From Dethiobacter sp. (GTDB taxonomy: Bacteria; Bacillota; Dethiobacteria; Dethiobacterales; Dethiobacteraceae), in the NCBI GenBank assembly GCA_020725465.1, contig DYEY01000026.1:1-64000 (forward strand): a stretch of DNA of 64,000 nucleotides. The letters run 5' to 3'. Of the stretch, positions 1 to 64,000 are shown piece after piece. The notes beneath the pieces were generated by a model that was not told the origin of the DNA, did no database searches, and worked only from the letters and a program-made list of their open reading frames with translations. Positions within the stretch are counted from its first letter, which is position 1; each line of letters begins with the position of its first letter. The translations under genes and the position numbers were made by a program.

Positions 1-42
1 CTTCATCGGGCCAGTCCCTCCGCCACTCTCGATAAGAGTTTC
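1..42 (-). ncRNA. SAM-I (S-box) riboswitch, 5' part, cut by the window edge
   Basis: The minus strand here carries the most conserved S-box core: CTCTTATC, GAGAG, then GG.GGAGGGA.TGGCCC and ATGAAG in the canonical order and spacing. The rest of the aptamer (P3, P4 and the expression platform) lies left of position 1. SAM-I riboswitches turn off methionine or SAM synthesis and transport genes when SAM is plentiful, so the unseen leftward gene is probably metK, a methionine biosynthesis gene or a methionine transporter. A strong promoter sits just upstream at 75-103. Confidence 0.93.
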
Positions 43-74
43 CTTAAAGGCTTTTGAATGCCTATATATCCAAT

Positions 75-103
75 ATGATAACTGTGAAATTATTTTTTGT
101 CAA
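75..103 (-). promoter_or_regulatory. Sigma-A promoter driving the SAM riboswitch leader
   Basis: On the minus strand a perfect TTGACA (98-103) is followed by a 17-nt spacer and TATCAT (75-80). Transcription would begin near 65-70, some 25 nt before the conserved riboswitch core, as expected for an S-box leader. Confidence 0.85.
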
Positions 104-276
104 AGCTTTTTTTCGGCAGCAATTTCTGAATATTTGTGCAAAAAAAGGCTGGCGCTGCCCAATCATTTTTGCTAAAATTGATGTATTCAATATTTGACTA
201 ATGGCAGGGGCGCGCCTTAAAAAGCCTTCCCCGGGAGCGGGGAAAGCCCCTTCCTGAAAGGAAATCGGGCAGAGCC
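104..276. other. AT-rich divergent intergenic region
   Basis: This stretch separates the leftward riboswitch promoter from the rightward MBL-fold gene. It is AT-rich up to about 195, then GC-rich. I see no open reading frame with support and no clear promoter for the rightward gene. Confidence 0.5.
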
Positions 277-1101
277 GTGTTCAAAACAGAAAAAGCGGAA
301 AATGTCACTGTGTTTACCATGTGCCGCACCTTGCTGGGCCGGCCGCTGCGGCGCTCCTGCGCCTTTCTGGTGGACGGCCTGCTGATTGAGACAGGTTCTC
401 CGGCTGGTGCGCCGGAGCTGTTGGCTGCCCTGAGAGGCAGCCCGGTGGACAAGGCGGCGGTCTCCCACCTGCACGAAGACCACGCCGGCGGTATTGCCGC
501 CCTGGCAGCGGCGGGGGTCCCTGTGCTTGCCCCCCCGGAGGCACTGGACTACCTGGCAGCGCCGCCCCGGCTGCCTTTCTACCGCCGCCTTGCTTTCGGC
601 CCGCAGCAGCCGGCCCAGGCAAACGGGCTGGGGGAGGCGTTGGAGACCGGTTTGTACCGTTTCCGGGTACTGCCCACCCCCGGTCACACCCCGGATCACC
701 GTGTCTTTTTTGAACCGGCCCAGGGCTGGCTGTTCAGCGGCGACCTGTTTGTCTCAGAACGGCTGCACTACCTGTACCGCAAAGAGGACCTGGGAGTTCT
801 GCTTTCTTCCCTGGACCAGGTGCTTTGCCTGGATTTTGACGCCATTTTCTGTACGCACCGCGGGTATGTGCCGCAGGGCAAAAAGCGGCTGGCGGCCAAA
901 CGCCACAACCTGCTGCTACTGTTGTCCGAAGCGTTAAGGTTGCAGCGCAAAGGGCTCTCCCCGTCACAGATCACGTCCAGGCTGCTTGGACCCCCCGGCT
1001 TTGCTTCCATAATATCGCTGGGTGAGTTTTCCAAAGGAAACCTGACAAGGGCGCTGCTGGCCTTGGCAGCGGATAACCCCGAAATTGTCCGGAGGCTCTA
1101 A
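277..1101 (+). CDS. MBL-fold metallo-hydrolase
   Basis: A 274-residue metallo-beta-lactamase-fold protein. The zinc-binding HxHxDH motif is HLHEDH at residues 64-69; further ligands fit His137 in PGHTPDH, Asp156 in SGD and His194 in CTHRG. The C-terminal quarter is helical, like the winged-helix-like tails of the glyoxalase II/LACTB2-related group, so a hydrolytic thioesterase or nuclease role is possible, but the substrate cannot be read from sequence. The start is GTG at 277 with GAAAGG about 15 nt upstream; a later ATG at 319 is possible but would trim the first strand. It is monocistronic with a strong terminator after it. Confidence 0.85.
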   Translation: MFKTEKAENVTVFTMCRTLLGRPLRRSCAFLVDGLLIETGSPAGAPELLAALRGSPVDKAAVSHLHEDHAGGIAALAAAGVPVLAPPEALDYLAAPPRLPFYRRLAFGPQQPAQANGLGEALETGLYRFRVLPTPGHTPDHRVFFEPAQGWLFSGDLFVSERLHYLYRKEDLGVLLSSLDQVLCLDFDAIFCTHRGYVPQGKKRLAAKRHNLLLLLSEALRLQRKGLSPSQITSRLLGPPGFASIISLGEFSKGNLTRALLALAADNPEIVRRL

Positions 1102-1144
1102 AAAACCCGGTTTTCGCACGTCAGCCGGCAGCAATCAAGGGCAG

Positions 1145-1167
1145 GCCCGCCGCACGGCGGGCTTTTT
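1145..1167 (+). terminator. Rho-independent terminator after the MBL-fold gene
   Basis: A 7-bp GC stem (GCCCGCC/GGCGGGC, 1145-1151 and 1156-1162) with a 4-nt loop is followed by five T residues. Confidence 0.9.
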
Positions 1168-1185
1168 AGATTTGCAATAATATGC

Positions 1186-1214
1186 TTGTGCCGGAGGTAA
1201 CTTTTAATTATAAT
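1186..1214 (+). promoter_or_regulatory. Sigma-A promoter of serC
   Basis: TTGTGC (1186-1191), a 17-nt spacer and a perfect TATAAT (1209-1214) lie 38 nt upstream of the serC start codon. Confidence 0.8.
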
Positions 1215-1252
1215 AGAAAGAAATTCTTTCGGCAAACAGACTGGAGGCTGCT

Positions 1253-2341
1253 ATGAACAAACGGGTGTATAACTTTTATCCGGGGCCGGCTACCCTGCCT
1301 CTGCCGGTGCTGGAGCTGGCCGGACGTGAACTTTTGAACTATGCCGGCAGCGGAATGTCGGTGATGGAAATGTCGCATCGCAGCAAACAAATCGAAAGCC
1401 TGGTACATGAAACGGAGTCACGGTTGCTGGACCTGCTTGGCGCCGGCAAAGATTATCGCGCTCTTTTTTTGCAGGGAGGCGCCAGCCTGCAGTTTGCCAT
1501 GGTACCTTACAACCTGCTGGCGGAAGGCGGGTCGGCGGACTACATAGTCACCGGCAGCTTTGCGGAAAAAGCCTGGGAGGAAGCAAAAAGGGTCGGCAGG
1601 GCCAGGCTGGCTGCCAGCACCGCCGGCGACAACTACAGCCGGCTGCCAAAGCCGGAAGAAATCAACCTGGACCCCGGCGCCTCCTATGTCCACATCACCA
1701 CCAACAATACCATTTACGGAACTCAGTGGCACTGGTACCCGGAAACAGGCAACGTGCCTCTGGTGGCGGACATGTCCAGCGACATTCTTTCCCGTCCCCT
1801 GGAGGTGTCACGGTTTGCCCTGATTTATGCCGGTGCCCAGAAAAACCTGGGACCGTCCGGCGTTACTGTGGTAATCATCAGGAAGGAACTGCTGGAGAAG
1901 TCCCCGGGACATTTGCCGGTCATTTTGCGTTATGATACCCACGCCAAAAACGACTCGCTGTATAACACCCCGTCTACTTTCGGCATATACATTATTAACC
2001 TGGTGCTGAAGTGGATTGAAGGTTGTGGCGGCCTTAAAGCGCTTTCGGAACAAAACAGCACCAAGGCCAGCCTTATCTACGATGCCATTGACGACAGCGG
2101 TGGCTTTTACCGTGGTCATGCCGCCGCGGACTGCCGGTCCCTGATGAATATCACCTTCCGCCTGCCCGGCGCGGAACTGGAGGAGAAGTTCCTGTCGGAA
2201 GCAGAAAGGCTGTCCCTGGTTGGCCTGAAGGGCCACCGCTCGGTGGGAGGCATCCGCGCCTCCATCTATAACGCCATGAGCAGGGAGGGGTGCGAAGCCC
2301 TGGCGGGCTTTATGCATGATTTCCGCCGCCGCAACGGTTAA
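1253..2341 (+). CDS. serC: Phosphoserine aminotransferase
   Basis: A 362-residue class V PLP aminotransferase that converts 3-phosphohydroxypyruvate and glutamate to phosphoserine in serine synthesis. The N-terminal FYPGPATLP and the pyridoxal lysine Lys197 in GAQKNLGPSG are hallmarks of SerC, and the length matches the family. ATG start with GGAGG 7 nt upstream. A class I aminotransferase gene follows after 30 nt, so the two are probably cotranscribed from the TATAAT promoter at 1209. Neither serA nor serB is in the window. This pair is oriented against the inferred direction of replication. Confidence 0.96.
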   Translation: MNKRVYNFYPGPATLPLPVLELAGRELLNYAGSGMSVMEMSHRSKQIESLVHETESRLLDLLGAGKDYRALFLQGGASLQFAMVPYNLLAEGGSADYIVTGSFAEKAWEEAKRVGRARLAASTAGDNYSRLPKPEEINLDPGASYVHITTNNTIYGTQWHWYPETGNVPLVADMSSDILSRPLEVSRFALIYAGAQKNLGPSGVTVVIIRKELLEKSPGHLPVILRYDTHAKNDSLYNTPSTFGIYIINLVLKWIEGCGGLKALSEQNSTKASLIYDAIDDSGGFYRGHAAADCRSLMNITFRLPGAELEEKFLSEAERLSLVGLKGHRSVGGIRASIYNAMSREGCEALAGFMHDFRRRNG

Positions 2342-2371
2342 AAGAATTTTTATTAAGAAAGGATGGGAAGA

Positions 2372-3562
2372 ATGTTATCCAGAAAAGCCCTCTCCATCAG
2401 CCCTTCCCCTACCCTGGCCATCGACGCCCTGGCCAAAAAACTGAAAGCGGAGGGGGTGGATGTCATCGGGTTCGGCGCCGGCGAACCGGATTTCGACACC
2501 CCCGTCCATATCAGAGAGGCGGCGGTGCGCGCCCTGGAGGAAGGCTATACCCGCTACACCCCGGCCTCGGGGCTCCCGGAACTGCAGCAGGCCATTTGTA
2601 AAAAACTGCTGGCAGACAACGGGTTGACCTATACCCCCGCCCAGATTGTGGTCAGCAACGGCGCCAAGCACTCCCTGACCAACGTGTTCGCCGCCCTGCT
2701 TAACCCCGGGGACGAGGTAATAATACCGGCCCCTTTCTGGGTAAGCTACCCGGAAATAGTCAGGCTGAACGACGGCGTGCCGGTAATAGTGGAGACCAGC
2801 CGGCAAAGCCGTTTTAAAGTCACCGTTGACCAGCTGGCCGCGGCCCTTACCCCCCGCACCCGCGCCATAATAATAAACAGCCCAAGTAATCCCACCGGCC
2901 AGATCTACACCCGGGACGAGCTGGCGGCCATCGCCGGCTTCGCTGTAGCCAACGGGCTTTACGTGATATCCGACGAAATTTACGAAAAATTGATTTACGG
3001 CTCAGAAGAACACGTCAGTATCGCCGCGCTGGGCAGGGAAATTTACCACCTTACGGTGGTGGTAAACGGTGTCTCCAAGACCTATGCCATGACAGGCTGG
3101 CGCATCGGCTACACCGCCTCCTCTCCGGAAATTGCCAGGGTCATGGGCAACGTCCAGAGCCACGCCACCTCTAACCCCAATGCCATGGCGCAGAAAGCAG
3201 CTGTAGCCGCGCTGGAGGGGCCCCAGGACTGCGTGGAGGCAATGAAGAAAGCCTTCGCAATAAGGCGGGACTACATGGTGGAACAGATTAATGCCATCCC
3301 GGGGCTTTCCTGCGTGGAACCGGCTGGGGCATTCTATGTGTTCATGGATGTAAGCGGCACCTTCGGCCGGCACTACCGCGGCCGGCTCATCGGTTCCAGT
3401 GACGAATTCGCCGCCCTTTTCCTCGAGAACGAAAAGGTGGCGGTTGTACCGGGCACCGGCTTTGGCGCCCCCGATTATGTCCGCCTTTCCTATGCCCTGT
3501 CCCTGCCCCAGATCGAAAAAGGCTTAAGTCGCCTGAAAAACTTTGCCGGGGAAATCAGATAA
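2372..3562 (+). CDS. Class I pyridoxal-phosphate aminotransferase (aspartate aminotransferase type)
   Basis: A 396-residue fold-type I aminotransferase of the I-gamma (thermophile/Bacillus AspC-like) group. Visible are FGAGEPDFDTP near the N terminus, SPSNPTG around residue 174 and the PLP lysine Lys236 in NGVSKTYAMTGWRIGY. An aspartate:2-oxoglutarate reaction is likely, but alanine, aromatic or methionine-related activity cannot be excluded. I chose the second ATG (2372) because the purine-rich AAGGATGGG lies 5-10 nt upstream, whereas the first in-frame ATG (2363) directly abuts its Shine-Dalgarno. It is the last gene of the serC unit and ends before a strong hairpin. Confidence 0.92.
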   Translation: MLSRKALSISPSPTLAIDALAKKLKAEGVDVIGFGAGEPDFDTPVHIREAAVRALEEGYTRYTPASGLPELQQAICKKLLADNGLTYTPAQIVVSNGAKHSLTNVFAALLNPGDEVIIPAPFWVSYPEIVRLNDGVPVIVETSRQSRFKVTVDQLAAALTPRTRAIIINSPSNPTGQIYTRDELAAIAGFAVANGLYVISDEIYEKLIYGSEEHVSIAALGREIYHLTVVVNGVSKTYAMTGWRIGYTASSPEIARVMGNVQSHATSNPNAMAQKAAVAALEGPQDCVEAMKKAFAIRRDYMVEQINAIPGLSCVEPAGAFYVFMDVSGTFGRHYRGRLIGSSDEFAALFLENEKVAVVPGTGFGAPDYVRLSYALSLPQIEKGLSRLKNFAGEIR

Positions 3563-3588
3563 AAATTATTTCCCGGGCAATAATCTAC

Positions 3589-3624
3589 AAAAACCGGGGG
3601 CTGCCTATACAGTCCCCGGTTTTT
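3589..3624 (+). terminator. Bidirectional terminator between convergent units
   Basis: A long stem AAAAACCGGGG/CCCCGGTTTTT with a 14-nt loop. The A-run on the left and T-run on the right let it act for the plus-strand aminotransferase gene and for the converging thiI transcript. Confidence 0.88.
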
Positions 3625-3699
3625 GCCGATGTTGGCGCCAGGTTATGTCGCTTTTGCGGGCAATCTGGCCGGGTTTACCGCCATAAACGTGAAGCAGCG

Positions 3700-4878
3700 C
3701 TACAGGGCAGGGTCCGGCGTCACCTCCTGCCTGTCCACTGTTTCCAGGCAGGCCGCCACCAGGCTTTCCACCTCAAGCCCGGCCTCCGCCTTCTCCACTT
3801 CGTCCGGCCGGGGGCGGATGGCCGGGAAATCGGGCAGAAATACGGTGCAGCAGTCCTCATAGGGGCGGATTGATGTTTCGAAAGATCCGATGCGCCTGGC
3901 CAGGGTGACGATTTCTTCTTTGTCAAAGCCTATGAGCGGGCGCAGCACCGGCATATTGGTAACGCTTTCAATGACGGCCAGGCTTTCCATGGTCTGGCTG
4001 GCCACCTGCCCCAGGTTTTCCCCGGTAAACAGGGCTAGCGCCCGCCGCTTTGCCGCCAGGCGCTCCGCCACCCGGAACATCATCCGCCGCATCAGAGTTA
4101 CCTGCAGCCTGTCCGGGCACTTCAGGCGCAGCTCCTTCTGGATTTCGGTAAAACGGGCGGTGTGCAGCATAATTCTCCCGCCGTAGCCGGCCAGTACCCG
4201 GCAGAGGTCCACCACTTTTTCCCGGGCCCGGGCACTGGTGAAGGGAGGGCTGTGAAAATGGAGGGCTTCCAGCGTTACACCGCGTTTTAAGGCCAGGTAC
4301 CCGGCTACCGGGCTGTCGATGCCGCCGGAAATCAGCAGCAGTCCCCGGCCGGAGACACCGACCGGGAGCCCGCCGGGACCCGGCAGTGACCCGGCAGAGA
4401 TATAAGCTTCTCTGTCCCTGATCTCCACTGCCAGCCGGTGCAGCGGAGCGTGCACATCCACCTTCAGGTGCGGCAGGTGGGCGAGCAGATAAGCTCCCAC
4501 CTCCCGGCTCACTTCCGGCGACTTAACAGGGAAGCGTTTGTTAGCCCGTTTGGTTTCCACTTTAAAGCTTTCACCGGGGCGGGCTGTTTTGGCCAGTTCC
4601 CGCAGAGCGGTTTCTTTTATGTCTGCCAGCGACAGGCCGGACACAGCCACCGGGCTGAACGATACCAGGCCGAACACCTTCTGCAGGCGCTCCAGCACAA
4701 CCGGCATCTGCTCCGGCGGCGCCTCCACAAAATTGCGGCCGTGCCCCTGCAGGACCCGGCAATTCTCCAGGCCCCACAGCGCTTTTTTGATATTGCCGGC
4801 AAGGACGTTTTCAAAATAACGGCGGTTCCTGCCTTTTAGGCCCACTTCTCCGTAACGCAAAAGCAGCAGCTGCTTCAT
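3700..4878 (-). CDS. thiI: tRNA 4-thiouridine synthase ThiI
   Basis: A 392-residue enzyme that adenylates U8 of tRNA and inserts sulfur from a cysteine desulfurase persulfide. In order: N-terminal ferredoxin-like domain, THUMP domain (about residues 60-165), then the PP-loop pyrophosphatase domain with SGGIDSP at 184-190. It ends at 392, so it lacks the C-terminal rhodanese domain of the enterobacterial protein, which is usual in Firmicutes; the EDCC pair late in the protein may carry sulfur instead. Its ATG overlaps the stop of the upstream cysteine desulfurase by 4 nt, so the two are translationally coupled sulfur donor and acceptor. Confidence 0.95.
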   Translation of the reverse strand: MKQLLLLRYGEVGLKGRNRRYFENVLAGNIKKALWGLENCRVLQGHGRNFVEAPPEQMPVVLERLQKVFGLVSFSPVAVSGLSLADIKETALRELAKTARPGESFKVETKRANKRFPVKSPEVSREVGAYLLAHLPHLKVDVHAPLHRLAVEIRDREAYISAGSLPGPGGLPVGVSGRGLLLISGGIDSPVAGYLALKRGVTLEALHFHSPPFTSARAREKVVDLCRVLAGYGGRIMLHTARFTEIQKELRLKCPDRLQVTLMRRMMFRVAERLAAKRRALALFTGENLGQVASQTMESLAVIESVTNMPVLRPLIGFDKEEIVTLARRIGSFETSIRPYEDCCTVFLPDFPAIRPRPDEVEKAEAGLEVESLVAACLETVDRQEVTPDPAL

Positions 4879-6038
4879 TTTTTCCTCCCGGCAAGCAGGC
4901 GGAAATCCGATACCGCCCGCCTCAGTTTTTCCAGGGTAAAGTCTATTTCCGCCTCCGTATTGTAAACAGAAAAACTGAAACGCAGTGTTGCTGCAATCTC
5001 TCCGGCAGTGCGCCCCATGGCCAGCAGCACGTGGCTGGGGTCGGCCCGGCGGGAATGACAGGCGGAGCCGGTGGAGATGAAGATTCCTTCCCCGGCCAGG
5101 GCATGAACCAGCACCTCTCCCCTGACGCCGGGTATGGTGATACTGAGAATGTGGGGAGCGCCGGGGGCGGGACCGTTTTGGACAGATCCGCCGATGGTAT
5201 TAAGGATGCCATCCGCCAGGCGCTGCTTCAGGCTTGCCATATGGCGCATTTTTTCTTCCCGGCCGGCAAAGGCCTGGCGTGCCGCTTCGGCAAAACCGGC
5301 GATACCGGCGGTATTCTCGGTCCCCGGCCGCAGTCCCCTCTCCTGGTCACCGCCGTGGAGCAGGGGCTCCAGGGCGGTGCCGTCGCGGCAGTACAGGGCG
5401 CCGGCTCCTTTGGGGCCGTGGATTTTGTGCGCCGAAAAAGACACCAGGTCCGCCTGCCAGCGTGCCGGCAGGACGTCCAGTTTGCCAAAGGACTGGACCG
5501 CATCCACGTGGTAGATTATATCCGGACGGAAGGCTTTGACCAGGCGGCCGATTTCCTCCACCGGCTGGATGGTGCCCACTTCATTGTTGACGTGCATAAT
5601 GCTGACCAGGATGGTGTCCCCGGAGAGCGCCGGCGGCAATGCAGCCGGGTCTATCCTGCCGGTGGTGTCCACGTCCAGGTATGTGACGCGAAAACCCTCC
5701 TGCTCCAGCCTGCGGCAGGCGTAAAGCACCGACGGGTGTTCCACCCTGCTGGTAATCAGGTGCCGACCCCGGCGGCGGTTTCGCCTGGCGCCGCCTATAA
5801 CCGCCAGGTTGTTGGCCTCCGTACCGCCCGAGGTAAACACCAGCTCATTCTCTTTTACCTCCAGCCGGGAGGCAAGCGCCCGTCTGGCGTCAGCCAGCAT
5901 TTTTTCCGCCTCTGTCCCCCTGGCATGGAGCGAAGAGGGGTTGCCGTAATTTTCGGTAAGGGCCCGCGCCATTACCGCGGCCACTGCGGGCGAAACGGGG
6001 GTGGTGGCGCTGTTGTCGAGGTAGATATCCCTGGCCAT
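4875..6038 (-). CDS. Cysteine desulfurase (NifS/IscS family)
   Basis: A 387-residue class V PLP enzyme that takes sulfur from cysteine as a protein persulfide. The start at 6038 gives the canonical YLDNSATTP N terminus and has a GGAGG 6 nt upstream; an upstream in-frame extension to 6080 is not family-like. PLP lysine is Lys205 in SAHKIHGPKG; the persulfide cysteine is Cys327 in STGSACHS. The 4-nt overlap with thiI suggests a dedicated sulfur donor for tRNA thiolation (the Bacillus NifZ role) rather than general Fe-S assembly; no iscU or sufU is nearby. Confidence 0.94.
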   Translation of the reverse strand: MARDIYLDNSATTPVSPAVAAVMARALTENYGNPSSLHARGTEAEKMLADARRALASRLEVKENELVFTSGGTEANNLAVIGGARRNRRRGRHLITSRVEHPSVLYACRRLEQEGFRVTYLDVDTTGRIDPAALPPALSGDTILVSIMHVNNEVGTIQPVEEIGRLVKAFRPDIIYHVDAVQSFGKLDVLPARWQADLVSFSAHKIHGPKGAGALYCRDGTALEPLLHGGDQERGLRPGTENTAGIAGFAEAARQAFAGREEKMRHMASLKQRLADGILNTIGGSVQNGPAPGAPHILSITIPGVRGEVLVHALAGEGIFISTGSACHSRRADPSHVLLAMGRTAGEIAATLRFSFSVYNTEAEIDFTLEKLRRAVSDFRLLAGRKK

Positions 6039-6055
6039 TTTTCCTCCGGAAAACC

Positions 6056-6079
6056 TGCAGGCTGTTTGCACAGCCTGCA
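6056..6079. promoter_or_regulatory. 9-bp hairpin in the leader of the cysteine desulfurase gene
   Basis: TGCAGGCTG and CAGCCTGCA pair perfectly around a 6-nt loop. A T-rich run (6080-6088) follows it on the plus strand, where nothing needs terminating; in the minus direction only four Ts follow. It could end AOR transcription inefficiently or structure the nifS leader. Confidence 0.5.
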
Positions 6080-6133
6080 TTTTATTTTTAATTTATTTTA
6101 CCATACTTTGCGCAAAACTAAATCAGCCGGGCT

Positions 6134-7984
6134 CTAATTCCGGCCCCGGAGGCGCAAATATGCCAAAACATTGGCCTCCACCTGTCCGCTGTCCAGAGCA
6201 GGCACCGTGCTCCCGCCTTTGCCGGGCAGCCCTTCCCGGTAGAAGCGTTCCGGGTAACGGTAATCGGCCGCGGTTTCCCCTTCCCGGCGGTTGAACTCCC
6301 GCTGCATCTCCCAGACAGCGGCGGCGGCGGCCAGAACCGACTCTTCGTCGTACTGCCGTCCCGTAACCGCCCGCAGCACCCGGGCATAAAAGTCCGGGCC
6401 CAAAGACCTCAGCACCGGGGGCCTGATGCAAAGACCGACACAGTTAATAATGGTAATGAGGTCCTCGGCATAGCGGGTCATGGCGGGCAGGTCCACCGCG
6501 CCGGGCGGATCACCAAAGATCTCCCGCTTCAGACGCACCGGCATATCCAGCTTTTCAATATGAGCCGCGTCCACTCCCAGGGGCTCGGTGCGGAAGTCCA
6601 CCATTCCCTGCAGCACCGCTTCTACCGGAGACCGGGCACGCAGGCTGTCTCCTCCCCTGGTGCTGGTAAGGTAACCAAAAGTAAAGGTATCGCACTTGGC
6701 CCGGGGGTCCTTGACCGGGATTTCCACCCCTTTAACGTGCATGGCAAACCGTTCCGAACCGGGCAGGCGGCGGGAGGCGCGCAGCACCCCCTCCGCCAGC
6801 AGGTCACCGATCCCCTCCCGGTTGGCAATCAGCAACAGCAGCCGGGAGATGGCGGCGAAGTCACCGAAAGCCAGCGCAAAACCTATTTCCCGTTCAGTAA
6901 TCAGGCCGTTTTCAAAAGCTTCGGTCAAAAACGCCACGCAGCCGGCGGCGGAAACCACATCCAGGCCGTAATGGTTGCAGATATCCACGCAGCGAAAAAT
7001 TTCCGGGATGGATTTAAGCTCCAGCTTGGCGCCAAATTCCATAACAAAAGTTACTTCCAGCCCCCGGGTGGCAAGGCCCAACCAGGGACCTTCCTCTCTG
7101 ACCCGGGACCAGTGAGCGCAGGCAATGGGACAGGCAAAGCAGGCCACGTCCCGTTCTTTGTACCTGGTTTCGAAAATTTTACGGCCGCGGGTCTGTTCCC
7201 AGTCCGGGTAGGAACCCACGGTAAAGTTGCGGCCGGGCAGAGCGCCGGTGGCATCAAAAGGATCGGCCACCACCATACTGCCGTAGCGCTTCATAAACCC
7301 GAAACTGGGCTCAGCCTTAACCCGGGCGAAAGCTTCCTTCCTTAATTTTAAAAATTCCTGCCTGTGGGCCACCTCCAGGCCGCCGTCGCCCCGTACCGCC
7401 ACCGCCTTCAGGTTTTTGCTGCCCATGACGGCGCCAAGACCGGTACGGCCGAACGAGGCAAAGTAATCGTTTTGAATCGAGGCAAAGCGGACCAGATTTT
7501 CTCCGGCCGGCCCGATGGCCAGCACGCGGTATTCGTGGCCAAGTTTGGCCCTGATGCGGTCGGTGGTTTCCCAGACGGTAAGCCCCCACAGGTCACCGGC
7601 CTCCAGCAGGCGGCCCTGCCCTTCTTCCACCACCAGCAGCGCCGGGGCAGGCGCCCGGCCGAAAAAGGCCAGGTATTCGACGCCGGCGTAGCGCAGGTAC
7701 GGGCCGAAAGAGCCGCCGCTGCTGGCCGTGCCGAAACGCCCCGACAACGGCGACTTGGCGGTGGCTTCGGTCCGGCAGGCGGTGGGCAGCATGGTGCCCA
7801 CCAGCGGCCCCACTCCGAAGAGAAGCACGTTATCCGGCCCCAGCGGGTCAGCACCCGCCGGCACCAGGTCACTGAGCAGGGCGGTGTTAACCCCGACGCC
7901 CCCCAGGTACCGCTCTTCCCACCCGGTTACATCTTCCTTTTCAATCACGCCGCCGGTCAGGTCCACTTTCAGCAGTACAGCCAT
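6134..7984 (-). CDS. Aldehyde ferredoxin oxidoreductase
   Basis: A 616-residue AOR-family tungstopterin enzyme that oxidises aldehydes to carboxylic acids (or reduces acids at low potential), using ferredoxin. The N-terminal domain begins VDLTGG and contains GPLVGTMLPTACR. The Fe-S ligands are seen in CFACPIAC near residue 283, and the family motif DPR...STRGG follows the middle; a late Cys sits in NCVGLCIRPP. The start at 7984 has AGAGGGGG upstream, and only 2 nt separate it from the ferredoxin stop. Last gene of a four-gene operon with acyl-CoA synthetase, OYE-type flavoenzyme and ferredoxin, which suggests aldehyde/acid interconversion in a fermentative or syntrophic pathway; the substrate is unknown. 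Confidence 0.94.
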   Translation of the reverse strand: MAVLLKVDLTGGVIEKEDVTGWEERYLGGVGVNTALLSDLVPAGADPLGPDNVLLFGVGPLVGTMLPTACRTEATAKSPLSGRFGTASSGGSFGPYLRYAGVEYLAFFGRAPAPALLVVEEGQGRLLEAGDLWGLTVWETTDRIRAKLGHEYRVLAIGPAGENLVRFASIQNDYFASFGRTGLGAVMGSKNLKAVAVRGDGGLEVAHRQEFLKLRKEAFARVKAEPSFGFMKRYGSMVVADPFDATGALPGRNFTVGSYPDWEQTRGRKIFETRYKERDVACFACPIACAHWSRVREEGPWLGLATRGLEVTFVMEFGAKLELKSIPEIFRCVDICNHYGLDVVSAAGCVAFLTEAFENGLITEREIGFALAFGDFAAISRLLLLIANREGIGDLLAEGVLRASRRLPGSERFAMHVKGVEIPVKDPRAKCDTFTFGYLTSTRGGDSLRARSPVEAVLQGMVDFRTEPLGVDAAHIEKLDMPVRLKREIFGDPPGAVDLPAMTRYAEDLITIINCVGLCIRPPVLRSLGPDFYARVLRAVTGRQYDEESVLAAAAAVWEMQREFNRREGETAADYRYPERFYREGLPGKGGSTVPALDSGQVEANVLAYLRLRGRN

Positions 7985-7986
7985 TT

Positions 7987-8253
7987 CTAAGCCCCCTCTG
8001 CGCTGGCGGCCAGTGGCGCTGCCTTGGCCTGCAGGGCGCCGCTCTCGCAGAATTCCACACAAACCAGGCAGCGCCTGCATTTTTCCCGGTCGATAAATAT
8101 ACGGCAGGCAAATTCCTTCTCGTCCACCTCAACCCTGACATAAGAGGCCCCCGGCCGGTGCACCCTGTGGTTGGCAAAGGAGCAGGCCAGCATGCAAAGA
8201 CGGCAGCCGGTACACCTGGAGGCGTCGGCAGTAAGTTCCGCCCTGTCAGCCAT
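7987..8253 (-). CDS. Two-[4Fe-4S] ferredoxin, AOR partner
   Basis: An 88-residue iron-sulfur protein with two CxxCxxCxxxC motifs (CTGCRLCMLAC near residue 13 and CRRCLVCVEFC near 58). It resembles the HycB-like electron-transfer subunits that sit beside AOR genes. The start at 8253 removes an unrelated N-terminal extension; the AAAGGAGG-like stretch upstream supports it. It is 2 nt upstream of the AOR gene, so it is the likely physiological electron carrier or beta subunit of that enzyme. Confidence 0.92.
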   Translation of the reverse strand: MADRAELTADASRCTGCRLCMLACSFANHRVHRPGASYVRVEVDEKEFACRIFIDREKCRRCLVCVEFCESGALQAKAAPLAASAEGA

Positions 8254-8296
8254 TGTTTTACCTCCTTTGGCTTCTTTGTCAGTAATATTATGCCTC

Positions 8297-10303
8297 TCAG
8301 ACGGACGCCGCCAGGTTAAAGGCGTCGTGCATGGCCTCCAGAGCTTTGCGGGGGCGGCAGGCGTCACCCAGCAGGTACAGTCCGGCCATCTTTCCTTCCA
8401 GCTGGCAAAAGAGGGCGTCATCAGCCGCCGACCCTGTTGCCAGCACTACGGTATCAGCGGCGAGGAAGATCTCTTCCCCATCCTTTAGCGCTGTTATACC
8501 CTCAGGCGTTATGGCGGTAACGGTGGTTTTGTCATGGGTGGTCACCCCGGAGCGCCTGAGGTCGGCCAGAAGCGTCCAACGGGTGGAAATACCCACATCC
8601 CGGCCCAGGCCCTGCGCCATTTCCACCAGCGTCACTTCTTTATGTCCCCGGGCCGCCAGCCGGGCCAGGGTTTCCGGCTTTTCCGCCCCGGTTTGCAGCA
8701 AAAAGAAGAGGGAGTCGGCGTCCAGGGCGCCCTGTCTCGCCAGGTAGAGGGCGGTCTCCACGCCCACCGCGCCGCCGCCCACCACTACCACCTTCCGGCC
8801 GGTTACGGCGCGGCCGGCCAGTATGTCCCGGGCCTGTACCACGTTTGCCCCGTCAACGCCGGGCAGATCAGGCTTTACAGCTAAAGAGCCGGTGGCTATG
8901 ATGCAGGCATCAAAATCTGCCGCTAAGATTTCGGCGGCGGTTGCCTCTTTGTTCAGGCAGACCGTAACGCAAAGCCTCTCCGCTTCCCCGGCCAGGTAGG
9001 TGATCAGGTGGCGAAAATCGCCCCGTCCCGGCGGCACCAGGGCCAGGTTAAGCTGGCCGCCAAGCCTGTCGCTCTTTTCCCAAAGCGTTACCCTGTGGCC
9101 GCGCAGGGCAGCCACCCTGGCCGCCTCCAGCCCGGCGGGACCGCCACCCACCACCAGGACTTTTTTGGGGACAGACACAGGGGTAAGGACCGTTTCCTCT
9201 TCCCGCCCCACTTGGGGGTTTACCAGGCAGGTAACCGGTTGCAGGCTGAACACATGGTCCATGCAGCCCTGGTTGCAGCCGATACATTTACGGATTTCAG
9301 CAATCCTGCCCCCTTTGGCCTTGGCGGGCAGCCCGGGGTCGGCAATGAGGGCGCGGGCCATACCGATGAAATCGGCGCTGCCTTCGGCCAGGAGGCGCTC
9401 GGCCAGCAGGGGGTCATTGATGCGGTTACAGGCTATAACGGGAATATTAACTGCCATTTTGATGTTGCGGGCCAGGTAGGAGAAGGCGCCTGGCGGAACC
9501 GACATGGTTGTTTGCGGCACATGGGTTTCGTGCCAGCCGCCGGTAACGTTCAGGCAGTCCGCCCCGGCCGCCTCCAGAGCACGGCAAAAGATAACCGCCT
9601 CGTCGTTGGTATTGCCGCCGGGCATAAAATCGTTGCCGGCCACCCTGACCAGGACAGGAAACCCGGCACCGGCAGCCTCTTTTATTTTTTCTACCACTTC
9701 CAGGCCGAAGCGCATGCGGTTTTCCATAGTACCGCCGTATTCATCGCTGCGCTGGTTGGTAAGGGGGGAGAGAAACTGGCTGATCAGATAGCCGGCGCTG
9801 GCCAGGACTTCCACCGCATCGAACCCGGCTTCTTTGAGGAGCAGGGCGGCCCGCACAAAGGAGGCCTGAATCTCCCTGATTTCTACCACTGTCAGTTCCC
9901 GCGGCGTCTCCCTGGTCAGCCGGGACGGCACCGCGGACGGTGCAACCGCCTGCCTGCCGGTGACAGCTGAGTAAGTGTAACGTCCGGCCTGGTAGAGCTG
10001 GGCCGCTATTTTTACCCCTTCAGCCTTAACAGCCGCCGCCAGCTCCGACAGGCCCGGCAAAAACCGCGGGTGGTCCACCCTGATCATAAGCGGAGCCGGG
10101 CCCAGGTCGTCAACGGCGCAGCCGCCAATGATAATGAGCCCGGGGCCGCCCCGGGCCCTTTCCCGGAAATAATTAATGATCCTGGCGTTAACAGCGCCGT
10201 CCGGGCTGTAGTTTAAGTGCAGGGCGGGCATAACGATCCGGTTTTGGACCGTCATGCCGCCGATCTGACCGGGGGTAAAAAGCACTTTAAACAACGGGCT
10301 CAC
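8297..10303 (-). CDS. OYE-type Fe-S flavoenzyme (2,4-dienoyl-CoA reductase-like)
   Basis: A 668-residue NADH:flavin oxidoreductase of the FadH/BaiCD/trimethylamine dehydrogenase architecture: N-terminal FMN TIM barrel (1-330), a [4Fe-4S] cluster in CIGCNQGCMDHV...C (about 340-360), then an FAD/NAD(P) domain with VVGGGPAGLEAA and VVGGGAVGVETA. Such enzymes reduce enoates, dienoyl-CoA or related activated double bonds. The barrel has AQLYQAGRY and EVLASAGYL where relatives usually show LxHAGR and ExHxAHGYL, so two common active-site histidines are replaced. It lies between an acyl-CoA synthetase and the AOR module; an acyl-CoA or enoate substrate is inferred from context. Confidence 0.9.
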   Translation of the reverse strand: MSPLFKVLFTPGQIGGMTVQNRIVMPALHLNYSPDGAVNARIINYFRERARGGPGLIIIGGCAVDDLGPAPLMIRVDHPRFLPGLSELAAAVKAEGVKIAAQLYQAGRYTYSAVTGRQAVAPSAVPSRLTRETPRELTVVEIREIQASFVRAALLLKEAGFDAVEVLASAGYLISQFLSPLTNQRSDEYGGTMENRMRFGLEVVEKIKEAAGAGFPVLVRVAGNDFMPGGNTNDEAVIFCRALEAAGADCLNVTGGWHETHVPQTTMSVPPGAFSYLARNIKMAVNIPVIACNRINDPLLAERLLAEGSADFIGMARALIADPGLPAKAKGGRIAEIRKCIGCNQGCMDHVFSLQPVTCLVNPQVGREEETVLTPVSVPKKVLVVGGGPAGLEAARVAALRGHRVTLWEKSDRLGGQLNLALVPPGRGDFRHLITYLAGEAERLCVTVCLNKEATAAEILAADFDACIIATGSLAVKPDLPGVDGANVVQARDILAGRAVTGRKVVVVGGGAVGVETALYLARQGALDADSLFFLLQTGAEKPETLARLAARGHKEVTLVEMAQGLGRDVGISTRWTLLADLRRSGVTTHDKTTVTAITPEGITALKDGEEIFLAADTVVLATGSAADDALFCQLEGKMAGLYLLGDACRPRKALEAMHDAFNLAASV

Positions 10304-10311
10304 CCCTTTTT

Positions 10312-12180
10312 TTACCGGTAGTTGATATCGATGAAGTTGCCGCTGCCGGTGTACATGCCGTCAAAGATATCTTTGTATTTTTCAAAAATAAAGCGGCGGC
10401 GCGTCTTTAAGGTGGGGGTCAGCTCCTTCGCTTCCAGGGTAAACTCGTCTTCCTTCAGGTAAACCTTTTTAACCTGTTCGAAGGTGGGGTGCTTGCGCAA
10501 ATCTTTGGCCACCCTTTGCGCGTACAGCTCTTTTACGTCCGGCAGGTCCAGCAGTTCCCGCCTGCTGTTATAGCGCAGGCCCTTCTCCCTGGCAAACGGT
10601 TCCAGCGCCTCATAATTGGGAACCAGCATGGCCACCAGGTAGTTCTTCTTGTCGCCCTGGATCACCGCCTGCTGGATGTAACGGTCGCTGACCAGGAGCC
10701 CTTCCAGCGGTTGCGGCGCCACATTTTTGCCGCCGGAAGTGACGATGATATCCTTTTTGCGGTCTGTGATATACAGGAAGCCGTCCTTATCCAGGTAGCC
10801 AATATCGCCGGTTTTCAGCCATTCGCCGTCAAACAGCTCCGCAGTGGCCTCCGGGTTGTTGAAGTAACCCAAACAGTTTTGCGGGCCTTTGCTCAGGATT
10901 TCGCCGTCCTCGGCGATGCGCACTTCGCCGCCGGGAATGACCTGGCCCACCGAACCGTAGCGGATGTCTTCCAGGGTGTTGAAAGAGATGATGGGAGAGG
11001 TCTCGGTAAGGCCATAGCCCTCCAGCACCCTTACCCCCATGCCGTTGAAGAACTCGGCCAGTTCCCTGCCCAGCGGCGCGCCCCCGGAGATGCAGAATAC
11101 CAGCCGCCCGCCGAAACGGTCCCTGATTTTTTTCAGTACCAGCCTGTCGGCTATCTTGTATTTCAGTTTAAACAGCCCGGCAGGTTTTTTCTTTTCCGCC
11201 AGCAGCCGGGCGTTCTCCCTGCCTACGTTTCTGGCCCAGTAAAATATATTCTTTTTTATTTTACTGCCGGAGTTAACCGTTTCCATAATCCGGTCGTAAA
11301 CCCTTTCGTAAACCCTGGGCACCGAAACCATAAAATGAGGACGCACTTCCAGCAGGTTTTCGGGCAATGTAGACAGATCCTCGGCATAGGCAATGGTGGA
11401 GCCGACACAGAGCGGCATATAGTAACCCGCGGTACGCTCCAGTACGTGGCTGAGCGGAAGGAAAGACAGGCTTACATAATGGTCATAGACCGGTACCCTT
11501 TCCAGGCCTCCCCGCACATTGGAGAGAAAATTGTCGTGGGTAAGCATGACCCCTTTGGGGTTGCCGGTAGTGCCGGAGGTATAAAGGACGGAGGCCAGGT
11601 CGGTCTTTTGCACCTGCCGCCAGCGCTCATCAAACACTCCGGGATTTTTGGCGGCAAAGGCACGGCCCAGGGCCATAACCTCCTGCATTTCCATCACCTG
11701 GCCCGGCAGGCCTGAAAGGCCCGCCAAGGCCTTTTCCCTGCTGCCGTCCGGAATGATGACGGTTTTGAGGCCCGGCATGTTATTCCACACCTCGGCCACC
11801 TCTTTGAGCAGCAGCGGAGAGCCGGCGATAAGTATGGCTGAACCGGAATCGTTGATAATATGAGCGATTTGAGCCGCTTTTACGGTGGGATAAATGGGCA
11901 CGTTCACCGCCGCGGCGTGCAAAATGGCAAGGTCTGATACCGCCCAGTTGGCTTGAGTGGTCATCATTAAAGCCACCCTGTCTTTGGGTTCCACTCCCAG
12001 GGAAACCAGGCCCAGCGAGAGCTCCTGCACCTGTTGCGCCACCTGGTTCCAGCTCCTGGGCTTGTACATGCCTCCCAGCTTTTCCATAAGGAAGACCCGG
12101 TCGCCGTACTTTTTGTATTGGACCTGAAAGACTGAGCAAATTGACTGTGTCATTTCCACCGGCCATTCCCTTTTTGACAT
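10312..12180 (-). CDS. Long-chain acyl-CoA synthetase (AMP-forming)
   Basis: A 622-residue ANL-superfamily ligase (FAA1/COG1022 type) that activates a carboxylic acid to its CoA thioester through an acyl-adenylate. The P-loop is YTSGTTGNPKG, followed by GYGLTETSP and the hinge-region TGDIGYLDKDGFLYITDRKKD. First gene of an operon with the OYE-type flavoenzyme (8 nt downstream), ferredoxin and AOR. The combination suggests that an acid, perhaps the product of AOR, is activated to CoA before or after double-bond reduction. Chain length or aromatic preference cannot be read from the sequence. Promoter candidate at 12250-12278. Confidence 0.93.
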   Translation of the reverse strand: MSKREWPVEMTQSICSVFQVQYKKYGDRVFLMEKLGGMYKPRSWNQVAQQVQELSLGLVSLGVEPKDRVALMMTTQANWAVSDLAILHAAAVNVPIYPTVKAAQIAHIINDSGSAILIAGSPLLLKEVAEVWNNMPGLKTVIIPDGSREKALAGLSGLPGQVMEMQEVMALGRAFAAKNPGVFDERWRQVQKTDLASVLYTSGTTGNPKGVMLTHDNFLSNVRGGLERVPVYDHYVSLSFLPLSHVLERTAGYYMPLCVGSTIAYAEDLSTLPENLLEVRPHFMVSVPRVYERVYDRIMETVNSGSKIKKNIFYWARNVGRENARLLAEKKKPAGLFKLKYKIADRLVLKKIRDRFGGRLVFCISGGAPLGRELAEFFNGMGVRVLEGYGLTETSPIISFNTLEDIRYGSVGQVIPGGEVRIAEDGEILSKGPQNCLGYFNNPEATAELFDGEWLKTGDIGYLDKDGFLYITDRKKDIIVTSGGKNVAPQPLEGLLVSDRYIQQAVIQGDKKNYLVAMLVPNYEALEPFAREKGLRYNSRRELLDLPDVKELYAQRVAKDLRKHPTFEQVKKVYLKEDEFTLEAKELTPTLKTRRRFIFEKYKDIFDGMYTGSGNFIDINYR

Positions 12181-12249
12181 TTTCTCTCCTCCTGTTTAAA
12201 GTTTTGACTTGCAGGGCAACAATCTTCTGAATGTTTCCCCTTAACATAT

Positions 12250-12278
12250 TTATCATAATAAAAAGTTAATAATGTCAA
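12250..12278 (-). promoter_or_regulatory. Probable sigma-A promoter of the acyl-CoA synthetase/AOR operon
   Basis: A perfect TTGACA (12273-12278, minus strand) is followed by AT-rich DNA with TATGAT at 15 nt or TGATAA at 17 nt spacing. It lies about 70 nt upstream of the acyl-CoA synthetase start. No obvious operator dyad is seen between it and the gene. Confidence 0.6.
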
Positions 12279-12327
12279 GTTCGACAATTTTTTATAATCT
12301 CCTCTTGCCAAAATAAAATTTATGGAC

Positions 12328-12361
12328 AAAAAACCCCGGGTATCGGGACGATGTGCCCCGG
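12328..12361 (-). terminator. Probable terminator after the NUDIX gene
   Basis: A 5-bp stem CCGGG/CCCGG with a long loop, followed on the minus strand by GGTTTTTTG. Weak stem, good T-run. Confidence 0.5.
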
Positions 12362-12381
12362 TGCCTGTTACAATAACTGTC

Positions 12382-12879
12382 TTAAAGGCAACCTGCCCGT
12401 TTTAAGTCCTCTATTACCGTCCGGTCGGTGGGAAAAGCAAGTTCAGGCACTTTACCGTAAGGGAAGAAAGCAGCCTCCCACAGGTCGTCTCCGGCCTTCA
12501 ATCTGCCTCCGGTGACACGGCCGAAAAACCAGATCCCCACCGTCTGCCGTTCCCGGTCATGGCAATTGGAATGGACCGCACAGATGCCGGTGATTGCCAC
12601 CTCCAGGCCGGTTTCCTCTTTAAACTCCCTGATCGCGGCCTCCCGTACCTCTTCGTCCCATTCCACATAGCCGCAGGGTATGCACCAGCGGCCGTGGTAG
12701 CTGCCTTTTCTCCTGCCCAGCAATATTTTTTTGTCTGCAATTACCACCACCGCCACCCCCACCGCCGGGTTACGGTAATGGATATAGCCGCAGGCTCCGC
12801 AGGCCGGGCGGGTTTTAACGCCGCTTTCCAGCTTATGGCCACAGCGTGGACAGTAATTAAACTCCAACAGCTTTAACAC
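12382..12879 (-). CDS. NUDIX hydrolase with N-terminal zinc ribbon
   Basis: A 165-residue pyrophosphohydrolase. A short zinc ribbon (CPRCGHKL ... CGACGY) occupies residues 10-37 and the Nudix box GX5EX7REFKEETGL lies around residues 71-93, intact. Zinc-ribbon Nudix proteins of this size (ADP-ribose or NADH pyrophosphatase-like, YjhB-like) clean up nucleotide diphosphate derivatives; the exact substrate is unknown. The start is given as GTG at 12879, whose AGGGAG is only 1 nt away; a TTG at 12867 is better spaced. Monocistronic, divergent from the beta-propeller gene. Confidence 0.88.
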   Translation of the reverse strand: MLKLLEFNYCPRCGHKLESGVKTRPACGACGYIHYRNPAVGVAVVVIADKKILLGRRKGSYHGRWCIPCGYVEWDEEVREAAIREFKEETGLEVAITGICAVHSNCHDRERQTVGIWFFGRVTGGRLKAGDDLWEAAFFPYGKVPELAFPTDRTVIEDLKRAGCL

Positions 12880-13032
12880 ACTCCCTGTGGCTTTTTAAGA
12901 TTTCAATATGCCGGCAGCTGATTCCTTGTTATCAGGGCCAGGATAATTTTTTTCCCCAGCGAATTTTTTGGAAACAAAAAGCGGCCTGCCAACGTCTAAT
13001 GGAGAAAACAATTAAAATGAGGGGTGTCTGCA

Positions 13033-14958
13033 ATGAGGGGCGTTTTGTCGGCCACAGCAATCTGCCTGATGGTGGCAGGGCTATTGGTGTTTTCGCGTAC
13101 AGCCGGTACGCCGGTTTACCGTGCCGATGGCAACCTGCCGGTGGTAGGATCCTACGCCAATCTTAAACTGATTCTGGAGCAATGGCAGGGTTTGGGCATG
13201 TCTGTTTTGGGCCTGGGTACAGGCCGGGCTGTGGCTGAAAAGGCCATGCCGGCGACGGCTGACCGGGCGCTGAAAGCAGCGGACACCGGCTATTCCGCCA
13301 CCAACGTCCAGGTCCAGGGCGTGGATGAAGCGGACGTGGTCAAAACTGACGGCAAATATATTTACCAGGTTAACAACAACCGGGTGGTAATCACCCTGGC
13401 CTATCCCGCCGAAGCGATGCAAGTGGCTGAGATACTCCTCTTTGAGGGGAACTTCAGCCCGCAGGAACTATATGCAGACCACCGGCACCTGGTGGTCATC
13501 GGCCATACTTACAGCGAAATCAGGCCTCTGCCGGAACCGGCCGGCGGCCGTATCAGCATCATGCCGCCTTTTCGGGGCATGGGCCTGGTCAAAGCCCTGG
13601 TGTACGACATCACTGACAAAGACAATATTTTTAAGCTGCGTGAGCTGGAGCTGGAGGGGCACTACATTTCCTCCCGCAAAATCGGCAGTTCCCTGTACAT
13701 GGTTGCCAACAGGTACGTCGACATTTACCACATCATGAACGAGCAAGCCGAAGCCACCGCCCCGGTTTACCGGGATACGGCGGCGGGTGAGGACTATACC
13801 CGGGTACGTTACGATGAAATCCGCTACTTCCCCAACTCCCCCGAGCCCAACTACCTGCTGCAGGCCGGCATCGACCTGGACCGGGGTGCCATGGAGGTAC
13901 AGACCTACCTTGGCGCCGGCAATAACGTCTACGCCTCCCTTGACAGCCTTTACGTAGCGGTAACCCAGTTTGAAGCAGGCAGCAATTTAATCCGGGCCGA
14001 GGAACCGCCGCAGCCTTTTACCGGCATCTACCGGTTTAACCTTGACAGGGGCCGGGTCTCATACGCCGCCCAGGGCCGGGTGCCGGGAGTGATTCTGAAC
14101 CAGTTTTCCATGGATGAGCACCGCGGGTTCTTCCGGATAGCCACCACCAGCGGTGACATGTGGCGCGCTGACCAGTTTACCTCCCGGAACAACGTCTACA
14201 TTCTTGACCGAAACCTGAACCCGGCCGGACAGCTGGAGGGACTGGCGCCGGGAGAGCGGATTTACTCAGCCCGCTTCATGGGCGATCGCGGTTATATGGT
14301 AACCTTCCGCACAGTGGACCCGCTGTTTGTTATCGACCTGAAAGACCCCTACCATCCCCGGGTCCTGGGAGAACTGAAAATTCCCGGCTACAGCGACTAT
14401 CTCCACCCCTACGACGAAAACCACCTGATCGGCTTTGGCAAGGAGGCGGTGGAGGCCAAGGTTAAAAACTGGGACGGCCGGGTACAGGATATGGCTTTTT
14501 ACCTGGGCATGAAGGTTTCTCTCTTCGACGTGACCGACGTGGCCAATCCCGTTGAGCGCTTTAAGGTAAACATCGGTGACCGCGGCACCGAGTCCGAGCT
14601 TCTTTACAACCACAAGGCCCTGCTTTTTGACAGGGGAAAAGGCCTGCTGGCCTTCCCCGTCACTGTAATGGAAGTGCGGGGGCCGCTGTACGACGCCCAG
14701 GGCTTCCCGAACTACGGCGAATTCGCCTTCCAGGGCCTTTACGTTTTTCACCTTAATGCCAGGGACGGCTTCACCCTGCGCGGCCGCATCACACACCTGG
14801 AAGAAGACGGGCCATCCTACCGCTGGCAATCCGGCGACAACCTGATTTTCCGCTCACTCTATATCGGCGATACGCTTTATGCGCTCTCCGGAAGCAGGAT
14901 ATCAGCCCATCGCCTTTCCGACCTTACCATGATAAACACCCTGGAGCTGTTCCGGTAA
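13033..14958 (+). CDS. Secreted or membrane-anchored beta-propeller domain protein
   Basis: A 641-residue protein of the Pfam Beta_propel (C-terminal beta-propeller) family. A hydrophobic segment at about residues 3-20 acts as signal peptide or anchor, so it works outside the membrane. The body has repeated propeller-blade strands with patterns such as VQGVDEADVVKTDG, YVVDI/VYDITD-like blades and FDVTDVANP. Function of the family is unknown; an extracytoplasmic binding or scaffold role is only a guess. ATG at 13033 is preferred to GTG at 13024 because GAGGGG lies 9 nt upstream of it. Monocistronic, with its own terminator. Confidence 0.8.
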   Translation: MRGVLSATAICLMVAGLLVFSRTAGTPVYRADGNLPVVGSYANLKLILEQWQGLGMSVLGLGTGRAVAEKAMPATADRALKAADTGYSATNVQVQGVDEADVVKTDGKYIYQVNNNRVVITLAYPAEAMQVAEILLFEGNFSPQELYADHRHLVVIGHTYSEIRPLPEPAGGRISIMPPFRGMGLVKALVYDITDKDNIFKLRELELEGHYISSRKIGSSLYMVANRYVDIYHIMNEQAEATAPVYRDTAAGEDYTRVRYDEIRYFPNSPEPNYLLQAGIDLDRGAMEVQTYLGAGNNVYASLDSLYVAVTQFEAGSNLIRAEEPPQPFTGIYRFNLDRGRVSYAAQGRVPGVILNQFSMDEHRGFFRIATTSGDMWRADQFTSRNNVYILDRNLNPAGQLEGLAPGERIYSARFMGDRGYMVTFRTVDPLFVIDLKDPYHPRVLGELKIPGYSDYLHPYDENHLIGFGKEAVEAKVKNWDGRVQDMAFYLGMKVSLFDVTDVANPVERFKVNIGDRGTESELLYNHKALLFDRGKGLLAFPVTVMEVRGPLYDAQGFPNYGEFAFQGLYVFHLNARDGFTLRGRITHLEEDGPSYRWQSGDNLIFRSLYIGDTLYALSGSRISAHRLSDLTMINTLELFR

Positions 14959-14996
14959 CGTTTTATATATATACACCGTTTCGCTGATTTTTCCCG

Positions 14997-15020
14997 GCCC
15001 CCTGCGGGGCTTTTATTTTT
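14997..15020 (+). terminator. Terminator after the beta-propeller gene
   Basis: Stem GCCCC/GGGGC around CTGC, then TTTTATTTTT. It overlaps the 3' end of the converging small gene at 15013. Confidence 0.82.
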
Positions 15021-15294
15021 CTGCCGGCACCCACAGGGTTACACCGCCGGCATATTTTCTTGTCACCAGTCCGGCGGCGGCCAACTCACCCAAGGCGCCT
15101 CCCACCACCACCAGGGGGCTCATAAAGGTGCCGCAGGCGCTCAGCTTGTTCTTTTCCAGGTAAATTGCCATAATACGGTCAAATTCCGCCGGGTGCTCGG
15201 CACGCAGCGCCTCAGCCAGGTGGGCAGTGGTCTGGCCGCTGCCGCCGGTCAGCAGTTTAAGCAGCAGTTGGTGCAAACGGGATAGTTCAGTCAT
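15013..15294 (-). CDS. Hypothetical small protein
   Basis: A 93-residue acidic-to-neutral protein that I do not recognise. It has helices in the N-terminal 60 residues (including an Ala/Glu/His-rich stretch) and a Gly/Val-rich C-terminal part that reads like a small winged-helix or beta-hairpin (LVVVGGALGELAAAGLV...YAGGVTLWVP), with no Cys motif. It lies 88 nt downstream of thrC on the same strand, so it may be the tail of that operon. Codon use matches the neighbours, which supports it being real, but no function is proposed. Confidence 0.55.
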   Translation of the reverse strand: MTELSRLHQLLLKLLTGGSGQTTAHLAEALRAEHPAEFDRIMAIYLEKNKLSACGTFMSPLVVVGGALGELAAAGLVTRKYAGGVTLWVPAEK

Positions 15295-15382
15295 GCGGCA
15301 TTACCCTGCCTTCCAAAGGCAGCCGCTCCGGCGCCTACCCCCAGGCGGTGGCGGTCTGCAGCCAGGTGCGGCTTTACTTAAA

Positions 15383-16882
15383 TTAACCGCTGTTCAGGCC
15401 AAGGATTGACCTGAGCACCGCCTCCATGTCCTCTTTGCGGCAGACCGTGCGGTGGCGTACCGGTTTTTGGCCCAGCTCGCGGACCGCCCGGGGCACCCTG
15501 CCACCGGCCAGTACGGCGATTTTTTCCGCCAGGGCCAGGGGGTCCCGGTCATCACCGCCGGCGCCGATGCTGGCCAAAACATCTGCGGGGAATTTATAAG
15601 GGCTGGCGGTGGAAACGATAACCGTTTTGCTGTGGTCACCGGTCTGGCGGCGGTAGTGACGCCAGACCGAGAAAGCGACGGCGGTATGGGGGTCCATAAC
15701 ATAGCGGCCGGACTCAAACACATCTTTTATCGCCAGGGCCGTCTCCGCTTCGGTGGCGAAGCCGCTGCTGAAAGCGTCCAGGCCCTCCCGCAGCGACTCC
15801 GGTACCCGGTAGCGGCCGCTTGCCGACAGGGACCGCATGAGGTTGGCTGTCTGCGCGGCATCGCCGCCACCGGCGTGGTAGAGGAGACGCTCCAGGTTGC
15901 TTGATACCAGGATATCCATGGACGGGGACATGGTGGTGAAAAATTCCCTGTTTTGGTCGTAAATGCCGGTGGCAAAGAAATCAAAGAGCACCTTGTTGGA
16001 GTTGGAGGCGCAGATAAGCTTCCTGACAGGCAATCCCATACAACGGGCATAATAGCCGGCCAGTATATTGCCGAAATTGCCGGTGGGCACGGCAAAATTT
16101 ACTTCTTCGCCCGGCCTGGCCTCTCCTGACGCCAGCAGGCGGCCGTAAGCGTAAAAATAGTAGGTCACCTGGGGTATTAGCCTGCCGATGTTGATGGAGT
16201 TGGCAGAAGAAAACATCTGCCTGCGCGCTGCCATGGCAGCGGCAAGCGCCTTGTCGGCCAACATTTTTTTAACACCGGCCTGGGCATCGTCAAAATTGCC
16301 GACAATGCCGATGACGTGGGTGTTTTCCCCTTCCTGGGTGGTCATCTGCCTTTTCTGAATGGAACTGACACCGTGTTCGGGGAAGTAAACCACTACCCTG
16401 GTGCCGGCCACCCCGGCGAAGCCCTCCAGGGCCGCCTTGCCCGTATCGCCGGAGGTGGCGGTAAGGATCACTATCTCCCTGTCCTCGCCGCATTTTTGGG
16501 CAGCGGTTACCAGCAGGTGAGGCAGTATGGTCAGGGCCATATCCTTAAAAGCCAGGGTGGGGCCGTGAAACAGTTCCAGAAACCAGGCGCCCGACCGGTT
16601 AACCAGCGGGGCCACCTCCGGGTCAGCAAATTTGTCGCCGTAGGCGGCCTGTACCGCCCGCTGCAATTCTTCGTCGCTATAATCGGTTAAAAACAGGCGC
16701 ATGACACGCAGCGCCGTTTGGGCGTATGACATGGCGGGCAGCTCGGTGAGCGCAAAGTCCGCCCGGGGTATCTCCACCGGCACATACAGGCCGCCGTCTC
16801 CGGCCAGGCCGTTTAAAACAGCACGGGCGGAGGTGGCCGGAGTTTCTTCCCCCCTGGTGCTTTTATACAAGAGCTGGTTCAT
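15383..16882 (-). CDS. thrC: Threonine synthase
   Basis: A 499-residue fold-type II PLP enzyme converting O-phosphohomoserine to threonine. It is the longer, E. coli/yeast-type class: N-terminal YKSTRGE, PLP lysine Lys113 in GPTLAFKDMAL, phosphate-binding SGDTGKAA and the SANSINIGRLIPQ motif. It overlaps by 4 nt with the upstream ApgM-like gene (ATGA), which implies coupled translation and a shared pathway. No classic GHMP-type thrB or homoserine dehydrogenase gene is in the window. Confidence 0.96.
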   Translation of the reverse strand: MNQLLYKSTRGEETPATSARAVLNGLAGDGGLYVPVEIPRADFALTELPAMSYAQTALRVMRLFLTDYSDEELQRAVQAAYGDKFADPEVAPLVNRSGAWFLELFHGPTLAFKDMALTILPHLLVTAAQKCGEDREIVILTATSGDTGKAALEGFAGVAGTRVVVYFPEHGVSSIQKRQMTTQEGENTHVIGIVGNFDDAQAGVKKMLADKALAAAMAARRQMFSSANSINIGRLIPQVTYYFYAYGRLLASGEARPGEEVNFAVPTGNFGNILAGYYARCMGLPVRKLICASNSNKVLFDFFATGIYDQNREFFTTMSPSMDILVSSNLERLLYHAGGGDAAQTANLMRSLSASGRYRVPESLREGLDAFSSGFATEAETALAIKDVFESGRYVMDPHTAVAFSVWRHYRRQTGDHSKTVIVSTASPYKFPADVLASIGAGGDDRDPLALAEKIAVLAGGRVPRAVRELGQKPVRHRTVCRKEDMEAVLRSILGLNSG

Positions 16883-18102
16883 TTTATGGCCTCTCTTTGC
16901 AGGAAATAGTCCATCAGCCGGTGGCCTTCTTCCATAAAAAGGCCGGTCCGGGCGGCGCTCTCTTCGTCAAAGGCACGGTCCGGGTGTATTTCCCGGGCGC
17001 CGCTTTGGCTGAGGACAAAGGGAACGGGGTCACAGCTGTGGGTACGCAGGGAAAGCGGCGTGGCGTGGTCGGGCAGGACCATCAGGCGGTAGTCAAACCT
17101 TTCTCTTTCCAGCTCTTTGACCAGGAAAGACAAAAGTTCCCGGTCAATCAGTTCGATGGCCAACACTTTTTTGGCTGCATCGCCCTGGTGGGCGCACTCG
17201 TCGGGAGCCTCCACGTGGACAAAGACAAAGTCCGCGCCCCGGCGCAGCGCCGCCACGGCGGCGGCGGCTTTCCCCCGGTAATTGGTGTCCAGCCTGCCGG
17301 TGGCCCCTTCCACCCTCAGCACTTCCAGCCCGGCACAGACGCCGATGCCCCGCACCAGGTCCACGGCGGAGATAACCGCCCCCCGCAGTCCGTATTTTTC
17401 AGCAAAAGAAGGAAGTAACGGTTTTTTCCCTTCGCCCCAGATCCAGATGGCGTTGGCCGGGCGCAGCCCCCGTGCCGTTCTTTTTTTATTGATTTCATGC
17501 CCGGCCAGGAAGCCGGCGCTTTCCTGCATCATCCGGCGCAAAGTGCCCGCAGCGGCACCCCGCGGCAGAAATTCTCCCACTTTTCGGCCCAAAATGTCGT
17601 GGGGAGGGGTGAGCTGCCAGTCCTGCGGGCCTTTTTTCCAGACCAGAAGGTGCCGGAAGCTGACCCCGCAGTAAAACTGCAACGCTTTATCGCCCAGCCG
17701 CTGCCTCACTTCGTCCATAAGGGCGGCCGCTTCGGCGGAGGTGATTTCACCTGCGCTGTGGTCCAGCATCACTTTTTCCCCGTATGGCTCATCCCCGGAC
17801 AGGGTTACCAGGTTGCAGCGGAAGGCCATATCTCCCTCTTCCAGCTCCACCCCCATGCTGGCAGCCTCAAACGGTGACCGTCCGCTGTAATAAAGCCGGG
17901 GGTCGTAACCCAGCACAGACAGGTTGGCCGTGTCACTGCCGGGGGCCATCCCCGGCGGCACCGTCCTGGCCAGGCCCAGCTCTCCCTGCCGGGCCAGTCT
18001 GTCCATAACCGGTGTGGCGGCGGCCTGCAGCGGCGTCCTGCCGTAAAGCGCCGGCACCGGGTAGTCAGACATGCCGTCCCCCAGCACCACTATATATTTC
18101 AT
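16879..18102 (-). CDS. ApgM-like alkaline-phosphatase-superfamily enzyme, probable homoserine kinase
   Basis: A 407-residue member of the archaeal-type cofactor-independent phosphoglycerate mutase family. It starts MKYIVVLGDGMSDYP (metal-binding Asp), has PGSDTANLSVLGYDP in the catalytic-serine region and late metal ligands in HVEAPDECAHQGD and LPDHATP. The start at 18102 follows GGAGGAGGG; a longer frame upstream is not family-like. The stop overlaps thrC by 4 nt. A subgroup of this family next to thrC has been proposed as a non-orthologous homoserine kinase, which fits the absence of thrB here; a glycolytic mutase is the alternative. Confidence 0.85.
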   Translation of the reverse strand: MKYIVVLGDGMSDYPVPALYGRTPLQAAATPVMDRLARQGELGLARTVPPGMAPGSDTANLSVLGYDPRLYYSGRSPFEAASMGVELEEGDMAFRCNLVTLSGDEPYGEKVMLDHSAGEITSAEAAALMDEVRQRLGDKALQFYCGVSFRHLLVWKKGPQDWQLTPPHDILGRKVGEFLPRGAAAGTLRRMMQESAGFLAGHEINKKRTARGLRPANAIWIWGEGKKPLLPSFAEKYGLRGAVISAVDLVRGIGVCAGLEVLRVEGATGRLDTNYRGKAAAAVAALRRGADFVFVHVEAPDECAHQGDAAKKVLAIELIDRELLSFLVKELERERFDYRLMVLPDHATPLSLRTHSCDPVPFVLSQSGAREIHPDRAFDEESAARTGLFMEEGHRLMDYFLQREAIK

Positions 18103-18725
18103 TGCCGTCCCTCCTCCTGCCTCCATTCCAAGCCGAGCAGGAAAGCCCTGGTGTTTAGCTCTTTTATACTGCCCTGAAACAGTGTGTCCAGAGCCGCCAG
18201 AAAATGTTCCCGGCAAAGCGGCAGCAATCCGCTGCCGGCCAGGGCGCCCACCAGCACCGTATTGGCGGCAAGCAGGCTCCCGGCCCGGGCTGCCAGCTCT
18301 GAGGCCGGTATTACCGTGGTGCGGGCCGACAATCCCGCTGCCGCCTTAACCATTTCAGCCACGTCAGGGTAAGCGGCGGCGCCGGACAGGCAGGCCAGGG
18401 GATAGTTGGGCCGGTCGTTCATGATTACCTGCGTGTCAACGCCGGCATAGCTGCCCAGGACGCGCAGGGTCTCCAAAGGTTCCAGGCCGGCCACCAGGTG
18501 GGCGGCGCCCAGAGGGATGAGCGGCCCGTAAGCTTTGCTTCGCGAAATTCTGACATGGCTCATCACCGAGCCGCCGCGCTGGGAGACACCGAAGGTCTCC
18601 CCCACCGCCACCCGGCAACCCGCCTCCACCGCCGCGGTGGCCAGCAGCTTAGAAGCCAGCACGTTGCCCTGTCCTCCCACGCCGGTAACGATAATATTGA
18701 GCGGTTCCCTGAAATCAGGTGCCAA
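18099..18725 (-). CDS. iorB: Indolepyruvate ferredoxin oxidoreductase, beta subunit
   Basis: A 208-residue gamma-domain subunit of the 2-oxoacid:ferredoxin oxidoreductase superfamily, with GVGGQGNVLASKLLA at the N terminus and SQRGGSVMSHVR. With IorA it oxidatively decarboxylates aryl pyruvates from Trp, Phe and Tyr to aryl-acetyl-CoA. The start is TTG at 18725, 8 nt after AGGAGGG; it overlaps the iorA stop by 11 nt. It also overlaps the ApgM-like gene by 4 nt at its 3' end. Confidence 0.93.
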   Translation of the reverse strand: MAPDFREPLNIIVTGVGGQGNVLASKLLATAAVEAGCRVAVGETFGVSQRGGSVMSHVRISRSKAYGPLIPLGAAHLVAGLEPLETLRVLGSYAGVDTQVIMNDRPNYPLACLSGAAAYPDVAEMVKAAAGLSARTTVIPASELAARAGSLLAANTVLVGALAGSGLLPLCREHFLAALDTLFQGSIKELNTRAFLLGLEWRQEEGRQ

Positions 18726-20625
18726 CGCCTTCCCTCCTTTTCACCACTATGGCCTGGCGCGGGCAGAGGGCGGCGCAGACGCCACAGCCGCTGCAAACCG
18801 CCTCGTCGATGCGGGCACGGCCTGCCGTTTCATCCCAGATGTTGGCGGGGCAGCCAAACACCCGGCTGCAGAAACGGGCGCAGCCGCAGGCATCCCCCAG
18901 GCACTTTTCCGGGTCCACGCTGACCGTATCTTTTTCCCGGCCTTTGACTGCCACCAGGGCGCAGGCCCGGCGCAACAACAGTACCCGTGGTCCCGGCAGC
19001 CGCATTTCGTCGCAGACCAGCACAGCGGTTTTCTCAACGTCGTAGGGATCGGCAACTGAACAGGGCAACCCCATTCCCCGGATCAATTCCTCCGGCAAAA
19101 CCGTGTCTCCCGCCTCTCCCATGGCGGTGGTGAGCCGCCCCGGGTGGGGCTGGTGCCCGGTCATGGCGGTAGTTTCGTTATCAAGGAGGATACAAAGGAA
19201 GTTGCTGCGATGAAAGCGGGCGTTGACCAGAGCCGGCAGTGCGGCATGATAAAACGTGGAGTCACCCAAAACGCAGATTACCGGGCGGTCAAAACCGAAG
19301 CGTCTTAACTGGCTGAGCCCGCCGGCAATGCCCACCCCGGAACCCATGGAGTGGACGGTCTGCAGGAGATGGTAGCCGGTCCCGGCCATACCCAGGGTAT
19401 AGCAGCCAATATCTCCGATGACTACGCCGCCCCGCCCATCCAGTTCCAGTGCGGCCTTGACGGCCCAGAAAGACGCCCGGTGCGGGCACCCGGCGCAGAG
19501 GGCAAATTCCCTTACCGGCATTTCCTGACCTAGGCTTTGGGCGACCGCGGCCACCACCGGGCGAGAGTAGGGTAGTCCCAGCGCCCCGGCCAGCGCCTCC
19601 TTTAAAATATCCACATCCAGTTCGCCGGCGCCGGGGCCAAAAGAACCGGCCACATGGCCGCTCCTCTTGCCATAGAAGGAAAGATGCAAAAGCCCTTCCG
19701 CCGCGGCCAGGGCCATTACCCCGTCTTCGATGAACGGTTCCACCTCCTCCGCGAATATCACCCGCTTCACCCCGCGCAGGTGCGCAAGCAGCAGCGAAGC
19801 CGGCAGCGGCCAGGTGGTGCCCAGCTTCAATATGCCTACCCGGTCTTCCTGTTCCAGCAGCTCCCGTGCTTCCCGGGCGTAAAAAACGGCGGGACCGGAG
19901 GCTATAATCAGGGTATCAGACTGCCCGGGGCCGCTGTAGGCATTGAACAAAGAAGCGGCGAAATGCTCCGCTGCCCTGGCCATTTTCTGCTCCAGGAGGG
20001 CGTGCAGCCGGGCAGAAAAGGTGATAACCCGGTCTTCGCGGCCGAAAACCGGCCTCCGTTCCACCGGGGGGATGGCCCCCAGCGTGACATCGCCGCTGGC
20101 ATGGCAGACCCGGGTGACACAGCGCACCACCACCGGCAGCGCCAAAAACTCCGAGAGGCTGAAGGCTTCCCTGGTCATATCCCTGGCTTCCGCCACCGAG
20201 GACGGTTCCAGCACCGGGAGGTGGACAGCCTTGCAGATAGTTCTGGTATCTTCTTCGCGGATACTGGAGTGGGCCGCGGGGTCATCCCCCACCAGCACCA
20301 CCAGGCCGCCGCGGCAACCGGACAAAGCCAGGGCACCGGCAAAGTCCAGCGCCACGTTGAGGCCGTCCGCCTTCATTACCACCAGGGACCTGAGCCCGGC
20401 AAAAGAAGCGGCGGCAGCTCCCTCCATGGCCACCTTTTCGTTTACCGACCACTCTACGTAGTGGCCGCAGGCAGCGGCCGCCAGCGCCAGCACCCCGGGG
20501 ATTTCCGCGGTGGGCGAACCGGGATAGGAGGCTACATAGGAAACTCCGGCTTCCATGGCGCCGCGGGCGATGGCCTCATTGCCGGTGAGGGCGACTTTTT
20601 TACCTGCCTGTGCCATTACCGTCAC
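18715..20625 (-). CDS. iorA: Indolepyruvate ferredoxin oxidoreductase, alpha subunit
   Basis: A 636-residue fused alpha/beta/ferredoxin subunit. The pyrimidine-binding domain begins LTGNEAIARGA and YPGSPTAEIP; the TPP-binding domain shows CAGCPHRASFW, GDIGCYTLG and GDSTFYHA...LDNETTAMTG; the C-terminal [4Fe-4S] domain has CSGCGVCAALC plus extra Cys upstream. The start is GTG at 20625, 8 nt after GGAGG; ATG at 20616 is the alternative. Both overlap the 3' end of the FrhB-like gene. Role: aromatic amino-acid fermentation or, in reverse, aryl-pyruvate synthesis, linked to ferredoxin. Confidence 0.94.
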   Translation of the reverse strand: MTVMAQAGKKVALTGNEAIARGAMEAGVSYVASYPGSPTAEIPGVLALAAAACGHYVEWSVNEKVAMEGAAAASFAGLRSLVVMKADGLNVALDFAGALALSGCRGGLVVLVGDDPAAHSSIREEDTRTICKAVHLPVLEPSSVAEARDMTREAFSLSEFLALPVVVRCVTRVCHASGDVTLGAIPPVERRPVFGREDRVITFSARLHALLEQKMARAAEHFAASLFNAYSGPGQSDTLIIASGPAVFYAREARELLEQEDRVGILKLGTTWPLPASLLLAHLRGVKRVIFAEEVEPFIEDGVMALAAAEGLLHLSFYGKRSGHVAGSFGPGAGELDVDILKEALAGALGLPYSRPVVAAVAQSLGQEMPVREFALCAGCPHRASFWAVKAALELDGRGGVVIGDIGCYTLGMAGTGYHLLQTVHSMGSGVGIAGGLSQLRRFGFDRPVICVLGDSTFYHAALPALVNARFHRSNFLCILLDNETTAMTGHQPHPGRLTTAMGEAGDTVLPEELIRGMGLPCSVADPYDVEKTAVLVCDEMRLPGPRVLLLRRACALVAVKGREKDTVSVDPEKCLGDACGCARFCSRVFGCPANIWDETAGRARIDEAVCSGCGVCAALCPRQAIVVKRREGVGT

Positions 20626-21703
20626 CGGACGCACCTCCCTGCTGCCGCAGCACGGCAGCCTCATATTCAAAATCCAAAGCGAGGCCGGACAACTCCCGGT
20701 CGCCCGCCAGTACGCGCTGCTTTTTGCCCAGGGCAGCCCGCCGCAAAAGCGGCAGCCTTTCCGGCGGGTAAGGCCTGATTTCCAGGACGCCCCGCTCCAG
20801 AGCCAGTGCCAGCAGTTTCTCTCCCAAAACGGTTCGCACCACCAGGGTATTCCAGTCAGGGTCATATTCGGTGGAGCCGACGGATAGGTCCGCCCACTCC
20901 GCCGTGCTGTCAAAACAATGGTGGCAACCCGGCCGGACCAGGGGCTTAAGCTCCGCCAGCGGCCAGCGCTGCTCCCCGGCGGCGGTCACCACCACCAGCT
21001 CCTCAGGCGGGATATCGCTTCTTACCACCCACTCCGCCTTGGCCTCACAGGACAGAAACCCATAAAACTCAGGGGCAAAGGCAAAAAAGCAAAACAGCCC
21101 CAGGTATAACGCCACCGGCGGCACGGTGCTTTCATAGCCCGGCACCGTTGTTTCGGCCATTTTGCGGGCTGCGGCTACCTGGCAGGGCCGGCCCACCAGG
21201 CCAAGGCCGGTTAAACCCTGTTTTTGCCCCCTGTTTACCGCTGCCAACGTGGGCACGGCGGTAAATTTGGAGCCGGCGCCGGCCAGGACCTCTTCCCGGG
21301 TAACAGCCAGAACCGGCTTCGGAGCCAGGGCATCACCGCCGGTTACCGCCACCGCGGGGACCAGTCCCGCCTCCAGCGCCAGGGCGGCCAGCGCCGTGGC
21401 GGTGCCGCCGTACTGGGCGCCCGGCGCTTTGCTCACCGCCCGGGAAAAGTAAATGGCAGAGAAACAGCCAAGGGCATGGTCTTCTCTGAGGCGTCCGAAA
21501 ACCGACAGGTCCATCTGCTTGGGGTCAAGGCCGCTCCGTGGACAGACGTGCCAGCAGGCGCCGTCTGCCAGGCCGCAAGGGTGGAGCGCCGCCACCCGGT
21601 CCCGGTAGGCCCCAAGATAAGGACACAGGTTGACACACATACCGCAGGCTGTGCAAAGGCCCCGGTCCAGAATTTTTTGGCGCAGGCTTTCCTGGCCGGT
21701 CAT
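20600..21703 (-). CDS. FrhB-family Fe-S flavoprotein (coenzyme F420 hydrogenase beta-like)
   Basis: A 367-residue protein with an N-terminal [4Fe-4S] motif CTACGMCVNLCP and an additional Cys-rich loop (CGLADGACWHVCP), followed by the FrhB C-terminal domain with QYGGTATAL and LGLVGRPCQVAA; later CHHCFD adds ligands. Family members pass electrons between ferredoxin-type clusters and a flavin or deazaflavin. The start at 21703 follows AGAGGGG. It is the first gene of the ior operon, so it probably connects IOR electrons to another carrier; whether F420 is used is unknown, and no F420 genes are visible here. Confidence 0.87.
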   Translation of the reverse strand: MTGQESLRQKILDRGLCTACGMCVNLCPYLGAYRDRVAALHPCGLADGACWHVCPRSGLDPKQMDLSVFGRLREDHALGCFSAIYFSRAVSKAPGAQYGGTATALAALALEAGLVPAVAVTGGDALAPKPVLAVTREEVLAGAGSKFTAVPTLAAVNRGQKQGLTGLGLVGRPCQVAAARKMAETTVPGYESTVPPVALYLGLFCFFAFAPEFYGFLSCEAKAEWVVRSDIPPEELVVVTAAGEQRWPLAELKPLVRPGCHHCFDSTAEWADLSVGSTEYDPDWNTLVVRTVLGEKLLALALERGVLEIRPYPPERLPLLRRAALGKKQRVLAGDRELSGLALDFEYEAAVLRQQGGASGDGNGTGR

Positions 21704-21822
21704 GGGATCCCCTCTTTTCTGGCAGGCCGCTGTTTTACTACCATTTCGACAAATATGGCCATTTACCTTTTTGTGCGTTAAATTTGGCCTGTACGACACA
21801 GGTCCGGGCAAAAGGCTTTTGC

Positions 21823-23595
21823 TTAATCACTGTACAGCCAGCGGTAGGTGTGGTAGGAATTCCGGACCCTGGTTATGTACTCCCTGGTCTCAAAGAAGGC
21901 GATGGCGGTGGGAAACCCGGCCTGGCCTGCGCCAAGAGGCGTGCGGCTCCATTTTTGCGCGTTGCCGGGCCCGCCGTTGTAAGCAGCCAGGGCTCTGTCC
22001 AAATCACCGCCGAACATATCCAGCATTGCCTTCAGGTAAAAAGCGCCAAAGCGGATATTAAGCCCCGGTTCCAACAGGTCAGAGTCCCTGATGCTGACTT
22101 GCAGGCGGCCGGCGATATCCCGCCCGGTGGCCGGCATTACCTGCATCAGCCCCAGAGCCCCGGCTCCTGACACCGCCGCGGGGCGGAAGCGGCTTTCTTC
22201 TCTCATCACCGCCCAGACAAGGTAAGGGTCAAGCCCAAATTCGGCGGCCGCCGCCTGCACTTCGCCCGCGAAGGGAAGGAGGTAAGCCAGCCGGTAGGCC
22301 CTGAGCGTTGGCTCCTGCTGCAGGGCACGGGTGCCCCAGCGCACCGCCTGGTGGTACTCTGCTTTCTCCAGGTACCACCCGCCCAGCGCCAGCATGGCCC
22401 CGGTCTCCATGGCAGCGGTGCCGATGGCCAGCTCAACGGCTACCAGGTCCGCCCTGCCGGCAGCCTGCAGTGCCTCCACGCGCAACAAAAAGTCCGGGGT
22501 TTCCACAGGGGAGTCAGCAGCCACCGCAAACAAAGGTTCCCTGCCCAGGCGCACCGCCCAGGCCGGCTGTGCCGTCAAAACCGGCAGCACCGCTTCGGCC
22601 TGCTCTCCCCGACCTTCCAGCAGGGTGTAGACGCGGTAGGCGGCGTCATCGCGGTAAGGGCCGGGTTCGCCGGCCAGGGCCAGGTATACCGGCAGCGCCG
22701 CCTCAACGTACCCCAGGTCTTCATAAAGCCTGGCGCCGCGCCAGCGGGACGCCGCTTCGCTGCTGCCGGCAAAAGCTTCCGCCGCTTTCAGTTTTTGGCC
22801 TTGCTTTTCCAGTAGCAACCCCAACCTGTAGGATCCCGCCGGCCCCAGGGACCGGTAGATGCTCTTTGCTTCTTTCTCCCGGCCGGCACCTTCCAGGGAA
22901 CGGGCGTACCACCAGGTAAATTCTGAGTTTAACTCGCCCTCATTCCGGGCCAGCTCAAACCAGGTGACCGCCTGCCTGTACTGGCCAAGGCCCGCCAGGG
23001 CCCGCGCGTACAGCCCGGCTACCGGTTCCGCCGTGCCAGCTTCCAGGGCTGCCTGCAGGTAGCGGCGCGTCGCCTGCCAGTGACCACCCTTTACCAGGGT
23101 TTCCGCAATTACCCGGGGGCTTACTTCCAGCGCCTCCAAAGCCAACAGGGCGCCTTCGTCCGGTAAAAGCAGCAGGTATTCGCTTATGGCTTCATCCCTT
23201 TGCCCTTGCTGCTCCAGGTGCCGCGCCAGGGCGCTTCTGATCCCGGGGGAATCGTAAAGGCTGAGCGCGCGCCGGTACCAGGGCGCCGCCTCCCGGCCCC
23301 GGGCATCCCGGCGGGCGGCCAGCAGCAGGGCGGCTTCATAACCCAGGGCATCTTCCCGCGCTGCCAACTCCTCCAGCCGTTCTTCCCCCGCCTCCGCCAG
23401 CTTCAGGCCGTCCAGAATATCAAGCAGGGAAAAAACCTCGTCGTAGGCATCTTCACTGAAGCCCCCCTCGTCTGACACATAGGGAGGGCTTGGCGGTACA
23501 GGTGGCCTTTGGCGCACCAAGCAGCCGGCGGGGAGGGCCGCCGACAGAAAGATTGACAGCACCGCTAATATTCCCGGCAGTTTACTTAGCTTCAT
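21823..23595 (-). CDS. Lipoprotein lytic transglycosylase (SLT family) with TPR-like repeats
   Basis: A 590-residue exported murein enzyme. The signal peptide ends in the lipobox LPAGC (Cys about residue 25), so it should be a membrane-anchored lipoprotein. The middle consists of Ala-rich helical repeats like those of Slt70. The C-terminal SLT domain (about 450-580) carries the catalytic Glu in VMREESRF, then SGAGALGLMQVMPAT and AYNGGPGNA. It cleaves peptidoglycan between MurNAc and GlcNAc, probably in growth or sporulation. Start at 23595; an upstream frame extension lacks a signal peptide. Confidence 0.9.
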   Translation of the reverse strand: MKLSKLPGILAVLSIFLSAALPAGCLVRQRPPVPPSPPYVSDEGGFSEDAYDEVFSLLDILDGLKLAEAGEERLEELAAREDALGYEAALLLAARRDARGREAAPWYRRALSLYDSPGIRSALARHLEQQGQRDEAISEYLLLLPDEGALLALEALEVSPRVIAETLVKGGHWQATRRYLQAALEAGTAEPVAGLYARALAGLGQYRQAVTWFELARNEGELNSEFTWWYARSLEGAGREKEAKSIYRSLGPAGSYRLGLLLEKQGQKLKAAEAFAGSSEAASRWRGARLYEDLGYVEAALPVYLALAGEPGPYRDDAAYRVYTLLEGRGEQAEAVLPVLTAQPAWAVRLGREPLFAVAADSPVETPDFLLRVEALQAAGRADLVAVELAIGTAAMETGAMLALGGWYLEKAEYHQAVRWGTRALQQEPTLRAYRLAYLLPFAGEVQAAAAEFGLDPYLVWAVMREESRFRPAAVSGAGALGLMQVMPATGRDIAGRLQVSIRDSDLLEPGLNIRFGAFYLKAMLDMFGGDLDRALAAYNGGPGNAQKWSRTPLGAGQAGFPTAIAFFETREYITRVRNSYHTYRWLYSD

Positions 23596-23687
23596 CAGGG
23601 CGGCTTCCTTTCCTTTGCTACTCTGACAAGTTCTACGTGTCTTGCCAAAATCCTTGCCCGGCTTGCCTGACACATTATGTTATTGTT

Positions 23688-23726
23688 AAAATAAAGCACC
23701 CGGGCTGCTGTCCGCCGTCCGGGTGC
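23688..23726 (-). terminator. Terminator after the seleno-bacilliredoxin gene
   Basis: Stem GCACCCGG/CCGGGTGC (23696-23703 and 23719-23726), followed on the minus strand by TTTATTTT. Confidence 0.8.
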
Positions 23727-23733
23727 ATCTTTT

Positions 23734-24093
23734 TTAACTTTTTCGTTTGCCGTGGCTAAGAGCCTGCCGCAGGGCATCTGCGGTAATGCGGCGGTGCGAC
23801 GTATGCCATACGCAGCGGCCGTCTTCTATCAAAAGGACCTGGGGTGATTCGTGGCGCACCCCGGTCCTGGCGGCAACGGCGTCAGATACCTGGCGCGCCG
23901 CCTGGACCACTACCCGGCAGACATCCACTCCCGCTGACTGGGCCAGTGCCAAAAACTCGTCCACTTCCCGGTGGGCATTTCTGCTTACCGGTCAGGTGGC
24001 GCTGTGCTTGAAAATAAGAACCGGTCTGTGCTTAGAAGCCGAAAGGACATTTTCCAACTGGGGCAACTCTTCAATAACAATAAGTTTTGTCAT
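23734..24093 (-). CDS. Bacilliredoxin (YtxJ/BrxC-like) with in-frame UGA at the catalytic position, probable selenoprotein
   Basis: Reading from ATG 24093 (GGAGGAG 4 nt upstream) the frame runs MTKLIVIEELPQLENV... and meets TGA at codon 34 (23992-23994), then continues to a normal stop at 23734: 119 residues if the UGA is decoded. The family (DUF2847, monothiol bacilliredoxin) has the active-site signature TCPIS; here it is SAT-UGA-PVS, so the UGA is exactly where the redox cysteine belongs. Both sides are in one frame and are family-like. Two alternative hairpins directly downstream (23961-23999) could be the SECIS. Selenocysteine insertion is inferred; a nonsense-inactivated gene is the main alternative. 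It follows the M29 aminopeptidase gene by 22 nt. Confidence 0.85.
23961..23999 (-). promoter_or_regulatory. Candidate bacterial SECIS element
   Basis: Immediately after the UGA the minus-strand RNA can fold in two exclusive ways. One is CCGGT/ACCGG (23987-23991 with 23968-23972), extended by CCAC/GTGG, which encloses the UGA itself. The other is CCAC/GUGG (23971-23974 with 23961-23964) with a CGGGAA loop beginning 21 nt after the UGA. The second fits the usual bacterial SECIS spacing and has G near the loop start. Confidence 0.55.
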
Positions 24094-24115
24094 GCTCTCC
24101 TCCCCTTCCTGTTGG

Positions 24116-25342
24116 CTAAAAAGTAAAGTCTCCTGCTTTCATAACGGCAATTTCTGTGCCGTCAGCGGTTATACCGGTTACCGACATATCCCCGGAGCCG
24201 ATCATAAAATCTTCATGCACCAGGGAATCGTTGACTCCCGCCTGCAGCAACTCGTCTTTGTTCATAGCTTCCCCACCCTTCAGGGCTACCGGGTAGGCCT
24301 TGCCCAGAGCAAGGTGGCTTGCGGCATTTTCGTCAAACAGCGTATTATAAAAGAGCAGTTTCTGGTCAGAAACGGGGGAGTTGTGCGGTACCAGCGCCAC
24401 CTCCCCCAGGTAGCGGGAACCCTCATCGGTTTCAATCAGCCTTTTCAGCACTTCATAACCCTGGGCGGCGCTGAAATCTGTGACCCGGCCGTCACAGAAG
24501 GTAAGCGAGAAGCCGTCAATCAGGTTCCCGTTGTAATGCAGCGGCCGTGAACTGACCACCCTGCCGTTGGCGCCGTTTTTTTTCGGCAGGGTAAAGACCT
24601 CTTCGGTGGGCAGGTTGGGAATGAACTCCACCCCTCCCTGGGTAAAGCCGGAACCACCCAGCCAGATATGATCTGCCGGCAGTTCCACCTTAAGGTCGGT
24701 ACCCAGCCCGTTTTTAAACACAAGGTACCTGAACCGCCTGTCATTGAGAAACTCCCTTCTTTTCCTGAAGTTTTCCTTTTGCCTGGACCATGCCGCCACC
24801 GGATCTTCCCCATCCGCCCTCACCGCTTTAAAAATGGCCTGCCACAGTTTGTCCACAGCTTTGTCCGGCTCCCCGCCAAAGACTTTGCGGGCCCAGGAGA
24901 CGGTGGGCACCGCTACCACGCACCAGGCATTGCTATTGCCCATCAGCCTTTCCCTGTATTCCTCCAGCGCGCTGCTGGCGGCTTTATGGGCTCTTACCAG
25001 CCTGCCCGGTTCCACTTCTTTCATAAGCTCGGGATCAGCGGCGGCAATGGTGACAAAGGCCGCACCCTGTTTCAGGTTAGACAGGTACAGCTCTTTCTGC
25101 CACGACGGATACTCGTCAAAAACTTCCTCCGGGGCATGCAGGAACCTGATCTTCGCTAAAAGCTCGTCCCGCCAGCTCACAGCCACGTCCCTGGCGCCTT
25201 CCCTGTAAGCCATCTCCGCCAGCCGGCGGGTAAAAGATGCGCTTTCGATAGGAGATGTAATCACCAGGGGCTGCCCCGGCTGCAGGTTTATGCCGGTTTT
25301 TACAATCAGCCGGGCGTATTGTTCCAGATGAATTTCGTTCAC
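24116..25342 (-). CDS. M29 family aminopeptidase
   Basis: A 408-residue thermophilic-type metalloaminopeptidase (AmpS/PepS/aminopeptidase T). Typical features are YARLIVKTGINLQPGQPL at the N terminus, TVSWARKVF, the metal-ligand region with LPTEEVFTLPKK and the C-terminal VALVPHNSPVS, HLALGKAYP and HEDFMIGSGD. It removes N-terminal residues from peptides in the cytosol. It is 22 nt upstream of the seleno-bacilliredoxin gene, so the two probably share a transcript. Confidence 0.94.
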   Translation of the reverse strand: MNEIHLEQYARLIVKTGINLQPGQPLVITSPIESASFTRRLAEMAYREGARDVAVSWRDELLAKIRFLHAPEEVFDEYPSWQKELYLSNLKQGAAFVTIAAADPELMKEVEPGRLVRAHKAASSALEEYRERLMGNSNAWCVVAVPTVSWARKVFGGEPDKAVDKLWQAIFKAVRADGEDPVAAWSRQKENFRKRREFLNDRRFRYLVFKNGLGTDLKVELPADHIWLGGSGFTQGGVEFIPNLPTEEVFTLPKKNGANGRVVSSRPLHYNGNLIDGFSLTFCDGRVTDFSAAQGYEVLKRLIETDEGSRYLGEVALVPHNSPVSDQKLLFYNTLFDENAASHLALGKAYPVALKGGEAMNKDELLQAGVNDSLVHEDFMIGSGDMSVTGITADGTEIAVMKAGDFTF

Positions 25343-25435
25343 AACATAAAACCCCCTGTTTTTGGACTGGCCTGAACATTTATCGTTGCGGTATCATAAG
25401 TTTACGTGTTTTTGCCGGTACAGGCAATACCTTTG

Positions 25436-26863
25436 TCACTTAAACTGCTTGCGGTCCCTGTGGAGGTGTTTTGACGGGGGATATTTTTTCTCCCTGGGGC
25501 CTGCAGCCGGTTCAAAGCCCCGGCGCGGGCCAGGTCGCTTTGATCTAAGCGGTGCTTCTTCGGTAAGCTGAACCGGCGTGGTGTCCGGCTCCTTAACCAG
25601 AAGCTTAATGGCAGCCGACAGCAGGGAAAGGGAGTCGCTGACTTCCAGCAACCCCTGGGCCGCCTCCCGGTACCGGGCGGTGTCTCCTTCTTTAGCGGTC
25701 TGTGCCAGCCTTTCCACTACCAGGCGCTTTTGCTCTTCCATGGCCGCATCGATGCCGGGAACCGGCTGGCGAATCATCCTTCTTTTTATTACGTGCTCAA
25801 TCAGCCTCAGGTGATTGAATTCCCGGGGCGTAACAAAAGTAATGGCTTTACCGGGATTGCCCGCCCTGCCGGTCCGGCCGATACGGTGGACATATCCCTC
25901 CGGGTCCTGCGGGATATCAAAGTTATAGACATGGGTTACTCCGCTGATATCAAGGCCGCGCGCCGCCACATCGGTGGCAACCAGGATTTCCGTGCCGCCC
26001 TCTTTGAACCGGCGCATCACGCTGTCCCGCCTGGCCTGCGTCAGGTCGCCGTGGATGGCTTCGGCAGAGTAGCCGCGCTTGTTCAGGGCTTCAAAAAGTT
26101 CATCCACCCGTCGCTTGGTCCTGCCGAACACTATGGATAGCTCCGGCGATTCTATATCCAGCAGGCGGCAAAGCACGTCAAACTTGTCTTTCTCGTTTAC
26201 TTCCAGGTAGTATTGCCCGGTGTTTGGCGCTGTAACTTCTTTTGCTTTGACGCTGATATACTGTGGGTTATTCATAAAACGCTGTGCCAGGCTCTGAACC
26301 GGCCCTGGCATGGTGGCAGAAAAGAGGAGCATCTGCCTGTCCGCAGGTACTTCCTTCAGGATGTGCTCTATGTCGTCGATAAAGCCCATGCCCAGCATTT
26401 CATCAGCTTCATCCAGGACCACCATCATTACTTCCTGCAGCCGGATGGTTTTTCTTCTCATGTGGTCCATTAACCGGCCCGGGGTGCCCACTATTATGCG
26501 GGGACGATTCCTGAGAGCCCGGACTTGCCGCTCCATATCCTGCCCACCGTAAATCGGCAAAGCTCTGATTCCCTTAAACTGTCCGATGCGATTAAGTTCC
26601 TCAGCCACCTGAACTGCCAGTTCCCTGGTCGGTGTGATAACCAGGCCGCTGACAGGGCCATAATTTGCCGTGATTTTTTCGGCCATGGGAATGCCAAAGG
26701 CCGCGGTTTTTCCCGTCCCGGTCTGTGCCTGCCCGATAATGTCACGCCCGGACAGGGCGGAGGGGATAGCCTGCTCCTGAATCGGCGTCATTTCTTCAAA
26801 ACCCATATTTCTGATGGCCCGTATAACCTCTTCGCTCAGGCCGATTTCATCAAATCTCCTCAT
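25436..26863 (-). CDS. DEAD-box ATP-dependent RNA helicase (CshA-like)
   Basis: A 475-residue RNA helicase. The Q motif, [35 protein letters not shown] and [10 protein letters not shown] all appear in order over the first 350 residues; the C terminus is basic and ends in an Arg/Lys/Pro-rich tail, as in CshA. It unwinds structured RNA in ribosome assembly and mRNA decay, mainly at low temperature. The cold-shock gene lies directly upstream on the same strand with only a hairpin between, which fits cold-linked expression by read-through. Confidence 0.94.
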
Positions 26864-26901
26864 TCTTTAACCGTCCTTTTTGGTTTTTCACAAATTATTA
26901 A

Positions 26902-26924
26902 GGGCATTTCCCGAGGAAATGCCC
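26902..26924 (-). terminator. 10-bp hairpin between the cold-shock gene and the helicase gene
   Basis: GGGCATTTCC and GGAAATGCCC pair perfectly around a 3-nt loop. The minus-strand downstream sequence TTAATAATTTG is T-rich but not a clean run, so it probably terminates partially, letting some transcripts continue into the helicase gene. On the plus side CTTTTT follows. Confidence 0.65.
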
Positions 26925-26947
26925 CTTTTTGCAGTCTGATTATTCGT

Positions 26948-27145
26948 TTAGACACGAACAACGTTGGCAGCCTGCAGGCCCCTTTCGCCCTGAACCACAT
27001 CAAATTCAACCGTCTGGCCCTCTTCCAGAGTTTTAAAGCCCTGGCCCTGAATAGCGGAGAAGTGAACGAATACGTCGTTGCCTTCTTCGCTTTCAATAAA
27101 CCCGAACCCTTTCTCGGCATTGAACCACTTTACTTTACCTTGCAC
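26948..27145 (-). CDS. Cold-shock protein (CspA/CspB family)
   Basis: A 65-residue OB-fold RNA chaperone of full family length. The nucleic-acid-binding motifs KGFGFIE (RNP1) and DVFVHFSAI (RNP2) are intact. Start is GTG at 27145 with GAGGAGG upstream. The leader extends into the intergenic region towards 27300 and could fold, as csp leaders often do. It is followed by a hairpin and then the DEAD-box helicase. Confidence 0.97.
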
Positions 27146-27408
27146 TTTCCAAAGTCCTCCTCGTAATGATTTAAATCCAAAAGACGCATTTCAAAAACCT
27201 GTTCCAGGGCAGGCTCATGATAATCTTTTGACACGTCTTCCACATTACCATATTGAGCCTCAAAATGCAAGCAATTCAAGCCTGACACAAAAAGTTTTTC
27301 TCAGGATCCGCGGGGTTACGCAGCCGGTCTGATGTTTTTATTATTTTTGCACAAAATATTTATACTTATGCCAGCCAAACTTTACCTCCGGGTAAGAAAA
27401 GCCGGTTT
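27146..27408. other. Divergent intergenic region: csp leader and HMA gene upstream region
   Basis: This region holds the csp 5' leader (minus) and the upstream region of the HMA-fold gene (plus). I see no near-consensus promoter pair on either strand; a weak minus-strand match is TTGAAT with TCAATA at 17 nt. TATACT near 27362 on plus lacks a good -35 box. No supported gene. Confidence 0.5.
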
Positions 27409-27438
27409 TTGGACAAGCTAAAAAGGGAGGTGAATGCA

Positions 27439-27651
27439 GTGACAGTAAACGCGGAGCTCAGCGTGGAAGGCAGAAACAAAGACTTTGGCGCTGTTGTCCA
27501 AAAAAAACTGCAGGGTATGGACGGTGTTACCGGTATCAATATCGACCTGGAGGCACAGAAAGTGATTGTTACTTTCGATGAAGGTAAAGCCCGGCTGGTG
27601 GACATCAAGCAGGCCATTATGGAAGAAGGGTACGCCGTAACCGAACTGTAG
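27439..27651 (+). CDS. HMA-fold protein lacking the metal-binding CxxC
   Basis: A 70-residue ferredoxin-like (heavy-metal-associated) domain: strand VNAELSVEG, helix, GMDGVTGINIDLEAQKVIVTFDE, helix and EEGYAV, the usual copper-chaperone pattern. But the loop that carries MTCxxC in metallochaperones reads EGRNKDFG, with no Cys anywhere in the protein. So it should not bind Cu(I) in the normal way and may be a protein-interaction module. Start GTG at 27439 follows AGGGAGG by 8 nt; a TTG at 27409 is less likely. Confidence 0.75.
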   Translation: MTVNAELSVEGRNKDFGAVVQKKLQGMDGVTGINIDLEAQKVIVTFDEGKARLVDIKQAIMEEGYAVTEL

Positions 27652-27690
27652 TCAGGCCTGCTCCCGGGATTTCCGGGTCTTTGCTTCACA

Positions 27691-27743
27691 GCCCGCGGCG
27701 GCCAGCCCGTTATGTACAACAGGGGTCCTGTACAACCGCGGGC
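27691..27743 (+). promoter_or_regulatory. Structured leader upstream of threonine dehydratase
   Basis: GCCCGCGG (27691-27698) pairs with CCGCGGGC (27736-27743), and inside it the two TGTACA copies (27713-27718, 27729-27734) can pair with each other. The ribosome-binding site begins 9 nt after the outer stem. It lacks the T-box signature. A weak hairpin CCCGG/CCGGG at 27663-27677 just before may end the HMA transcript. Confidence 0.5.
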
Positions 27744-27761
27744 AATTACTTCAGGGATGAG

Positions 27762-28976
27762 ATGGTTAAAATGACAATCAGCATCGACCGGTTCAGGGAA
27801 GCAGGGGCACGCCTGAAAGGCATTATCAACGAAACCGGGCTGATTTACAGCGCGACGTTCAGTTCCGGGTCCGGCAATGAAATTTATCTGAAGCCGGAAA
27901 ACCTGCAGCTGACCGGGTCTTTTAAAATACGGGGCGCCTACAATAAAATCAGTAAGCTGCCACTGCCGGAAAGACGGCAGGGGCTGATTACTTCATCGGC
28001 GGGCAACCACGCCCAGGGCACCGCTTTCGCCGCCTGCAAACTGGGCGTGACCGCCACCATAGTAATGCCCGCCTCGGCGCCACCGATCAAAATTGAAGCC
28101 ACCAAAAGTTACGGCGCCGCGGTTGTTTTGGCCGGTGACTGCTTTGACGATGCCCACAGGGTAGCTTGCAGGCTGCAGCAGGAGCACGGATATATTTTCA
28201 TACATCCTTTTAACGACCTGGATGTGATAGAAGGGCAGGGCACTATTGCCCTGGAAATACTAAAGGATTTGCCACAAGCCCACTGTATAGTGGCCCCGGT
28301 GGGCGGCGGCGGCCTTATCAGCGGAGTGGCACTGGCTGCCAAAGCCTTAAAGCCCGGCATAAAGGTCATCGGAGTGGTGCCGGAAGGGGCAAGGGCCATG
28401 AAGCTGTCCGTGGAAACCAACCAGCCGGTCTGCCTGCAGGAAGTAAATACCATTGCCGACGGGGTGGCGGTGAAAAGCCCGGGCGATATAACTTTCCCCA
28501 TTATCCGTGATTATGTAGACGAATTCGTTTCGGTTACCGATTTTGAAATAATGGATGCTTTTCTTTTGCTTCTGGACAGGCACAAACTGGTGGGCGAGAG
28601 CGCCGGCGTCCTGTCCCTGGCCGCCCTGAAAAAAATTGCTGAAAAAAACAAAAAAATTGTCTGTATCATCAGCGGCGGCAATATCGATATGCTGGCCATA
28701 TCCTCCATGATTACCCGCGGCCTGCTTTCACGCGGCCGGATATTCAGCTTTTCAGTGGACCTGCCGGACCGGCCCGGTGAACTTTTAAAAATAATAGAAA
28801 TACTGGCCAGGGAAAAGGCTAATATTGTAAAGCTGGACCACAACCGGTTCAAAAAATTTAACCGTTTTACTGATGTTTTGCTGGAGATTACGGTAGAAAC
28901 CAACGGCTTCAACCATATCAGCCTGATCACCGGTGAGCTGGAAAAAGCAGGTTACATAATCAGAGTAACTGGTTAG
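27762..28976 (+). CDS. ilvA: Threonine dehydratase with C-terminal ACT domain
   Basis: A 404-residue fold-type II PLP enzyme that deaminates threonine to 2-oxobutyrate. The PLP lysine is Lys55 in LTGSFKIRGAYNK; SSAGNHAQGTAF, VGGGGLISG and the C-terminal serine motif IISGGN are intact. A single ACT domain (about 330-404) follows, as in the catabolic TdcB/short IlvA type, so allosteric control by an amino acid is likely. ATG at 27762 is preferred; 27771 is 9 nt on. Other PLP lyases (serine dehydratase) are possible. A leader hairpin lies upstream. Confidence 0.9.
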   Translation: MVKMTISIDRFREAGARLKGIINETGLIYSATFSSGSGNEIYLKPENLQLTGSFKIRGAYNKISKLPLPERRQGLITSSAGNHAQGTAFAACKLGVTATIVMPASAPPIKIEATKSYGAAVVLAGDCFDDAHRVACRLQQEHGYIFIHPFNDLDVIEGQGTIALEILKDLPQAHCIVAPVGGGGLISGVALAAKALKPGIKVIGVVPEGARAMKLSVETNQPVCLQEVNTIADGVAVKSPGDITFPIIRDYVDEFVSVTDFEIMDAFLLLLDRHKLVGESAGVLSLAALKKIAEKNKKIVCIISGGNIDMLAISSMITRGLLSRGRIFSFSVDLPDRPGELLKIIEILAREKANIVKLDHNRFKKFNRFTDVLLEITVETNGFNHISLITGELEKAGYIIRVTG

Positions 28977-28997
28977 ATTTATTTGCTTTAACTGATA

Positions 28998-29025
28998 GCC
29001 TGCCTGCGGGGCGGGTTTTATCTTT
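28998..29025 (+). terminator. Terminator after threonine dehydratase
   Basis: Six-bp stem CCTGCC/GGCGGG (one G-T pair) followed by TTTTATCTTTT. Confidence 0.7.
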
Positions 29026-29117
29026 TGCCTTATCCGGGCCTGAGCACGGTAAATTATAACACGGCAACGCTGTTTTTTTTTAAATTCCCCGTTTCCTGTT
29101 AGATGGGTAACAGCCCT

Positions 29118-29597
29118 CTATTTATGGTACGGTTCACCCCGGATAATCTTAAATGCCCGGTAAACCTGCTCCAGGAGCATGAGGCGAAAGAGCTGGTGAG
29201 GGAAGGTGAGGGGAGAAAAGGAGAGGACCAGGTGGGCGCGTTCCAGCAGGCGGGGTGAGAGGCCCAGGCTGCCGCCGATAAGAAATGTTATATCGCTCTG
29301 GCCAGAGGCGCCAAGATTTTCAAGATATGCGGCCAGCTCCGGGGAAGAAAACATTTTGCCCCGGGGGGCCAGGGCTACCAGGTGGGTGCCGGGCTTTATG
29401 TAAGCCTCCAGGCGCCCTGCTTCTTTTTCCAATAAGACCGTTTCCCCGGTTGGGGATATTTTTGCCGGCGGCTTTTCCTCCGCCACTTCCAGGAGGGTAA
29501 GCCGGACATAGGGGGAAAGCCTTTTTTGATACTCTGCAATACCCAAAGCCAGATATTTTTCCCTTATTTTGCCCACAGCCAGAACCTGTATGTGCAT
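29118..29597 (-). CDS. rlmH: 23S rRNA pseudouridine-1915 N3-methyltransferase RlmH
   Basis: A 159-residue SPOUT methyltransferase of exactly family length, which methylates Psi1915 of 23S rRNA in helix 69. Visible are the N-terminal IQVLAVGKIREKY, LAPRGKMFSSPELA and the trefoil-knot motif FLIGGSLGLS, then the C-terminal FKIIRGEPYHK. The start at 29597 removes a non-conserved extension. It lies 14 nt downstream of the yyzF-like gene; this pairing is common near the origin in Firmicutes. Confidence 0.95.
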   Translation of the reverse strand: MHIQVLAVGKIREKYLALGIAEYQKRLSPYVRLTLLEVAEEKPPAKISPTGETVLLEKEAGRLEAYIKPGTHLVALAPRGKMFSSPELAAYLENLGASGQSDITFLIGGSLGLSPRLLERAHLVLSFSPLTFPHQLFRLMLLEQVYRAFKIIRGEPYHK

Positions 29598-29611
29598 GTG
29601 CCTGCCCGCCT

Positions 29612-29779
29612 CTACACGATCAAAAAGAGGGGCAGACGCACACAGAAGTCGCAGTGCGGTGGCGCCGACCACCCGGTAAAACTAACTTCGCTTAAGCGGT
29701 ACAGGTCGGGCGCGGCCTCATAGATTTCCACGAACTCATCGATAGCGCACTCCAGGTGATCAGCACAGACAACGTACAC
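29612..29779 (-). CDS. CxxH/CxxC small protein, YyzF-like
   Basis: A 55-residue protein starting at GTG 29779 with GGAG 8 nt upstream. It shows the pattern of the CxxH/CxxC family (Bacillus YyzF, BA_5709): CADH near the N terminus, a helix with AIDEFVEIYEAAP, then CDFC near the C terminus. The four residues probably bind a zinc ion. Function unknown; its place beside rlmH is the conserved location in Firmicutes. It lies 15 nt downstream of the alkaline-phosphatase-superfamily gene. Confidence 0.82.
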   Translation of the reverse strand: MYVVCADHLECAIDEFVEIYEAAPDLYRLSEVSFTGWSAPPHCDFCVRLPLFLIV

Positions 29780-29794
29780 CAGGAAAACTCCTTT

Positions 29795-30706
29795 CTACTG
29801 CCGGGAGCTTTTAGGCAGGACACTCATGACCAGCGGCACTATGCCGGTCAGGTCCTGGGGCGGTGAAATCTCACGGTGGAGCGCACCGGCAACCAGCAGG
29901 GGGACCGGGTTCCTGGTGTGGGTGCGGGAATTAAGGTCCTCCAGGTTGCCGTGGTCACTGGTGAGCAAAAGCAGGGTGGCCTTCAGGTCAAGATGCAAAA
30001 AGATGCTGCCGAGAAACCGGTCCAGCACCTCCACCGCCTCCGCTGCCTGCTCCCGGTTGCGGGAGTGGCCGATGATGTCGGTAAGAAAGTGCTCAAAAAG
30101 AAGGAAGTCATAGTCAGCAGCCACGGCGGCTAACCGTTCCCCGGCGGTTTCGGGGGAAACAGGAGGGATGTCATGCCCGAGAGAGGGCAGGATGCGGTTG
30201 GTTATGTCGAAATAGACGGCCTTTCCCGCCGCCATGTCGGCGAAGGTGCGAAAAGGCAGGCCGGCATAAAGATTCAGCATGGTGGAGGCAGAAAAACTGC
30301 CTGCTTCCGGATTTGTTAATGCAAAAAATTCCGGGCGGTAACTGTTGAGAAAGGTGGCGCTGTACCCGGCGGAAACTATTTTTTTTAGCATGCCCTCCTC
30401 AGCCAGAATTTTCCGCAGCAGCTGGTTGGGAAACCCGTTGATGTGCCTGCCGGCGGCTTTCGCCGCGTTGACACCGGTGAACAGGGTGGTCTGACCAGTA
30501 GCGCTTTGCGGGCAACCCGGTACACCCAGCGTGGCGTCTAAAGCAAACAGGCTGGCCAGGCGGCCGCGGCGGCCGGCCGCTTCCAGCGTCAGTGAATGGC
30601 CGTCCAGGATGCTGTTAATATGAGGTGTGGGCGTGGTGGAAAGAGGGTTGTCAGGACCGGCAGGGGCCAACCCCAGCCCGTCTACGAAAATGAAAACTAC
30701 CTTCAT
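29795..30706 (-). CDS. Alkaline-phosphatase-superfamily metalloenzyme
   Basis: A 303-residue protein with the metal-binding core of the phosphoglycerate mutase/phosphopentomutase clan: VFIFVDGLGLAP at the N terminus, PQSATGQTTLFTG with the probable catalytic Thr/Ser, and C-terminal EHFLTDIIGHS and TSDHGNLED metal ligands. It is shorter than iPGM and lacks the insert domain, so it is not a glycolytic mutase. It lies upstream of yyzF-like and rlmH. The substrate is unknown; a phosphodiesterase or phosphatase role would fit the fold. Confidence 0.78.
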   Translation of the reverse strand: MKVVFIFVDGLGLAPAGPDNPLSTTPTPHINSILDGHSLTLEAAGRRGRLASLFALDATLGVPGCPQSATGQTTLFTGVNAAKAAGRHINGFPNQLLRKILAEEGMLKKIVSAGYSATFLNSYRPEFFALTNPEAGSFSASTMLNLYAGLPFRTFADMAAGKAVYFDITNRILPSLGHDIPPVSPETAGERLAAVAADYDFLLFEHFLTDIIGHSRNREQAAEAVEVLDRFLGSIFLHLDLKATLLLLTSDHGNLEDLNSRTHTRNPVPLLVAGALHREISPPQDLTGIVPLVMSVLPKSSRQ

Positions 30707-30751
30707 GGTCCCTCCGGGCTTTTGGTCCTATCATACCACAACCAAAATGGC

Positions 30752-30789
30752 AAAAAAAGAGAAGCGGCAGATTGGTCCGCCGCTTTTTC
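30752..30789 (-). terminator. Terminator of htrA
   Basis: Stem AAGCGGC/GCCGCTT (30762-30768, 30779-30785) with a TTTTTTT run two bases after it on the minus strand; the plus side also has TTTTT. Confidence 0.78.
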
Positions 30790-30816
30790 AAAAATCAGTT
30801 TAATTGCCTGAAACCC

Positions 30817-31980
30817 CTAATCGAGGCTGGCGGGGAGTTCGGCCAGTTTTACAACAACGGTGATTTCCTGGCGGCCGCGGTAAATGGTGACCCGGATTTC
30901 GTCGCCCACGTTTCTCCTGAAAATTTCCCGCCGCAGGTCGCTGAAGGTGGCAATTTTTTTGCCGTCCATGGCGACGATAACGTCTCCCTGCCTGATACCG
31001 GCGCGGTGTGCAGGGCCTTCGCGGACAACATCCTGGACGATGACGCCGTAGTTTATGTGGTCGGGAAGCTGCAGCTCACGGGCCGTATCCCGGTCCACAT
31101 CGCCGCCTCCGTAAATGCCCATCCAGGGGCGGATAACCCGCCCGTGCAGGATCAGGTCGTTTATAATGCTTTTTACCGTGTTGGCGGGGATGGCGAACCC
31201 CATGCCCTCTACGCCGGTAACTTTAATTTTGGCCGTATTGATGCCGATAACTTCGCCCCTGAGGTTGACCAGCGCGCCGCCGCTGTTGCCGTCGTTGATG
31301 GCGGCGTCGGTCTGGATGAAGGTAAAGATGTGCTCATTGATATTCATCACCCGTTCTTTGGCGCTTATAACCCCCACGGTGACAGTCTGGGAGAACGCCA
31401 GCCCCAGCGGGTTGCCGATAGCAATGGCTATCTCGCCTACTTTAAGTTGGTCGGAATCGCCAAGGCGTGCCACCGGCAGCCCTTTTTTTTCAATTTTAAT
31501 AACCGCCAGGTCGTTGTTTGGATCGGCACCGACCAGGCTGGCCGGGTATTCCTCCCCGTTGCTAAGGGTGACACTCAGTTCCGATGCCCTGTCAATGACA
31601 TGGTTGTTGGTGACTATATAGCCGCCCGGGTCGATAATAACGCCTGAGCCGGTGGCAATCTCCCTGAGTGAGCGGCGGCCAAACAGGTCGGTGACCGTTG
31701 CTTTGCTGGTAATGCCCACCACTGTGGGCAGGACCTGCTCGGCAGCCCTTATCACCGCGGTGTTCTGATGCTCCGGCAGGTCTTCCCGGGTGATGGGTAT
31801 GGGTGCCTGGAGGCCGGGCAAGGGATCGGCGGCGGGCGCCTGGAGGCCGGGAACCACGTATTGTATTATGACAAAGGCTACCAGAGACCCTCCCAGCACA
31901 GCTCCCAGCAAGGCGGAGAGCAAAATGCCGGCAAGGCTGTTTTTTTTGGGCCTGTGCGAAAAGCCTTCAAAGAAGTCCAT
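30817..31980 (-). CDS. htrA: HtrA/DegP-like membrane-anchored serine protease
   Basis: A 387-residue quality-control protease for the cell surface. One membrane segment (about residues 17-40) anchors it with the catalytic domain outside. The triad is His127 in TNNHVID, Asp158 in NNDLAVI and Ser233 in GNSGGAL. A single PDZ domain follows (about 290-380). The gene lies between the wal operon and the rlmH group and has its own promoter and terminator, so it responds separately, as expected for a secretion-stress protease. AAGGGGG precedes the ATG. Confidence 0.95.
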   Translation of the reverse strand: MDFFEGFSHRPKKNSLAGILLSALLGAVLGGSLVAFVIIQYVVPGLQAPAADPLPGLQAPIPITREDLPEHQNTAVIRAAEQVLPTVVGITSKATVTDLFGRRSLREIATGSGVIIDPGGYIVTNNHVIDRASELSVTLSNGEEYPASLVGADPNNDLAVIKIEKKGLPVARLGDSDQLKVGEIAIAIGNPLGLAFSQTVTVGVISAKERVMNINEHIFTFIQTDAAINDGNSGGALVNLRGEVIGINTAKIKVTGVEGMGFAIPANTVKSIINDLILHGRVIRPWMGIYGGGDVDRDTARELQLPDHINYGVIVQDVVREGPAHRAGIRQGDVIVAMDGKKIATFSDLRREIFRRNVGDEIRVTIYRGRQEITVVVKLAELPASLD

Positions 31981-31998
31981 TTCTGAAGCACCCCCTTG

Positions 31999-32027
31999 AT
32001 AATAAATATAACAGGGGATTGTGACAA
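31999..32027 (-). promoter_or_regulatory. Sigma-A-type promoter of htrA
   Basis: TTGTCA (32022-32027), a 17-nt spacer and TATTAT (31999-32004) on the minus strand, about 20 nt before the start codon. Confidence 0.7.
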
Positions 32028-32138
32028 AATTATGAAAAAATGATTTTTCGCGAAAAATTATTTACATAATACTTCGCCGGCATACCAGTGGAAACCCCGG
32101 CGACATCACCAAAACTGCCGCCGGCCAGCAGGCAGGTT

Positions 32139-32753
32139 TCAATCATTGTTGCCTCCGGTCAGGTGGCATTGTTCATTGAAGGCAAGCAACCGGCGGCAAC
32201 CGTCCCGGTCTTCCAGTACAGCAACGGCGGCGGGGGCAAAAACAAACGGCCAGGGGCCGTTAAAATCGAGCCCGAGGAACTGGACCACCAGGGCGTTAAG
32301 GTAGCGGCCGTGCCCGATCAGCGCCACCGTCCCCCGGCCGCCGCCAAGGAGGATCTCCAGTCCTTCCTGCAGCCGGCTACGGAAGATTTCCGGCTCTTCC
32401 TGCCCGGGGATGGGGCAGGCGCGCAGGTCACGGCGCAGCCGGAGGTATAGCTCCGGGTAATGACGCTCAACTTCCGGCCAGCTCATTCCCTCCAGCACGC
32501 CAAAGGAATACTCACGAAAGACCGGCAGGGCAACCGGGCGCAGGCCGAGCAGCCCGGCCAGAGGCGCCGCCGAGGCAATGCTGCGGCCCAGGTCGCTGGT
32601 ATAAAGGCAGTGGGGACGGTAGCGGGCAAGACAGGCGGCCAGTTTTTGCGCCTGCTGTCTGCCGCGCTCACTGAGCGGAAAATCCAGCTGCCCCTGGAAA
32701 CGGTTTTGAGCGTTGGCGACAGTTTCCGCATGCCTGGCCAGGATGATCTGCAT
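32139..32753 (-). CDS. Histidine phosphatase (phosphoglycerate mutase-like)
   Basis: A 204-residue branch-1 histidine phosphatase. The catalytic RHAET is at residues 7-11 (His8); SERGRQQAQKL, YTSDLGRS and the second His in ALIGHGRY complete the site. Members act as broad phosphatases or as alpha-ribazole phosphatase (CobC). It is 3 nt downstream of murA and is the last gene of the wal operon here, but no cobalamin gene is nearby, so a cobalamin role is not supported. Confidence 0.88.
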   Translation of the reverse strand: MQIILARHAETVANAQNRFQGQLDFPLSERGRQQAQKLAACLARYRPHCLYTSDLGRSIASAAPLAGLLGLRPVALPVFREYSFGVLEGMSWPEVERHYPELYLRLRRDLRACPIPGQEEPEIFRSRLQEGLEILLGGGRGTVALIGHGRYLNALVVQFLGLDFNGPWPFVFAPAAVAVLEDRDGCRRLLAFNEQCHLTGGNND

Positions 32754-32756
32754 GTG

Positions 32757-34013
32757 TTACCCCTCAATTTCCCTGATGTCAGCACCCAGGACTTTAAATT
32801 TTTCACAGATTTTTTCATAGCCCCGGTGGATATGTTCAACCTGGCTGATCTCGGTCTCGCCTTCCGCCAGCAGACCGGCTACGATAAAGGAGGCTCCGGC
32901 TCTGAGGTCGGTGGCGGCCACCGGGGCGCCGGTGAGCTGGACGGGCCCTTCCACCAGGGCGGTGCGCCCTTCCACTTTGATGCGCGCTCCCATCCGTTTC
33001 AGCTCATCGACGTGGCGGAAGCGTCCCTCGAACACGTTTTCGGTAATGATGCTGCAGCCCCTGGCTTTGGTGAGCAACACCATAATCAGCGACTGCAGGT
33101 CGGTGGGGAAACCCGGGTATGGGAAAGTCTTTACGTCCACCGCCTGGGGTGGGCACTGGCCAACCACCCGAATCTGGTCATCGGCCACCTCCACCGTGAT
33201 CCCCATTTCCCTGAGCTTGGCAATGACAGGGTCCAGGTGCTTGGGGATTACATCACAAAGCAGCACATCACCGCCGGTGGCGGCGGCAGCTATCATATAA
33301 GTGCCGGCCTCAATGCGGTCGGGGATTACGGTGTGAGTCATCCCTCCCAGCTCTTCCACGCCGGTTATTTTGATCACATCGGTGCCGGCCCCCCGTATGT
33401 TTGCGCCCATGGCGTTTAGAAAGTTGGCGGTGTCGACGATTTCCGGCTCTTTGGCGGCGTTTTCAATTACGGTCCGCCCCCGGGCGCGGACAGCGGCCAG
33501 CATAATGTTGATGGTGGCGCCAACACTGACCACATCCAGGTAGATATCGGCCCCGGTAAGCCGGGGTGCTTCCACCTTGATCAGGCCGTGCTCAACTTCA
33601 ACCCTGGCGCCCAGTGCAGTCAGGCCTTTAATATGCTGGTCGATGGGACGGGGACCGAGATCGCAGCCGCCGGGTGCCGGCACCACGGCTTTGCCGCAGC
33701 GGCCCGCCAGGGCGCCCAGCAGGTAGTAAGAAGCCCTCAGCTTTTTAACCAGTTCGTAAGTGGCATGCCAGCCGCTGAGCCCGCCGGCATCGATATCAAG
33801 GGTGCCGTTGTGCCAGGAAGCCTCCACCCCCAGGGAGCGCAGTATCTCAGTAAGGATATGGATATCCTGTATGTCGGGCAGGTTATCTATTCTGACCGGA
33901 GCGGAGCTCAATATGGCCGCCGGAATAATGGCCACGGCGGCATTTTTGGCGCCGCTTATTTTAACTTTGCCGTTCAGGGGCCCATTGTTGCCGTTAATAT
34001 GGAGCTTTCGCAT
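32757..34013 (-). CDS. murA: UDP-N-acetylglucosamine 1-carboxyvinyltransferase
   Basis: A 418-residue enzyme for the first committed step of peptidoglycan synthesis, transferring enolpyruvate from PEP to UDP-GlcNAc. The N-terminal SGAKNAAV, the active-site Cys117 in PAPGGCDLGPRP and the LRASYYLLGAL helix are intact; Cys rather than Asp means fosfomycin sensitivity is expected. It lies downstream of yycI, so it is probably cotranscribed with the wall-stress regulator operon in place of the walJ gene found in Bacillus. Firmicutes often have a second murA elsewhere. Confidence 0.96.
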   Translation of the reverse strand: MRKLHINGNNGPLNGKVKISGAKNAAVAIIPAAILSSAPVRIDNLPDIQDIHILTEILRSLGVEASWHNGTLDIDAGGLSGWHATYELVKKLRASYYLLGALAGRCGKAVVPAPGGCDLGPRPIDQHIKGLTALGARVEVEHGLIKVEAPRLTGADIYLDVVSVGATINIMLAAVRARGRTVIENAAKEPEIVDTANFLNAMGANIRGAGTDVIKITGVEELGGMTHTVIPDRIEAGTYMIAAAATGGDVLLCDVIPKHLDPVIAKLREMGITVEVADDQIRVVGQCPPQAVDVKTFPYPGFPTDLQSLIMVLLTKARGCSIITENVFEGRFRHVDELKRMGARIKVEGRTALVEGPVQLTGAPVAATDLRAGASFIVAGLLAEGETEISQVEHIHRGYEKICEKFKVLGADIREIEG

Positions 34014-34101
34014 TCAGTAGCCTCCCGGGGGTCGAATATTGCCACGGTTTATGTTCGTCTCAAATCACTGATTTCCTGTATTGTTACAGAAATTTTATGA
34101 A

Positions 34102-34938
34102 TTACTCCGCTTCTCCGCTGAAGGCGTTGACATAAAAGGCCGTACCATCGGAGGCGGCAAAGCGCCAGACCGGGGCGATCTCCCAACGCTCGGCATCGTA
34201 GTCTTGGCTGTAGTAACCGAGGGAGATATCGACAATTTTCTTGGCCTGAAAGTTGCCTGCCTGCTCTATCAGGGTTTGTACCGCCACCGCCGGGGAAATT
34301 ACCTGTATTTCCCTGCCGCTGAAACCCAGCGGCAACACCCGGTAAATGATCACCTCCCCCAATCCTTCCGGGCCGACCACCACGTCGGCATAGCTGTTAA
34401 AAAGGGGAAAGCCCCGGTAGGTGTAGAGGTAACGGTAGATAAGGGCATTAGGGCGGGTCAGGGTCATATCAAATTTCAGGCTGTCCTCCAGCACCCCCCT
34501 CTCCCGCAGAAACCGGTCCGCCAGCAACCGTCCGTCTTCCGGGGGGACCGGGGAACCGGCCGGCTGGACACGTAAAGTAATGATGCCGCCGGCGTTTATC
34601 TCCAGCTGTTCCTGTCCCCTGACGAAACGCTCTGACCCCGGCCCTCCGCTCACTCTCTGCGCGTCACCGTCCGGCCAGAACCTGGCAATCCAGCTCTCTG
34701 CATCCGCCGGCGGGCGGGAGACATGCAGCAGGGAAAGGCTTGGGGTCTGCCTGGGGATGGGGGCCTGCAATTCAAAGCCGGCCCCCTGCAGGGCATTTTT
34801 GGCCTGTTCAGCTTCTTCCGCCGTCAGCCCGCCCCTTACCCTCAGGTACTGGGGGCTTTGCCACAGGCGCAGGCAAAGAAAGACGTTAAGCGCCAGAAAT
34901 GCTATTATCAATATGGTTTTGGCCCGTGATAAATCCAT
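34102..34938 (-). CDS. YycI-like regulator of the WalRK system
   Basis: A 278-residue bitopic membrane protein. An N-terminal membrane segment (about residues 7-26) is followed by an extracytoplasmic domain with YycI/YycH-type beta sheets. Sequence similarity to Bacillus YycI is faint, so the call rests on topology, length and position downstream of yycH. YycI and YycH touch WalK in the membrane and modulate its activity. ATG at 34938 follows GGGAGG by 10 nt. An 8-nt gap separates it from... the yycH stop at 34956 lies 17 nt upstream. Confidence 0.75.
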   Translation of the reverse strand: MDLSRAKTILIIAFLALNVFLCLRLWQSPQYLRVRGGLTAEEAEQAKNALQGAGFELQAPIPRQTPSLSLLHVSRPPADAESWIARFWPDGDAQRVSGGPGSERFVRGQEQLEINAGGIITLRVQPAGSPVPPEDGRLLADRFLRERGVLEDSLKFDMTLTRPNALIYRYLYTYRGFPLFNSYADVVVGPEGLGEVIIYRVLPLGFSGREIQVISPAVAVQTLIEQAGNFQAKKIVDISLGYYSQDYDAERWEIAPVWRFAASDGTAFYVNAFSGEAE

Positions 34939-34955
34939 GACAACCAAACCTCCCG

Positions 34956-36257
34956 CTACAGCCAGGCCAGAAAGGTTCCCGTAAAGCCGTGCAGCACAGC
35001 GGTCCGGCCGTCATCAAAACGGAGCGCCCAGGCCGGGGTCGCCACAGCAGGGTAAGTCGCCGGGTCCCGCAGGTAATAAACCGGGGTCAGTGCCTGCAGT
35101 TCCGGTTTTTTCCCTTCCTCCGGCCACAGCCGGGCAGCGACAGACAGCACTTCGGTGGGATCCATAAGCGGCCTGGCATATTCGGTCTCTTCCCCCAGTA
35201 GCCGCAGCTGGCGGTTATAATAAATTACCCCCCGGTCGGTAAAACGGAGAGATACCGGCGGCCGCGGCGCCAGAACAGGGTAACCGTGCTGGGCGGACAG
35301 AAATCTGACCGTATAACTGTCCCATTGCCGGCGCAGGTAGGCAGGGCTTTCTTCGCGGCGGAGAGAATCAATATACAGGGTTTCTGTCCAGCCGCCAAGC
35401 AGCTGCAGGAACTGAGCGGTGCGCCTGAGCGCGTTTGCCGGCTTAATGGCCTGTGAGCCGGGCTCACTGTGAGGAGAGGTAAACTCCACCTCGCCGTAAT
35501 CAAACACCCTTAGCCCTTTTTGTCCGTCGGTATAAATACGGGCGCCGTCTCTTTCCTCAATGAGGCGGACCAGGGCCGTATCCACAAAGATACTGCGGAC
35601 CAGCTTCTCCAGAGGCAGCTGCTCTTTGGCCGCCAGCCGCGGCGCCATCCGGGGGGACACCAGCGGAAGCAGCAGGTCCTCACTTACCGGCAGCCTGAAA
35701 CTTTGCTCCCGGCAGTCAACGTAAGCCGGCAGGCCGGACATTTTCCCGGCCAGGGCCTCCACTGGTCCCGGCTGAGACCACAGCCGTGACTTCCACCAGC
35801 TGCCACCCGCCTCGCGCAACCAGAGATGTTCCGGGTCCGCGGCATGCCAGACCAGTCGGTCCATTTCCTGGTTCTCCATCCTCTGGGCACCATACGCCGC
35901 CGGCGGCACCGGGGCGGGAAAGCGGGCGTCAAGCAGCAGCCCTTCCTCTTCCAGGGGCGGCACGCCGGCTTTTTCAGCCGGTCCGGCCGCCAGCAAAAGG
36001 TGAAGAACCGGCCCCCAGGCCTCCTGGTATTGACTGTTCCAGGGCAAAAGCAGGCGCCAGGTATTTTCCTCCAGGCGCAGCCGGAGCTCGGGTAACACCT
36101 GCTCCGCCGGCGGCTTCAGTTCCCCAAAAGTAAGCTGCTCGTAAGCCGGCGGTTTTGCCGTTTCCAGCGTGGGCTGCCCAAACAGCACCCTGGCAGTGAG
36201 GACAAAGCTGGTGAGAATCAGGGCCAGCAGGGTAAAATCCTTGGTCCGTTCATTCAC
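34956..36257 (-). CDS. YycH-like regulator of the WalRK system
   Basis: A 433-residue membrane-anchored extracytoplasmic protein: hydrophobic segment at about residues 7-24, then a large soluble domain. It matches YycH in size, topology and position directly after walK. Start is GTG at 36257, 9 nt after GGAGGG; it overlaps the walK stop by 8 nt. In Bacillus YycH and YycI restrain the kinase together; here the same pairing is inferred. Confidence 0.8.
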   Translation of the reverse strand: MNERTKDFTLLALILTSFVLTARVLFGQPTLETAKPPAYEQLTFGELKPPAEQVLPELRLRLEENTWRLLLPWNSQYQEAWGPVLHLLLAAGPAEKAGVPPLEEEGLLLDARFPAPVPPAAYGAQRMENQEMDRLVWHAADPEHLWLREAGGSWWKSRLWSQPGPVEALAGKMSGLPAYVDCREQSFRLPVSEDLLLPLVSPRMAPRLAAKEQLPLEKLVRSIFVDTALVRLIEERDGARIYTDGQKGLRVFDYGEVEFTSPHSEPGSQAIKPANALRRTAQFLQLLGGWTETLYIDSLRREESPAYLRRQWDSYTVRFLSAQHGYPVLAPRPPVSLRFTDRGVIYYNRQLRLLGEETEYARPLMDPTEVLSVAARLWPEEGKKPELQALTPVYYLRDPATYPAVATPAWALRFDDGRTAVLHGFTGTFLAWL

Positions 36258-38052
36258 CGGGGGCGCCCTCCTTCCGGCTGTCTTGGTCGGGCAAAGTAAC
36301 AACCACTTCCGTCCCTTGCTCCGGTTCGCTGTAAATAACAATGGTACCGCCGTGCGCTTCCACTATCTCCCTGGCGATGGAAAGCCCCAGGCCCGTACCG
36401 CCAAAGTCACGGGAGCGGGCCTTGTCGACCCGGTAAAAGCGTTCAAATACCCGGTTCAGATCTTCCCTGGGTATCCCCATGCCGTTATCAGTCACCCGTA
36501 TAACCACCGCGTCACGGTTCTTCTCCAGCAGCACCCGGATTAAGCCGTCGCGTCCGGTATACTTGTAAGCGTTATGTATGATGTTCAAAAGGACCTGCTT
36601 CAGTTTATCCCGGTCAAAGACGGCAAAAACCCTGCGGGGGGGCAACAGAAGTTCCATTTTTTTGCCCTCGTCATGGTACTTTACCTTCAGCTCGCCCACC
36701 ACTTCTTCCAGCAGCTGGTCCAACCGCTGGCGTTCCCGGCGCCAGCTGACCTGCCGGAAATCAAGCTGGGAGAGGACCAGCAGGTCCTTTACCAGGCGGA
36801 CCATGCGTTCAGTTTCTTTCTCCATGGTGCCAAGGAAACTATACGCCACCTCCGGCTGGCGCAGTGCCCCGTCCAGCAAAGCTTCGGTGTAGCTTTTGAG
36901 CGTGGTAAGGGGGGTGCGCAGCTCGTGGGAGACGTTGGCCACAAACTCCTGCTGCAGGCGTATCATCTGCCTTTCCCGGGTAACATCGTGCAGGACCGCC
37001 AGCACGCCGGAAAACCTGGTGCCCTCCGGCGCATCCGGGGTGAGAAAGGGGACAAAGTGTGCCTGAATGAGGCTTTTTCCCGCCTCAACAACGATCTCTC
37101 TCCCCCGGTGGTCGCCCGATTCCAAAAGGGCTGCAATATCCACCTTACCGGTGAGCAGGTCAGCCACTTCCTGGCCCGGCTCTCCCTCGCCGGATACGCC
37201 AAGCAGCCGCTTGGCCGCCGGATTGACGTGCAAAAGCTGCCCTTCCCGGCTGATGGCCACGATACCGTCGGTCATGTTGTTGAGTATGGCTTCCATTTTG
37301 CCTTTTTCCGCGGATATTTCTCTCAGAGTTTCTTCCAGCTGGCAGGAAAGGTAATTGAACATCTCCCCCAGGTGGCCGATTTCGTCCTTTGAGTGGACGG
37401 CAATACGCTGCCGGTAATCACCAAGGGCGATTTTTTCCGCCTTGGAGGTTATCTCCCTGATGGGCCGGCTGATGGTATTGGCCAAGGCAAAACCGAGGAG
37501 GATGGTGACCGCCAGCACCACCAGCGCCCCGGTCAGAAAGATGTACTGGATTTCCCTTAATGTTTCGTATATGGGCTCCAGTGAACCAATGAGGTAAACC
37601 ACACCCAACATCCTGCCCCCGGAGCGGACCGGCAAGGCCAGGTATTTGAGCCGCTCCCTGGTTTCGGGGTCCAGCCGCATTTCCTCGCTGCGGGTGCCGG
37701 TCAGAGCCCGGATGGTCTCATCCTGCACAATACGCTGGCCGCGCAGCGCTTCTCCCTGGCGGGAGGAAGAAATAACGCGGCCGAATGCGTCCAGAACCAT
37801 AATTTCGGTGGTTCCGGCATAGCGTGAATATTCGCGCACCAGGCTGTCTATGGAAGAACCGTCGTCACCGGCCACGAGGTAGCGCTCCAGAAAGTTGGCC
37901 AGCAGCAGCCCCTGCGATTCCAGGCTGTCAGTATAGGTTTTCAGGTAGTAACGCTCCAGCGACTGGGTGAGCAGCACCGCAAACAGCTGCATGGCAAAAA
38001 GGATAAGCAGCGAATAAACAAGGACTATTTTCAGCTGCATGCCCTTAAACAT
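36250..38052 (-). CDS. walK: Sensor histidine kinase WalK (VicK/YycG)
   Basis: A 600-residue kinase. Two membrane segments (about 8-30 and 170-192) flank an extracytoplasmic sensor domain; then HAMP (190-245), PAS (250-350), HisKA with the phospho-accepting His377 in NVSHELRTPL, and HATPase with NAYKYT, DNGMGIP and GGTGLGLSI. It controls cell-wall hydrolase genes and is usually essential in low-GC Firmicutes. It overlaps walR by 8 nt and is followed by yycH and yycI. The full layout walR-walK-yycH-yycI is the Bacillus order. Confidence 0.95.
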   Translation of the reverse strand: MFKGMQLKIVLVYSLLILFAMQLFAVLLTQSLERYYLKTYTDSLESQGLLLANFLERYLVAGDDGSSIDSLVREYSRYAGTTEIMVLDAFGRVISSSRQGEALRGQRIVQDETIRALTGTRSEEMRLDPETRERLKYLALPVRSGGRMLGVVYLIGSLEPIYETLREIQYIFLTGALVVLAVTILLGFALANTISRPIREITSKAEKIALGDYRQRIAVHSKDEIGHLGEMFNYLSCQLEETLREISAEKGKMEAILNNMTDGIVAISREGQLLHVNPAAKRLLGVSGEGEPGQEVADLLTGKVDIAALLESGDHRGREIVVEAGKSLIQAHFVPFLTPDAPEGTRFSGVLAVLHDVTRERQMIRLQQEFVANVSHELRTPLTTLKSYTEALLDGALRQPEVAYSFLGTMEKETERMVRLVKDLLVLSQLDFRQVSWRRERQRLDQLLEEVVGELKVKYHDEGKKMELLLPPRRVFAVFDRDKLKQVLLNIIHNAYKYTGRDGLIRVLLEKNRDAVVIRVTDNGMGIPREDLNRVFERFYRVDKARSRDFGGTGLGLSIAREIVEAHGGTIVIYSEPEQGTEVVVTLPDQDSRKEGAPGE

Positions 38053-38743
38053 GGGCCTGTCTCCTGATAAAGTAGCCCACGCCCCGCTTGGTTTTAATCA
38101 GTTTCGGCTGGCTTGGGTCATCTTCTATTTTTTCGCGCAGGCGCCGGATGGTAACGTCCACAGTACGTTCATCGCCAAAGAAATCATAGCCCCAGACTTC
38201 CTCCAGCAGCTTTTCCCGCCTGATTACATAACCGGCGTTGCGCATCAGGTAAACCAGAAGCAGGTACTCCCGGTAGGTGAGGTCGATGGATGCGCCGTTT
38301 CTGTAAACTTCCATGCGGCCGGTATCCACTACCAGGTCCTGGCAGGCCAGAGTTTCCCCCGTTTCTTTGCTCCCGCTCTGAGCACGGCGCAGCTGCGCCC
38401 TGACCCGGGCCACCACTTCACGGGAGGAAAACGGCTTGGTAACGTAATCATCGGCGCCCAGCTCCAGCCCCAGCACCTTGTCCAGCTCGGTATCCTTGGC
38501 GGTGAGCATGATAATGGGCACATTGCTGGAGGCACGGATTTCACGGCAAACCGCAAAACCGTCTTTTTTGGGCAGCATCACGTCGAGCAGCACCAGGGCG
38601 GGCTGTTCGCGGCGCAGCAGCTGCAGAGCCTCGTCCCCATCATAGGCCACCGACACCAGGTAACCCTCCTGCTCCAGGGTGTAGCGCAGTATTTCGGCAA
38701 TCGGTTTTTCATCGTCTACCACCAGGATTTTTTTGCCTTTCAT
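38045..38743 (-). CDS. walR: Response regulator WalR (VicR/YycF)
   Basis: A 232-residue OmpR-family regulator. Receiver domain 1-120 with phospho-acceptor Asp54 in LLDVMLPKKDGF and Lys in MLTAKD; winged-helix DNA-binding domain from about 135 with VDVTIRRLREKIE. ATG at 38743 (MKGKKILVVDD) follows GGGGTG; an extra 4-residue start at 38755 is less likely. First gene of the wal operon. Confidence 0.95.
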   Translation of the reverse strand: MKGKKILVVDDEKPIAEILRYTLEQEGYLVSVAYDGDEALQLLRREQPALVLLDVMLPKKDGFAVCREIRASSNVPIIMLTAKDTELDKVLGLELGADDYVTKPFSSREVVARVRAQLRRAQSGSKETGETLACQDLVVDTGRMEVYRNGASIDLTYREYLLLVYLMRNAGYVIRREKLLEEVWGYDFFGDERTVDVTIRRLREKIEDDPSQPKLIKTKRGVGYFIRRQAHV

Positions 38744-38788
38744 AATGCACCCCATGCCCTTTTACCGCTTTATTCTGTGTTTGCGCTG

Positions 38789-39655
38789 CTATTTCCTGCC
38801 GGAGGGCAAAAACCAGCGGCTATCAGCCAGGCAGTACAGCTCCCATTGTTGCCAGAGACCTGATTGGTCAAGCCCGTACACTTTCTTCAGCGCCCAGTCA
38901 AACGGCACCCCTTCGCCCAGGCCGTCAATCAGCCGGTTCAGGCCGTCCATACCCTGCAGCGCTTCCAGGTAAGTGACCAGGCTGAGTGACTGCCGGTAGG
39001 CCCGCGCCTGGGTATCCGGCCGGTTAAGGGCACGGTCAAGGGCTTTGGGTGTAAAAGTACCCGCTGCAAGGGAACTGTCTTCCTCAAGCCATTGGTACCC
39101 ATTGATTTTATATTCGGTCAGCTGGGCAAGTCCTTCACTGAACCAGTACGGGTAATTGCCTCCGGTGCGCAGGTCCAGGACATAATGGGTGTATTCGTGA
39201 ACAAGGGGGCCCTCTGCCGCAAAGACGGCAACCCTGTCCCGGACCGGCAGCCAGTGCCAGGCCCGCGGCGATAATACCTTTATGGTATGGGCCAGGTAAA
39301 CCCCCAGCGCTCCCCCTCCCTCACCCCAGCCAAAGGCTTTTTTCATGGTGGACTGGTCTGGAACAATGATCAGCCAGGGCTTGTCAGCCGGCATGGCGTG
39401 GGGCAGCAACCGGGCCACTTTGGCCGCTGCCAGGTCAGCCTCCTCCGCCACCCTGCCAGCCAGGGCACGGTCGGCAGGCGAATACCGGACAAGGAAGCGC
39501 GCACTTTCCAGCCCGGGCCACTCCCGGTAGTGGCTGCGCAGGTTGCCGCCGCTGTTAAAGTTGGCCGCACCGGAAAAACCGTATCCGGAGGCCAGCAACA
39601 GGAGCGTTACCGCCAAAACGACGTGAGTTTTTTTATCTGTAAGCCTTTTCCCCAT
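38789..39655 (-). CDS. Peptidase MA-like secreted zinc peptidase
   Basis: A 288-residue exported protein with an N-terminal hydrophobic signal (residues 11-30). The gluzincin motif HEYTH is at 153-157 and the downstream Glu in YWFSEGLAQL is the likely third zinc ligand, as in the peptidase MA clan. Substrate unknown; an extracytoplasmic proteolytic role in cell-envelope turnover is plausible. Start ATG with GGGGGG upstream. It lies 45 nt upstream of walR, which may place walR transcription partly under its promoter. Confidence 0.85.
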   Translation of the reverse strand: MGKRLTDKKTHVVLAVTLLLLASGYGFSGAANFNSGGNLRSHYREWPGLESARFLVRYSPADRALAGRVAEEADLAAAKVARLLPHAMPADKPWLIIVPDQSTMKKAFGWGEGGGALGVYLAHTIKVLSPRAWHWLPVRDRVAVFAAEGPLVHEYTHYVLDLRTGGNYPYWFSEGLAQLTEYKINGYQWLEEDSSLAAGTFTPKALDRALNRPDTQARAYRQSLSLVTYLEALQGMDGLNRLIDGLGEGVPFDWALKKVYGLDQSGLWQQWELYCLADSRWFLPSGRK

Positions 39656-39862
39656 CTCCGGTCCCCCCTGTCTCCATGATAACAGGTGAAAGCGGAGTTT
39701 TCACTGGCAATTAGCGGCAGTGCCCGCCGGTCACGGCATAAAAAGAAGAATACGTGGCAGGCCACGTATTTGAAAAGATATATATAAGAGGGGGTCAAAC
39801 TTAAGTCTATTTTACACGGATAATATTACATGCATATTACAGCAGAATTATTTTTAGGTGAC
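39656..39862. other. Intergenic region with a 10-bp dyad
   Basis: AT-rich upstream region of the peptidase MA gene. It contains the perfect inverted repeat AATACGTGGC-AG-GCCACGTATT at 39749-39770. On the minus strand a T-rich run follows it, so it may be a second terminator, or an operator. No clear promoter pair and no supported open reading frame. Confidence 0.55.
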
Positions 39863-39889
39863 AAAAGCGGCCCTGTCGGACAGGGCCGC
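39863..39889 (-). terminator. Terminator of the LysM-G5-M23 gene
   Basis: Stem GCGGCCCTG/CAGGGCCGC (39867-39875, 39881-39889) followed by TTTTG on the minus strand, beginning 18 nt after the stop codon. Confidence 0.82.
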
Positions 39890-39906
39890 CCTTTATTCAG
39901 CAACGG

Positions 39907-41322
39907 CTAAGGAGAGAAAAAATTCAGCGGGTTCAGGTGGCTGCCGTTGCGCAGGACCTCAAAATGCAGGTGGGGGCCGGTGGAGTTACCGGTGCTGCCC
40001 ACCCGGGCTATCTGCTGGCCCTTTTGTACCTTCTGGCCCACGGAAACCAGGGTGGCCAGGTTGTGAGCATACCTGGTAACATAACCGTTGCCGTGGTCTA
40101 TTGACACCATGATACCATAGGAGCCTGCCCAGCCTGAGTAGGTCACTACCCCTGCATCCGCCGCCAGTACCGCGGTACCGGCAGCAGAGCCGATATCGAT
40201 GCCGTAGTGGAAGCCGCGTCCCCGCGGCCCGTAGCGTGATGTGATCCTGCCGCCTCCGGCTACAGGCCACATAAACCGGCCTGTCCCTGTAACGGGCGCC
40301 ACAGCCGTGCCCCGGGCCACTACCTGGGTTCTTGGCTCCTCGATTACCGTTTCGCTCAGAACCTCGCGGCCGGTTTCCCTTCCGCTTTCACGGTAAATAC
40401 GGTAAACAACTTCCTTGCGGCCGGTTTTGCCGGGCGTAATGACGCGGGTGGTGCCCTGGTACATCTTGCTGTCGTTCTGGTAAGTGGTTGTAAACGGGAT
40501 AGGCTCCATGAGCGTTACGTCTTCCGTTACCGAGACATGGACGATGGGCTCTGCCACCACCAGTTCCAGCTGCTCGCCTACACGGAGGCGGTCGGTATTC
40601 TGAAGGTGGGGGTTGGCCGCCCTGATTTGCTCCACAGTCATGTTGTTGTTGCGGGCGATGGTCCAGAGGCTGTCACCGCGGGAAACCAGGTAAGTTTCCC
40701 TCCTGTCGGTGCCGCGACGCAGAATCTCGGCGGCAGCACCGGCACTGTACAGCCGGCCGGGGTCCACCGTTGTCCAGACCGCCTCCACCCTTTCGTTTAA
40801 CACCACTTCCCTGACCACCGCGTTCTCCCTGCCGCTGAGGGAAGCGTTTTTCAGCTCCGCCACAACTTTTTCGTAATCCTGCAGGGTTCCCACTGCCAGC
40901 ACTGGCTGGTCATTGACCACAATTTCGTAGGCGTACACATCAAAAGTAATGCCGCGGCGGAGCTTGTCCTTAACCTCCCAGTCCCTGGCAACCGCTTTGG
41001 GACGGCGTTCTTTTTCCACCCGTATTTCCTGGGCCATGCGCACCTCAAGGCCGGTATCCCTGGCTTCTTTTTCGTGCAACCTGGCCACAAACCGCAGTAT
41101 TTCCTCCCGGTCAGTGACAAACCCCACTTCTTCCTCGTCCAGGTAGACAACGTATGTAAACGAACGGGCATACACCTGCAGGCCAAAAACAACAGCCAGA
41201 ACCGCCACCAGGATAATCACGGCGGCAAAGCGCACACCCCTGTTACGGAGATACCCGGAGAAATCTAAGGGACGACCTTGTTTTTCAGCGACAACTTCAC
41301 CAGACAATTCCTTCCCTGCCAT
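39907..41322 (-). CDS. M23 peptidoglycan peptidase with LysM and G5 domains
   Basis: A 471-residue membrane-anchored murein hydrolase. Order: cytoplasmic stub, membrane segment (about 31-52), a helical region, LysM (about 214-260, VSRGDSLWTIARNN), G5 domain (about 265-345) and the C-terminal LytM/M23 domain with zinc ligands in HYGIDIG and HLHFEV. LysM binds glycan, and the M23 domain cleaves peptide cross-links or, if inactive, activates amidases. The HxxxD and HxH motifs are intact, so catalysis is likely. Monocistronic with its own terminator. Confidence 0.94.
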   Translation of the reverse strand: MAGKELSGEVVAEKQGRPLDFSGYLRNRGVRFAAVIILVAVLAVVFGLQVYARSFTYVVYLDEEEVGFVTDREEILRFVARLHEKEARDTGLEVRMAQEIRVEKERRPKAVARDWEVKDKLRRGITFDVYAYEIVVNDQPVLAVGTLQDYEKVVAELKNASLSGRENAVVREVVLNERVEAVWTTVDPGRLYSAGAAAEILRRGTDRRETYLVSRGDSLWTIARNNNMTVEQIRAANPHLQNTDRLRVGEQLELVVAEPIVHVSVTEDVTLMEPIPFTTTYQNDSKMYQGTTRVITPGKTGRKEVVYRIYRESGRETGREVLSETVIEEPRTQVVARGTAVAPVTGTGRFMWPVAGGGRITSRYGPRGRGFHYGIDIGSAAGTAVLAADAGVVTYSGWAGSYGIMVSIDHGNGYVTRYAHNLATLVSVGQKVQKGQQIARVGSTGNSTGPHLHFEVLRNGSHLNPLNFFSP

Positions 41323-41508
41323 AAAACACCTCGCTACCTGACGGCCAAACAGCCGGCTTTTTCAGATGCAGACCATAGATTCGACACGTTGTTTGGGTAA
41401 TCCTGCCGGCATATAAAAAATTATTAACATTTCTTAATCATTTCATAACATCCGCACCGTTGCGCGCGGGTTTTCCGTATTCTCCGCCCGGGCCCGATAA
41501 CCGGGAAA
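41323..41508. other. Intergenic region between purA and the M23 peptidase gene
   Basis: About 190 nt containing the upstream region of the M23 gene. No convincing promoter pair; nothing coding. Confidence 0.5.
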
Positions 41509-41533
41509 CAAAAACGAGGCCTTTGGAGCCTCG
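41509..41533 (-). terminator. Terminator of purA
   Basis: Stem CGAGGC/GCCTCG followed by TTTTTG on the minus strand, just after the purA stop. Confidence 0.85.
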
Positions 41534-41544
41534 TATCTGACTGG

Positions 41545-42828
41545 TTAAAAAATATTCTCCAGCAATTTGGTTTGCCGCCGGCCGGGACCCACCGAAACAA
41601 TGGCAATTTTCATGCCCGTAAGCGCTGCAATCCGCTCTACGTAATTTTTGGCGGCAGGGGGAAAGTCGGCAAAATCTTCGATAACGGACAGGTCTTCTTC
41701 CCAACCGGTCATTTCCTCAAAGACCGGCCGGCAGCCGGACAGGACATGGAGACTGGCGGGCATATGCGCCAACAGTGTGCCGTTATAATCGTATGATGTG
41801 CAGATTTTTACCGTTTTTAATCCGGTCAGCACATCGAGCAGCGTCAGGGCCAGGTGGCTCATGCCGTTGACACGGCAGGCGTAGCGGAGAACAACCGTGT
41901 CAAGCCAGCCGATACGCCTGGGCCTACCGGTGGTGGTGCCGTACTCCCGGCCCACTTCCCGGATGCGGTCTGCCGTTTCGCCGCTGATCTCGGAGGGGAA
42001 CGGGCCGTCACCGACTCTGGTGGTATAGGCCTTCACCACGCCCATAACCCGGTCGATGCGGGTGGGCCCGATGCCGGTGCCGGTAGAGGCCCCCCCGGCG
42101 GTAGGAGACGATGATGTTACGTATGGGTACGTGCCGTGGTCGATATCAAGCATCGTCCCCTGGGCGCCTTCAAACAGGATCTTTTTGCCCGCCCGGACCG
42201 CCTCGTCCAGGAGCAGGCCGGTGTCTGCAATAAAGGGGCGGATTATGTCGGCGTAGCGGCTGTACTCCGCCACCACTGCAGCGGCGTCCAGGCCGGGTGC
42301 CCGGTAGACTCCCTCCAGGAGCAGGTTTTTTTCGGCCACCAGCGCGCTGATTTTCGTTTCCAGCTCTTTTTCATCCAGCAGGTCGGCCACCCTCAACCCC
42401 CGCCTGGTTATTTTATCCATATAGGTGGGGCCGATACCCCGCAGGGTGGTGCCAATTTTTGCGCTGCCGCGGCTTTTTTCCTCCAGCTCATCGAGGAGGC
42501 GGTGGTAAGGCATCACCAGATGGGCGCGGTCGCTGATGCGCAGCTTTGATAAGTCTACGCCTCGTTCCTGCAGCGCCTCCATCTCACGCAGCAACGACGG
42601 CAGGTCCAACACAACCCCGTTGCCGATGATACAGCTTTTACCGGGATAAAGGATCCCCGACGGCACCAGGTGCAGCTTAAAAACTGCACCGGCCACGTTG
42701 AGGGTGTGGCCGGCATTGGTGCCGCCCTGGTAGCGGACCACCACATCGGCCTTTTCTGCCAGAAAATCTGTTATTTTGCCTTTACCTTCGTCTCCCCACT
42801 GAGAACCGACCAATACCAGCGTTGACAT
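41545..42828 (-). CDS. purA: Adenylosuccinate synthetase
   Basis: A 427-residue GTP-dependent ligase joining IMP and aspartate to adenylosuccinate. The N-terminal GSQWGDEGKGK P-loop, TNAGHT, GIGPTY, GAQGTMLDIDHGTYP and the C-terminal KIAIVSVG are all intact. The start at 42828 (MSTLVLVG) follows GTGGGG; the upstream extension is the other gene's coding sequence. Its 5' end overlaps the FAD oxidoreductase gene by 47 nt, so it is translated from within that transcript. Terminator directly after. Confidence 0.96.
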   Translation of the reverse strand: MSTLVLVGSQWGDEGKGKITDFLAEKADVVVRYQGGTNAGHTLNVAGAVFKLHLVPSGILYPGKSCIIGNGVVLDLPSLLREMEALQERGVDLSKLRISDRAHLVMPYHRLLDELEEKSRGSAKIGTTLRGIGPTYMDKITRRGLRVADLLDEKELETKISALVAEKNLLLEGVYRAPGLDAAAVVAEYSRYADIIRPFIADTGLLLDEAVRAGKKILFEGAQGTMLDIDHGTYPYVTSSSPTAGGASTGTGIGPTRIDRVMGVVKAYTTRVGDGPFPSEISGETADRIREVGREYGTTTGRPRRIGWLDTVVLRYACRVNGMSHLALTLLDVLTGLKTVKICTSYDYNGTLLAHMPASLHVLSGCRPVFEEMTGWEEDLSVIEDFADFPPAAKNYVERIAALTGMKIAIVSVGPGRRQTKLLENIF

Positions 42829-44221
42829 GTCTATCCCCACTTTCGGTTTTTCCGGTGCGGGCCAAAATTTCCCCGGCTGCCAGAATGCCGGCCGCAGAAG
42901 CCTGGGCCAGCCCGCGGGTAATCCCCGCCCCGTCACCCACGGCAAAAAGATTTTCTATTCCTGTTTCCATCCGTTCGCTTACCGCCAGGCGTGAGGAATA
43001 GAACTTAACTTCCACCCCGTAAAGGAGGGTATGCCGGGAATTAATACCGGGGGCAATTTTATCCAGTGCTTCCAGCATTTCCAGTATTGCCAACAGGTGG
43101 CGGTACGGGAGCACCAGGCTGAGGTCGCCGGGGGTGGCTTCCTGCAGAGTGGGAGTCACCATGCCGCGCTTTATCCGCTCCGACGTGGAGCGGCGCCCGT
43201 CCAGCAGGTCTCCCAGTCGCTGGACCAGCACACCGCCGCCCAGCATATTGGCCAGCTGCGCCACATTTTTGCCGTAACGGATGGGCTCCCTGAAGGGCTC
43301 GGTAAACGACTTGCTCACCAGCAGGGCAAAATTGGTGTTATCGGTCTTTTTCTCGGCGTAACTGTGGCCGTTTACGGTAATCAGACCGCTGTTGTTTTCA
43401 ATCACCACTTCACCGTGGGGGTTCATACAGAAGGTGCGCACCCGGTCGTCAAAGGAGCGGGAATAATATATCAGCTTGGATTCGTATACCGTCCCGGTAA
43501 TACTCTCAAGGACCGAAGCGGGCACCTCCACCCTGACGCCGATGTCCACCGGATTGGTGGCAGCGGCCAATCCCAGGCGGTCAGCTTCAGCAGCGAACCA
43601 TTCGGCGCCTTCCCGCCCCGGCCCGCAGATTACATAGCCTGCCCTGATTTCCCTGCCCCGGGCGTATACGCCGCGAACCCTGCCGCCTTCACAGAGGATT
43701 TTCTCCACCGGCAGGTTGGTCGCCACCTCAACCCTCCCTCCCAGGTAAGATCTGATGCGGGAGACTATTTCCAGACATTTTTCCGTTCCCAGGTGCCTGA
43801 TACGGGCGGGAATCAGAGAAAGGCCGGCGGCGGTGGCCAGTTTTTTCAGTTCCCGCACCGCCGGTCCGTCCTCACCAAAGACCTCTTCGGTGGCGCCGAA
43901 CCTCCTGTAGATGTCGTCCACATACCAAATGAGCTCCTCCAGCGGCGCGCGGCCGATAATTTCGTGGAGGTAGCCACCGAAGTCGGCGGTCAGGGTCAGT
44001 TTGCCGTCGGAAAAAGCGCCGGCGCCACCCACGCCACAAACCACAGAGCAGGGGCTGCAGTGGCGGCAGGCGATCTTATCCGCTTTCATGGGGCAGCGGC
44101 GGCCATCAATGTCATTGCCTTTCTCTATGAGCAGTACTTCCAGGCCTGACCCGGACAGTTCCAGCGCGGCAAAAAGGCCGGCGGGCCCTGCCCCTACAAT
44201 AACCACATCATACTTATCCAT
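42782..44221 (-). CDS. FAD-dependent oxidoreductase (COG2509 type)
   Basis: A 479-residue flavoprotein. The Rossmann motif VVIVGAGPAGLFAAL starts at residue 6, followed by ERGNDIDGR-like region and a Cys cluster CRHCSPCSVVCGVGGAGAFSDGK typical of the COG2509 'uncharacterised FAD-dependent dehydrogenase'. The C-terminal GDGAGITRGLAQA is the second FAD contact. Substrate unknown. It overlaps purA by 47 nt and is preceded by a consensus promoter that lies inside the dnaB 3' end, so a purine-linked unit is possible. Start at 44221 follows GGAGGCAGGT. Confidence 0.86.
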   Translation of the reverse strand: MDKYDVVIVGAGPAGLFAALELSGSGLEVLLIEKGNDIDGRRCPMKADKIACRHCSPCSVVCGVGGAGAFSDGKLTLTADFGGYLHEIIGRAPLEELIWYVDDIYRRFGATEEVFGEDGPAVRELKKLATAAGLSLIPARIRHLGTEKCLEIVSRIRSYLGGRVEVATNLPVEKILCEGGRVRGVYARGREIRAGYVICGPGREGAEWFAAEADRLGLAAATNPVDIGVRVEVPASVLESITGTVYESKLIYYSRSFDDRVRTFCMNPHGEVVIENNSGLITVNGHSYAEKKTDNTNFALLVSKSFTEPFREPIRYGKNVAQLANMLGGGVLVQRLGDLLDGRRSTSERIKRGMVTPTLQEATPGDLSLVLPYRHLLAILEMLEALDKIAPGINSRHTLLYGVEVKFYSSRLAVSERMETGIENLFAVGDGAGITRGLAQASAAGILAAGEILARTGKTESGDRHVNAGIGRFSVGRRR

Positions 44222-44342
44222 ACCTGCCTCCAAAGGTGCCTGTGCCTATAAAAATAACCCAAACAGAATTTCTAAAATTCCATCCGGGTCAACCATGAGC
44301 CTTCCACACCCTTATAAATATTATTAAATTTCACCGTCAGTC

Positions 44343-44371
44343 AGTATAGCAGAGACCGGTCTTTTTGTCAA
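44343..44371 (-). promoter_or_regulatory. Sigma-A promoter of the FAD oxidoreductase-purA unit
   Basis: Perfect TTGACA (44366-44371), 17-nt spacer and TATACT (44343-44348) on the minus strand. The -35 box overlaps the last codons of dnaB at 44368. The leader to the start codon is about 120 nt; I do not see a purine riboswitch in it. Confidence 0.88.
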
Positions 44372-45723
44372 GCCGGGCGCGCCGGGCGCTGCTCTTTGCG
44401 GGTGGTGCTGAGGAACTTGTTGTATTTCTCCTGGAAGTAAAGGTATACCGAACCCACCGGACCGTTTCTCTGCTTGGCGATGATAATCTCCGTCTCGTAG
44501 CGGTTTTCAGCTTCTTTATTATAGTACCCTTCGCGGTAAATAAACGCCACCAGGTCCGCGTTGGCTTCGATGCCGCCGGATTCCAGCAGGTCGCTCAACA
44601 CCGGGCGCTTTTTATCCCGTTGCTCCACGGCGCGGGAAAGCTGGGAAAGCGCTACCACCGGCACATTCAGTTCCTTGGCCAGGGCTTTCAGGGAACGGGA
44701 AATGCCCGAAATCTCCTGTTGGCGGTTTTCACTTCTCTCGTTGCTCCTCATCAGTTGCAGGTAGTCAACAAAGACCGCGGCCAGGCCGTGTTCGGCCTTC
44801 AGCCTCCTGGCTTTGGCCCTCATTTCCATCACTGAGATGGCGGCGGTATCGTCAATAAAAAGGGGGGCTTCCGACAGCGGTCCGGCGGCACGGACCAGCT
44901 TGGGGTAGTCTTCATCCCTGAGATAACCGCTTCTCAGTTTCTGGGCATCTATTTCGGCCTGGGAACAAAGCAGCCTCTGCACCAGCTGCTCTTTGGACAT
45001 CTCCAGAGAGAAGATGGCCACCGGTTGCTTTTCATTCACCGCCATATGCTGCGCCATGTTCAGCGCCAAAGTGGTCTTACCCATGCTGGGCCGGGCGGCG
45101 ATAATGACCAGGTCTGAGTTTTGCAGGCCGCAGGTGATTTGGTCCAGATCGTGAAACCCGGTGGACAGGCCGGTCACCCCACCGCCCTTGCTGGTCCAGA
45201 GTTTCTCTATCCGTTCAAAGGTGTCTTTCAGGACGTCTTTTACCCGTGCAAACCCCTGCTGGTTGGTGCGCCTGGCCACTTCAAATATGGTCTGTTCCGC
45301 TTCGTCCAGGATCTCGTCGGCATCGCCGGCGGCTTCAAAAGCCCGGGCGGCAATGCGGGCCGAGGCGCTGATCAGGGAGCGCAGCAGCGCTTTCTCGCGG
45401 ACGATACGGGCATAATAGCCGACGTTGGCCGCGGTGGGCACCATGTTGGCAAGGGCGGTCAGGTAAGCCAGGCCCCCGGTAAGCTCCAGCTGGTTGTGCT
45501 GGCGCAGCTCTTCCACCAGGGTGATCAGGTCCACCGGCTCCCCCCTGTCGGTCAGGGCTAACATGGCCTGGAATATTTTCTGGTGGGCGTCGCGGTAAAA
45601 ATCGGACGGCCTTAAATGTTCGGCCGCGGCCAGTATTCCCTCCCGGTCAATTAACATGGCGCCCAGCACCGATTGCTCGGCCTCCAGGCTCTGGGGGGGT
45701 ATTCTTTCAGTATTCTCAGGCAT
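44368..45723 (-). CDS. dnaB: Replicative DNA helicase
   Basis: A 451-residue hexameric helicase. N-terminal DnaB domain (about 5-110, SLEAEQSVLGAML), linker, then the RecA-like domain with Walker A ARPSMGKTTLALN, FSLEMSKEQL, VDYLQLM and SQLSRAVEQR. Start at 45723 follows GAGAGGAG. It is 26 nt after... the upstream LonC-type gene stop at 45749 lies 25 nt away. Location next to rplI and purA near the origin is the common Firmicute arrangement. Confidence 0.96.
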   Translation of the reverse strand: MPENTERIPPQSLEAEQSVLGAMLIDREGILAAAEHLRPSDFYRDAHQKIFQAMLALTDRGEPVDLITLVEELRQHNQLELTGGLAYLTALANMVPTAANVGYYARIVREKALLRSLISASARIAARAFEAAGDADEILDEAEQTIFEVARRTNQQGFARVKDVLKDTFERIEKLWTSKGGGVTGLSTGFHDLDQITCGLQNSDLVIIAARPSMGKTTLALNMAQHMAVNEKQPVAIFSLEMSKEQLVQRLLCSQAEIDAQKLRSGYLRDEDYPKLVRAAGPLSEAPLFIDDTAAISVMEMRAKARRLKAEHGLAAVFVDYLQLMRSNERSENRQQEISGISRSLKALAKELNVPVVALSQLSRAVEQRDKKRPVLSDLLESGGIEANADLVAFIYREGYYNKEAENRYETEIIIAKQRNGPVGSVYLYFQEKYNKFLSTTRKEQRPARPA

Positions 45724-45748
45724 ACAAGCTCCTCTCTCCCTAAAAAAA

Positions 45749-47671
45749 TCAGGCACTCTCCCACTCGCTGAAACAATGCGGCAGGGCTTCTTTCACGGTA
45801 GCAACAGGCACCACCAGCGGCCCTCCGGGCAGGCTTGGAATATCCCCCCTGTTTTCCGCAGGCACCAAAACCCTGGGTATGCCGGAAAGGCGGACTCCGT
45901 AGATTTTTTCCGCAATACCTCCCACGGGGCGCACTTTACCCTGCAGTGAGACTTCACCGGTAACCGCCACATCCTGGGCCACCGGCCAACCCTTAACGGC
46001 GCTAAGCAGGGCAACTGTAACCGCCAGGCCGGCGGAAGGCCCGTCGATCCTGCCTCCGCCGATGACGTTGACATGCAGGTCATAGTCGTGTATGTTTTCG
46101 CCGGTAAGGCTCCTCAGCACTGCCGCCGCGTTAAAAACCGAGTCCCGGGCCATGCTGCCCGCTGTCTCGTTAAAGCGCAGGGTACCCTTACCCGCCTCGC
46201 GGGCGGGAAAAGCCACCGCTTCTATTTCCAGCACGTCTCCCAGGTACCCGCTTACACCAAGACCGAACACCCGGCCCACTTCACGGCCGGAGACGTTTTT
46301 CTTCAGCGTGCTTTGGGAGAAACGTCCGGCGCGCAGGGCGTCGGTTACCACCTCCGCGGTGATGACCGCCGGGCCAGCATCGCCGTTTTGCCAGCGGCGG
46401 TAAAGCGCCAGGCCAAATGCGTCGGCCAGAATGTTAACCGCCTGGCGCCCTTCGGTGGTATACTGGCTGATTAATTCCGGCACCTCCTGGTCCAGGCACA
46501 CCTGCAGCTTCTGTGCCGCCGCAGTAACAATGGCTCTGATGTCGGACGGGGTCAGCGGTTCGAAAAAAACCGCGGTGCAGCGGGAGCGCAGGGCAGGGTT
46601 TATATCCGAGGGAGAGCGGGTGGTGGCGCCGATCAGTACAAAATCAGCCGGGGCTCCCTCATCAAACATTTTTTTGATATATTTGGGCACCTGGCTGTCG
46701 GAAGGGTCGTAATAGGCGGAATCAAACTGCACTTTTTTGTCTTCCAGGACTTTGAGCAGCTTGCTTTGCAGGTGCAGGTCCATTTCCCCGATTTCATCGA
46801 TAAAAAGTATGCCGCCGTGGGCCTCGGTCACCAGGCCCGGTTTCGGTTCGGGTACACCGCCGTCAATCAGGTCTCTTTTGGCGCCCTGGTAAATAGGGTC
46901 ATGCACCGATCCCAGGAGGGGATTGGTGGTTTCCCGCGGGTCCCAGCGCAACGTGGTGCCGTCCACCTCCACAAAAGGAGCGTCCGCCAGGAAGGCGCTC
47001 TCCGGCAGTCTTTTGGCAGCCTCCAGTGCCAGCCTGGCAGCGGTGGTCTTGCCCACGCCGGGAGGGCCGTAAATAATCATGTGCTGGGGATAGGGGGAAG
47101 CCAACTTGGACAAAAGAGCTTCGATGGCGGCCGACTGGCCCACCACTTCACTCAGCGTCCCCGGCCGCAGCACTTCCAGTGCTGTACGGTTTAACTTCTG
47201 GTGCTTCATTTTTTCAAGCAGCGCGTACTTTTTCAGGGTCTGAGGGTTTTCCGGACCGCTTTGCTCTTTAAGCAGCTGCTTCTTTAAATCCATAACATAT
47301 TCTTCGTACTTTTCCTGCAGGCGTTCCGCCGTCTTTCTTTCCAGCGAATCCTCCACCGCGCGCCTGGCCATCTGCTCCGCCAACTCGTCATACAGGGCCT
47401 GCAGCGCAGCGGGAATCTGTTCCGGAGACGGCGGCGCCGCCAGGGACGGGTTCTCAAAGACCACGCGCTGCAGTCCCAGCAACCGGTTTTCCGGTTTGCG
47501 GGAACGCAAAAGACTCAGCGCTTCCAGCTTGCCCGCTTTCAGCACCAGCCTTTCCGGGCCCAGCAAATTGGAGAGCAGGTTGTACAGGGCGTTGATTTCG
47601 CGCCGGACCTGATCTTGGCCGGAAAATTTGTTTATATCCGGCAGTGTTTTATGGGTCAGACTTTTTTTCAT
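45749..47671 (-). CDS. LonC-type ATP-dependent protease
   Basis: A 640-residue Lon-family protease without the classic LON N-domain. An N-terminal helical region with coiled-coil character (about 1-170), an AAA+ module with GPPGVGKTT near residue 205 and FIDEIGEMD (Walker B), then the Lon proteolytic domain with Ser in DGPSAGLAVT and Lys in GGIAEK. It looks like the LonC group found in Clostridia. Start at 47671 follows AGAGGTG. It lies between rplI and dnaB, 19 nt from rplI; degradation targets are unknown. Confidence 0.92.
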   Translation of the reverse strand: MKKSLTHKTLPDINKFSGQDQVRREINALYNLLSNLLGPERLVLKAGKLEALSLLRSRKPENRLLGLQRVVFENPSLAAPPSPEQIPAALQALYDELAEQMARRAVEDSLERKTAERLQEKYEEYVMDLKKQLLKEQSGPENPQTLKKYALLEKMKHQKLNRTALEVLRPGTLSEVVGQSAAIEALLSKLASPYPQHMIIYGPPGVGKTTAARLALEAAKRLPESAFLADAPFVEVDGTTLRWDPRETTNPLLGSVHDPIYQGAKRDLIDGGVPEPKPGLVTEAHGGILFIDEIGEMDLHLQSKLLKVLEDKKVQFDSAYYDPSDSQVPKYIKKMFDEGAPADFVLIGATTRSPSDINPALRSRCTAVFFEPLTPSDIRAIVTAAAQKLQVCLDQEVPELISQYTTEGRQAVNILADAFGLALYRRWQNGDAGPAVITAEVVTDALRAGRFSQSTLKKNVSGREVGRVFGLGVSGYLGDVLEIEAVAFPAREAGKGTLRFNETAGSMARDSVFNAAAVLRSLTGENIHDYDLHVNVIGGGRIDGPSAGLAVTVALLSAVKGWPVAQDVAVTGEVSLQGKVRPVGGIAEKIYGVRLSGIPRVLVPAENRGDIPSLPGGPLVVPVATVKEALPHCFSEWESA

Positions 47672-47690
47672 GTTGCACCTCTTTAAAAGA

Positions 47691-48131
47691 TTAGGTCTTG
47701 ACAATTACCTGGAGGGTGGCCGCCACGTTCTGGTGCAGGCGCACGCGTACCCGGTAAGACCCCAGGCTTTTCAGCGGCTCTTCCAGCTCAATCCTGCGCC
47801 TGTCCACCGTTACCTTCTTTTTTTGCAGTTCCCGGGCTATATCGCTGCTGGTGACTGAACCAAAAAGGCGCCCGCCTTCTCCGGCACGGGCCACAATTTC
47901 AAGCACCATCCCGTCCAGTTGCTTGGCGGTTTTCTCCGCCTCCGCCAGAACTTTGGCCAACCGGTCCTCTTTCTTTTTTTCATCGTGTTGGTGGCGCTTT
48001 AAATTGGCCGGCGTTGCCTCCACCGCCAGACCCCGCGGCAGGAGGAAGTTGCGGGCATATCCCTCCGCCACTTCTTTAATTTCACCTTTCCTGCCAAGCT
48101 CTTTCACATCCTGCAGCAGAATCACTTTCAC
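47691..48131 (-). CDS. rplI: 50S ribosomal protein L9
   Basis: A 146-residue protein with the L9 N domain [16 protein letters not shown], the long helix (about 40-75) and the C-terminal globular domain with [14 protein letters not shown] at 48131 gives the canonical N terminus and has GGGAGG 8 nt upstream; an earlier TTG at 48137 is less likely. First gene of the rplI-lonC-dnaB group, downstream of the rpsR terminator. Confidence 0.97.
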
Positions 48132-48254
48132 TCTCAAAACCTCCCTAAAGCATCAGGCCGGATACACCAGGCCAGGTAATTTTCTGCGCCCGCACCCTGA
48201 TTTCCTGCCCCCGGACGTCTCCGGCCGGCTTGTAATTTTTTTACGTGATGGGAG

Positions 48255-48288
48255 AAAAAGAGAGCACCCGGTAAAACAGGGTGCTCTC
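48255..48288 (-). terminator. Terminator of the rpsF-ssb-rpsR operon
   Basis: 10-bp stem GAGAGCACCC/GGGTGCTCTC (48260-48269, 48279-48288) followed by TTTTT on the minus strand. Confidence 0.9.
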
Positions 48289-48308
48289 CCGCTCTTGCTT
48301 AAATGCAG

Positions 48309-48536
48309 TTATTCCGCCGTGTACGGCAGAAGAGCAATATTGCGCGCGCGCTTGATAGCCACGGTTAACTGGCGCTGGTGCTTGGCGCAGTTGCCGGAGA
48401 TGCGGCGGGGCAGAATTTTGCCGCGCTCCGTAATAAAACGGGCCAGTTTGTTGGTGGCTTTATAGTCGATGGACTCGACTTTGTCAACGCAGAAATTGCA
48501 GACTTTACGACGCCTGCGGCCGCGTTCCTTGCGCAT
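48309..48536 (-). CDS. rpsR: 30S ribosomal protein S18
   Basis: A 75-residue ribosomal protein with the conserved [23 protein letters not shown] and [19 protein letters not shown]. Third gene of the rpsF-ssb-rpsR operon; full length. Confidence 0.98.
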
Positions 48537-48562
48537 AACCTGGTCCTCCTTTAAGGCAAACT

Positions 48563-48958
48563 TTAAAAGGGAACGTCATCTTCGCCAATCAGCGGGTCGT
48601 CAAAGGGAGGCGGGCTGTCAGGCGGCCGCCGGTCCCGGGAACTCTCCAGGAACTGGACGCTGTCCGCCACCACTTCAGCCACGGTGCGGCGCTGGCCCTC
48701 ACGGTCCTCGTAGCTGCGAATCTGCAACCGGCCGTCAACACCGACCAGGCTTCCCTTAACCAGGTACCTGGCGCAGTTTTCGGCCTGCTGGCGCCACACT
48801 ACCACTGGGACAAAGTCAGCCTCCCGCTGGCCTCCCTGCTGCCGGAAGGGCCTGTTGACGGCCAGGGTAAAAGAGGCCACCGCCACACCGTTGGCCGGCG
48901 TGTACCGCAGCTCCGGGTCCCTGGTCAGGCGACCGACCAGCACAATGCGGTTCAGCAT
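48563..48958 (-). CDS. ssb: Single-stranded DNA-binding protein
   Basis: A 131-residue SSB. The OB-fold runs to about residue 105 with [17 protein letters not shown] and [19 protein letters not shown]-like strands; the C-terminal tip is acidic and ends DDVPF, the usual partner-binding peptide. Middle gene of rpsF-ssb-rpsR. Confidence 0.97.
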
Positions 48959-48973
48959 GGTTCAACACCCGCC

Positions 48974-49261
48974 TTATTCGTCTTCTTTAATGATGAGGTA
49001 ACGGATCACGTCGTCTGAAATCCGGAAGTTGCGCTCCAGCTCGTCGGTGGCGGCGGGGGCACCGTTGTAATTGATCAACACATAGTACCCTTCGCGCAAC
49101 TTCTTAACCTCATAGGCCAGCCGGCGTCTACCCATGCGATGGATGTTGGTTACTTCCGCCTGTTGGCCTTCCAGGATTCCCTTAAACTTCTCAACCAGGG
49201 AATCATACTGCTCGTCCGACAGGTCAGGCTTCATAATAAACATCGTTTCGTACCTGGACAC
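48974..49261 (-). CDS. rpsF: 30S ribosomal protein S6
   Basis: A 95-residue S6 with YETMFIMKPDLSDEQY and HRMGRRRLAYEVKKLREGYYVL. GTG start at 49261 with GGAGGAGG upstream. First gene of the rpsF-ssb-rpsR operon, driven by a promoter at 49332-49360. Confidence 0.97.
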   Translation of the reverse strand: MSRYETMFIMKPDLSDEQYDSLVEKFKGILEGQQAEVTNIHRMGRRRLAYEVKKLREGYYVLINYNGAPAATDELERNFRISDDVIRYLIIKEDE

Positions 49262-49331
49262 GGCCTAATCACCTCCTCCCTGTGGACTTGTGGCCCCCGC
49301 CTGAAAACGGGAGCAGGGAAGTACGGATTAT

Positions 49332-49360
49332 ATAGTACCACATTCAGCCCGGCTTGACAA
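49332..49360 (-). promoter_or_regulatory. Sigma-A-type promoter of the rpsF operon
   Basis: TTGTCA (49355-49360), 17-nt spacer, TACTAT (49332-49337) on the minus strand, about 70 nt before rpsF. The -35 box lies within the small dyad GGCTTG-AC-AAGCC. Confidence 0.72.
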
Positions 49361-49366
49361 GCCGAC

Positions 49367-49395
49367 AAAAGCCCGGACGGCAGGCCTGTCCGGGC
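49367..49395 (-). terminator. Terminator of the mscS-DUF951 unit
   Basis: Stem GCCCGGAC/GTCCGGGC (49371-49378, 49388-49395) followed by TTTTG on the minus strand. Confidence 0.8.
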
Positions 49396-49444
49396 GAGCG
49401 GTGGCAGGGTTCCCTGCCTTCTGCCGCGGTGAGCTGCAAGCTGG

Positions 49445-49648
49445 TTACGCTGACCCCGGCTGTGTGGCAGCCGGCAGTATTTCCCGCACACTCTTCTCGA
49501 ACCTGGCTCGGGGCAGCATGACGCTGCGCCCGCACCGGGCGCATTTTATCCGGAAATCCATGCCAATCCGGATAATTTCCCACACATCACTGCCGCAGGG
49601 GTGCTGTTTTTTCATGCGTACCCTCTGGCCCAGGGAGAATTCAGCCAT
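49445..49648 (-). CDS. DUF951 family small protein
   Basis: A 67-residue protein of the DUF951 family: an all-beta core with QRVRMKKQHPCGSDVWEIIRIGMD and a CARCGR pair; together with the earlier Cys it could bind zinc. Function unknown. Start at 49648 follows AAGGAGG and overlaps mscS by 8 nt, a pairing common in Clostridia. Confidence 0.9.
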   Translation of the reverse strand: MAEFSLGQRVRMKKQHPCGSDVWEIIRIGMDFRIKCARCGRSVMLPRARFEKSVREILPAATQPGSA

Positions 49649-50534
49649 CTGCCAAGTCCTCCTTTTTCTCCTGCCGGCTGTAGATAACGCGCCGGGGGTA
49701 GGGAATTTCAATCCCGTGAGCCTCCAGCTCTTTTTTTACGGCACGTCTCAGGTCACGCTCCACTTTCCACTGTGTCATGGGTACTGTACGGGCGATAATC
49801 CTCACCACCACCCCGGAGTCCTCAAGGTCAATCACCCCCAGGACCACCGGCCCCTCCACCACTTCCGGCCTTTCTTCCCTGAAGCGCCGGGAGAGGTCTT
49901 CCAGAACAGCCAGCACCTGGTCGATGTCTTCTTCATAGGCCACGCTCACATCCACCTGCGCGCGCATGCTGCCCCGGGTCCGGTTGGTGACGGCTTCTAT
50001 TTTTCCGTTGGGGATAATATGAAGTTCACCGCTGAAATCGCGGATTTTAGTGATGCGAAGGCCCAGTTCCTCCACTGTTCCGGTAAAATTGCCCACGGTG
50101 ATGTAGTCACCCACCGAAAACTGGTCTTCCAATACTATAAAGAAACCGGCAATAACATCACGCACCAGGCTCTGGGCACCAAAGCCCACCGCCAGCCCGA
50201 TAACCCCGGCGCCGGCCAGTATGGGGCCCATTTCCACGATGGCGAGTTCGGTCAGTATAAGCACCGCCGCGGCAGCATAGATTACATAGCGCCAGACGGA
50301 GTACAGCAGCGCCGCCAAAGTCTTGGCTTTACTGCCCGGCAGGGGAGATGCGGCATCTGTGTCCCGGTTAAACAGCCGCTGGATTACACTGTAACCAAAA
50401 CGCAAAGCAAGGCGGGCTAAAAGAAAAATTATCAGGACCTTTAAAAACCTGGCACCCCAGAGAAATGTTAAGTCAAATATCAGGTCTTCCACAGCCAGTC
50501 CGGGGAGATTAAGTTGGGTCAGTAATTGCTGCAT
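49641..50534 (-). CDS. mscS: Small-conductance mechanosensitive channel
   Basis: A 297-residue MscS-family channel. Membrane helices at about 25-45, 85-105 and the pore-lining region ending GFGAQSLVRDVIAG; then the beta-domain with FSVGDYITVGNFTGTVEELGLR and a C-terminal mixed domain. It releases solutes on hypo-osmotic shock. It is coupled to the DUF951 gene downstream. Confidence 0.94.
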   Translation of the reverse strand: MQQLLTQLNLPGLAVEDLIFDLTFLWGARFLKVLIIFLLARLALRFGYSVIQRLFNRDTDAASPLPGSKAKTLAALLYSVWRYVIYAAAAVLILTELAIVEMGPILAGAGVIGLAVGFGAQSLVRDVIAGFFIVLEDQFSVGDYITVGNFTGTVEELGLRITKIRDFSGELHIIPNGKIEAVTNRTRGSMRAQVDVSVAYEEDIDQVLAVLEDLSRRFREERPEVVEGPVVLGVIDLEDSGVVVRIIARTVPMTQWKVERDLRRAVKKELEAHGIEIPYPRRVIYSRQEKKEDLADG

Positions 50535-50558
50535 GCCATCACCCTGCTTTGCGAAACC

Positions 50559-51440
<882 letters not shown>

Positions 51441-52076
51441 TCACCGTATTCCCGGGATAACTGTCCTGCTGAACATAAGAAGGTAAGAATCCTGCAGGGC
51501 CTGTAGGAGAAACCCTGACCAGGGCAGAAGGCACAGCGCAGCCGCAGCCAGGCATAAAAACAGCGCAAGCATAATGCCGGATAAGGCTCCCACCATGAGC
51601 GCGGGCAGGCTGCGGCCTGGCGGGGCAGCCTGCCCGCGCTTCCTGCCGGCAAAGCTGTTTTGAACCAGAGACACGGCTGACAAACCAAGCAAAAACAACG
51701 CTGTCAGCGACAGTGCCCAGACCAAAAGCCCGGCCGCCTGGTTTACCGGTTCGACCTGCGCTGTCACGGGCAGGGCTGAGCCGGGCGCCAGGCGGAGGCG
51801 CGCCTCCTGCAGCAACCTATGCAGGTCGCCTGTACCGGACAAAACGGCAACTTCTCCCCGGCTGGTCAGGTATGCGGTGAGGACAGACTCGGCACGCCAC
51901 TCCCGGTTTACGTACAAAATAAGTGAACTGTTCAACAGCACCGCCCACAGCAGCGCCAGCAAATGGCCCACCAGGCGAAAAGCCGCCCTGCGCAAGCCTC
52001 CCAGATAACCGCCCACCGCACTCCAGAGCACGGCGGACAACACAGCCAGGTCAACCCATGACACGGAGAACACCAC
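51441..52076 (-). CDS. CvpA-like membrane protein
   Basis: A 211-residue integral membrane protein with four predicted segments (about 8-28, 32-52, 112-135 and 165-195) and an N-terminal motif (WVDLAVLSAVLWSAVGGYLGGLRR) typical of CvpA/colicin V production homologues. Function unresolved; the family is linked to membrane stress and bacteriocin export. Divergent from yyaC. Confidence 0.75.
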   Translation of the reverse strand: MVFSVSWVDLAVLSAVLWSAVGGYLGGLRRAAFRLVGHLLALLWAVLLNSSLILYVNREWRAESVLTAYLTSRGEVAVLSGTGDLHRLLQEARLRLAPGSALPVTAQVEPVNQAAGLLVWALSLTALFLLGLSAVSLVQNSFAGRKRGQAAPPGRSLPALMVGALSGIMLALFLCLAAAALCLLPWSGFLLQALQDSYLLMFSRTVIPGIR

Positions 52077-52114
52077 CGTTTAACGTGGCACAGCACGGTA
52101 ATATCAGATGTTTC

Positions 52115-52160
52115 GGAGCACATAATTACCGTACCGGTACCATATACTAACTTATAGTAT
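52115..52160 (+). promoter_or_regulatory. Putative sporulation-sigma promoter region of yyaC
   Basis: CATATACTA at 52141-52149 matches the sigma-E/sigma-K -10 pattern (CATAnnnTA), with ATA ending 16 nt upstream. The palindrome GTACCGGTAC (52131-52140) directly precedes it, and ATACTA...TAGTAT (52144-52160) overlaps it. Confidence 0.45.
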
Positions 52161-52178
52161 TCTCTCCGGAGGTCGGCT

Positions 52179-52793
52179 ATGTCTGTTTACAGGCAGGAAA
52201 CAGGCGGTAATACGTCTTTTCGTCTTGATTCCGGGGACCCGCTTGCTGCTCAGAAAATGAGGCACATGTTGCGGGCACTGCTGTCCGGTCTGTACCAACC
52301 TTATATCCACCAGTTAATCGTTCTCTGTATAGGCACTGACCGCTCCACGGGCGATGCCCTGGGTCCATTGGCGGGAACCAGGCTCCAGCGCCTGCAACCC
52401 CCCCGCGCTTTGGTCTTTGGCACTCTGGAGGAACCGGTACATGCCGTTAACCTGACCGAGACTTTGGCAACTATTAATAAGCTTTACAGTTTTCCCCTGA
52501 TCATAGCGGTGGACGCCTGCCTGGGCCGGGCGGAGAGCGTTGGCAGCATAGACCTGGGATTGGGGTCGCTGCGCCCGGGTGCCGGGGTAAGCAAGTCCCT
52601 TCCCAGTGTGGGAAACATATACATCAGCGGCATTGTCAATGTGGGAGGTTTTCTGGAATATTACGTCCTGCAGAATACCCGGCTTTCTTTGGTGGTAAAG
52701 CTTTCCGAAGTAATTGCCCGGGGGATTTACCTGGGATTGCAGGAATTATCCGGCCCTACCATCCAGGGAAAAAGCCTTAACCTGAAAACATGA
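52179..52793 (+). CDS. yyaC: Sporulation protein YyaC (spore protease-like)
   Basis: A 204-residue protein related to the GPR protease, expressed in sporulation in Bacillus. The region CIGTDRSTGDALGPLAGT and AVDACLGRAESVGSI are family hallmarks, and the length matches. The start at 52179 follows GGAGG. It is on the plus strand alone, against the inferred direction of replication, with a stem-loop terminator downstream. It indicates a spore-former. Confidence 0.92.
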   Translation: MSVYRQETGGNTSFRLDSGDPLAAQKMRHMLRALLSGLYQPYIHQLIVLCIGTDRSTGDALGPLAGTRLQRLQPPRALVFGTLEEPVHAVNLTETLATINKLYSFPLIIAVDACLGRAESVGSIDLGLGSLRPGAGVSKSLPSVGNIYISGIVNVGGFLEYYVLQNTRLSLVVKLSEVIARGIYLGLQELSGPTIQGKSLNLKT

Positions 52794-52797
52794 AGAT

Positions 52798-52825
52798 GGG
52801 GCCATACGGCCCCGCTGATTTTTTT
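52798..52825 (+). terminator. Terminator of yyaC
   Basis: Stem GGGGCC/GGCCCC around ATAC, then TTTTTTT 5 nt later. The convergent ykuS-like gene ends at its edge. Confidence 0.85.
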
Positions 52826-53063
52826 AATGCAATATCTTTTTTTCCAGCTCACGCCAGACCGCCTCCGGCGTCTTGCCGCTGGCATTAATAACCGGCGCGT
52901 CCAGCGCCATTTTCTCAACGCCCATCATGTCAGCGTCGCCGCCGCTGATTACCGCCGCGTCGACCCGTGCCCCCGCTTTCATGTCCACCACATGGTATCC
53001 CTTTTCCCGCAGGTATTCCCGGACAGGCCACAGCCCCTCCTCAACGGCAATGGTCCTTTCCAC
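52824..53063 (-). CDS. UPF0180 protein, YkuS-like
   Basis: A 79-residue protein of the UPF0180/YkuS family: alpha/beta with VVDMKAGARVDAAVISGGD. Function unknown. GTG at 53063 follows GGAGG by 8 nt; the earlier GTG at 53069 is too close to it. Confidence 0.85.
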   Translation of the reverse strand: MERTIAVEEGLWPVREYLREKGYHVVDMKAGARVDAAVISGGDADMMGVEKMALDAPVINASGKTPEAVWRELEKKILH

Positions 53064-53110
53064 GGTCACGACCTCCTTTCACCGGTTATTGTGGGCAAGA
53101 GGAAGCCGGT

Positions 53111-53992
53111 TTATTCCGCGGGCACCCTTACTTTAAGGGCTCCCCGCTCCATGATTACCGTCACCGGGGTGCGGCCGTCCATTTCCCCGTCCGCCTGAAT
53201 GGCGGTTGTTAAATCACTGAATATTTCCACCCTGGTCGCCCTTAATACCCTGACCCCTGGATGTGTCACGTGCAGCCCCCTGTAAACTTTGGGGAAGATT
53301 TTGAGAAATTCCCATTTGGAGATGCTTGCCACCACAACCACGTCCGCCATGCCGTCCTGGCAGTCAGCATCCGGTGCCACTTTCATGCCGCCCCCGTAGT
53401 AGCGGCCGTTGGCTACCGCCACCAACCAGGTATCAGCGCTTATTTCCTCCCCGTCCAGGACCAGGCGGGTTTTCCTTGGCCGGAAGACCGCCAGCTGGCA
53501 GAACAGGGCCAGCACATAGCCAGCCGTGCCCCAAAACCGCTTAAAACGGCGGTTGGCCAGCAGGGCGACCTCAGCGTCAAGCCCCGTCCCCAGAACATTG
53601 AGAAAGCACCCCCTCTTAAACCGCCCCAGGTCTATGGCAGCGGTGCTTCCCCCAAGCAATACCCGGCAGGCCTGAATGGGGTCCGCCGGGATAGCCAGGG
53701 AACGGGCAAAGTCATTGCCGGTTCCGGCCGGTATAATGCCCATGACGGCTTCCGTCCCAGCCAGTGCGCCGGCCAGGCGGGAGAGCGTGCCGTCACCACC
53801 CACCGCAGCCACAATGGTGCCGGCACGGCGCGCGGCCTCTCTTCCCAGGCGCTCCACGTCGTCGGCATCCCGGCTGAAAGCAAAGTCAAAACTTATTTTC
53901 TGCTCCTCCAGGTAAGCCCGCAACTTTTCCCAGACCCGTGGCGCTTTTTTGTTATTGGCGTTAGGGTTGACAATAAAGAAGAGCCCGGTCAT
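53111..53992 (-). CDS. Diacylglycerol kinase-family lipid kinase (YegS/BmrU-like)
   Basis: A 293-residue kinase with the DAGKc signature VNPNANNKK at the N terminus, GGDGTLSRLAGAL around residues 65-77 and IPAGTGNDFARSL. It phosphorylates diacylglycerol or a similar lipid at the membrane. Its ATG overlaps the bactofilin stop by 4 nt, so it is coupled to that gene. Confidence 0.9.
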   Translation of the reverse strand: MTGLFFIVNPNANNKKAPRVWEKLRAYLEEQKISFDFAFSRDADDVERLGREAARRAGTIVAAVGGDGTLSRLAGALAGTEAVMGIIPAGTGNDFARSLAIPADPIQACRVLLGGSTAAIDLGRFKRGCFLNVLGTGLDAEVALLANRRFKRFWGTAGYVLALFCQLAVFRPRKTRLVLDGEEISADTWLVAVANGRYYGGGMKVAPDADCQDGMADVVVVASISKWEFLKIFPKVYRGLHVTHPGVRVLRATRVEIFSDLTTAIQADGEMDGRTPVTVIMERGALKVRVPAE

Positions 53993-54357
53993 TTTTTGGG
54001 CTCTTGCTGGCGCATGGCGCAGGCACCCAGGAATACGGCGCCGTCTGCAACCTGCAGAGACTGGACCTGCACATCACCCTGCACTGTGCCCGTAACCAAA
54101 ATATTCAGGCACCCGGAGGCGGTGACGTTACCTTTAATGTATCCCGAAACCTCTATGTTTCGACCGTTTACGGAGGCTTCCAGCATGGCACTTTCACCTA
54201 CCACTATATCGCCGTCTGACACCACCTCTCCCTGTACCCTGCCGTCAATGCGCAAGGCACCGCTTCCCTGCAGCTTCCCGTTGATAACGGTATCTTTACC
54301 GATAACGGTCATTATTTTCCCTGAAATTTTGCCTGATTCCCTGCGCTTAAACCCCAT
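53989..54357 (-). CDS. Bactofilin (polymer-forming cytoskeletal protein)
   Basis: A 122-residue protein of the bactofilin family: right-handed beta-helix repeats with the pattern INGKLQGSGALRIDGRVQGEV and ISVSGYIKGNV, the signature of the fold. Bactofilins polymerise without nucleotide and guide local wall synthesis; elsewhere they work with M23 peptidases, which matches the upstream neighbour here. It overlaps that M23 gene by 11 nt and the lipid kinase gene by 4 nt. Confidence 0.94.
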   Translation of the reverse strand: MGFKRRESGKISGKIMTVIGKDTVINGKLQGSGALRIDGRVQGEVVSDGDIVVGESAMLEASVNGRNIEVSGYIKGNVTASGCLNILVTGTVQGDVQVQSLQVADGAVFLGACAMRQQEPKK

Positions 54358-55234
54358 CTGCCTGATCCTCCCGGTTGAGGTATTTTAGTGGGTCCACCGG
54401 TGTGCCACGCTCGTGTATTTCAAAGTGGAGGTGAGGACCGGTGGAGTAACCGGTGCTGCCCACTTCGCCAATCACCTGCCCTTTGACCACCAAATGTCCG
54501 GCTTTAACCGCGATACGGCGCAGGTGGGCATATAAAGTGGTATGCTCTCCGTGATCTATGATTATCAGGTTACCCCAGCCTGGACGGTAGCGGGCTTCTT
54601 TTACAGCGCCGTCCGCAGCCGCTTTAACCGGGGTGCCGGACGGGGCACCGATATCAATGCCGTGGTGAAACTCCCGGCGCAGAGAATGGGGCGCCCGGCG
54701 CCAGCCAAAAGGAGAGGTGACCCGGCCCAAGACCGGCCAGATATCGGGGGTGGCGGCCAGCTTGGCCCGGTATTTTTCTGCTTCCGACCGGAGGGCTGTC
54801 AGTTCCTCCTCTCTTCTTGGCAGAACCTGCTGCAGGTAATTAATGGCATCGTCAATGGACCGGCCCGTCCGGGTTCCGGACCGGCTTTGCAACTTCAGCC
54901 GGGGTTCATCCGCCCCGGCCGGCTCCCCCGCCACTATTTCCCTGACTTCCCGGCCCAGCTCGTCAAGGAGGGTTACCTGCTCCAGCAGCACCTCAATCTC
55001 ATTCTCCAGGTGGACCAACCTAACCCGGTGTGCGGCGTTTTCCGCGTCAACCCCCGACAGGCGGGCTACCTCTGCAGCCAGCTCGCTGTGTGAATGGTAC
55101 AGCCAGGTTATGCCACCGGCCAAGAGCATCAGCAGCAACAAAAAAACACCTGCAGCCCTGGCGCTTATCTGCAGGCCCACCGGAGAACTTTTACCCCTTG
55201 ATATAATAAGGACAGTGTAGACCCGCTTCGCCAT
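54347..55234 (-). CDS. M23 family metallopeptidase
   Basis: A 295-residue membrane-anchored peptidase. Membrane segment at about 28-48, coiled coil (55-150) and a C-terminal M23 domain with HHGIDIGAPSGTP and HLHFEI zinc motifs, both intact. It cleaves or regulates peptidoglycan peptides. Together with the overlapping bactofilin gene it forms a likely cytoskeleton-guided wall-remodelling pair. Confidence 0.93.
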   Translation of the reverse strand: MAKRVYTVLIISRGKSSPVGLQISARAAGVFLLLLMLLAGGITWLYHSHSELAAEVARLSGVDAENAAHRVRLVHLENEIEVLLEQVTLLDELGREVREIVAGEPAGADEPRLKLQSRSGTRTGRSIDDAINYLQQVLPRREEELTALRSEAEKYRAKLAATPDIWPVLGRVTSPFGWRRAPHSLRREFHHGIDIGAPSGTPVKAAADGAVKEARYRPGWGNLIIIDHGEHTTLYAHLRRIAVKAGHLVVKGQVIGEVGSTGYSTGPHLHFEIHERGTPVDPLKYLNREDQADGV

Positions 55235-55278
55235 GATACCACCTCATGCTTCGAAGTTGCCCGCACCGCCTGTTCTCC

Positions 55279-55764
55279 TCAGGGAGAAAGACGAAACGAT
55301 TCCGCAGCGCGCCTGATCGCCTCCTGCTCCTCAGTGCTTAACTGATAAGAAGACTGGCCGCCCGAGACCGGCTTGGCGTAGGTCCTGGACTCTTCCCTGC
55401 CGTAAATACTGCTTAGCACCACACCGTTTCTGCGGGCGTCAAGGAGGGCTACGGCAAATGAGAGGTCGCTGCCGGTATTCTGAAAAGCATTAAACCGGAC
55501 GATACCCACCCCGCGGATGGCGGTATCAAGGGTTCCGGCTATGGCCCTGAGGCTGGCTTGGTTGTCGGCCGCTAACCCCTCAATTCTCCGCTGTTCTTTT
55601 AGTATGTCCGAGAGCATGGTCTCCAGGCTAACGCCGCCGCTCCCGCGCATAAACTCCCGGTAACGTCTGGACAGGGAGGAAACCTTCCAAAACAGGACAA
55701 CAATGAGGACAAAGGCCAGGGCAAGCATCCCCAGCACCAGGTACAGGAAAAGCTCCAAATCCAT
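55279..55764 (-). CDS. DUF4446 membrane protein
   Basis: A 161-residue protein with one N-terminal membrane segment (about 5-27) and a cytoplasmic domain that ends in the typical DUF4446 pattern (VGIVRFNAFQNTGSDLSFA). Function unknown. Start at 55764 follows GGAGG; an upstream start adds 15 residues. It sits beside parB-parA in many Firmicutes. Confidence 0.86.
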   Translation of the reverse strand: MDLELFLYLVLGMLALAFVLIVVLFWKVSSLSRRYREFMRGSGGVSLETMLSDILKEQRRIEGLAADNQASLRAIAGTLDTAIRGVGIVRFNAFQNTGSDLSFAVALLDARRNGVVLSSIYGREESRTYAKPVSGGQSSYQLSTEEQEAIRRAAESFRLSP

Positions 55765-55838
55765 GCCGCCTCCAAAGGGAGGCAAAGCTGCTAATTCGAC
55801 ACGCAACACCCGATTCCTCCCATCCCCCCAAAAAAATT

Positions 55839-56540
55839 TTAAACGCCTGAAAAAAACGTCCAGACCATTGCCACCGGGATGGCAGGGAGCATGTTTGCCA
55901 CTTTAAGCTCTTTCAGCTGCAACAGATTGAGGCCAATGGCAAAAATAAGCAGCCCTCCCACCGCGGAAGATTCGGCAATGACAGCCTCATCCAGAAATGG
56001 CCTGAGCGCACCGGCCGCCATGGCTATGGAGCCCTGATACGCCACAACCGGCAACGCAGACAAGCTTACCCCCGGGCCCATGGCTGCACCCAGGGCAACC
56101 GCTGTCACCCCGTCCAGCACAGACTTTGCATACAAAATCTGGTGTCTGCCCAGCAGGCCGCTCTCCAGCGCCCCGGTCACGGCCATTGCTCCCACGCCGT
56201 AAAGCAGGGTGGCAAACACAAAGGCGCTGGCGAGACCGGAGCCGCTTCGCGCCGCCCTCTTCTCCACCCAAAGCCCGGCGCGTCGCAGCAGGGCGTCTAT
56301 GCCCAGAGCTTCGCCCAGCAGGCCACCCAACACCAGGCTTAATATCAGGACAAGCAGGTTCCGGTAGCCCAGCGCCATTTGTATGCCGATCAGCGTTACC
56401 GCCAGAGCTATACCCTGCATCACCACAGCTTTGTAGCCGGGAGGTATCCGGTTGCCCAGAAGCACCCCCAGCATCCCGCCGGCCGCAATGGCCGCACCGT
56501 TAATCACGGTCCCCAGCAGGCTGTTCATGGTTGTCAGCAT
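55839..56540 (-). CDS. DUF554 membrane protein
   Basis: A 233-residue integral membrane protein with six or seven segments and the DUF554 hallmarks LGTVINGAAI, LYGVGAMAVTGALESGL and FAIGLNLLQLKELKVANMLPA. Possibly a small-solute transporter; not known. It lies just downstream of parB, separated by the first parS. Confidence 0.9.
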   Translation of the reverse strand: MLTTMNSLLGTVINGAAIAAGGMLGVLLGNRIPPGYKAVVMQGIALAVTLIGIQMALGYRNLLVLILSLVLGGLLGEALGIDALLRRAGLWVEKRAARSGSGLASAFVFATLLYGVGAMAVTGALESGLLGRHQILYAKSVLDGVTAVALGAAMGPGVSLSALPVVAYQGSIAMAAGALRPFLDEAVIAESSAVGGLLIFAIGLNLLQLKELKVANMLPAIPVAMVWTFFSGV

Positions 56541-56568
56541 ATACTGCTCCCCTTGTGGTCATTGATGA

Positions 56569-56584
56569 TGTTTCACGTGAAACC
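56569..56584. promoter_or_regulatory. parS centromere site 1
   Basis: TGTTTCACGTGAAACC, 15 of 16 bases identical to the consensus TGTTTCACGTGAAACA; ParB loads here. Confidence 0.93.
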
Positions 56585-56591
56585 ACAGCGC

Positions 56592-56607
56592 TGTTTCACG
56601 TGAAACG
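56592..56607. promoter_or_regulatory. parS centromere site 2, overlapping the parB 3' end
   Basis: TGTTTCACGTGAAACG, 15 of 16 to consensus. Its TTTCACGTGA core encodes the last two codons and stop of parB on the minus strand (Phe-Thr-stop). Confidence 0.93.
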
Positions 56608-57444
56608 GCAAAACATCTCGTAAAGACGCTCCAGCTCTTCCTGGTCAAAAAAGTGTATTTCCAGGCGGCCGGAGCCGCGGGGGCTTGTGCGGATTTTTAC
56701 CTCCGCACCACAGATTTCCCGCAGCTTTTCTTCCATGTCAGCCAGGTACCGGTCGTTTTGGCGCGGTTTTTCTTTTTTCTTGCCGTGGGCCGGTCCCATT
56801 CTTCCCGCCAGCTTTTCTGTTTCGCGTACCGACAGTCCCTGTTCCAACACCTGTCGGGCGGCCACCGGCTGTTTTTCCAGCGGCAGGGCCAAAATAGCCC
56901 GGGCGTGTCCCTCTGACAGGCGGCCTGCCGCCACCTCCCGGCGCACCTCTGCATTCAGGGCAAGCAGGCGCAACGTGTTGGCTACTGCCGGCCGGCTCTT
57001 GCCCAGGCGCTTGGCCAGCTGCTCCTGGGTATAGCCAAACTCCTCCTGCAGGCGCTGGTAAGCCTCTGCTTCTTCCATCGGGTTCAGGTCTTCTCTCTGC
57101 AGGTTCTCAATCAGCGCGATTTCCATCATATCTCTGGAACTGAAAGGCCTTACAATTACCGGTACCCGCTCCAGCCCGGCCAGCCTGGCCGCTCTTAAGC
57201 GCCGTTCGCCGGCAACCAGTTCATACCCGTTGCCGGCTCGCCGTACAATAAGCGGCTGCAAAACGCCGTGCTCTTTTACAGAGCTGACCAGCTCCCGCAT
57301 TTTTTCTTCGTCAAAGACTTTGCGGGGCTGATAGGGATTGGGACCGATGTCTTTTACATCAATTTCCTCCGCATCGGAAAGCGGGGTGTCATCAATGTCC
57401 GGGATAAGCGCCTGCAGGCCCTTACCCAGCCGCTTTTGTGTCAT
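56596..57444 (-). CDS. parB: Chromosome partitioning protein ParB
   Basis: A 282-residue CTPase/centromere-binding protein. N-terminal domain with GERRLRAARLAGL (CTP motif) and ENLQREDLNPMEEA, helix-turn-helix around residues 120-165 and the C-terminal dimerisation domain. It binds parS (two sites flank its 3' end) and spreads to organise the origin and load SMC. Its start overlaps parA by 23 nt. Confidence 0.96.
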   Translation of the reverse strand: MTQKRLGKGLQALIPDIDDTPLSDAEEIDVKDIGPNPYQPRKVFDEEKMRELVSSVKEHGVLQPLIVRRAGNGYELVAGERRLRAARLAGLERVPVIVRPFSSRDMMEIALIENLQREDLNPMEEAEAYQRLQEEFGYTQEQLAKRLGKSRPAVANTLRLLALNAEVRREVAAGRLSEGHARAILALPLEKQPVAARQVLEQGLSVRETEKLAGRMGPAHGKKKEKPRQNDRYLADMEEKLREICGAEVKIRTSPRGSGRLEIHFFDQEELERLYEMFCRFT

Positions 57445-58198
57445 TTTCCATCACTTCCTTGGCCAGTTCCTGGTAAACTTCCGCGCCTTTGGAACGGGCA
57501 TCATAAAATATTATGGGTTGGCCGTGGCTGGGCGCCTCGCTCAGGCGCACATTGCGCGGAATAACGGCTTTAAACACCTTGTCGCCGAAATGTTCTCTCA
57601 CTTCTTCGGCAACCTGGGTGGAAAGGTTGGTGCGGGAGTCGAACATGGTGAGAAGGACTCCTTCAAAACGCAAATTGCTGTTCAGATGTTTCTGTACCAG
57701 CTGAACCGTTTTGTTAAGCTGGCTCAATCCCTCCAGCGCATAGTACTCGCACTGGATGGGGATCAGTACCGTGTCGGCGGCGGTAAGCGCGTTTATGGTG
57801 AGAAGGCCCAGGGAAGGCGGGCAATCTATGATAACGTAGTCATATTCGCTCCTTATCCCGTCCAGTATACGGCGTAGCCGGACTTCCCGCGACAGGGTCG
57901 GGACCAGTTCAATCTCTGCTCCCGCCAGCTGTATGGTGGCAGGCACCACGTCCACCCCAGGGTATTCCGTCCTCTGGATAATATTCTTAAGCGGCATCTC
58001 ATTGATAAGCGCATCGTAAATGCATACCTTAACCCGTCTTTTTTCCAGCCCGATACCGCTGGTGGCATTGCCCTGCGGATCAATATCCAGGAGCAGTACC
58101 CGCTTCCCTTCCTGCGCCAGGCAAGCGCTCAGATTAACGGCGGTAGTCGTTTTACCGACCCCGCCTTTCTGGTTGGCCACTGCTATGATTCTTGCCAT
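57422..58198 (-). CDS. parA: Chromosome partitioning ATPase ParA
   Basis: A 258-residue Soj-type ATPase with the deviant Walker A KGGVGKTTTAVN at the N terminus and DPQGNATSG. It dynamically moves or regulates ParB-parS and DnaA. ATG at 58198 follows GAGGTGG. Coupled to parB. Confidence 0.96.
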   Translation of the reverse strand: MARIIAVANQKGGVGKTTTAVNLSACLAQEGKRVLLLDIDPQGNATSGIGLEKRRVKVCIYDALINEMPLKNIIQRTEYPGVDVVPATIQLAGAEIELVPTLSREVRLRRILDGIRSEYDYVIIDCPPSLGLLTINALTAADTVLIPIQCEYYALEGLSQLNKTVQLVQKHLNSNLRFEGVLLTMFDSRTNLSTQVAEEVREHFGDKVFKAVIPRNVRLSEAPSHGQPIIFYDARSKGAEVYQELAKEVMENDTKAAG

Positions 58199-58334
58199 CC
58201 TGACCACCTCGTTTTTCTGCCTTCACCTAATAATTCGTTGCTGCCCTTCCTGTTCCTGCCGCAGCCCTGTAATTTTGTAGAAATCAGGTGTAACAGGCAG
58301 ATTTCTGGCGGCCCTTGTCGTCATTTCCCGCTTT

Positions 58335-59165
58335 TCATTTCCTGTTTTTGGGCAGCCGGATGCGAACCTCAAAATAGTCGGCTTCCTCGGTCTCGGTTAC
58401 CTCCGGCGCCAGTCCGGCCTTTTCCATAATCCCCACAGCCTGCCGGACCGTATTGACAAAAATACGGATATCTCTGATGACAACTTTTTTCTTCTCCCTC
58501 TTTTCTTCTTTTTTACGGAGTATTTCGTCAACGCGCTTTTCCGCTTGCTTTACCGTCAGTCCCAGGTTACGAATTTCATGGAAAACCCTGATCTGGCTTT
58601 TTTCGTCTGCCAGCCGCAGCAGAGCCCTGGCGTGCCTTTCCGACAGATCCCCCTCCATCAGCTGCGCCTTTAGCTGGTCCGGCAGACGCAGCAGTCTCAA
58701 TTTATTGGCAATGGTAGACTGTGATTTGCCAATTCTCTGCGCCAGCACTTCCTGTGTCAGGCCAAACTCTGTAAGCAGCCGCGCAAAACCCTGAGCTTCC
58801 TCCAGGAAATGCAGGTTTTCCCTCTGCAGGTTTTCAATCAAAGCAATGGTAGCCATGGCGTTGTCGTTTAAATCCCTGATAACGGCCGGGATGCTTGTCC
58901 AGCCCAGGCTTCTGCAGGCCAGGCAGCGCCTCTCACCTGCCACCAGCTGGTAGAAACCGTCTTTTTTGCGCAGGATGACCGGTTGTAACAACCCGTACGT
59001 TTTAATAGACTGCGCCAGCTCGTCAATTTTATTTTCATCAAAATGTTTTCTGGGCTGAAAAGGGTTGGCTTGTATCTTTTCAAGCGGCACAGGCTGAATC
59101 TCTTCTCTTTTATAGTCAGCCGCATCCAGCCGCAGCAGCTTGCTCCAGGCGTCACTCATCCTCAT
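58335..59165 (-). CDS. noc: Nucleoid occlusion protein Noc
   Basis: A 276-residue ParB paralogue with GERRCLACRSLGW, ENLQRENLHFLEEA and helix-turn-helix TQEVLAQRIGKSQSTIANKLRLLRLP; the short basic N terminus could bind the membrane. Noc blocks FtsZ assembly over the nucleoid by binding NBS sites. It lies before parA as in Bacillus. Start may be the second ATG (59159), 9 nt after GGGGG. Confidence 0.88.
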   Translation of the reverse strand: MRMSDAWSKLLRLDAADYKREEIQPVPLEKIQANPFQPRKHFDENKIDELAQSIKTYGLLQPVILRKKDGFYQLVAGERRCLACRSLGWTSIPAVIRDLNDNAMATIALIENLQRENLHFLEEAQGFARLLTEFGLTQEVLAQRIGKSQSTIANKLRLLRLPDQLKAQLMEGDLSERHARALLRLADEKSQIRVFHEIRNLGLTVKQAEKRVDEILRKKEEKREKKKVVIRDIRIFVNTVRQAVGIMEKAGLAPEVTETEEADYFEVRIRLPKNRK

Positions 59166-59210
59166 CTACCCCCACGAAACAGTTTTAAAATATTTTCGAC
59201 ACGTCACAGG

Positions 59211-59240
59211 AATATCCTGCCATAGCAATATTGCCGTCAA
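59211..59240 (-). promoter_or_regulatory. Candidate promoter of noc
   Basis: TTGACG (59235-59240), 18-nt spacer and GATATT (59211-59216) on the minus strand, with the palindrome GCAATATTGC in the spacer. Confidence 0.45.
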
Positions 59241-59274
59241 AAAAATAACGGCGCCGGAATTTGTTCCGGCGCCG
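59239..59274 (-). terminator. Terminator of rsmG
   Basis: 11-bp stem CGGCGCCGGAA/TTCCGGCGCCG (59249-59259, 59264-59274) followed on the minus strand by TTATTTTTTT. Confidence 0.9.
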
Positions 59275-59286
59275 GCTTCCATTTCT

Positions 59287-60006
59287 TTAGCTCTGCCGCC
59301 CCAGCGGGCGCTTTTTGGGCACACCAACCCGCCGCGGGTACCTGGCGGGAGTGGGGCCTGTCTTTCTGAAAATCAGAAGTGCTCTCTCTCCTGTTACCTC
59401 TGGCAGCATATACCGGTGTATCTCTTCCGTTTTGGCGCCAAGCTCGGCCAGGGCCAGCCCGGCCTGCTCCAGCTCTCCGGCATACCCCGTTCCTTTATAA
59501 GCGGCGAAAAAGCCTCCGGTGGCAACAAAAGGAAGGCAAAGTTCCAATAAAATGTCCAGCCGCGCCAGGGCGCGGGAGACAACCAGCAAATATTTTTCCC
59601 TGTATTCCTCCTGCCGGCCCAGCTCCTCGGCCCTGCCGGTAACCACCTTTACGCCGCAAAGTCCGAGGCTTTGCACGGTTTCCCGCAGGAAATCGGTTTT
59701 CTTCCGCACCGATTCCAGGAGGGTCAACTCCAGGGCGGGACGTGCCAGTTTAAGCGGGATACCCGGCACCCCCGCCCCGCTTCCCACGTCAAGCACCGGT
59801 ACCGGGGGGTTGTCCCGCCAACGCAACAATTCAAGGGCATCCAGAAAGTGCCTGATATAGACTTCACGCCTTGATGTTATCCTGGTCAGGTTGGCCCTTT
59901 GGTTACCCCTCCCCAGCAGTTCCAAATAATCATCGAAATTTTTGCCCGCTTCTTCCGGCAAGGAGACGCCGCGCTCCCTGGCCAGCGCCATAAACTCCTC
60001 ACCCAT
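59287..60006 (-). CDS. rsmG: 16S rRNA guanine-527 N7-methyltransferase
   Basis: A 239-residue SAM-dependent methyltransferase with the motif [30 protein letters not shown] and [15 protein letters not shown] at 60006 overlaps the mnmG stop by 8 nt; the frame extends much further upstream but that part is antisense to nothing conserved and lies inside mnmG. Last gene of the mnmE-mnmG-rsmG operon. Confidence 0.94.
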
Positions 60007-61885
60007 TGCCTTTTGACCTGCGCCTTTCCTTTTCAAGGTACAAAAGCAGAATGCTGATATCGGCGGGAGATACCCCGGAAATCCTGCCGGCCTGCCCAAC
60101 CGAGAGCGGGCGGATCCGGGACAGCTTTTCCGCAGCTTCACGGGAAAGCCCGTCCAGGAGGTGATAGGGAAAATCCGATGGTATTTCTCTTTTCTCTCCT
60201 TTTTGGAACCTTTCAACCTGCTGGAGCTGTTTCTCGATATATCCCTCATACTTGATCTGTATTTCGGCCTGTTCGTATATCGCCCTCTCCGGCAAAACAA
60301 AGCCGGCAAGCCTGGCAATATCACGGTAGCTCAGTTCCGGCCGCCGCAGCAGCTGGGCGGCGGCGGTGGGAGCTACCAGCGGCCTGCTTTCCTTTTGTTC
60401 CAGGTACTTGTTCACGCTGTCGGTGGGAGGAACAACAGTCTTCCGCAGCCTTTCCACCTCTTCTTCTACCGCCCGCTTCTTCTCTTCAAACCGGCGGTAG
60501 CGGTCGTCGTCAACCAGCCCCACCCGGTAACCCAGCGGCGTCAGCCGCCATTGGGCGTTATCATGCCGGAGCAACAGGCGGTATTCGGCGCGTGAGGTCA
60601 TTATCCGGTAAGGCTCATTGGTTCCTTTGGTTACCAGGTCATCAATAAGTACCCCTATATACCCCTGGGAGCGGTCAATAATAAGCGGCGGTTTACCCTT
60701 AACCTGTAAAGCGGCGTTCAGTCCGGCCACCAGTCCCTGCGCTGCCGCTTCCTCATACCCGGAGGAACCGTTAATCTGCCCGGCCGAGAACAGCCCGTCC
60801 ACCAGCTTGGTTTCCAGTGTCAGTTTAAGCTGTAGCGGGTCCAGGCAGTCATATTCGATGGCATACCCGGGCCGCATTATCCTGGCATTTTCCAGGCCGG
60901 GAATGGTCTGCAGCATGGCCACCTGCACGTCCTCCGGCAGGCTGGTTGACATACCCTGAACATAAAACTCCGCGGTATCCCGGCCTTCCGGTTCCAGAAA
61001 AACCTGGTGACCCACCCGCTCGCTGAAACGTACAACTTTGTCTTCAATAGATGGACAGTAGCGCGGTCCCACTCCTTTTATCTCACCGGAAAAAAGGGGT
61101 GACCGGTGCAGGTTTTCTCTGATCACCCGGTGGGTGTTTTCATTGGTGTGCGTCAGCCAGCAAGGCACCTGCTCCGGGACTGCAGGCTCCCCTTCGAAGG
61201 AAAAGGACAGCGGCCCTGCGTCTCCGGGCTGAATCAGAGTTCTGCCAAAGTCAATGGAATCGCGGTGGATACGGGGCGGCGTCCCGGTTTTAAAGCGCGG
61301 CAGCAAAAACCCCAGTTTTCGCAGTGAACCGGACAGCCTGGTGCTGGCTGCCTGCCCGTTTGGCCCACCCTGGTAACTGTGCTGCCCGATAATTATCCTG
61401 CCTTTCAGGTAGGTCCCCGTTGTAATAACCACCGCAGTTGCAGCATAAAAGGCACCGGTGTGGGTCCGGACCCCTTTTACTCTGCCGCCCTTTACCCTTA
61501 TCTCTTCCACCATTGCCTGCCGCAGGTGCAAATTGGGCTCATTTTCCAGAACCCGGCGCATCTCTTTCTGATAAAGCCACTTGTCGGCCTGGGCGCGCAG
61601 GGCACGGACTGCCGGTCCTTTGGCCGTATTGAGGAGCCGTATCTGGATAAGTGTCCGGTCGATCACCTTGGCCATCTGACCGCCCAGCGCGTCCACTTCC
61701 CGCACCAGGTGGCCTTTGGCCGGGCCACCAATGGCCGGGTTACAGGGCATCATGGCCACCGCATCCAAATTGATGGTAAGCAGCAGTGTCCGGCAGCCCA
61801 GGCGCGCTGACGCCAGAGCCGCTTCACAACCGGCGTGTCCGGCGCCGATTACCACCACATCGTATTCTCCTGCCTGGTACGCCAC
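59999..61885 (-). CDS. mnmG: tRNA uridine-34 5-carboxymethylaminomethyl modification protein, FAD subunit
   Basis: A 628-residue flavoprotein that with MnmE modifies wobble U34 of tRNAs. FAD-binding [12 protein letters not shown] near residue 14, [17 protein letters not shown] and [21 protein letters not shown] are visible; the C-terminal helical domain is complete. It is 20 nt downstream of mnmE. Confidence 0.97.
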
Positions 61886-61905
61886 AGTCTCACCTGCTTT
61901 ACTTG

Positions 61906-63291
61906 CTACTTGCCTATACAGAAAGTCCTGAATATTTCCTCCACCACGTCAGCCCTGGCCGTTTCCCCGGTTATTTCTCCCAGGGCGTCTGCTGCTTCGT
62001 ACAGGTCAATGGCCAGCACATCCAGGTCCATTCCGGCCATGAGCGCTTCCTGGGCCGCCGCCAGCGACACTCCCGCCCGGCGCAAAGCTTCTTTGTGCCT
62101 GACAGAAGTTACCATTACCGGCTCTTCCGGCATTACTCTCCCGCTAAAAACCTGAGACTTTATAGCTTCCGTAAGTTCAGACAGCCCTTCTCCTTTATGC
62201 AAAGAAGTAAAAACCAGGGGGTAACCGGCAACCGCGTCTGCCAGTTCCGCCTTGTCCCGGTCGGGGTGGGTAAGGAGGTCGGTTTTGTTGGCAATGACAA
62301 TAACCGGTTTTTTGCCGGCGGCCTGCAGTATCTGTGCATCGCCGCCGGTCAGGCCTTTTTTGGCATCAATAACCAGAAGAACCAGGTCGGCGGCTTTAAT
62401 GGCCTCCAGTGAACGCTCCACCCCGATCTTTTCCACCTGGCTGCGCGTCTTCCTGATACCGGCGGTATCCAGTACTGCCAGCGTCACCCCGCCGATATTC
62501 AGGCTTTCTTCGATAACATCCCTGGTGGTGCCGGGGATGGAGGTTACAATGGCGCGCTGTTCCTGTAAAAGAGCGTTCAGCAGGGAACTCTTGCCAACGT
62601 TGGGGCGGCCCGCTATGGCGGTACGCAACCCTTCCCGTATTATCCTCCCCTGGTCAGCGGTGGCCAGCAAAGCATTGACCGCGGTCAAGGCACCTTCGAT
62701 TTCCCTCACCGACCTTTCCCTTGCCAGCTCTTCCACGTCCTGATGCTCAGGAAAGTCTACGGAGGCTTCGATGTGGGCCAGCACCGACAGCACCGTCCCC
62801 CGTATCTCCCTGAGGCGAAGGGACAGCCCGCCTTTCAGCTGGGCCAGGCCAACCCTGGCACCCGCTTCTGTTTTAGCCCTGATAACCTGTATAACAGCCT
62901 CCGCCTGAGCCAGGTCTATGCGGCCGTTTATAAAGGCGCGCTGAGTAAACTCTCCCGGTTCCGCCAGGCGGGCGCCGGCAGCCAGGCAAAGCTGCAGTGT
63001 CCTGGCCAGGGGTACTATGCCGCCATGACAGTTTAACTCCACCATATCTTCCCTGGTATAGGTTTTGGGCGCCGCCATGAAAGACGCCAGGGCTTCATCC
63101 ACCTCCTCCCCGTCCTGAGGGCTAACGATATGCCCGTAGTAGAGGCGGTGGCTGACCGGCTCCCTAACCTTGCCGGCAAAGCGGAAAAGCTTCATCCCTA
63201 TCTTCCTGGCATTTCCACCGCTTAGGCGGACAATACCGATGCCCCCCTCTCCTGGTGGCGTGGAAATGGCCGCGATAGTATCATCTTTCAT
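61906..63291 (-). CDS. mnmE: tRNA modification GTPase
   Basis: A 461-residue GTPase: N-terminal tetrahydrofolate-binding domain (to 120), helical domain with inserted G domain (about 220-375; G1 [10 protein letters not shown]2 TTRD, G3 DTAG, G4 NKTD) and the C-terminal FCIGK with its catalytic Cys. It works with MnmG. Confidence 0.97.
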
Positions 63292-63353
63292 CCTGTCTCC
63301 GCCCTTTTAAAAAACCGCCGGCCCGTTCAGGGCGACGGTTTGTTATGCCGCTT

Positions 63354-63974
63354 TTATTTTGGCGCAATAACTACTTTCCGGTACGGTTCCTCGCCCTGAC
63401 TGTAGGTAGCGACCGCCGGGTTCCCCTGCAAAGCAGTATGAATTATCCGTCTTTCCTGGGGACTCATGGGTTCCAGCACCACTTCTCTCCCGCCAAGGGC
63501 GACTCTTTTGGCAATTCTCTCCGCCAGCTCCCGCAAGGTCTGCTCCCTTTTGCGCCTGTAATCCTCCACATCCAGTATTACGCGCCGGTTGTCGTCAGGA
63601 AAGTTTTTATGATATACAACGTTTAACAGGTACTGCAAAGCGTTAAGGGTTTGTCCCCTTTTACCGATGATAACACCCATCCGGGGCCCGCTTACATCCA
63701 ATAACAGGTTTTCTTTATCTTCGGTAACCTTAACGTCGCCCCTCAGGCCCATTCTTTCAATTATGCCCTTCAGAAAACGGGACATAAAATTTTCCGGTTT
63801 TTTCTTCTCGCTGACTCTCACCAGAGCCTGCCTGCCACCAATAAGGCCAAACAACCCGGTTGCCGGTTCGCTCAACACCTCTATCTGGGCATCCGTCTCG
63901 TCCAGGCCCAGCTGCTCCAGCCCCTTTTGCACCGCCTCCTGAATGGTTTTGCCGCTAATTTCAAGCGACTTCAT
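63354..63974 (-). CDS. jag: RNA-binding protein Jag/KhpB (SpoIIIJ-associated)
   Basis: A 206-residue protein: N-terminal Jag domain (1-50), KH domain (about 85-150 with VIIGKRGQTLNALQYLLN) and C-terminal R3H domain with REVVLEPMSPQERRIIH. It binds RNA with KhpA and affects cell division and wall synthesis. It follows yidC at 4-5 nt and precedes mnmE, the usual order. Confidence 0.95.
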   Translation of the reverse strand: MKSLEISGKTIQEAVQKGLEQLGLDETDAQIEVLSEPATGLFGLIGGRQALVRVSEKKKPENFMSRFLKGIIERMGLRGDVKVTEDKENLLLDVSGPRMGVIIGKRGQTLNALQYLLNVVYHKNFPDDNRRVILDVEDYRRKREQTLRELAERIAKRVALGGREVVLEPMSPQERRIIHTALQGNPAVATYSQGEEPYRKVVIAPK

Positions 63975-63978
63975 CTTT

Positions 63979-64000
63979 TTACGCTCCCTTCGCCGCCGGC
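63979..64000 (-). CDS. Probable C-terminal end of YidC (partial)
   Basis: The minus strand gives PAAKGA and a TAA stop directly before the jag ribosome-binding region. A basic, Ala/Pro-rich tail here would fit YidC/SpoIIIJ, the normal gene before jag, but only seven codons are visible. Confidence 0.4.

Follow-up and report, generated by a model that had tools for sequence, protein, structure and literature searches.

A probable selenocysteine form of the monothiol bacilliredoxin BrxC (YtxJ)

The brxC locus and its reading frame

The window analysed here, a stretch of 64,000 nucleotides from an anaerobe of the Dethiobacter group, carries a brxC (ytxJ) gene on its minus strand at positions 23734–24093. 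The gene starts at an ATG (24093–24091) and runs through 33 sense codons to an in-frame TGA at 23994–23992 (codon 34), after which a further 85 sense codons lead to a TAA at 23736–23734. Reading through the TGA would give a 119-aa monothiol bacilliredoxin with selenocysteine (Sec) at residue 34. A strong, purine-rich Shine-Dalgarno region, GGAAGGGGAGGAGAGC, lies 5′ of the ATG (24094–24109, minus strand). These elements had been picked out in an earlier sequence-only reading, which gave no strand; they are confirmed here and the strand has been added. The same reading had anticipated that a conventional gene caller would start at a GTG at 23964 and lose the active site. The conventional ORF list for the locus does hold only a 76-aa fragment beginning at this GTG, with the active site missing.

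An M29-family aminopeptidase gene (24116–25342, minus strand; identified from the ORF list and Pfam) ends 22 nt upstream of brxC, and the two genes are probably co-transcribed in the window genome. The brxC gene neighbourhood, including this pairing, is not conserved among the orthologues, and a plasmid search returned matches to the upstream aminopeptidase only. Just 3′ of the brxC stop, the sequence reads as a hairpin, GCACCCGG...CCGGGTGC, followed by TTTATTTT (23691–23727, minus strand), which is probably an intrinsic terminator; it does not appear in the terminator scan list for the minus strand because its loop exceeds the length that the scanner accepts.

Among the 46 ORFs in the window that reach 150 aa or more, 15 end in TGA as an ordinary stop, and the genetic code has therefore not been reassigned. 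Other frames in the window that can be extended through a TGA were considered and rejected as further cases: where they matched Pfam domains, the domain was confined to one side of the TGA, as expected of ordinary stops. An Rfam scan of the 64,000-nt window gave no match; we know of no Rfam model for a general bacterial selenocysteine insertion element (bSECIS).

Family assignment, orthologues and bacillithiol context

The read-through protein matched the Pfam BrxC family (PF11009; 2.8e-32, 111.1 bits against a cut-off of 24.2, residues 7–108) and the NCBIfam YtxJ family (TIGR04019; 1.1e-34, 118.5 bits against a cut-off of 77.25, residues 7–109). Both matches run across the UGA, which bears out the initial view that the two halves belong to one YtxJ/BrxC-type bacilliredoxin. 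The NCBIfam models that match the product are not selenoprotein models. The active site reads S-A-T-U-P-V-S, and the UGA falls, as had been claimed, exactly on the single catalytic Cys of the TCPIS motif. This motif, with one catalytic Cys, has been described for BrxC of Bacillus subtilis (PMC8301015).

The structure predicted for the product (pLDDT 89.9) adopts a thioredoxin fold in which residue 34 immediately precedes a helix spanning residues 35–48. This helix is the first to follow the first core strand, and residue 34, as its N-cap, occupies the site of the BrxC catalytic cysteine. The best fold match is the solved structure of a putative oxidoreductase, 3iv4 (TM 0.80/0.85, 36% identity), which shares the fold, is the sole sequence relative of the product in the PDB and is a more distant family member. 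The product offers no second redox residue to make up a CXXC or UXXC motif. By every sequence feature, the protein is a member of BrxC and very probably a new selenocysteine variant of it.

UGA forms were sought within Bacillota, by whole-genome searches of 98 genomes of the class and 399 of the phylum. BrxC was found in 8 of 20 genomes from the same bacterial family as the window genome. Four of the eight, representing four genera, have UGA at the identical codon (the window genome, G000, together with G002, G009 and G011), and the other four, all from a single genus (g5), have a Cys codon, TGC or TGT, at the position of codon 34. All of the more distant BrxC proteins in the alignment also have Cys at the UGA position. 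In the wider phylum sample, BrxC was present in 29 of 399 genomes and UGA in none outside the family, and the UGA cases found so far are confined to that one family. A separate pattern scan of contigs included the catalytic Cys in its pattern and could therefore return Cys forms only. The closest named relatives, which come from that scan, are Dethiobacter metagenome-assembled genomes (Bacillota, Dethiobacteria); the earlier placement among the Peptococcaceae was wrong. In a phylogenetic tree, the eight family proteins made up one strongly supported group with one long-branched Cys sequence, whose placement is unsure. The Cys-bearing genus adjoins the UGA forms; on this topology it may have lost Sec to Cys, or may never have had it.

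The eight BrxC proteins of the family, whether Sec or Cys forms, all share two further cysteines, C59 and C94; among the other aligned BrxC proteins C94 is absent and C59 rare. The two were considered as resolving cysteines and set aside, as the strand order probably puts both of them at the end of the sheet that is farthest from residue 34.

The description of the protein as a bacillithiol-type redoxin is supported by BshC, which catalyses the final step of bacillithiol synthesis and by which the capacity for that synthesis was judged. BshC scored over cut-off in the window genome, and likewise in every one of the 13 BrxC-bearing genomes examined. It was present in 15 of the 20 family genomes, of which seven (G001, G003, G005, G007, G012, G014 and G018) have BshC without BrxC; bacillithiol is therefore kept in these seven without a BrxC redoxin. 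An equivalog of the reductase YpdA/Bdr (TIGR04018) was over cut-off in none of the 20 family genomes, which gave only weak, thioredoxin-reductase-like matches. As YpdA/Bdr is a partner and not a defining sequence feature, its absence weakens the case for a Bacillus-type cycle, not that for BrxC membership. It also means that the brxC product is probably recycled via another reductase or by bacillithiol (BSH) alone.

The same lack of a YpdA/Bdr equivalog, with only weak thioredoxin-reductase-like matches in its place, could also point to a Sec protein whose partner is something other than bacillithiol, for example one engaged in a thioredoxin-like reduction fed by thioredoxin reductase, or a peroxidase. 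The BSH-dependent peroxidase activity of AbxC, a relative from Deinococcus (PMC8301015), and the two extra cysteines of the clade would be compatible with such a role. We nevertheless consider it unlikely, given that BshC occurs in every BrxC-positive genome tested, that TIGR04019 is a family linked with producers of bacillithiol, and that the protein has no second redox residue of the CXXC/UXXC type.

Decoding of the UGA codon

A block of eleven codons after the UGA (23959–23991, minus strand; CCGGTRAGY......GCCCACCRGGARGTGGAC) is conserved at the nucleotide level in the UGA genes beyond what the protein accounts for, as judged by codon and pS/pN comparison; the conserved block among these genes reads TGACCGGTRAGY......GCCCACCRGGARGTGGAC. 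When only codons with an invariant amino acid are counted, five of eight after the UGA are identical in the four UGA genes versus one of 39 elsewhere (Fisher p = 2e-4). The same comparison in the Cys genes (4 of 11 versus 37 of 66, p = 0.94) revealed no excess. Likewise, pS among the four UGA genes is near saturation outside the stretch (0.61–0.99) versus 0.23–0.52 in the 12 codons after the UGA, while pN is 0.17–0.35 before the UGA and in the C-terminal block.

This stretch contains a bSECIS-like hairpin, CCAC-CGGGAA-GTGG (23960–23973, give or take a base or two, minus strand), with an apical loop that starts 21 nt after the UGA and a G at loop position 2. The consensus of the hairpin in the UGA genes is CCAC(C)-RGGA-(G)GTGG, with a G within the first two positions of the loop; the spacing is 21–22 nt in all four, and the Cys orthologues have no bSECIS-like hairpin. 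In the published bSECIS model, the hairpin lies 16–37 nt after the UGA, has a G within the first two positions of its loop and is held to a limit of −7.5 kcal/mol (PMC13188914). The hairpins of the UGA genes agree with this model in their loop, their spacing and the length of their stem, and the isolated hairpin alone gives −3.2 to −7.6 kcal/mol versus the limit of −7.5. The window copy is the weakest of the four, with a stem of 4 bp versus 5 bp in the three UGA orthologues. As many as 772 of 2000 synonymous recodings were at least as stable as the window hairpin, and the folding of the 59 nt surrounding and following the UGA did not stand out from that of shuffled sequences (z −1.26). The support for a bSECIS is comparative, coming from the set of UGA genes, and the window copy alone is not significant.

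The window genome (2.9 Mb, 78 contigs) was searched family by family for the selenocysteine machinery. A single contig, C70, carries selA (C70:63282) adjacent to selB (C70:64652), with selD then following (C70:66588), and also a tRNA-Sec with anticodon TCA (C70:29255, 72.2 bits). SelB was over cut-off in all eight BrxC-bearing genomes of the family. The selD gene (C70:66588–67514) has a TGA, in frame, where its Sec normally lies (TCSGG-U-ASKMPAG); it is itself a selenoprotein gene (GGUASK), and a bSECIS-like hairpin lies 20 nt after its UGA.

Set against these results, the possibility that the gene is dead, with the UGA a real stop introduced by nonsense mutation or sequencing error, has little beyond the formal interruption of the frame to recommend it. 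The same UGA occurs in four genomes of different genera, pN lies well under the near-saturated pS on both sides of it, the frame has no other break, and the nucleotide conservation is limited to the stretch after the UGA. We regard this possibility as very improbable and, on the evidence of the orthologues, already refuted; the sequence-only reading had likewise held that chance would rarely place a stop at this codon, and three other genera share UGA at this very position.

Equally hard to credit is a truncated 76-aa protein made from GTG 23964, which is the ORF reported by the gene caller. Such a protein would be missing residues 1–43, including the invariant KHS-C-P-S motif, its GTG has no Shine-Dalgarno sequence 5′ of it, and the N-terminal 33 codons that it leaves out are under protein-level constraint. 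Decoding of the UGA as another amino acid, by Trp insertion or other suppression, has nothing in its favour beyond the open frame and can be dismissed almost entirely, as UGA ends those 15 of the 46 long window ORFs in the ordinary way, relatives invariably carry Cys, and never Trp, at the aligned position, and the genome has a complete Sec machinery.

The UGA is, then, very probably read as selenocysteine, as the relatives and the selenium machinery of the genome indicate. The original selenocysteine proposal had turned on two points. The first, the presence of the machinery, is borne out by selA, selB, selD and tRNA-Sec; on the second, the orthologues keep the frame intact and carry either UGA or a Cys codon at precisely this position. 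The RNA element, found only in the UGA forms, lends further support.

Relation to known systems and proposed function

The product shares with BrxC/YtxJ (PF11009, formerly DUF2847; TIGR04019) a full-length match, the motif KHS-x-x-(C/U)-P-(I/V)-S, the thioredoxin fold and a bacillithiol-producing host. It differs in having a Sec codon for the catalytic Cys, in the extra clade cysteines C59 and C94, and in a genome without a YpdA/Bdr equivalog. Selenocysteine glutaredoxins (PF00462, UxxC; e.g., that of Clostridium oremlandii) are also redoxins of a low-molecular-weight thiol with Sec at the N-terminal catalytic position; however, they belong to another family, use glutathione and have a dithiol-type UxxC rather than the monoselenol UPVS found here. 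AbxC, the atypical bacilliredoxin of Deinococcus (NF053651), has a BrxC-like domain and a single catalytic residue, but its motif is TCHKT with Cys, it has a C-terminal extension, and the brxC product scores weakly against its model (33.6 bits, cut-off 340).

A review of May 2026 lists 119 prokaryotic selenoprotein families, including glutaredoxin, thioredoxin and several thioredoxin-like families (PMC13188914); BrxC, PF11009 and TIGR04019 are missing from this catalogue. Within the openly accessible literature that was searched, no paper was found that joins YtxJ or DUF2847 with selenoproteins or selenocysteine, and publications combining bacilliredoxin or bacillithiol with selenium terms dealt, by their titles and abstracts, with other subjects. 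The Sec form of BrxC is apparently an unreported selenoprotein family, well supported computationally. As far as the searched literature goes, it is also the first case to connect selenium with the redoxins of bacillithiol. Its existence is only moderately surprising, given how common Sec forms are among enzymes of the thioredoxin fold, although it is new for the bacillithiol system.

Taken as a whole, the evidence makes it highly likely that SelB recodes UGA 34 and that the product is a selenoprotein version of BrxC (YtxJ), a monothiol bacilliredoxin that would strip its substrate proteins of bacillithiol. SelB and Sec-tRNA(UCA), guided by the bSECIS hairpin just downstream, would insert Sec at codon 34. 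In the most likely reaction, the selenolate would attack the mixed disulfide of bacillithiolated proteins; a bacillithiol selenenylsulfide would form, from which a second bacillithiol would then release the enzyme. BrxC of B. subtilis strips bacillithiol from GapDH, BrxB and Bdr (PMC8301015, PMC8945050), and by homology the brxC product should remove bacillithiol from proteins in the same way, but by means of a selenol. The advantage of selenium may lie in faster exchange and resistance to over-oxidation.

The case exemplifies a routine annotation error, in which gene callers begin a protein after its active site. The close relatives that bear Cys provide natural pairs for asking why a cell uses selenium in a single-residue redoxin. 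More tentatively, a Sec monothiol bacilliredoxin, so far found only in Dethiobacteraceae-like anaerobes, might strip bacillithiol from proteins or reduce peroxides without YpdA/Bdr, and be recycled by a route that is not yet recognised. If this is true, bacillithiol biology would include a selenol branch.
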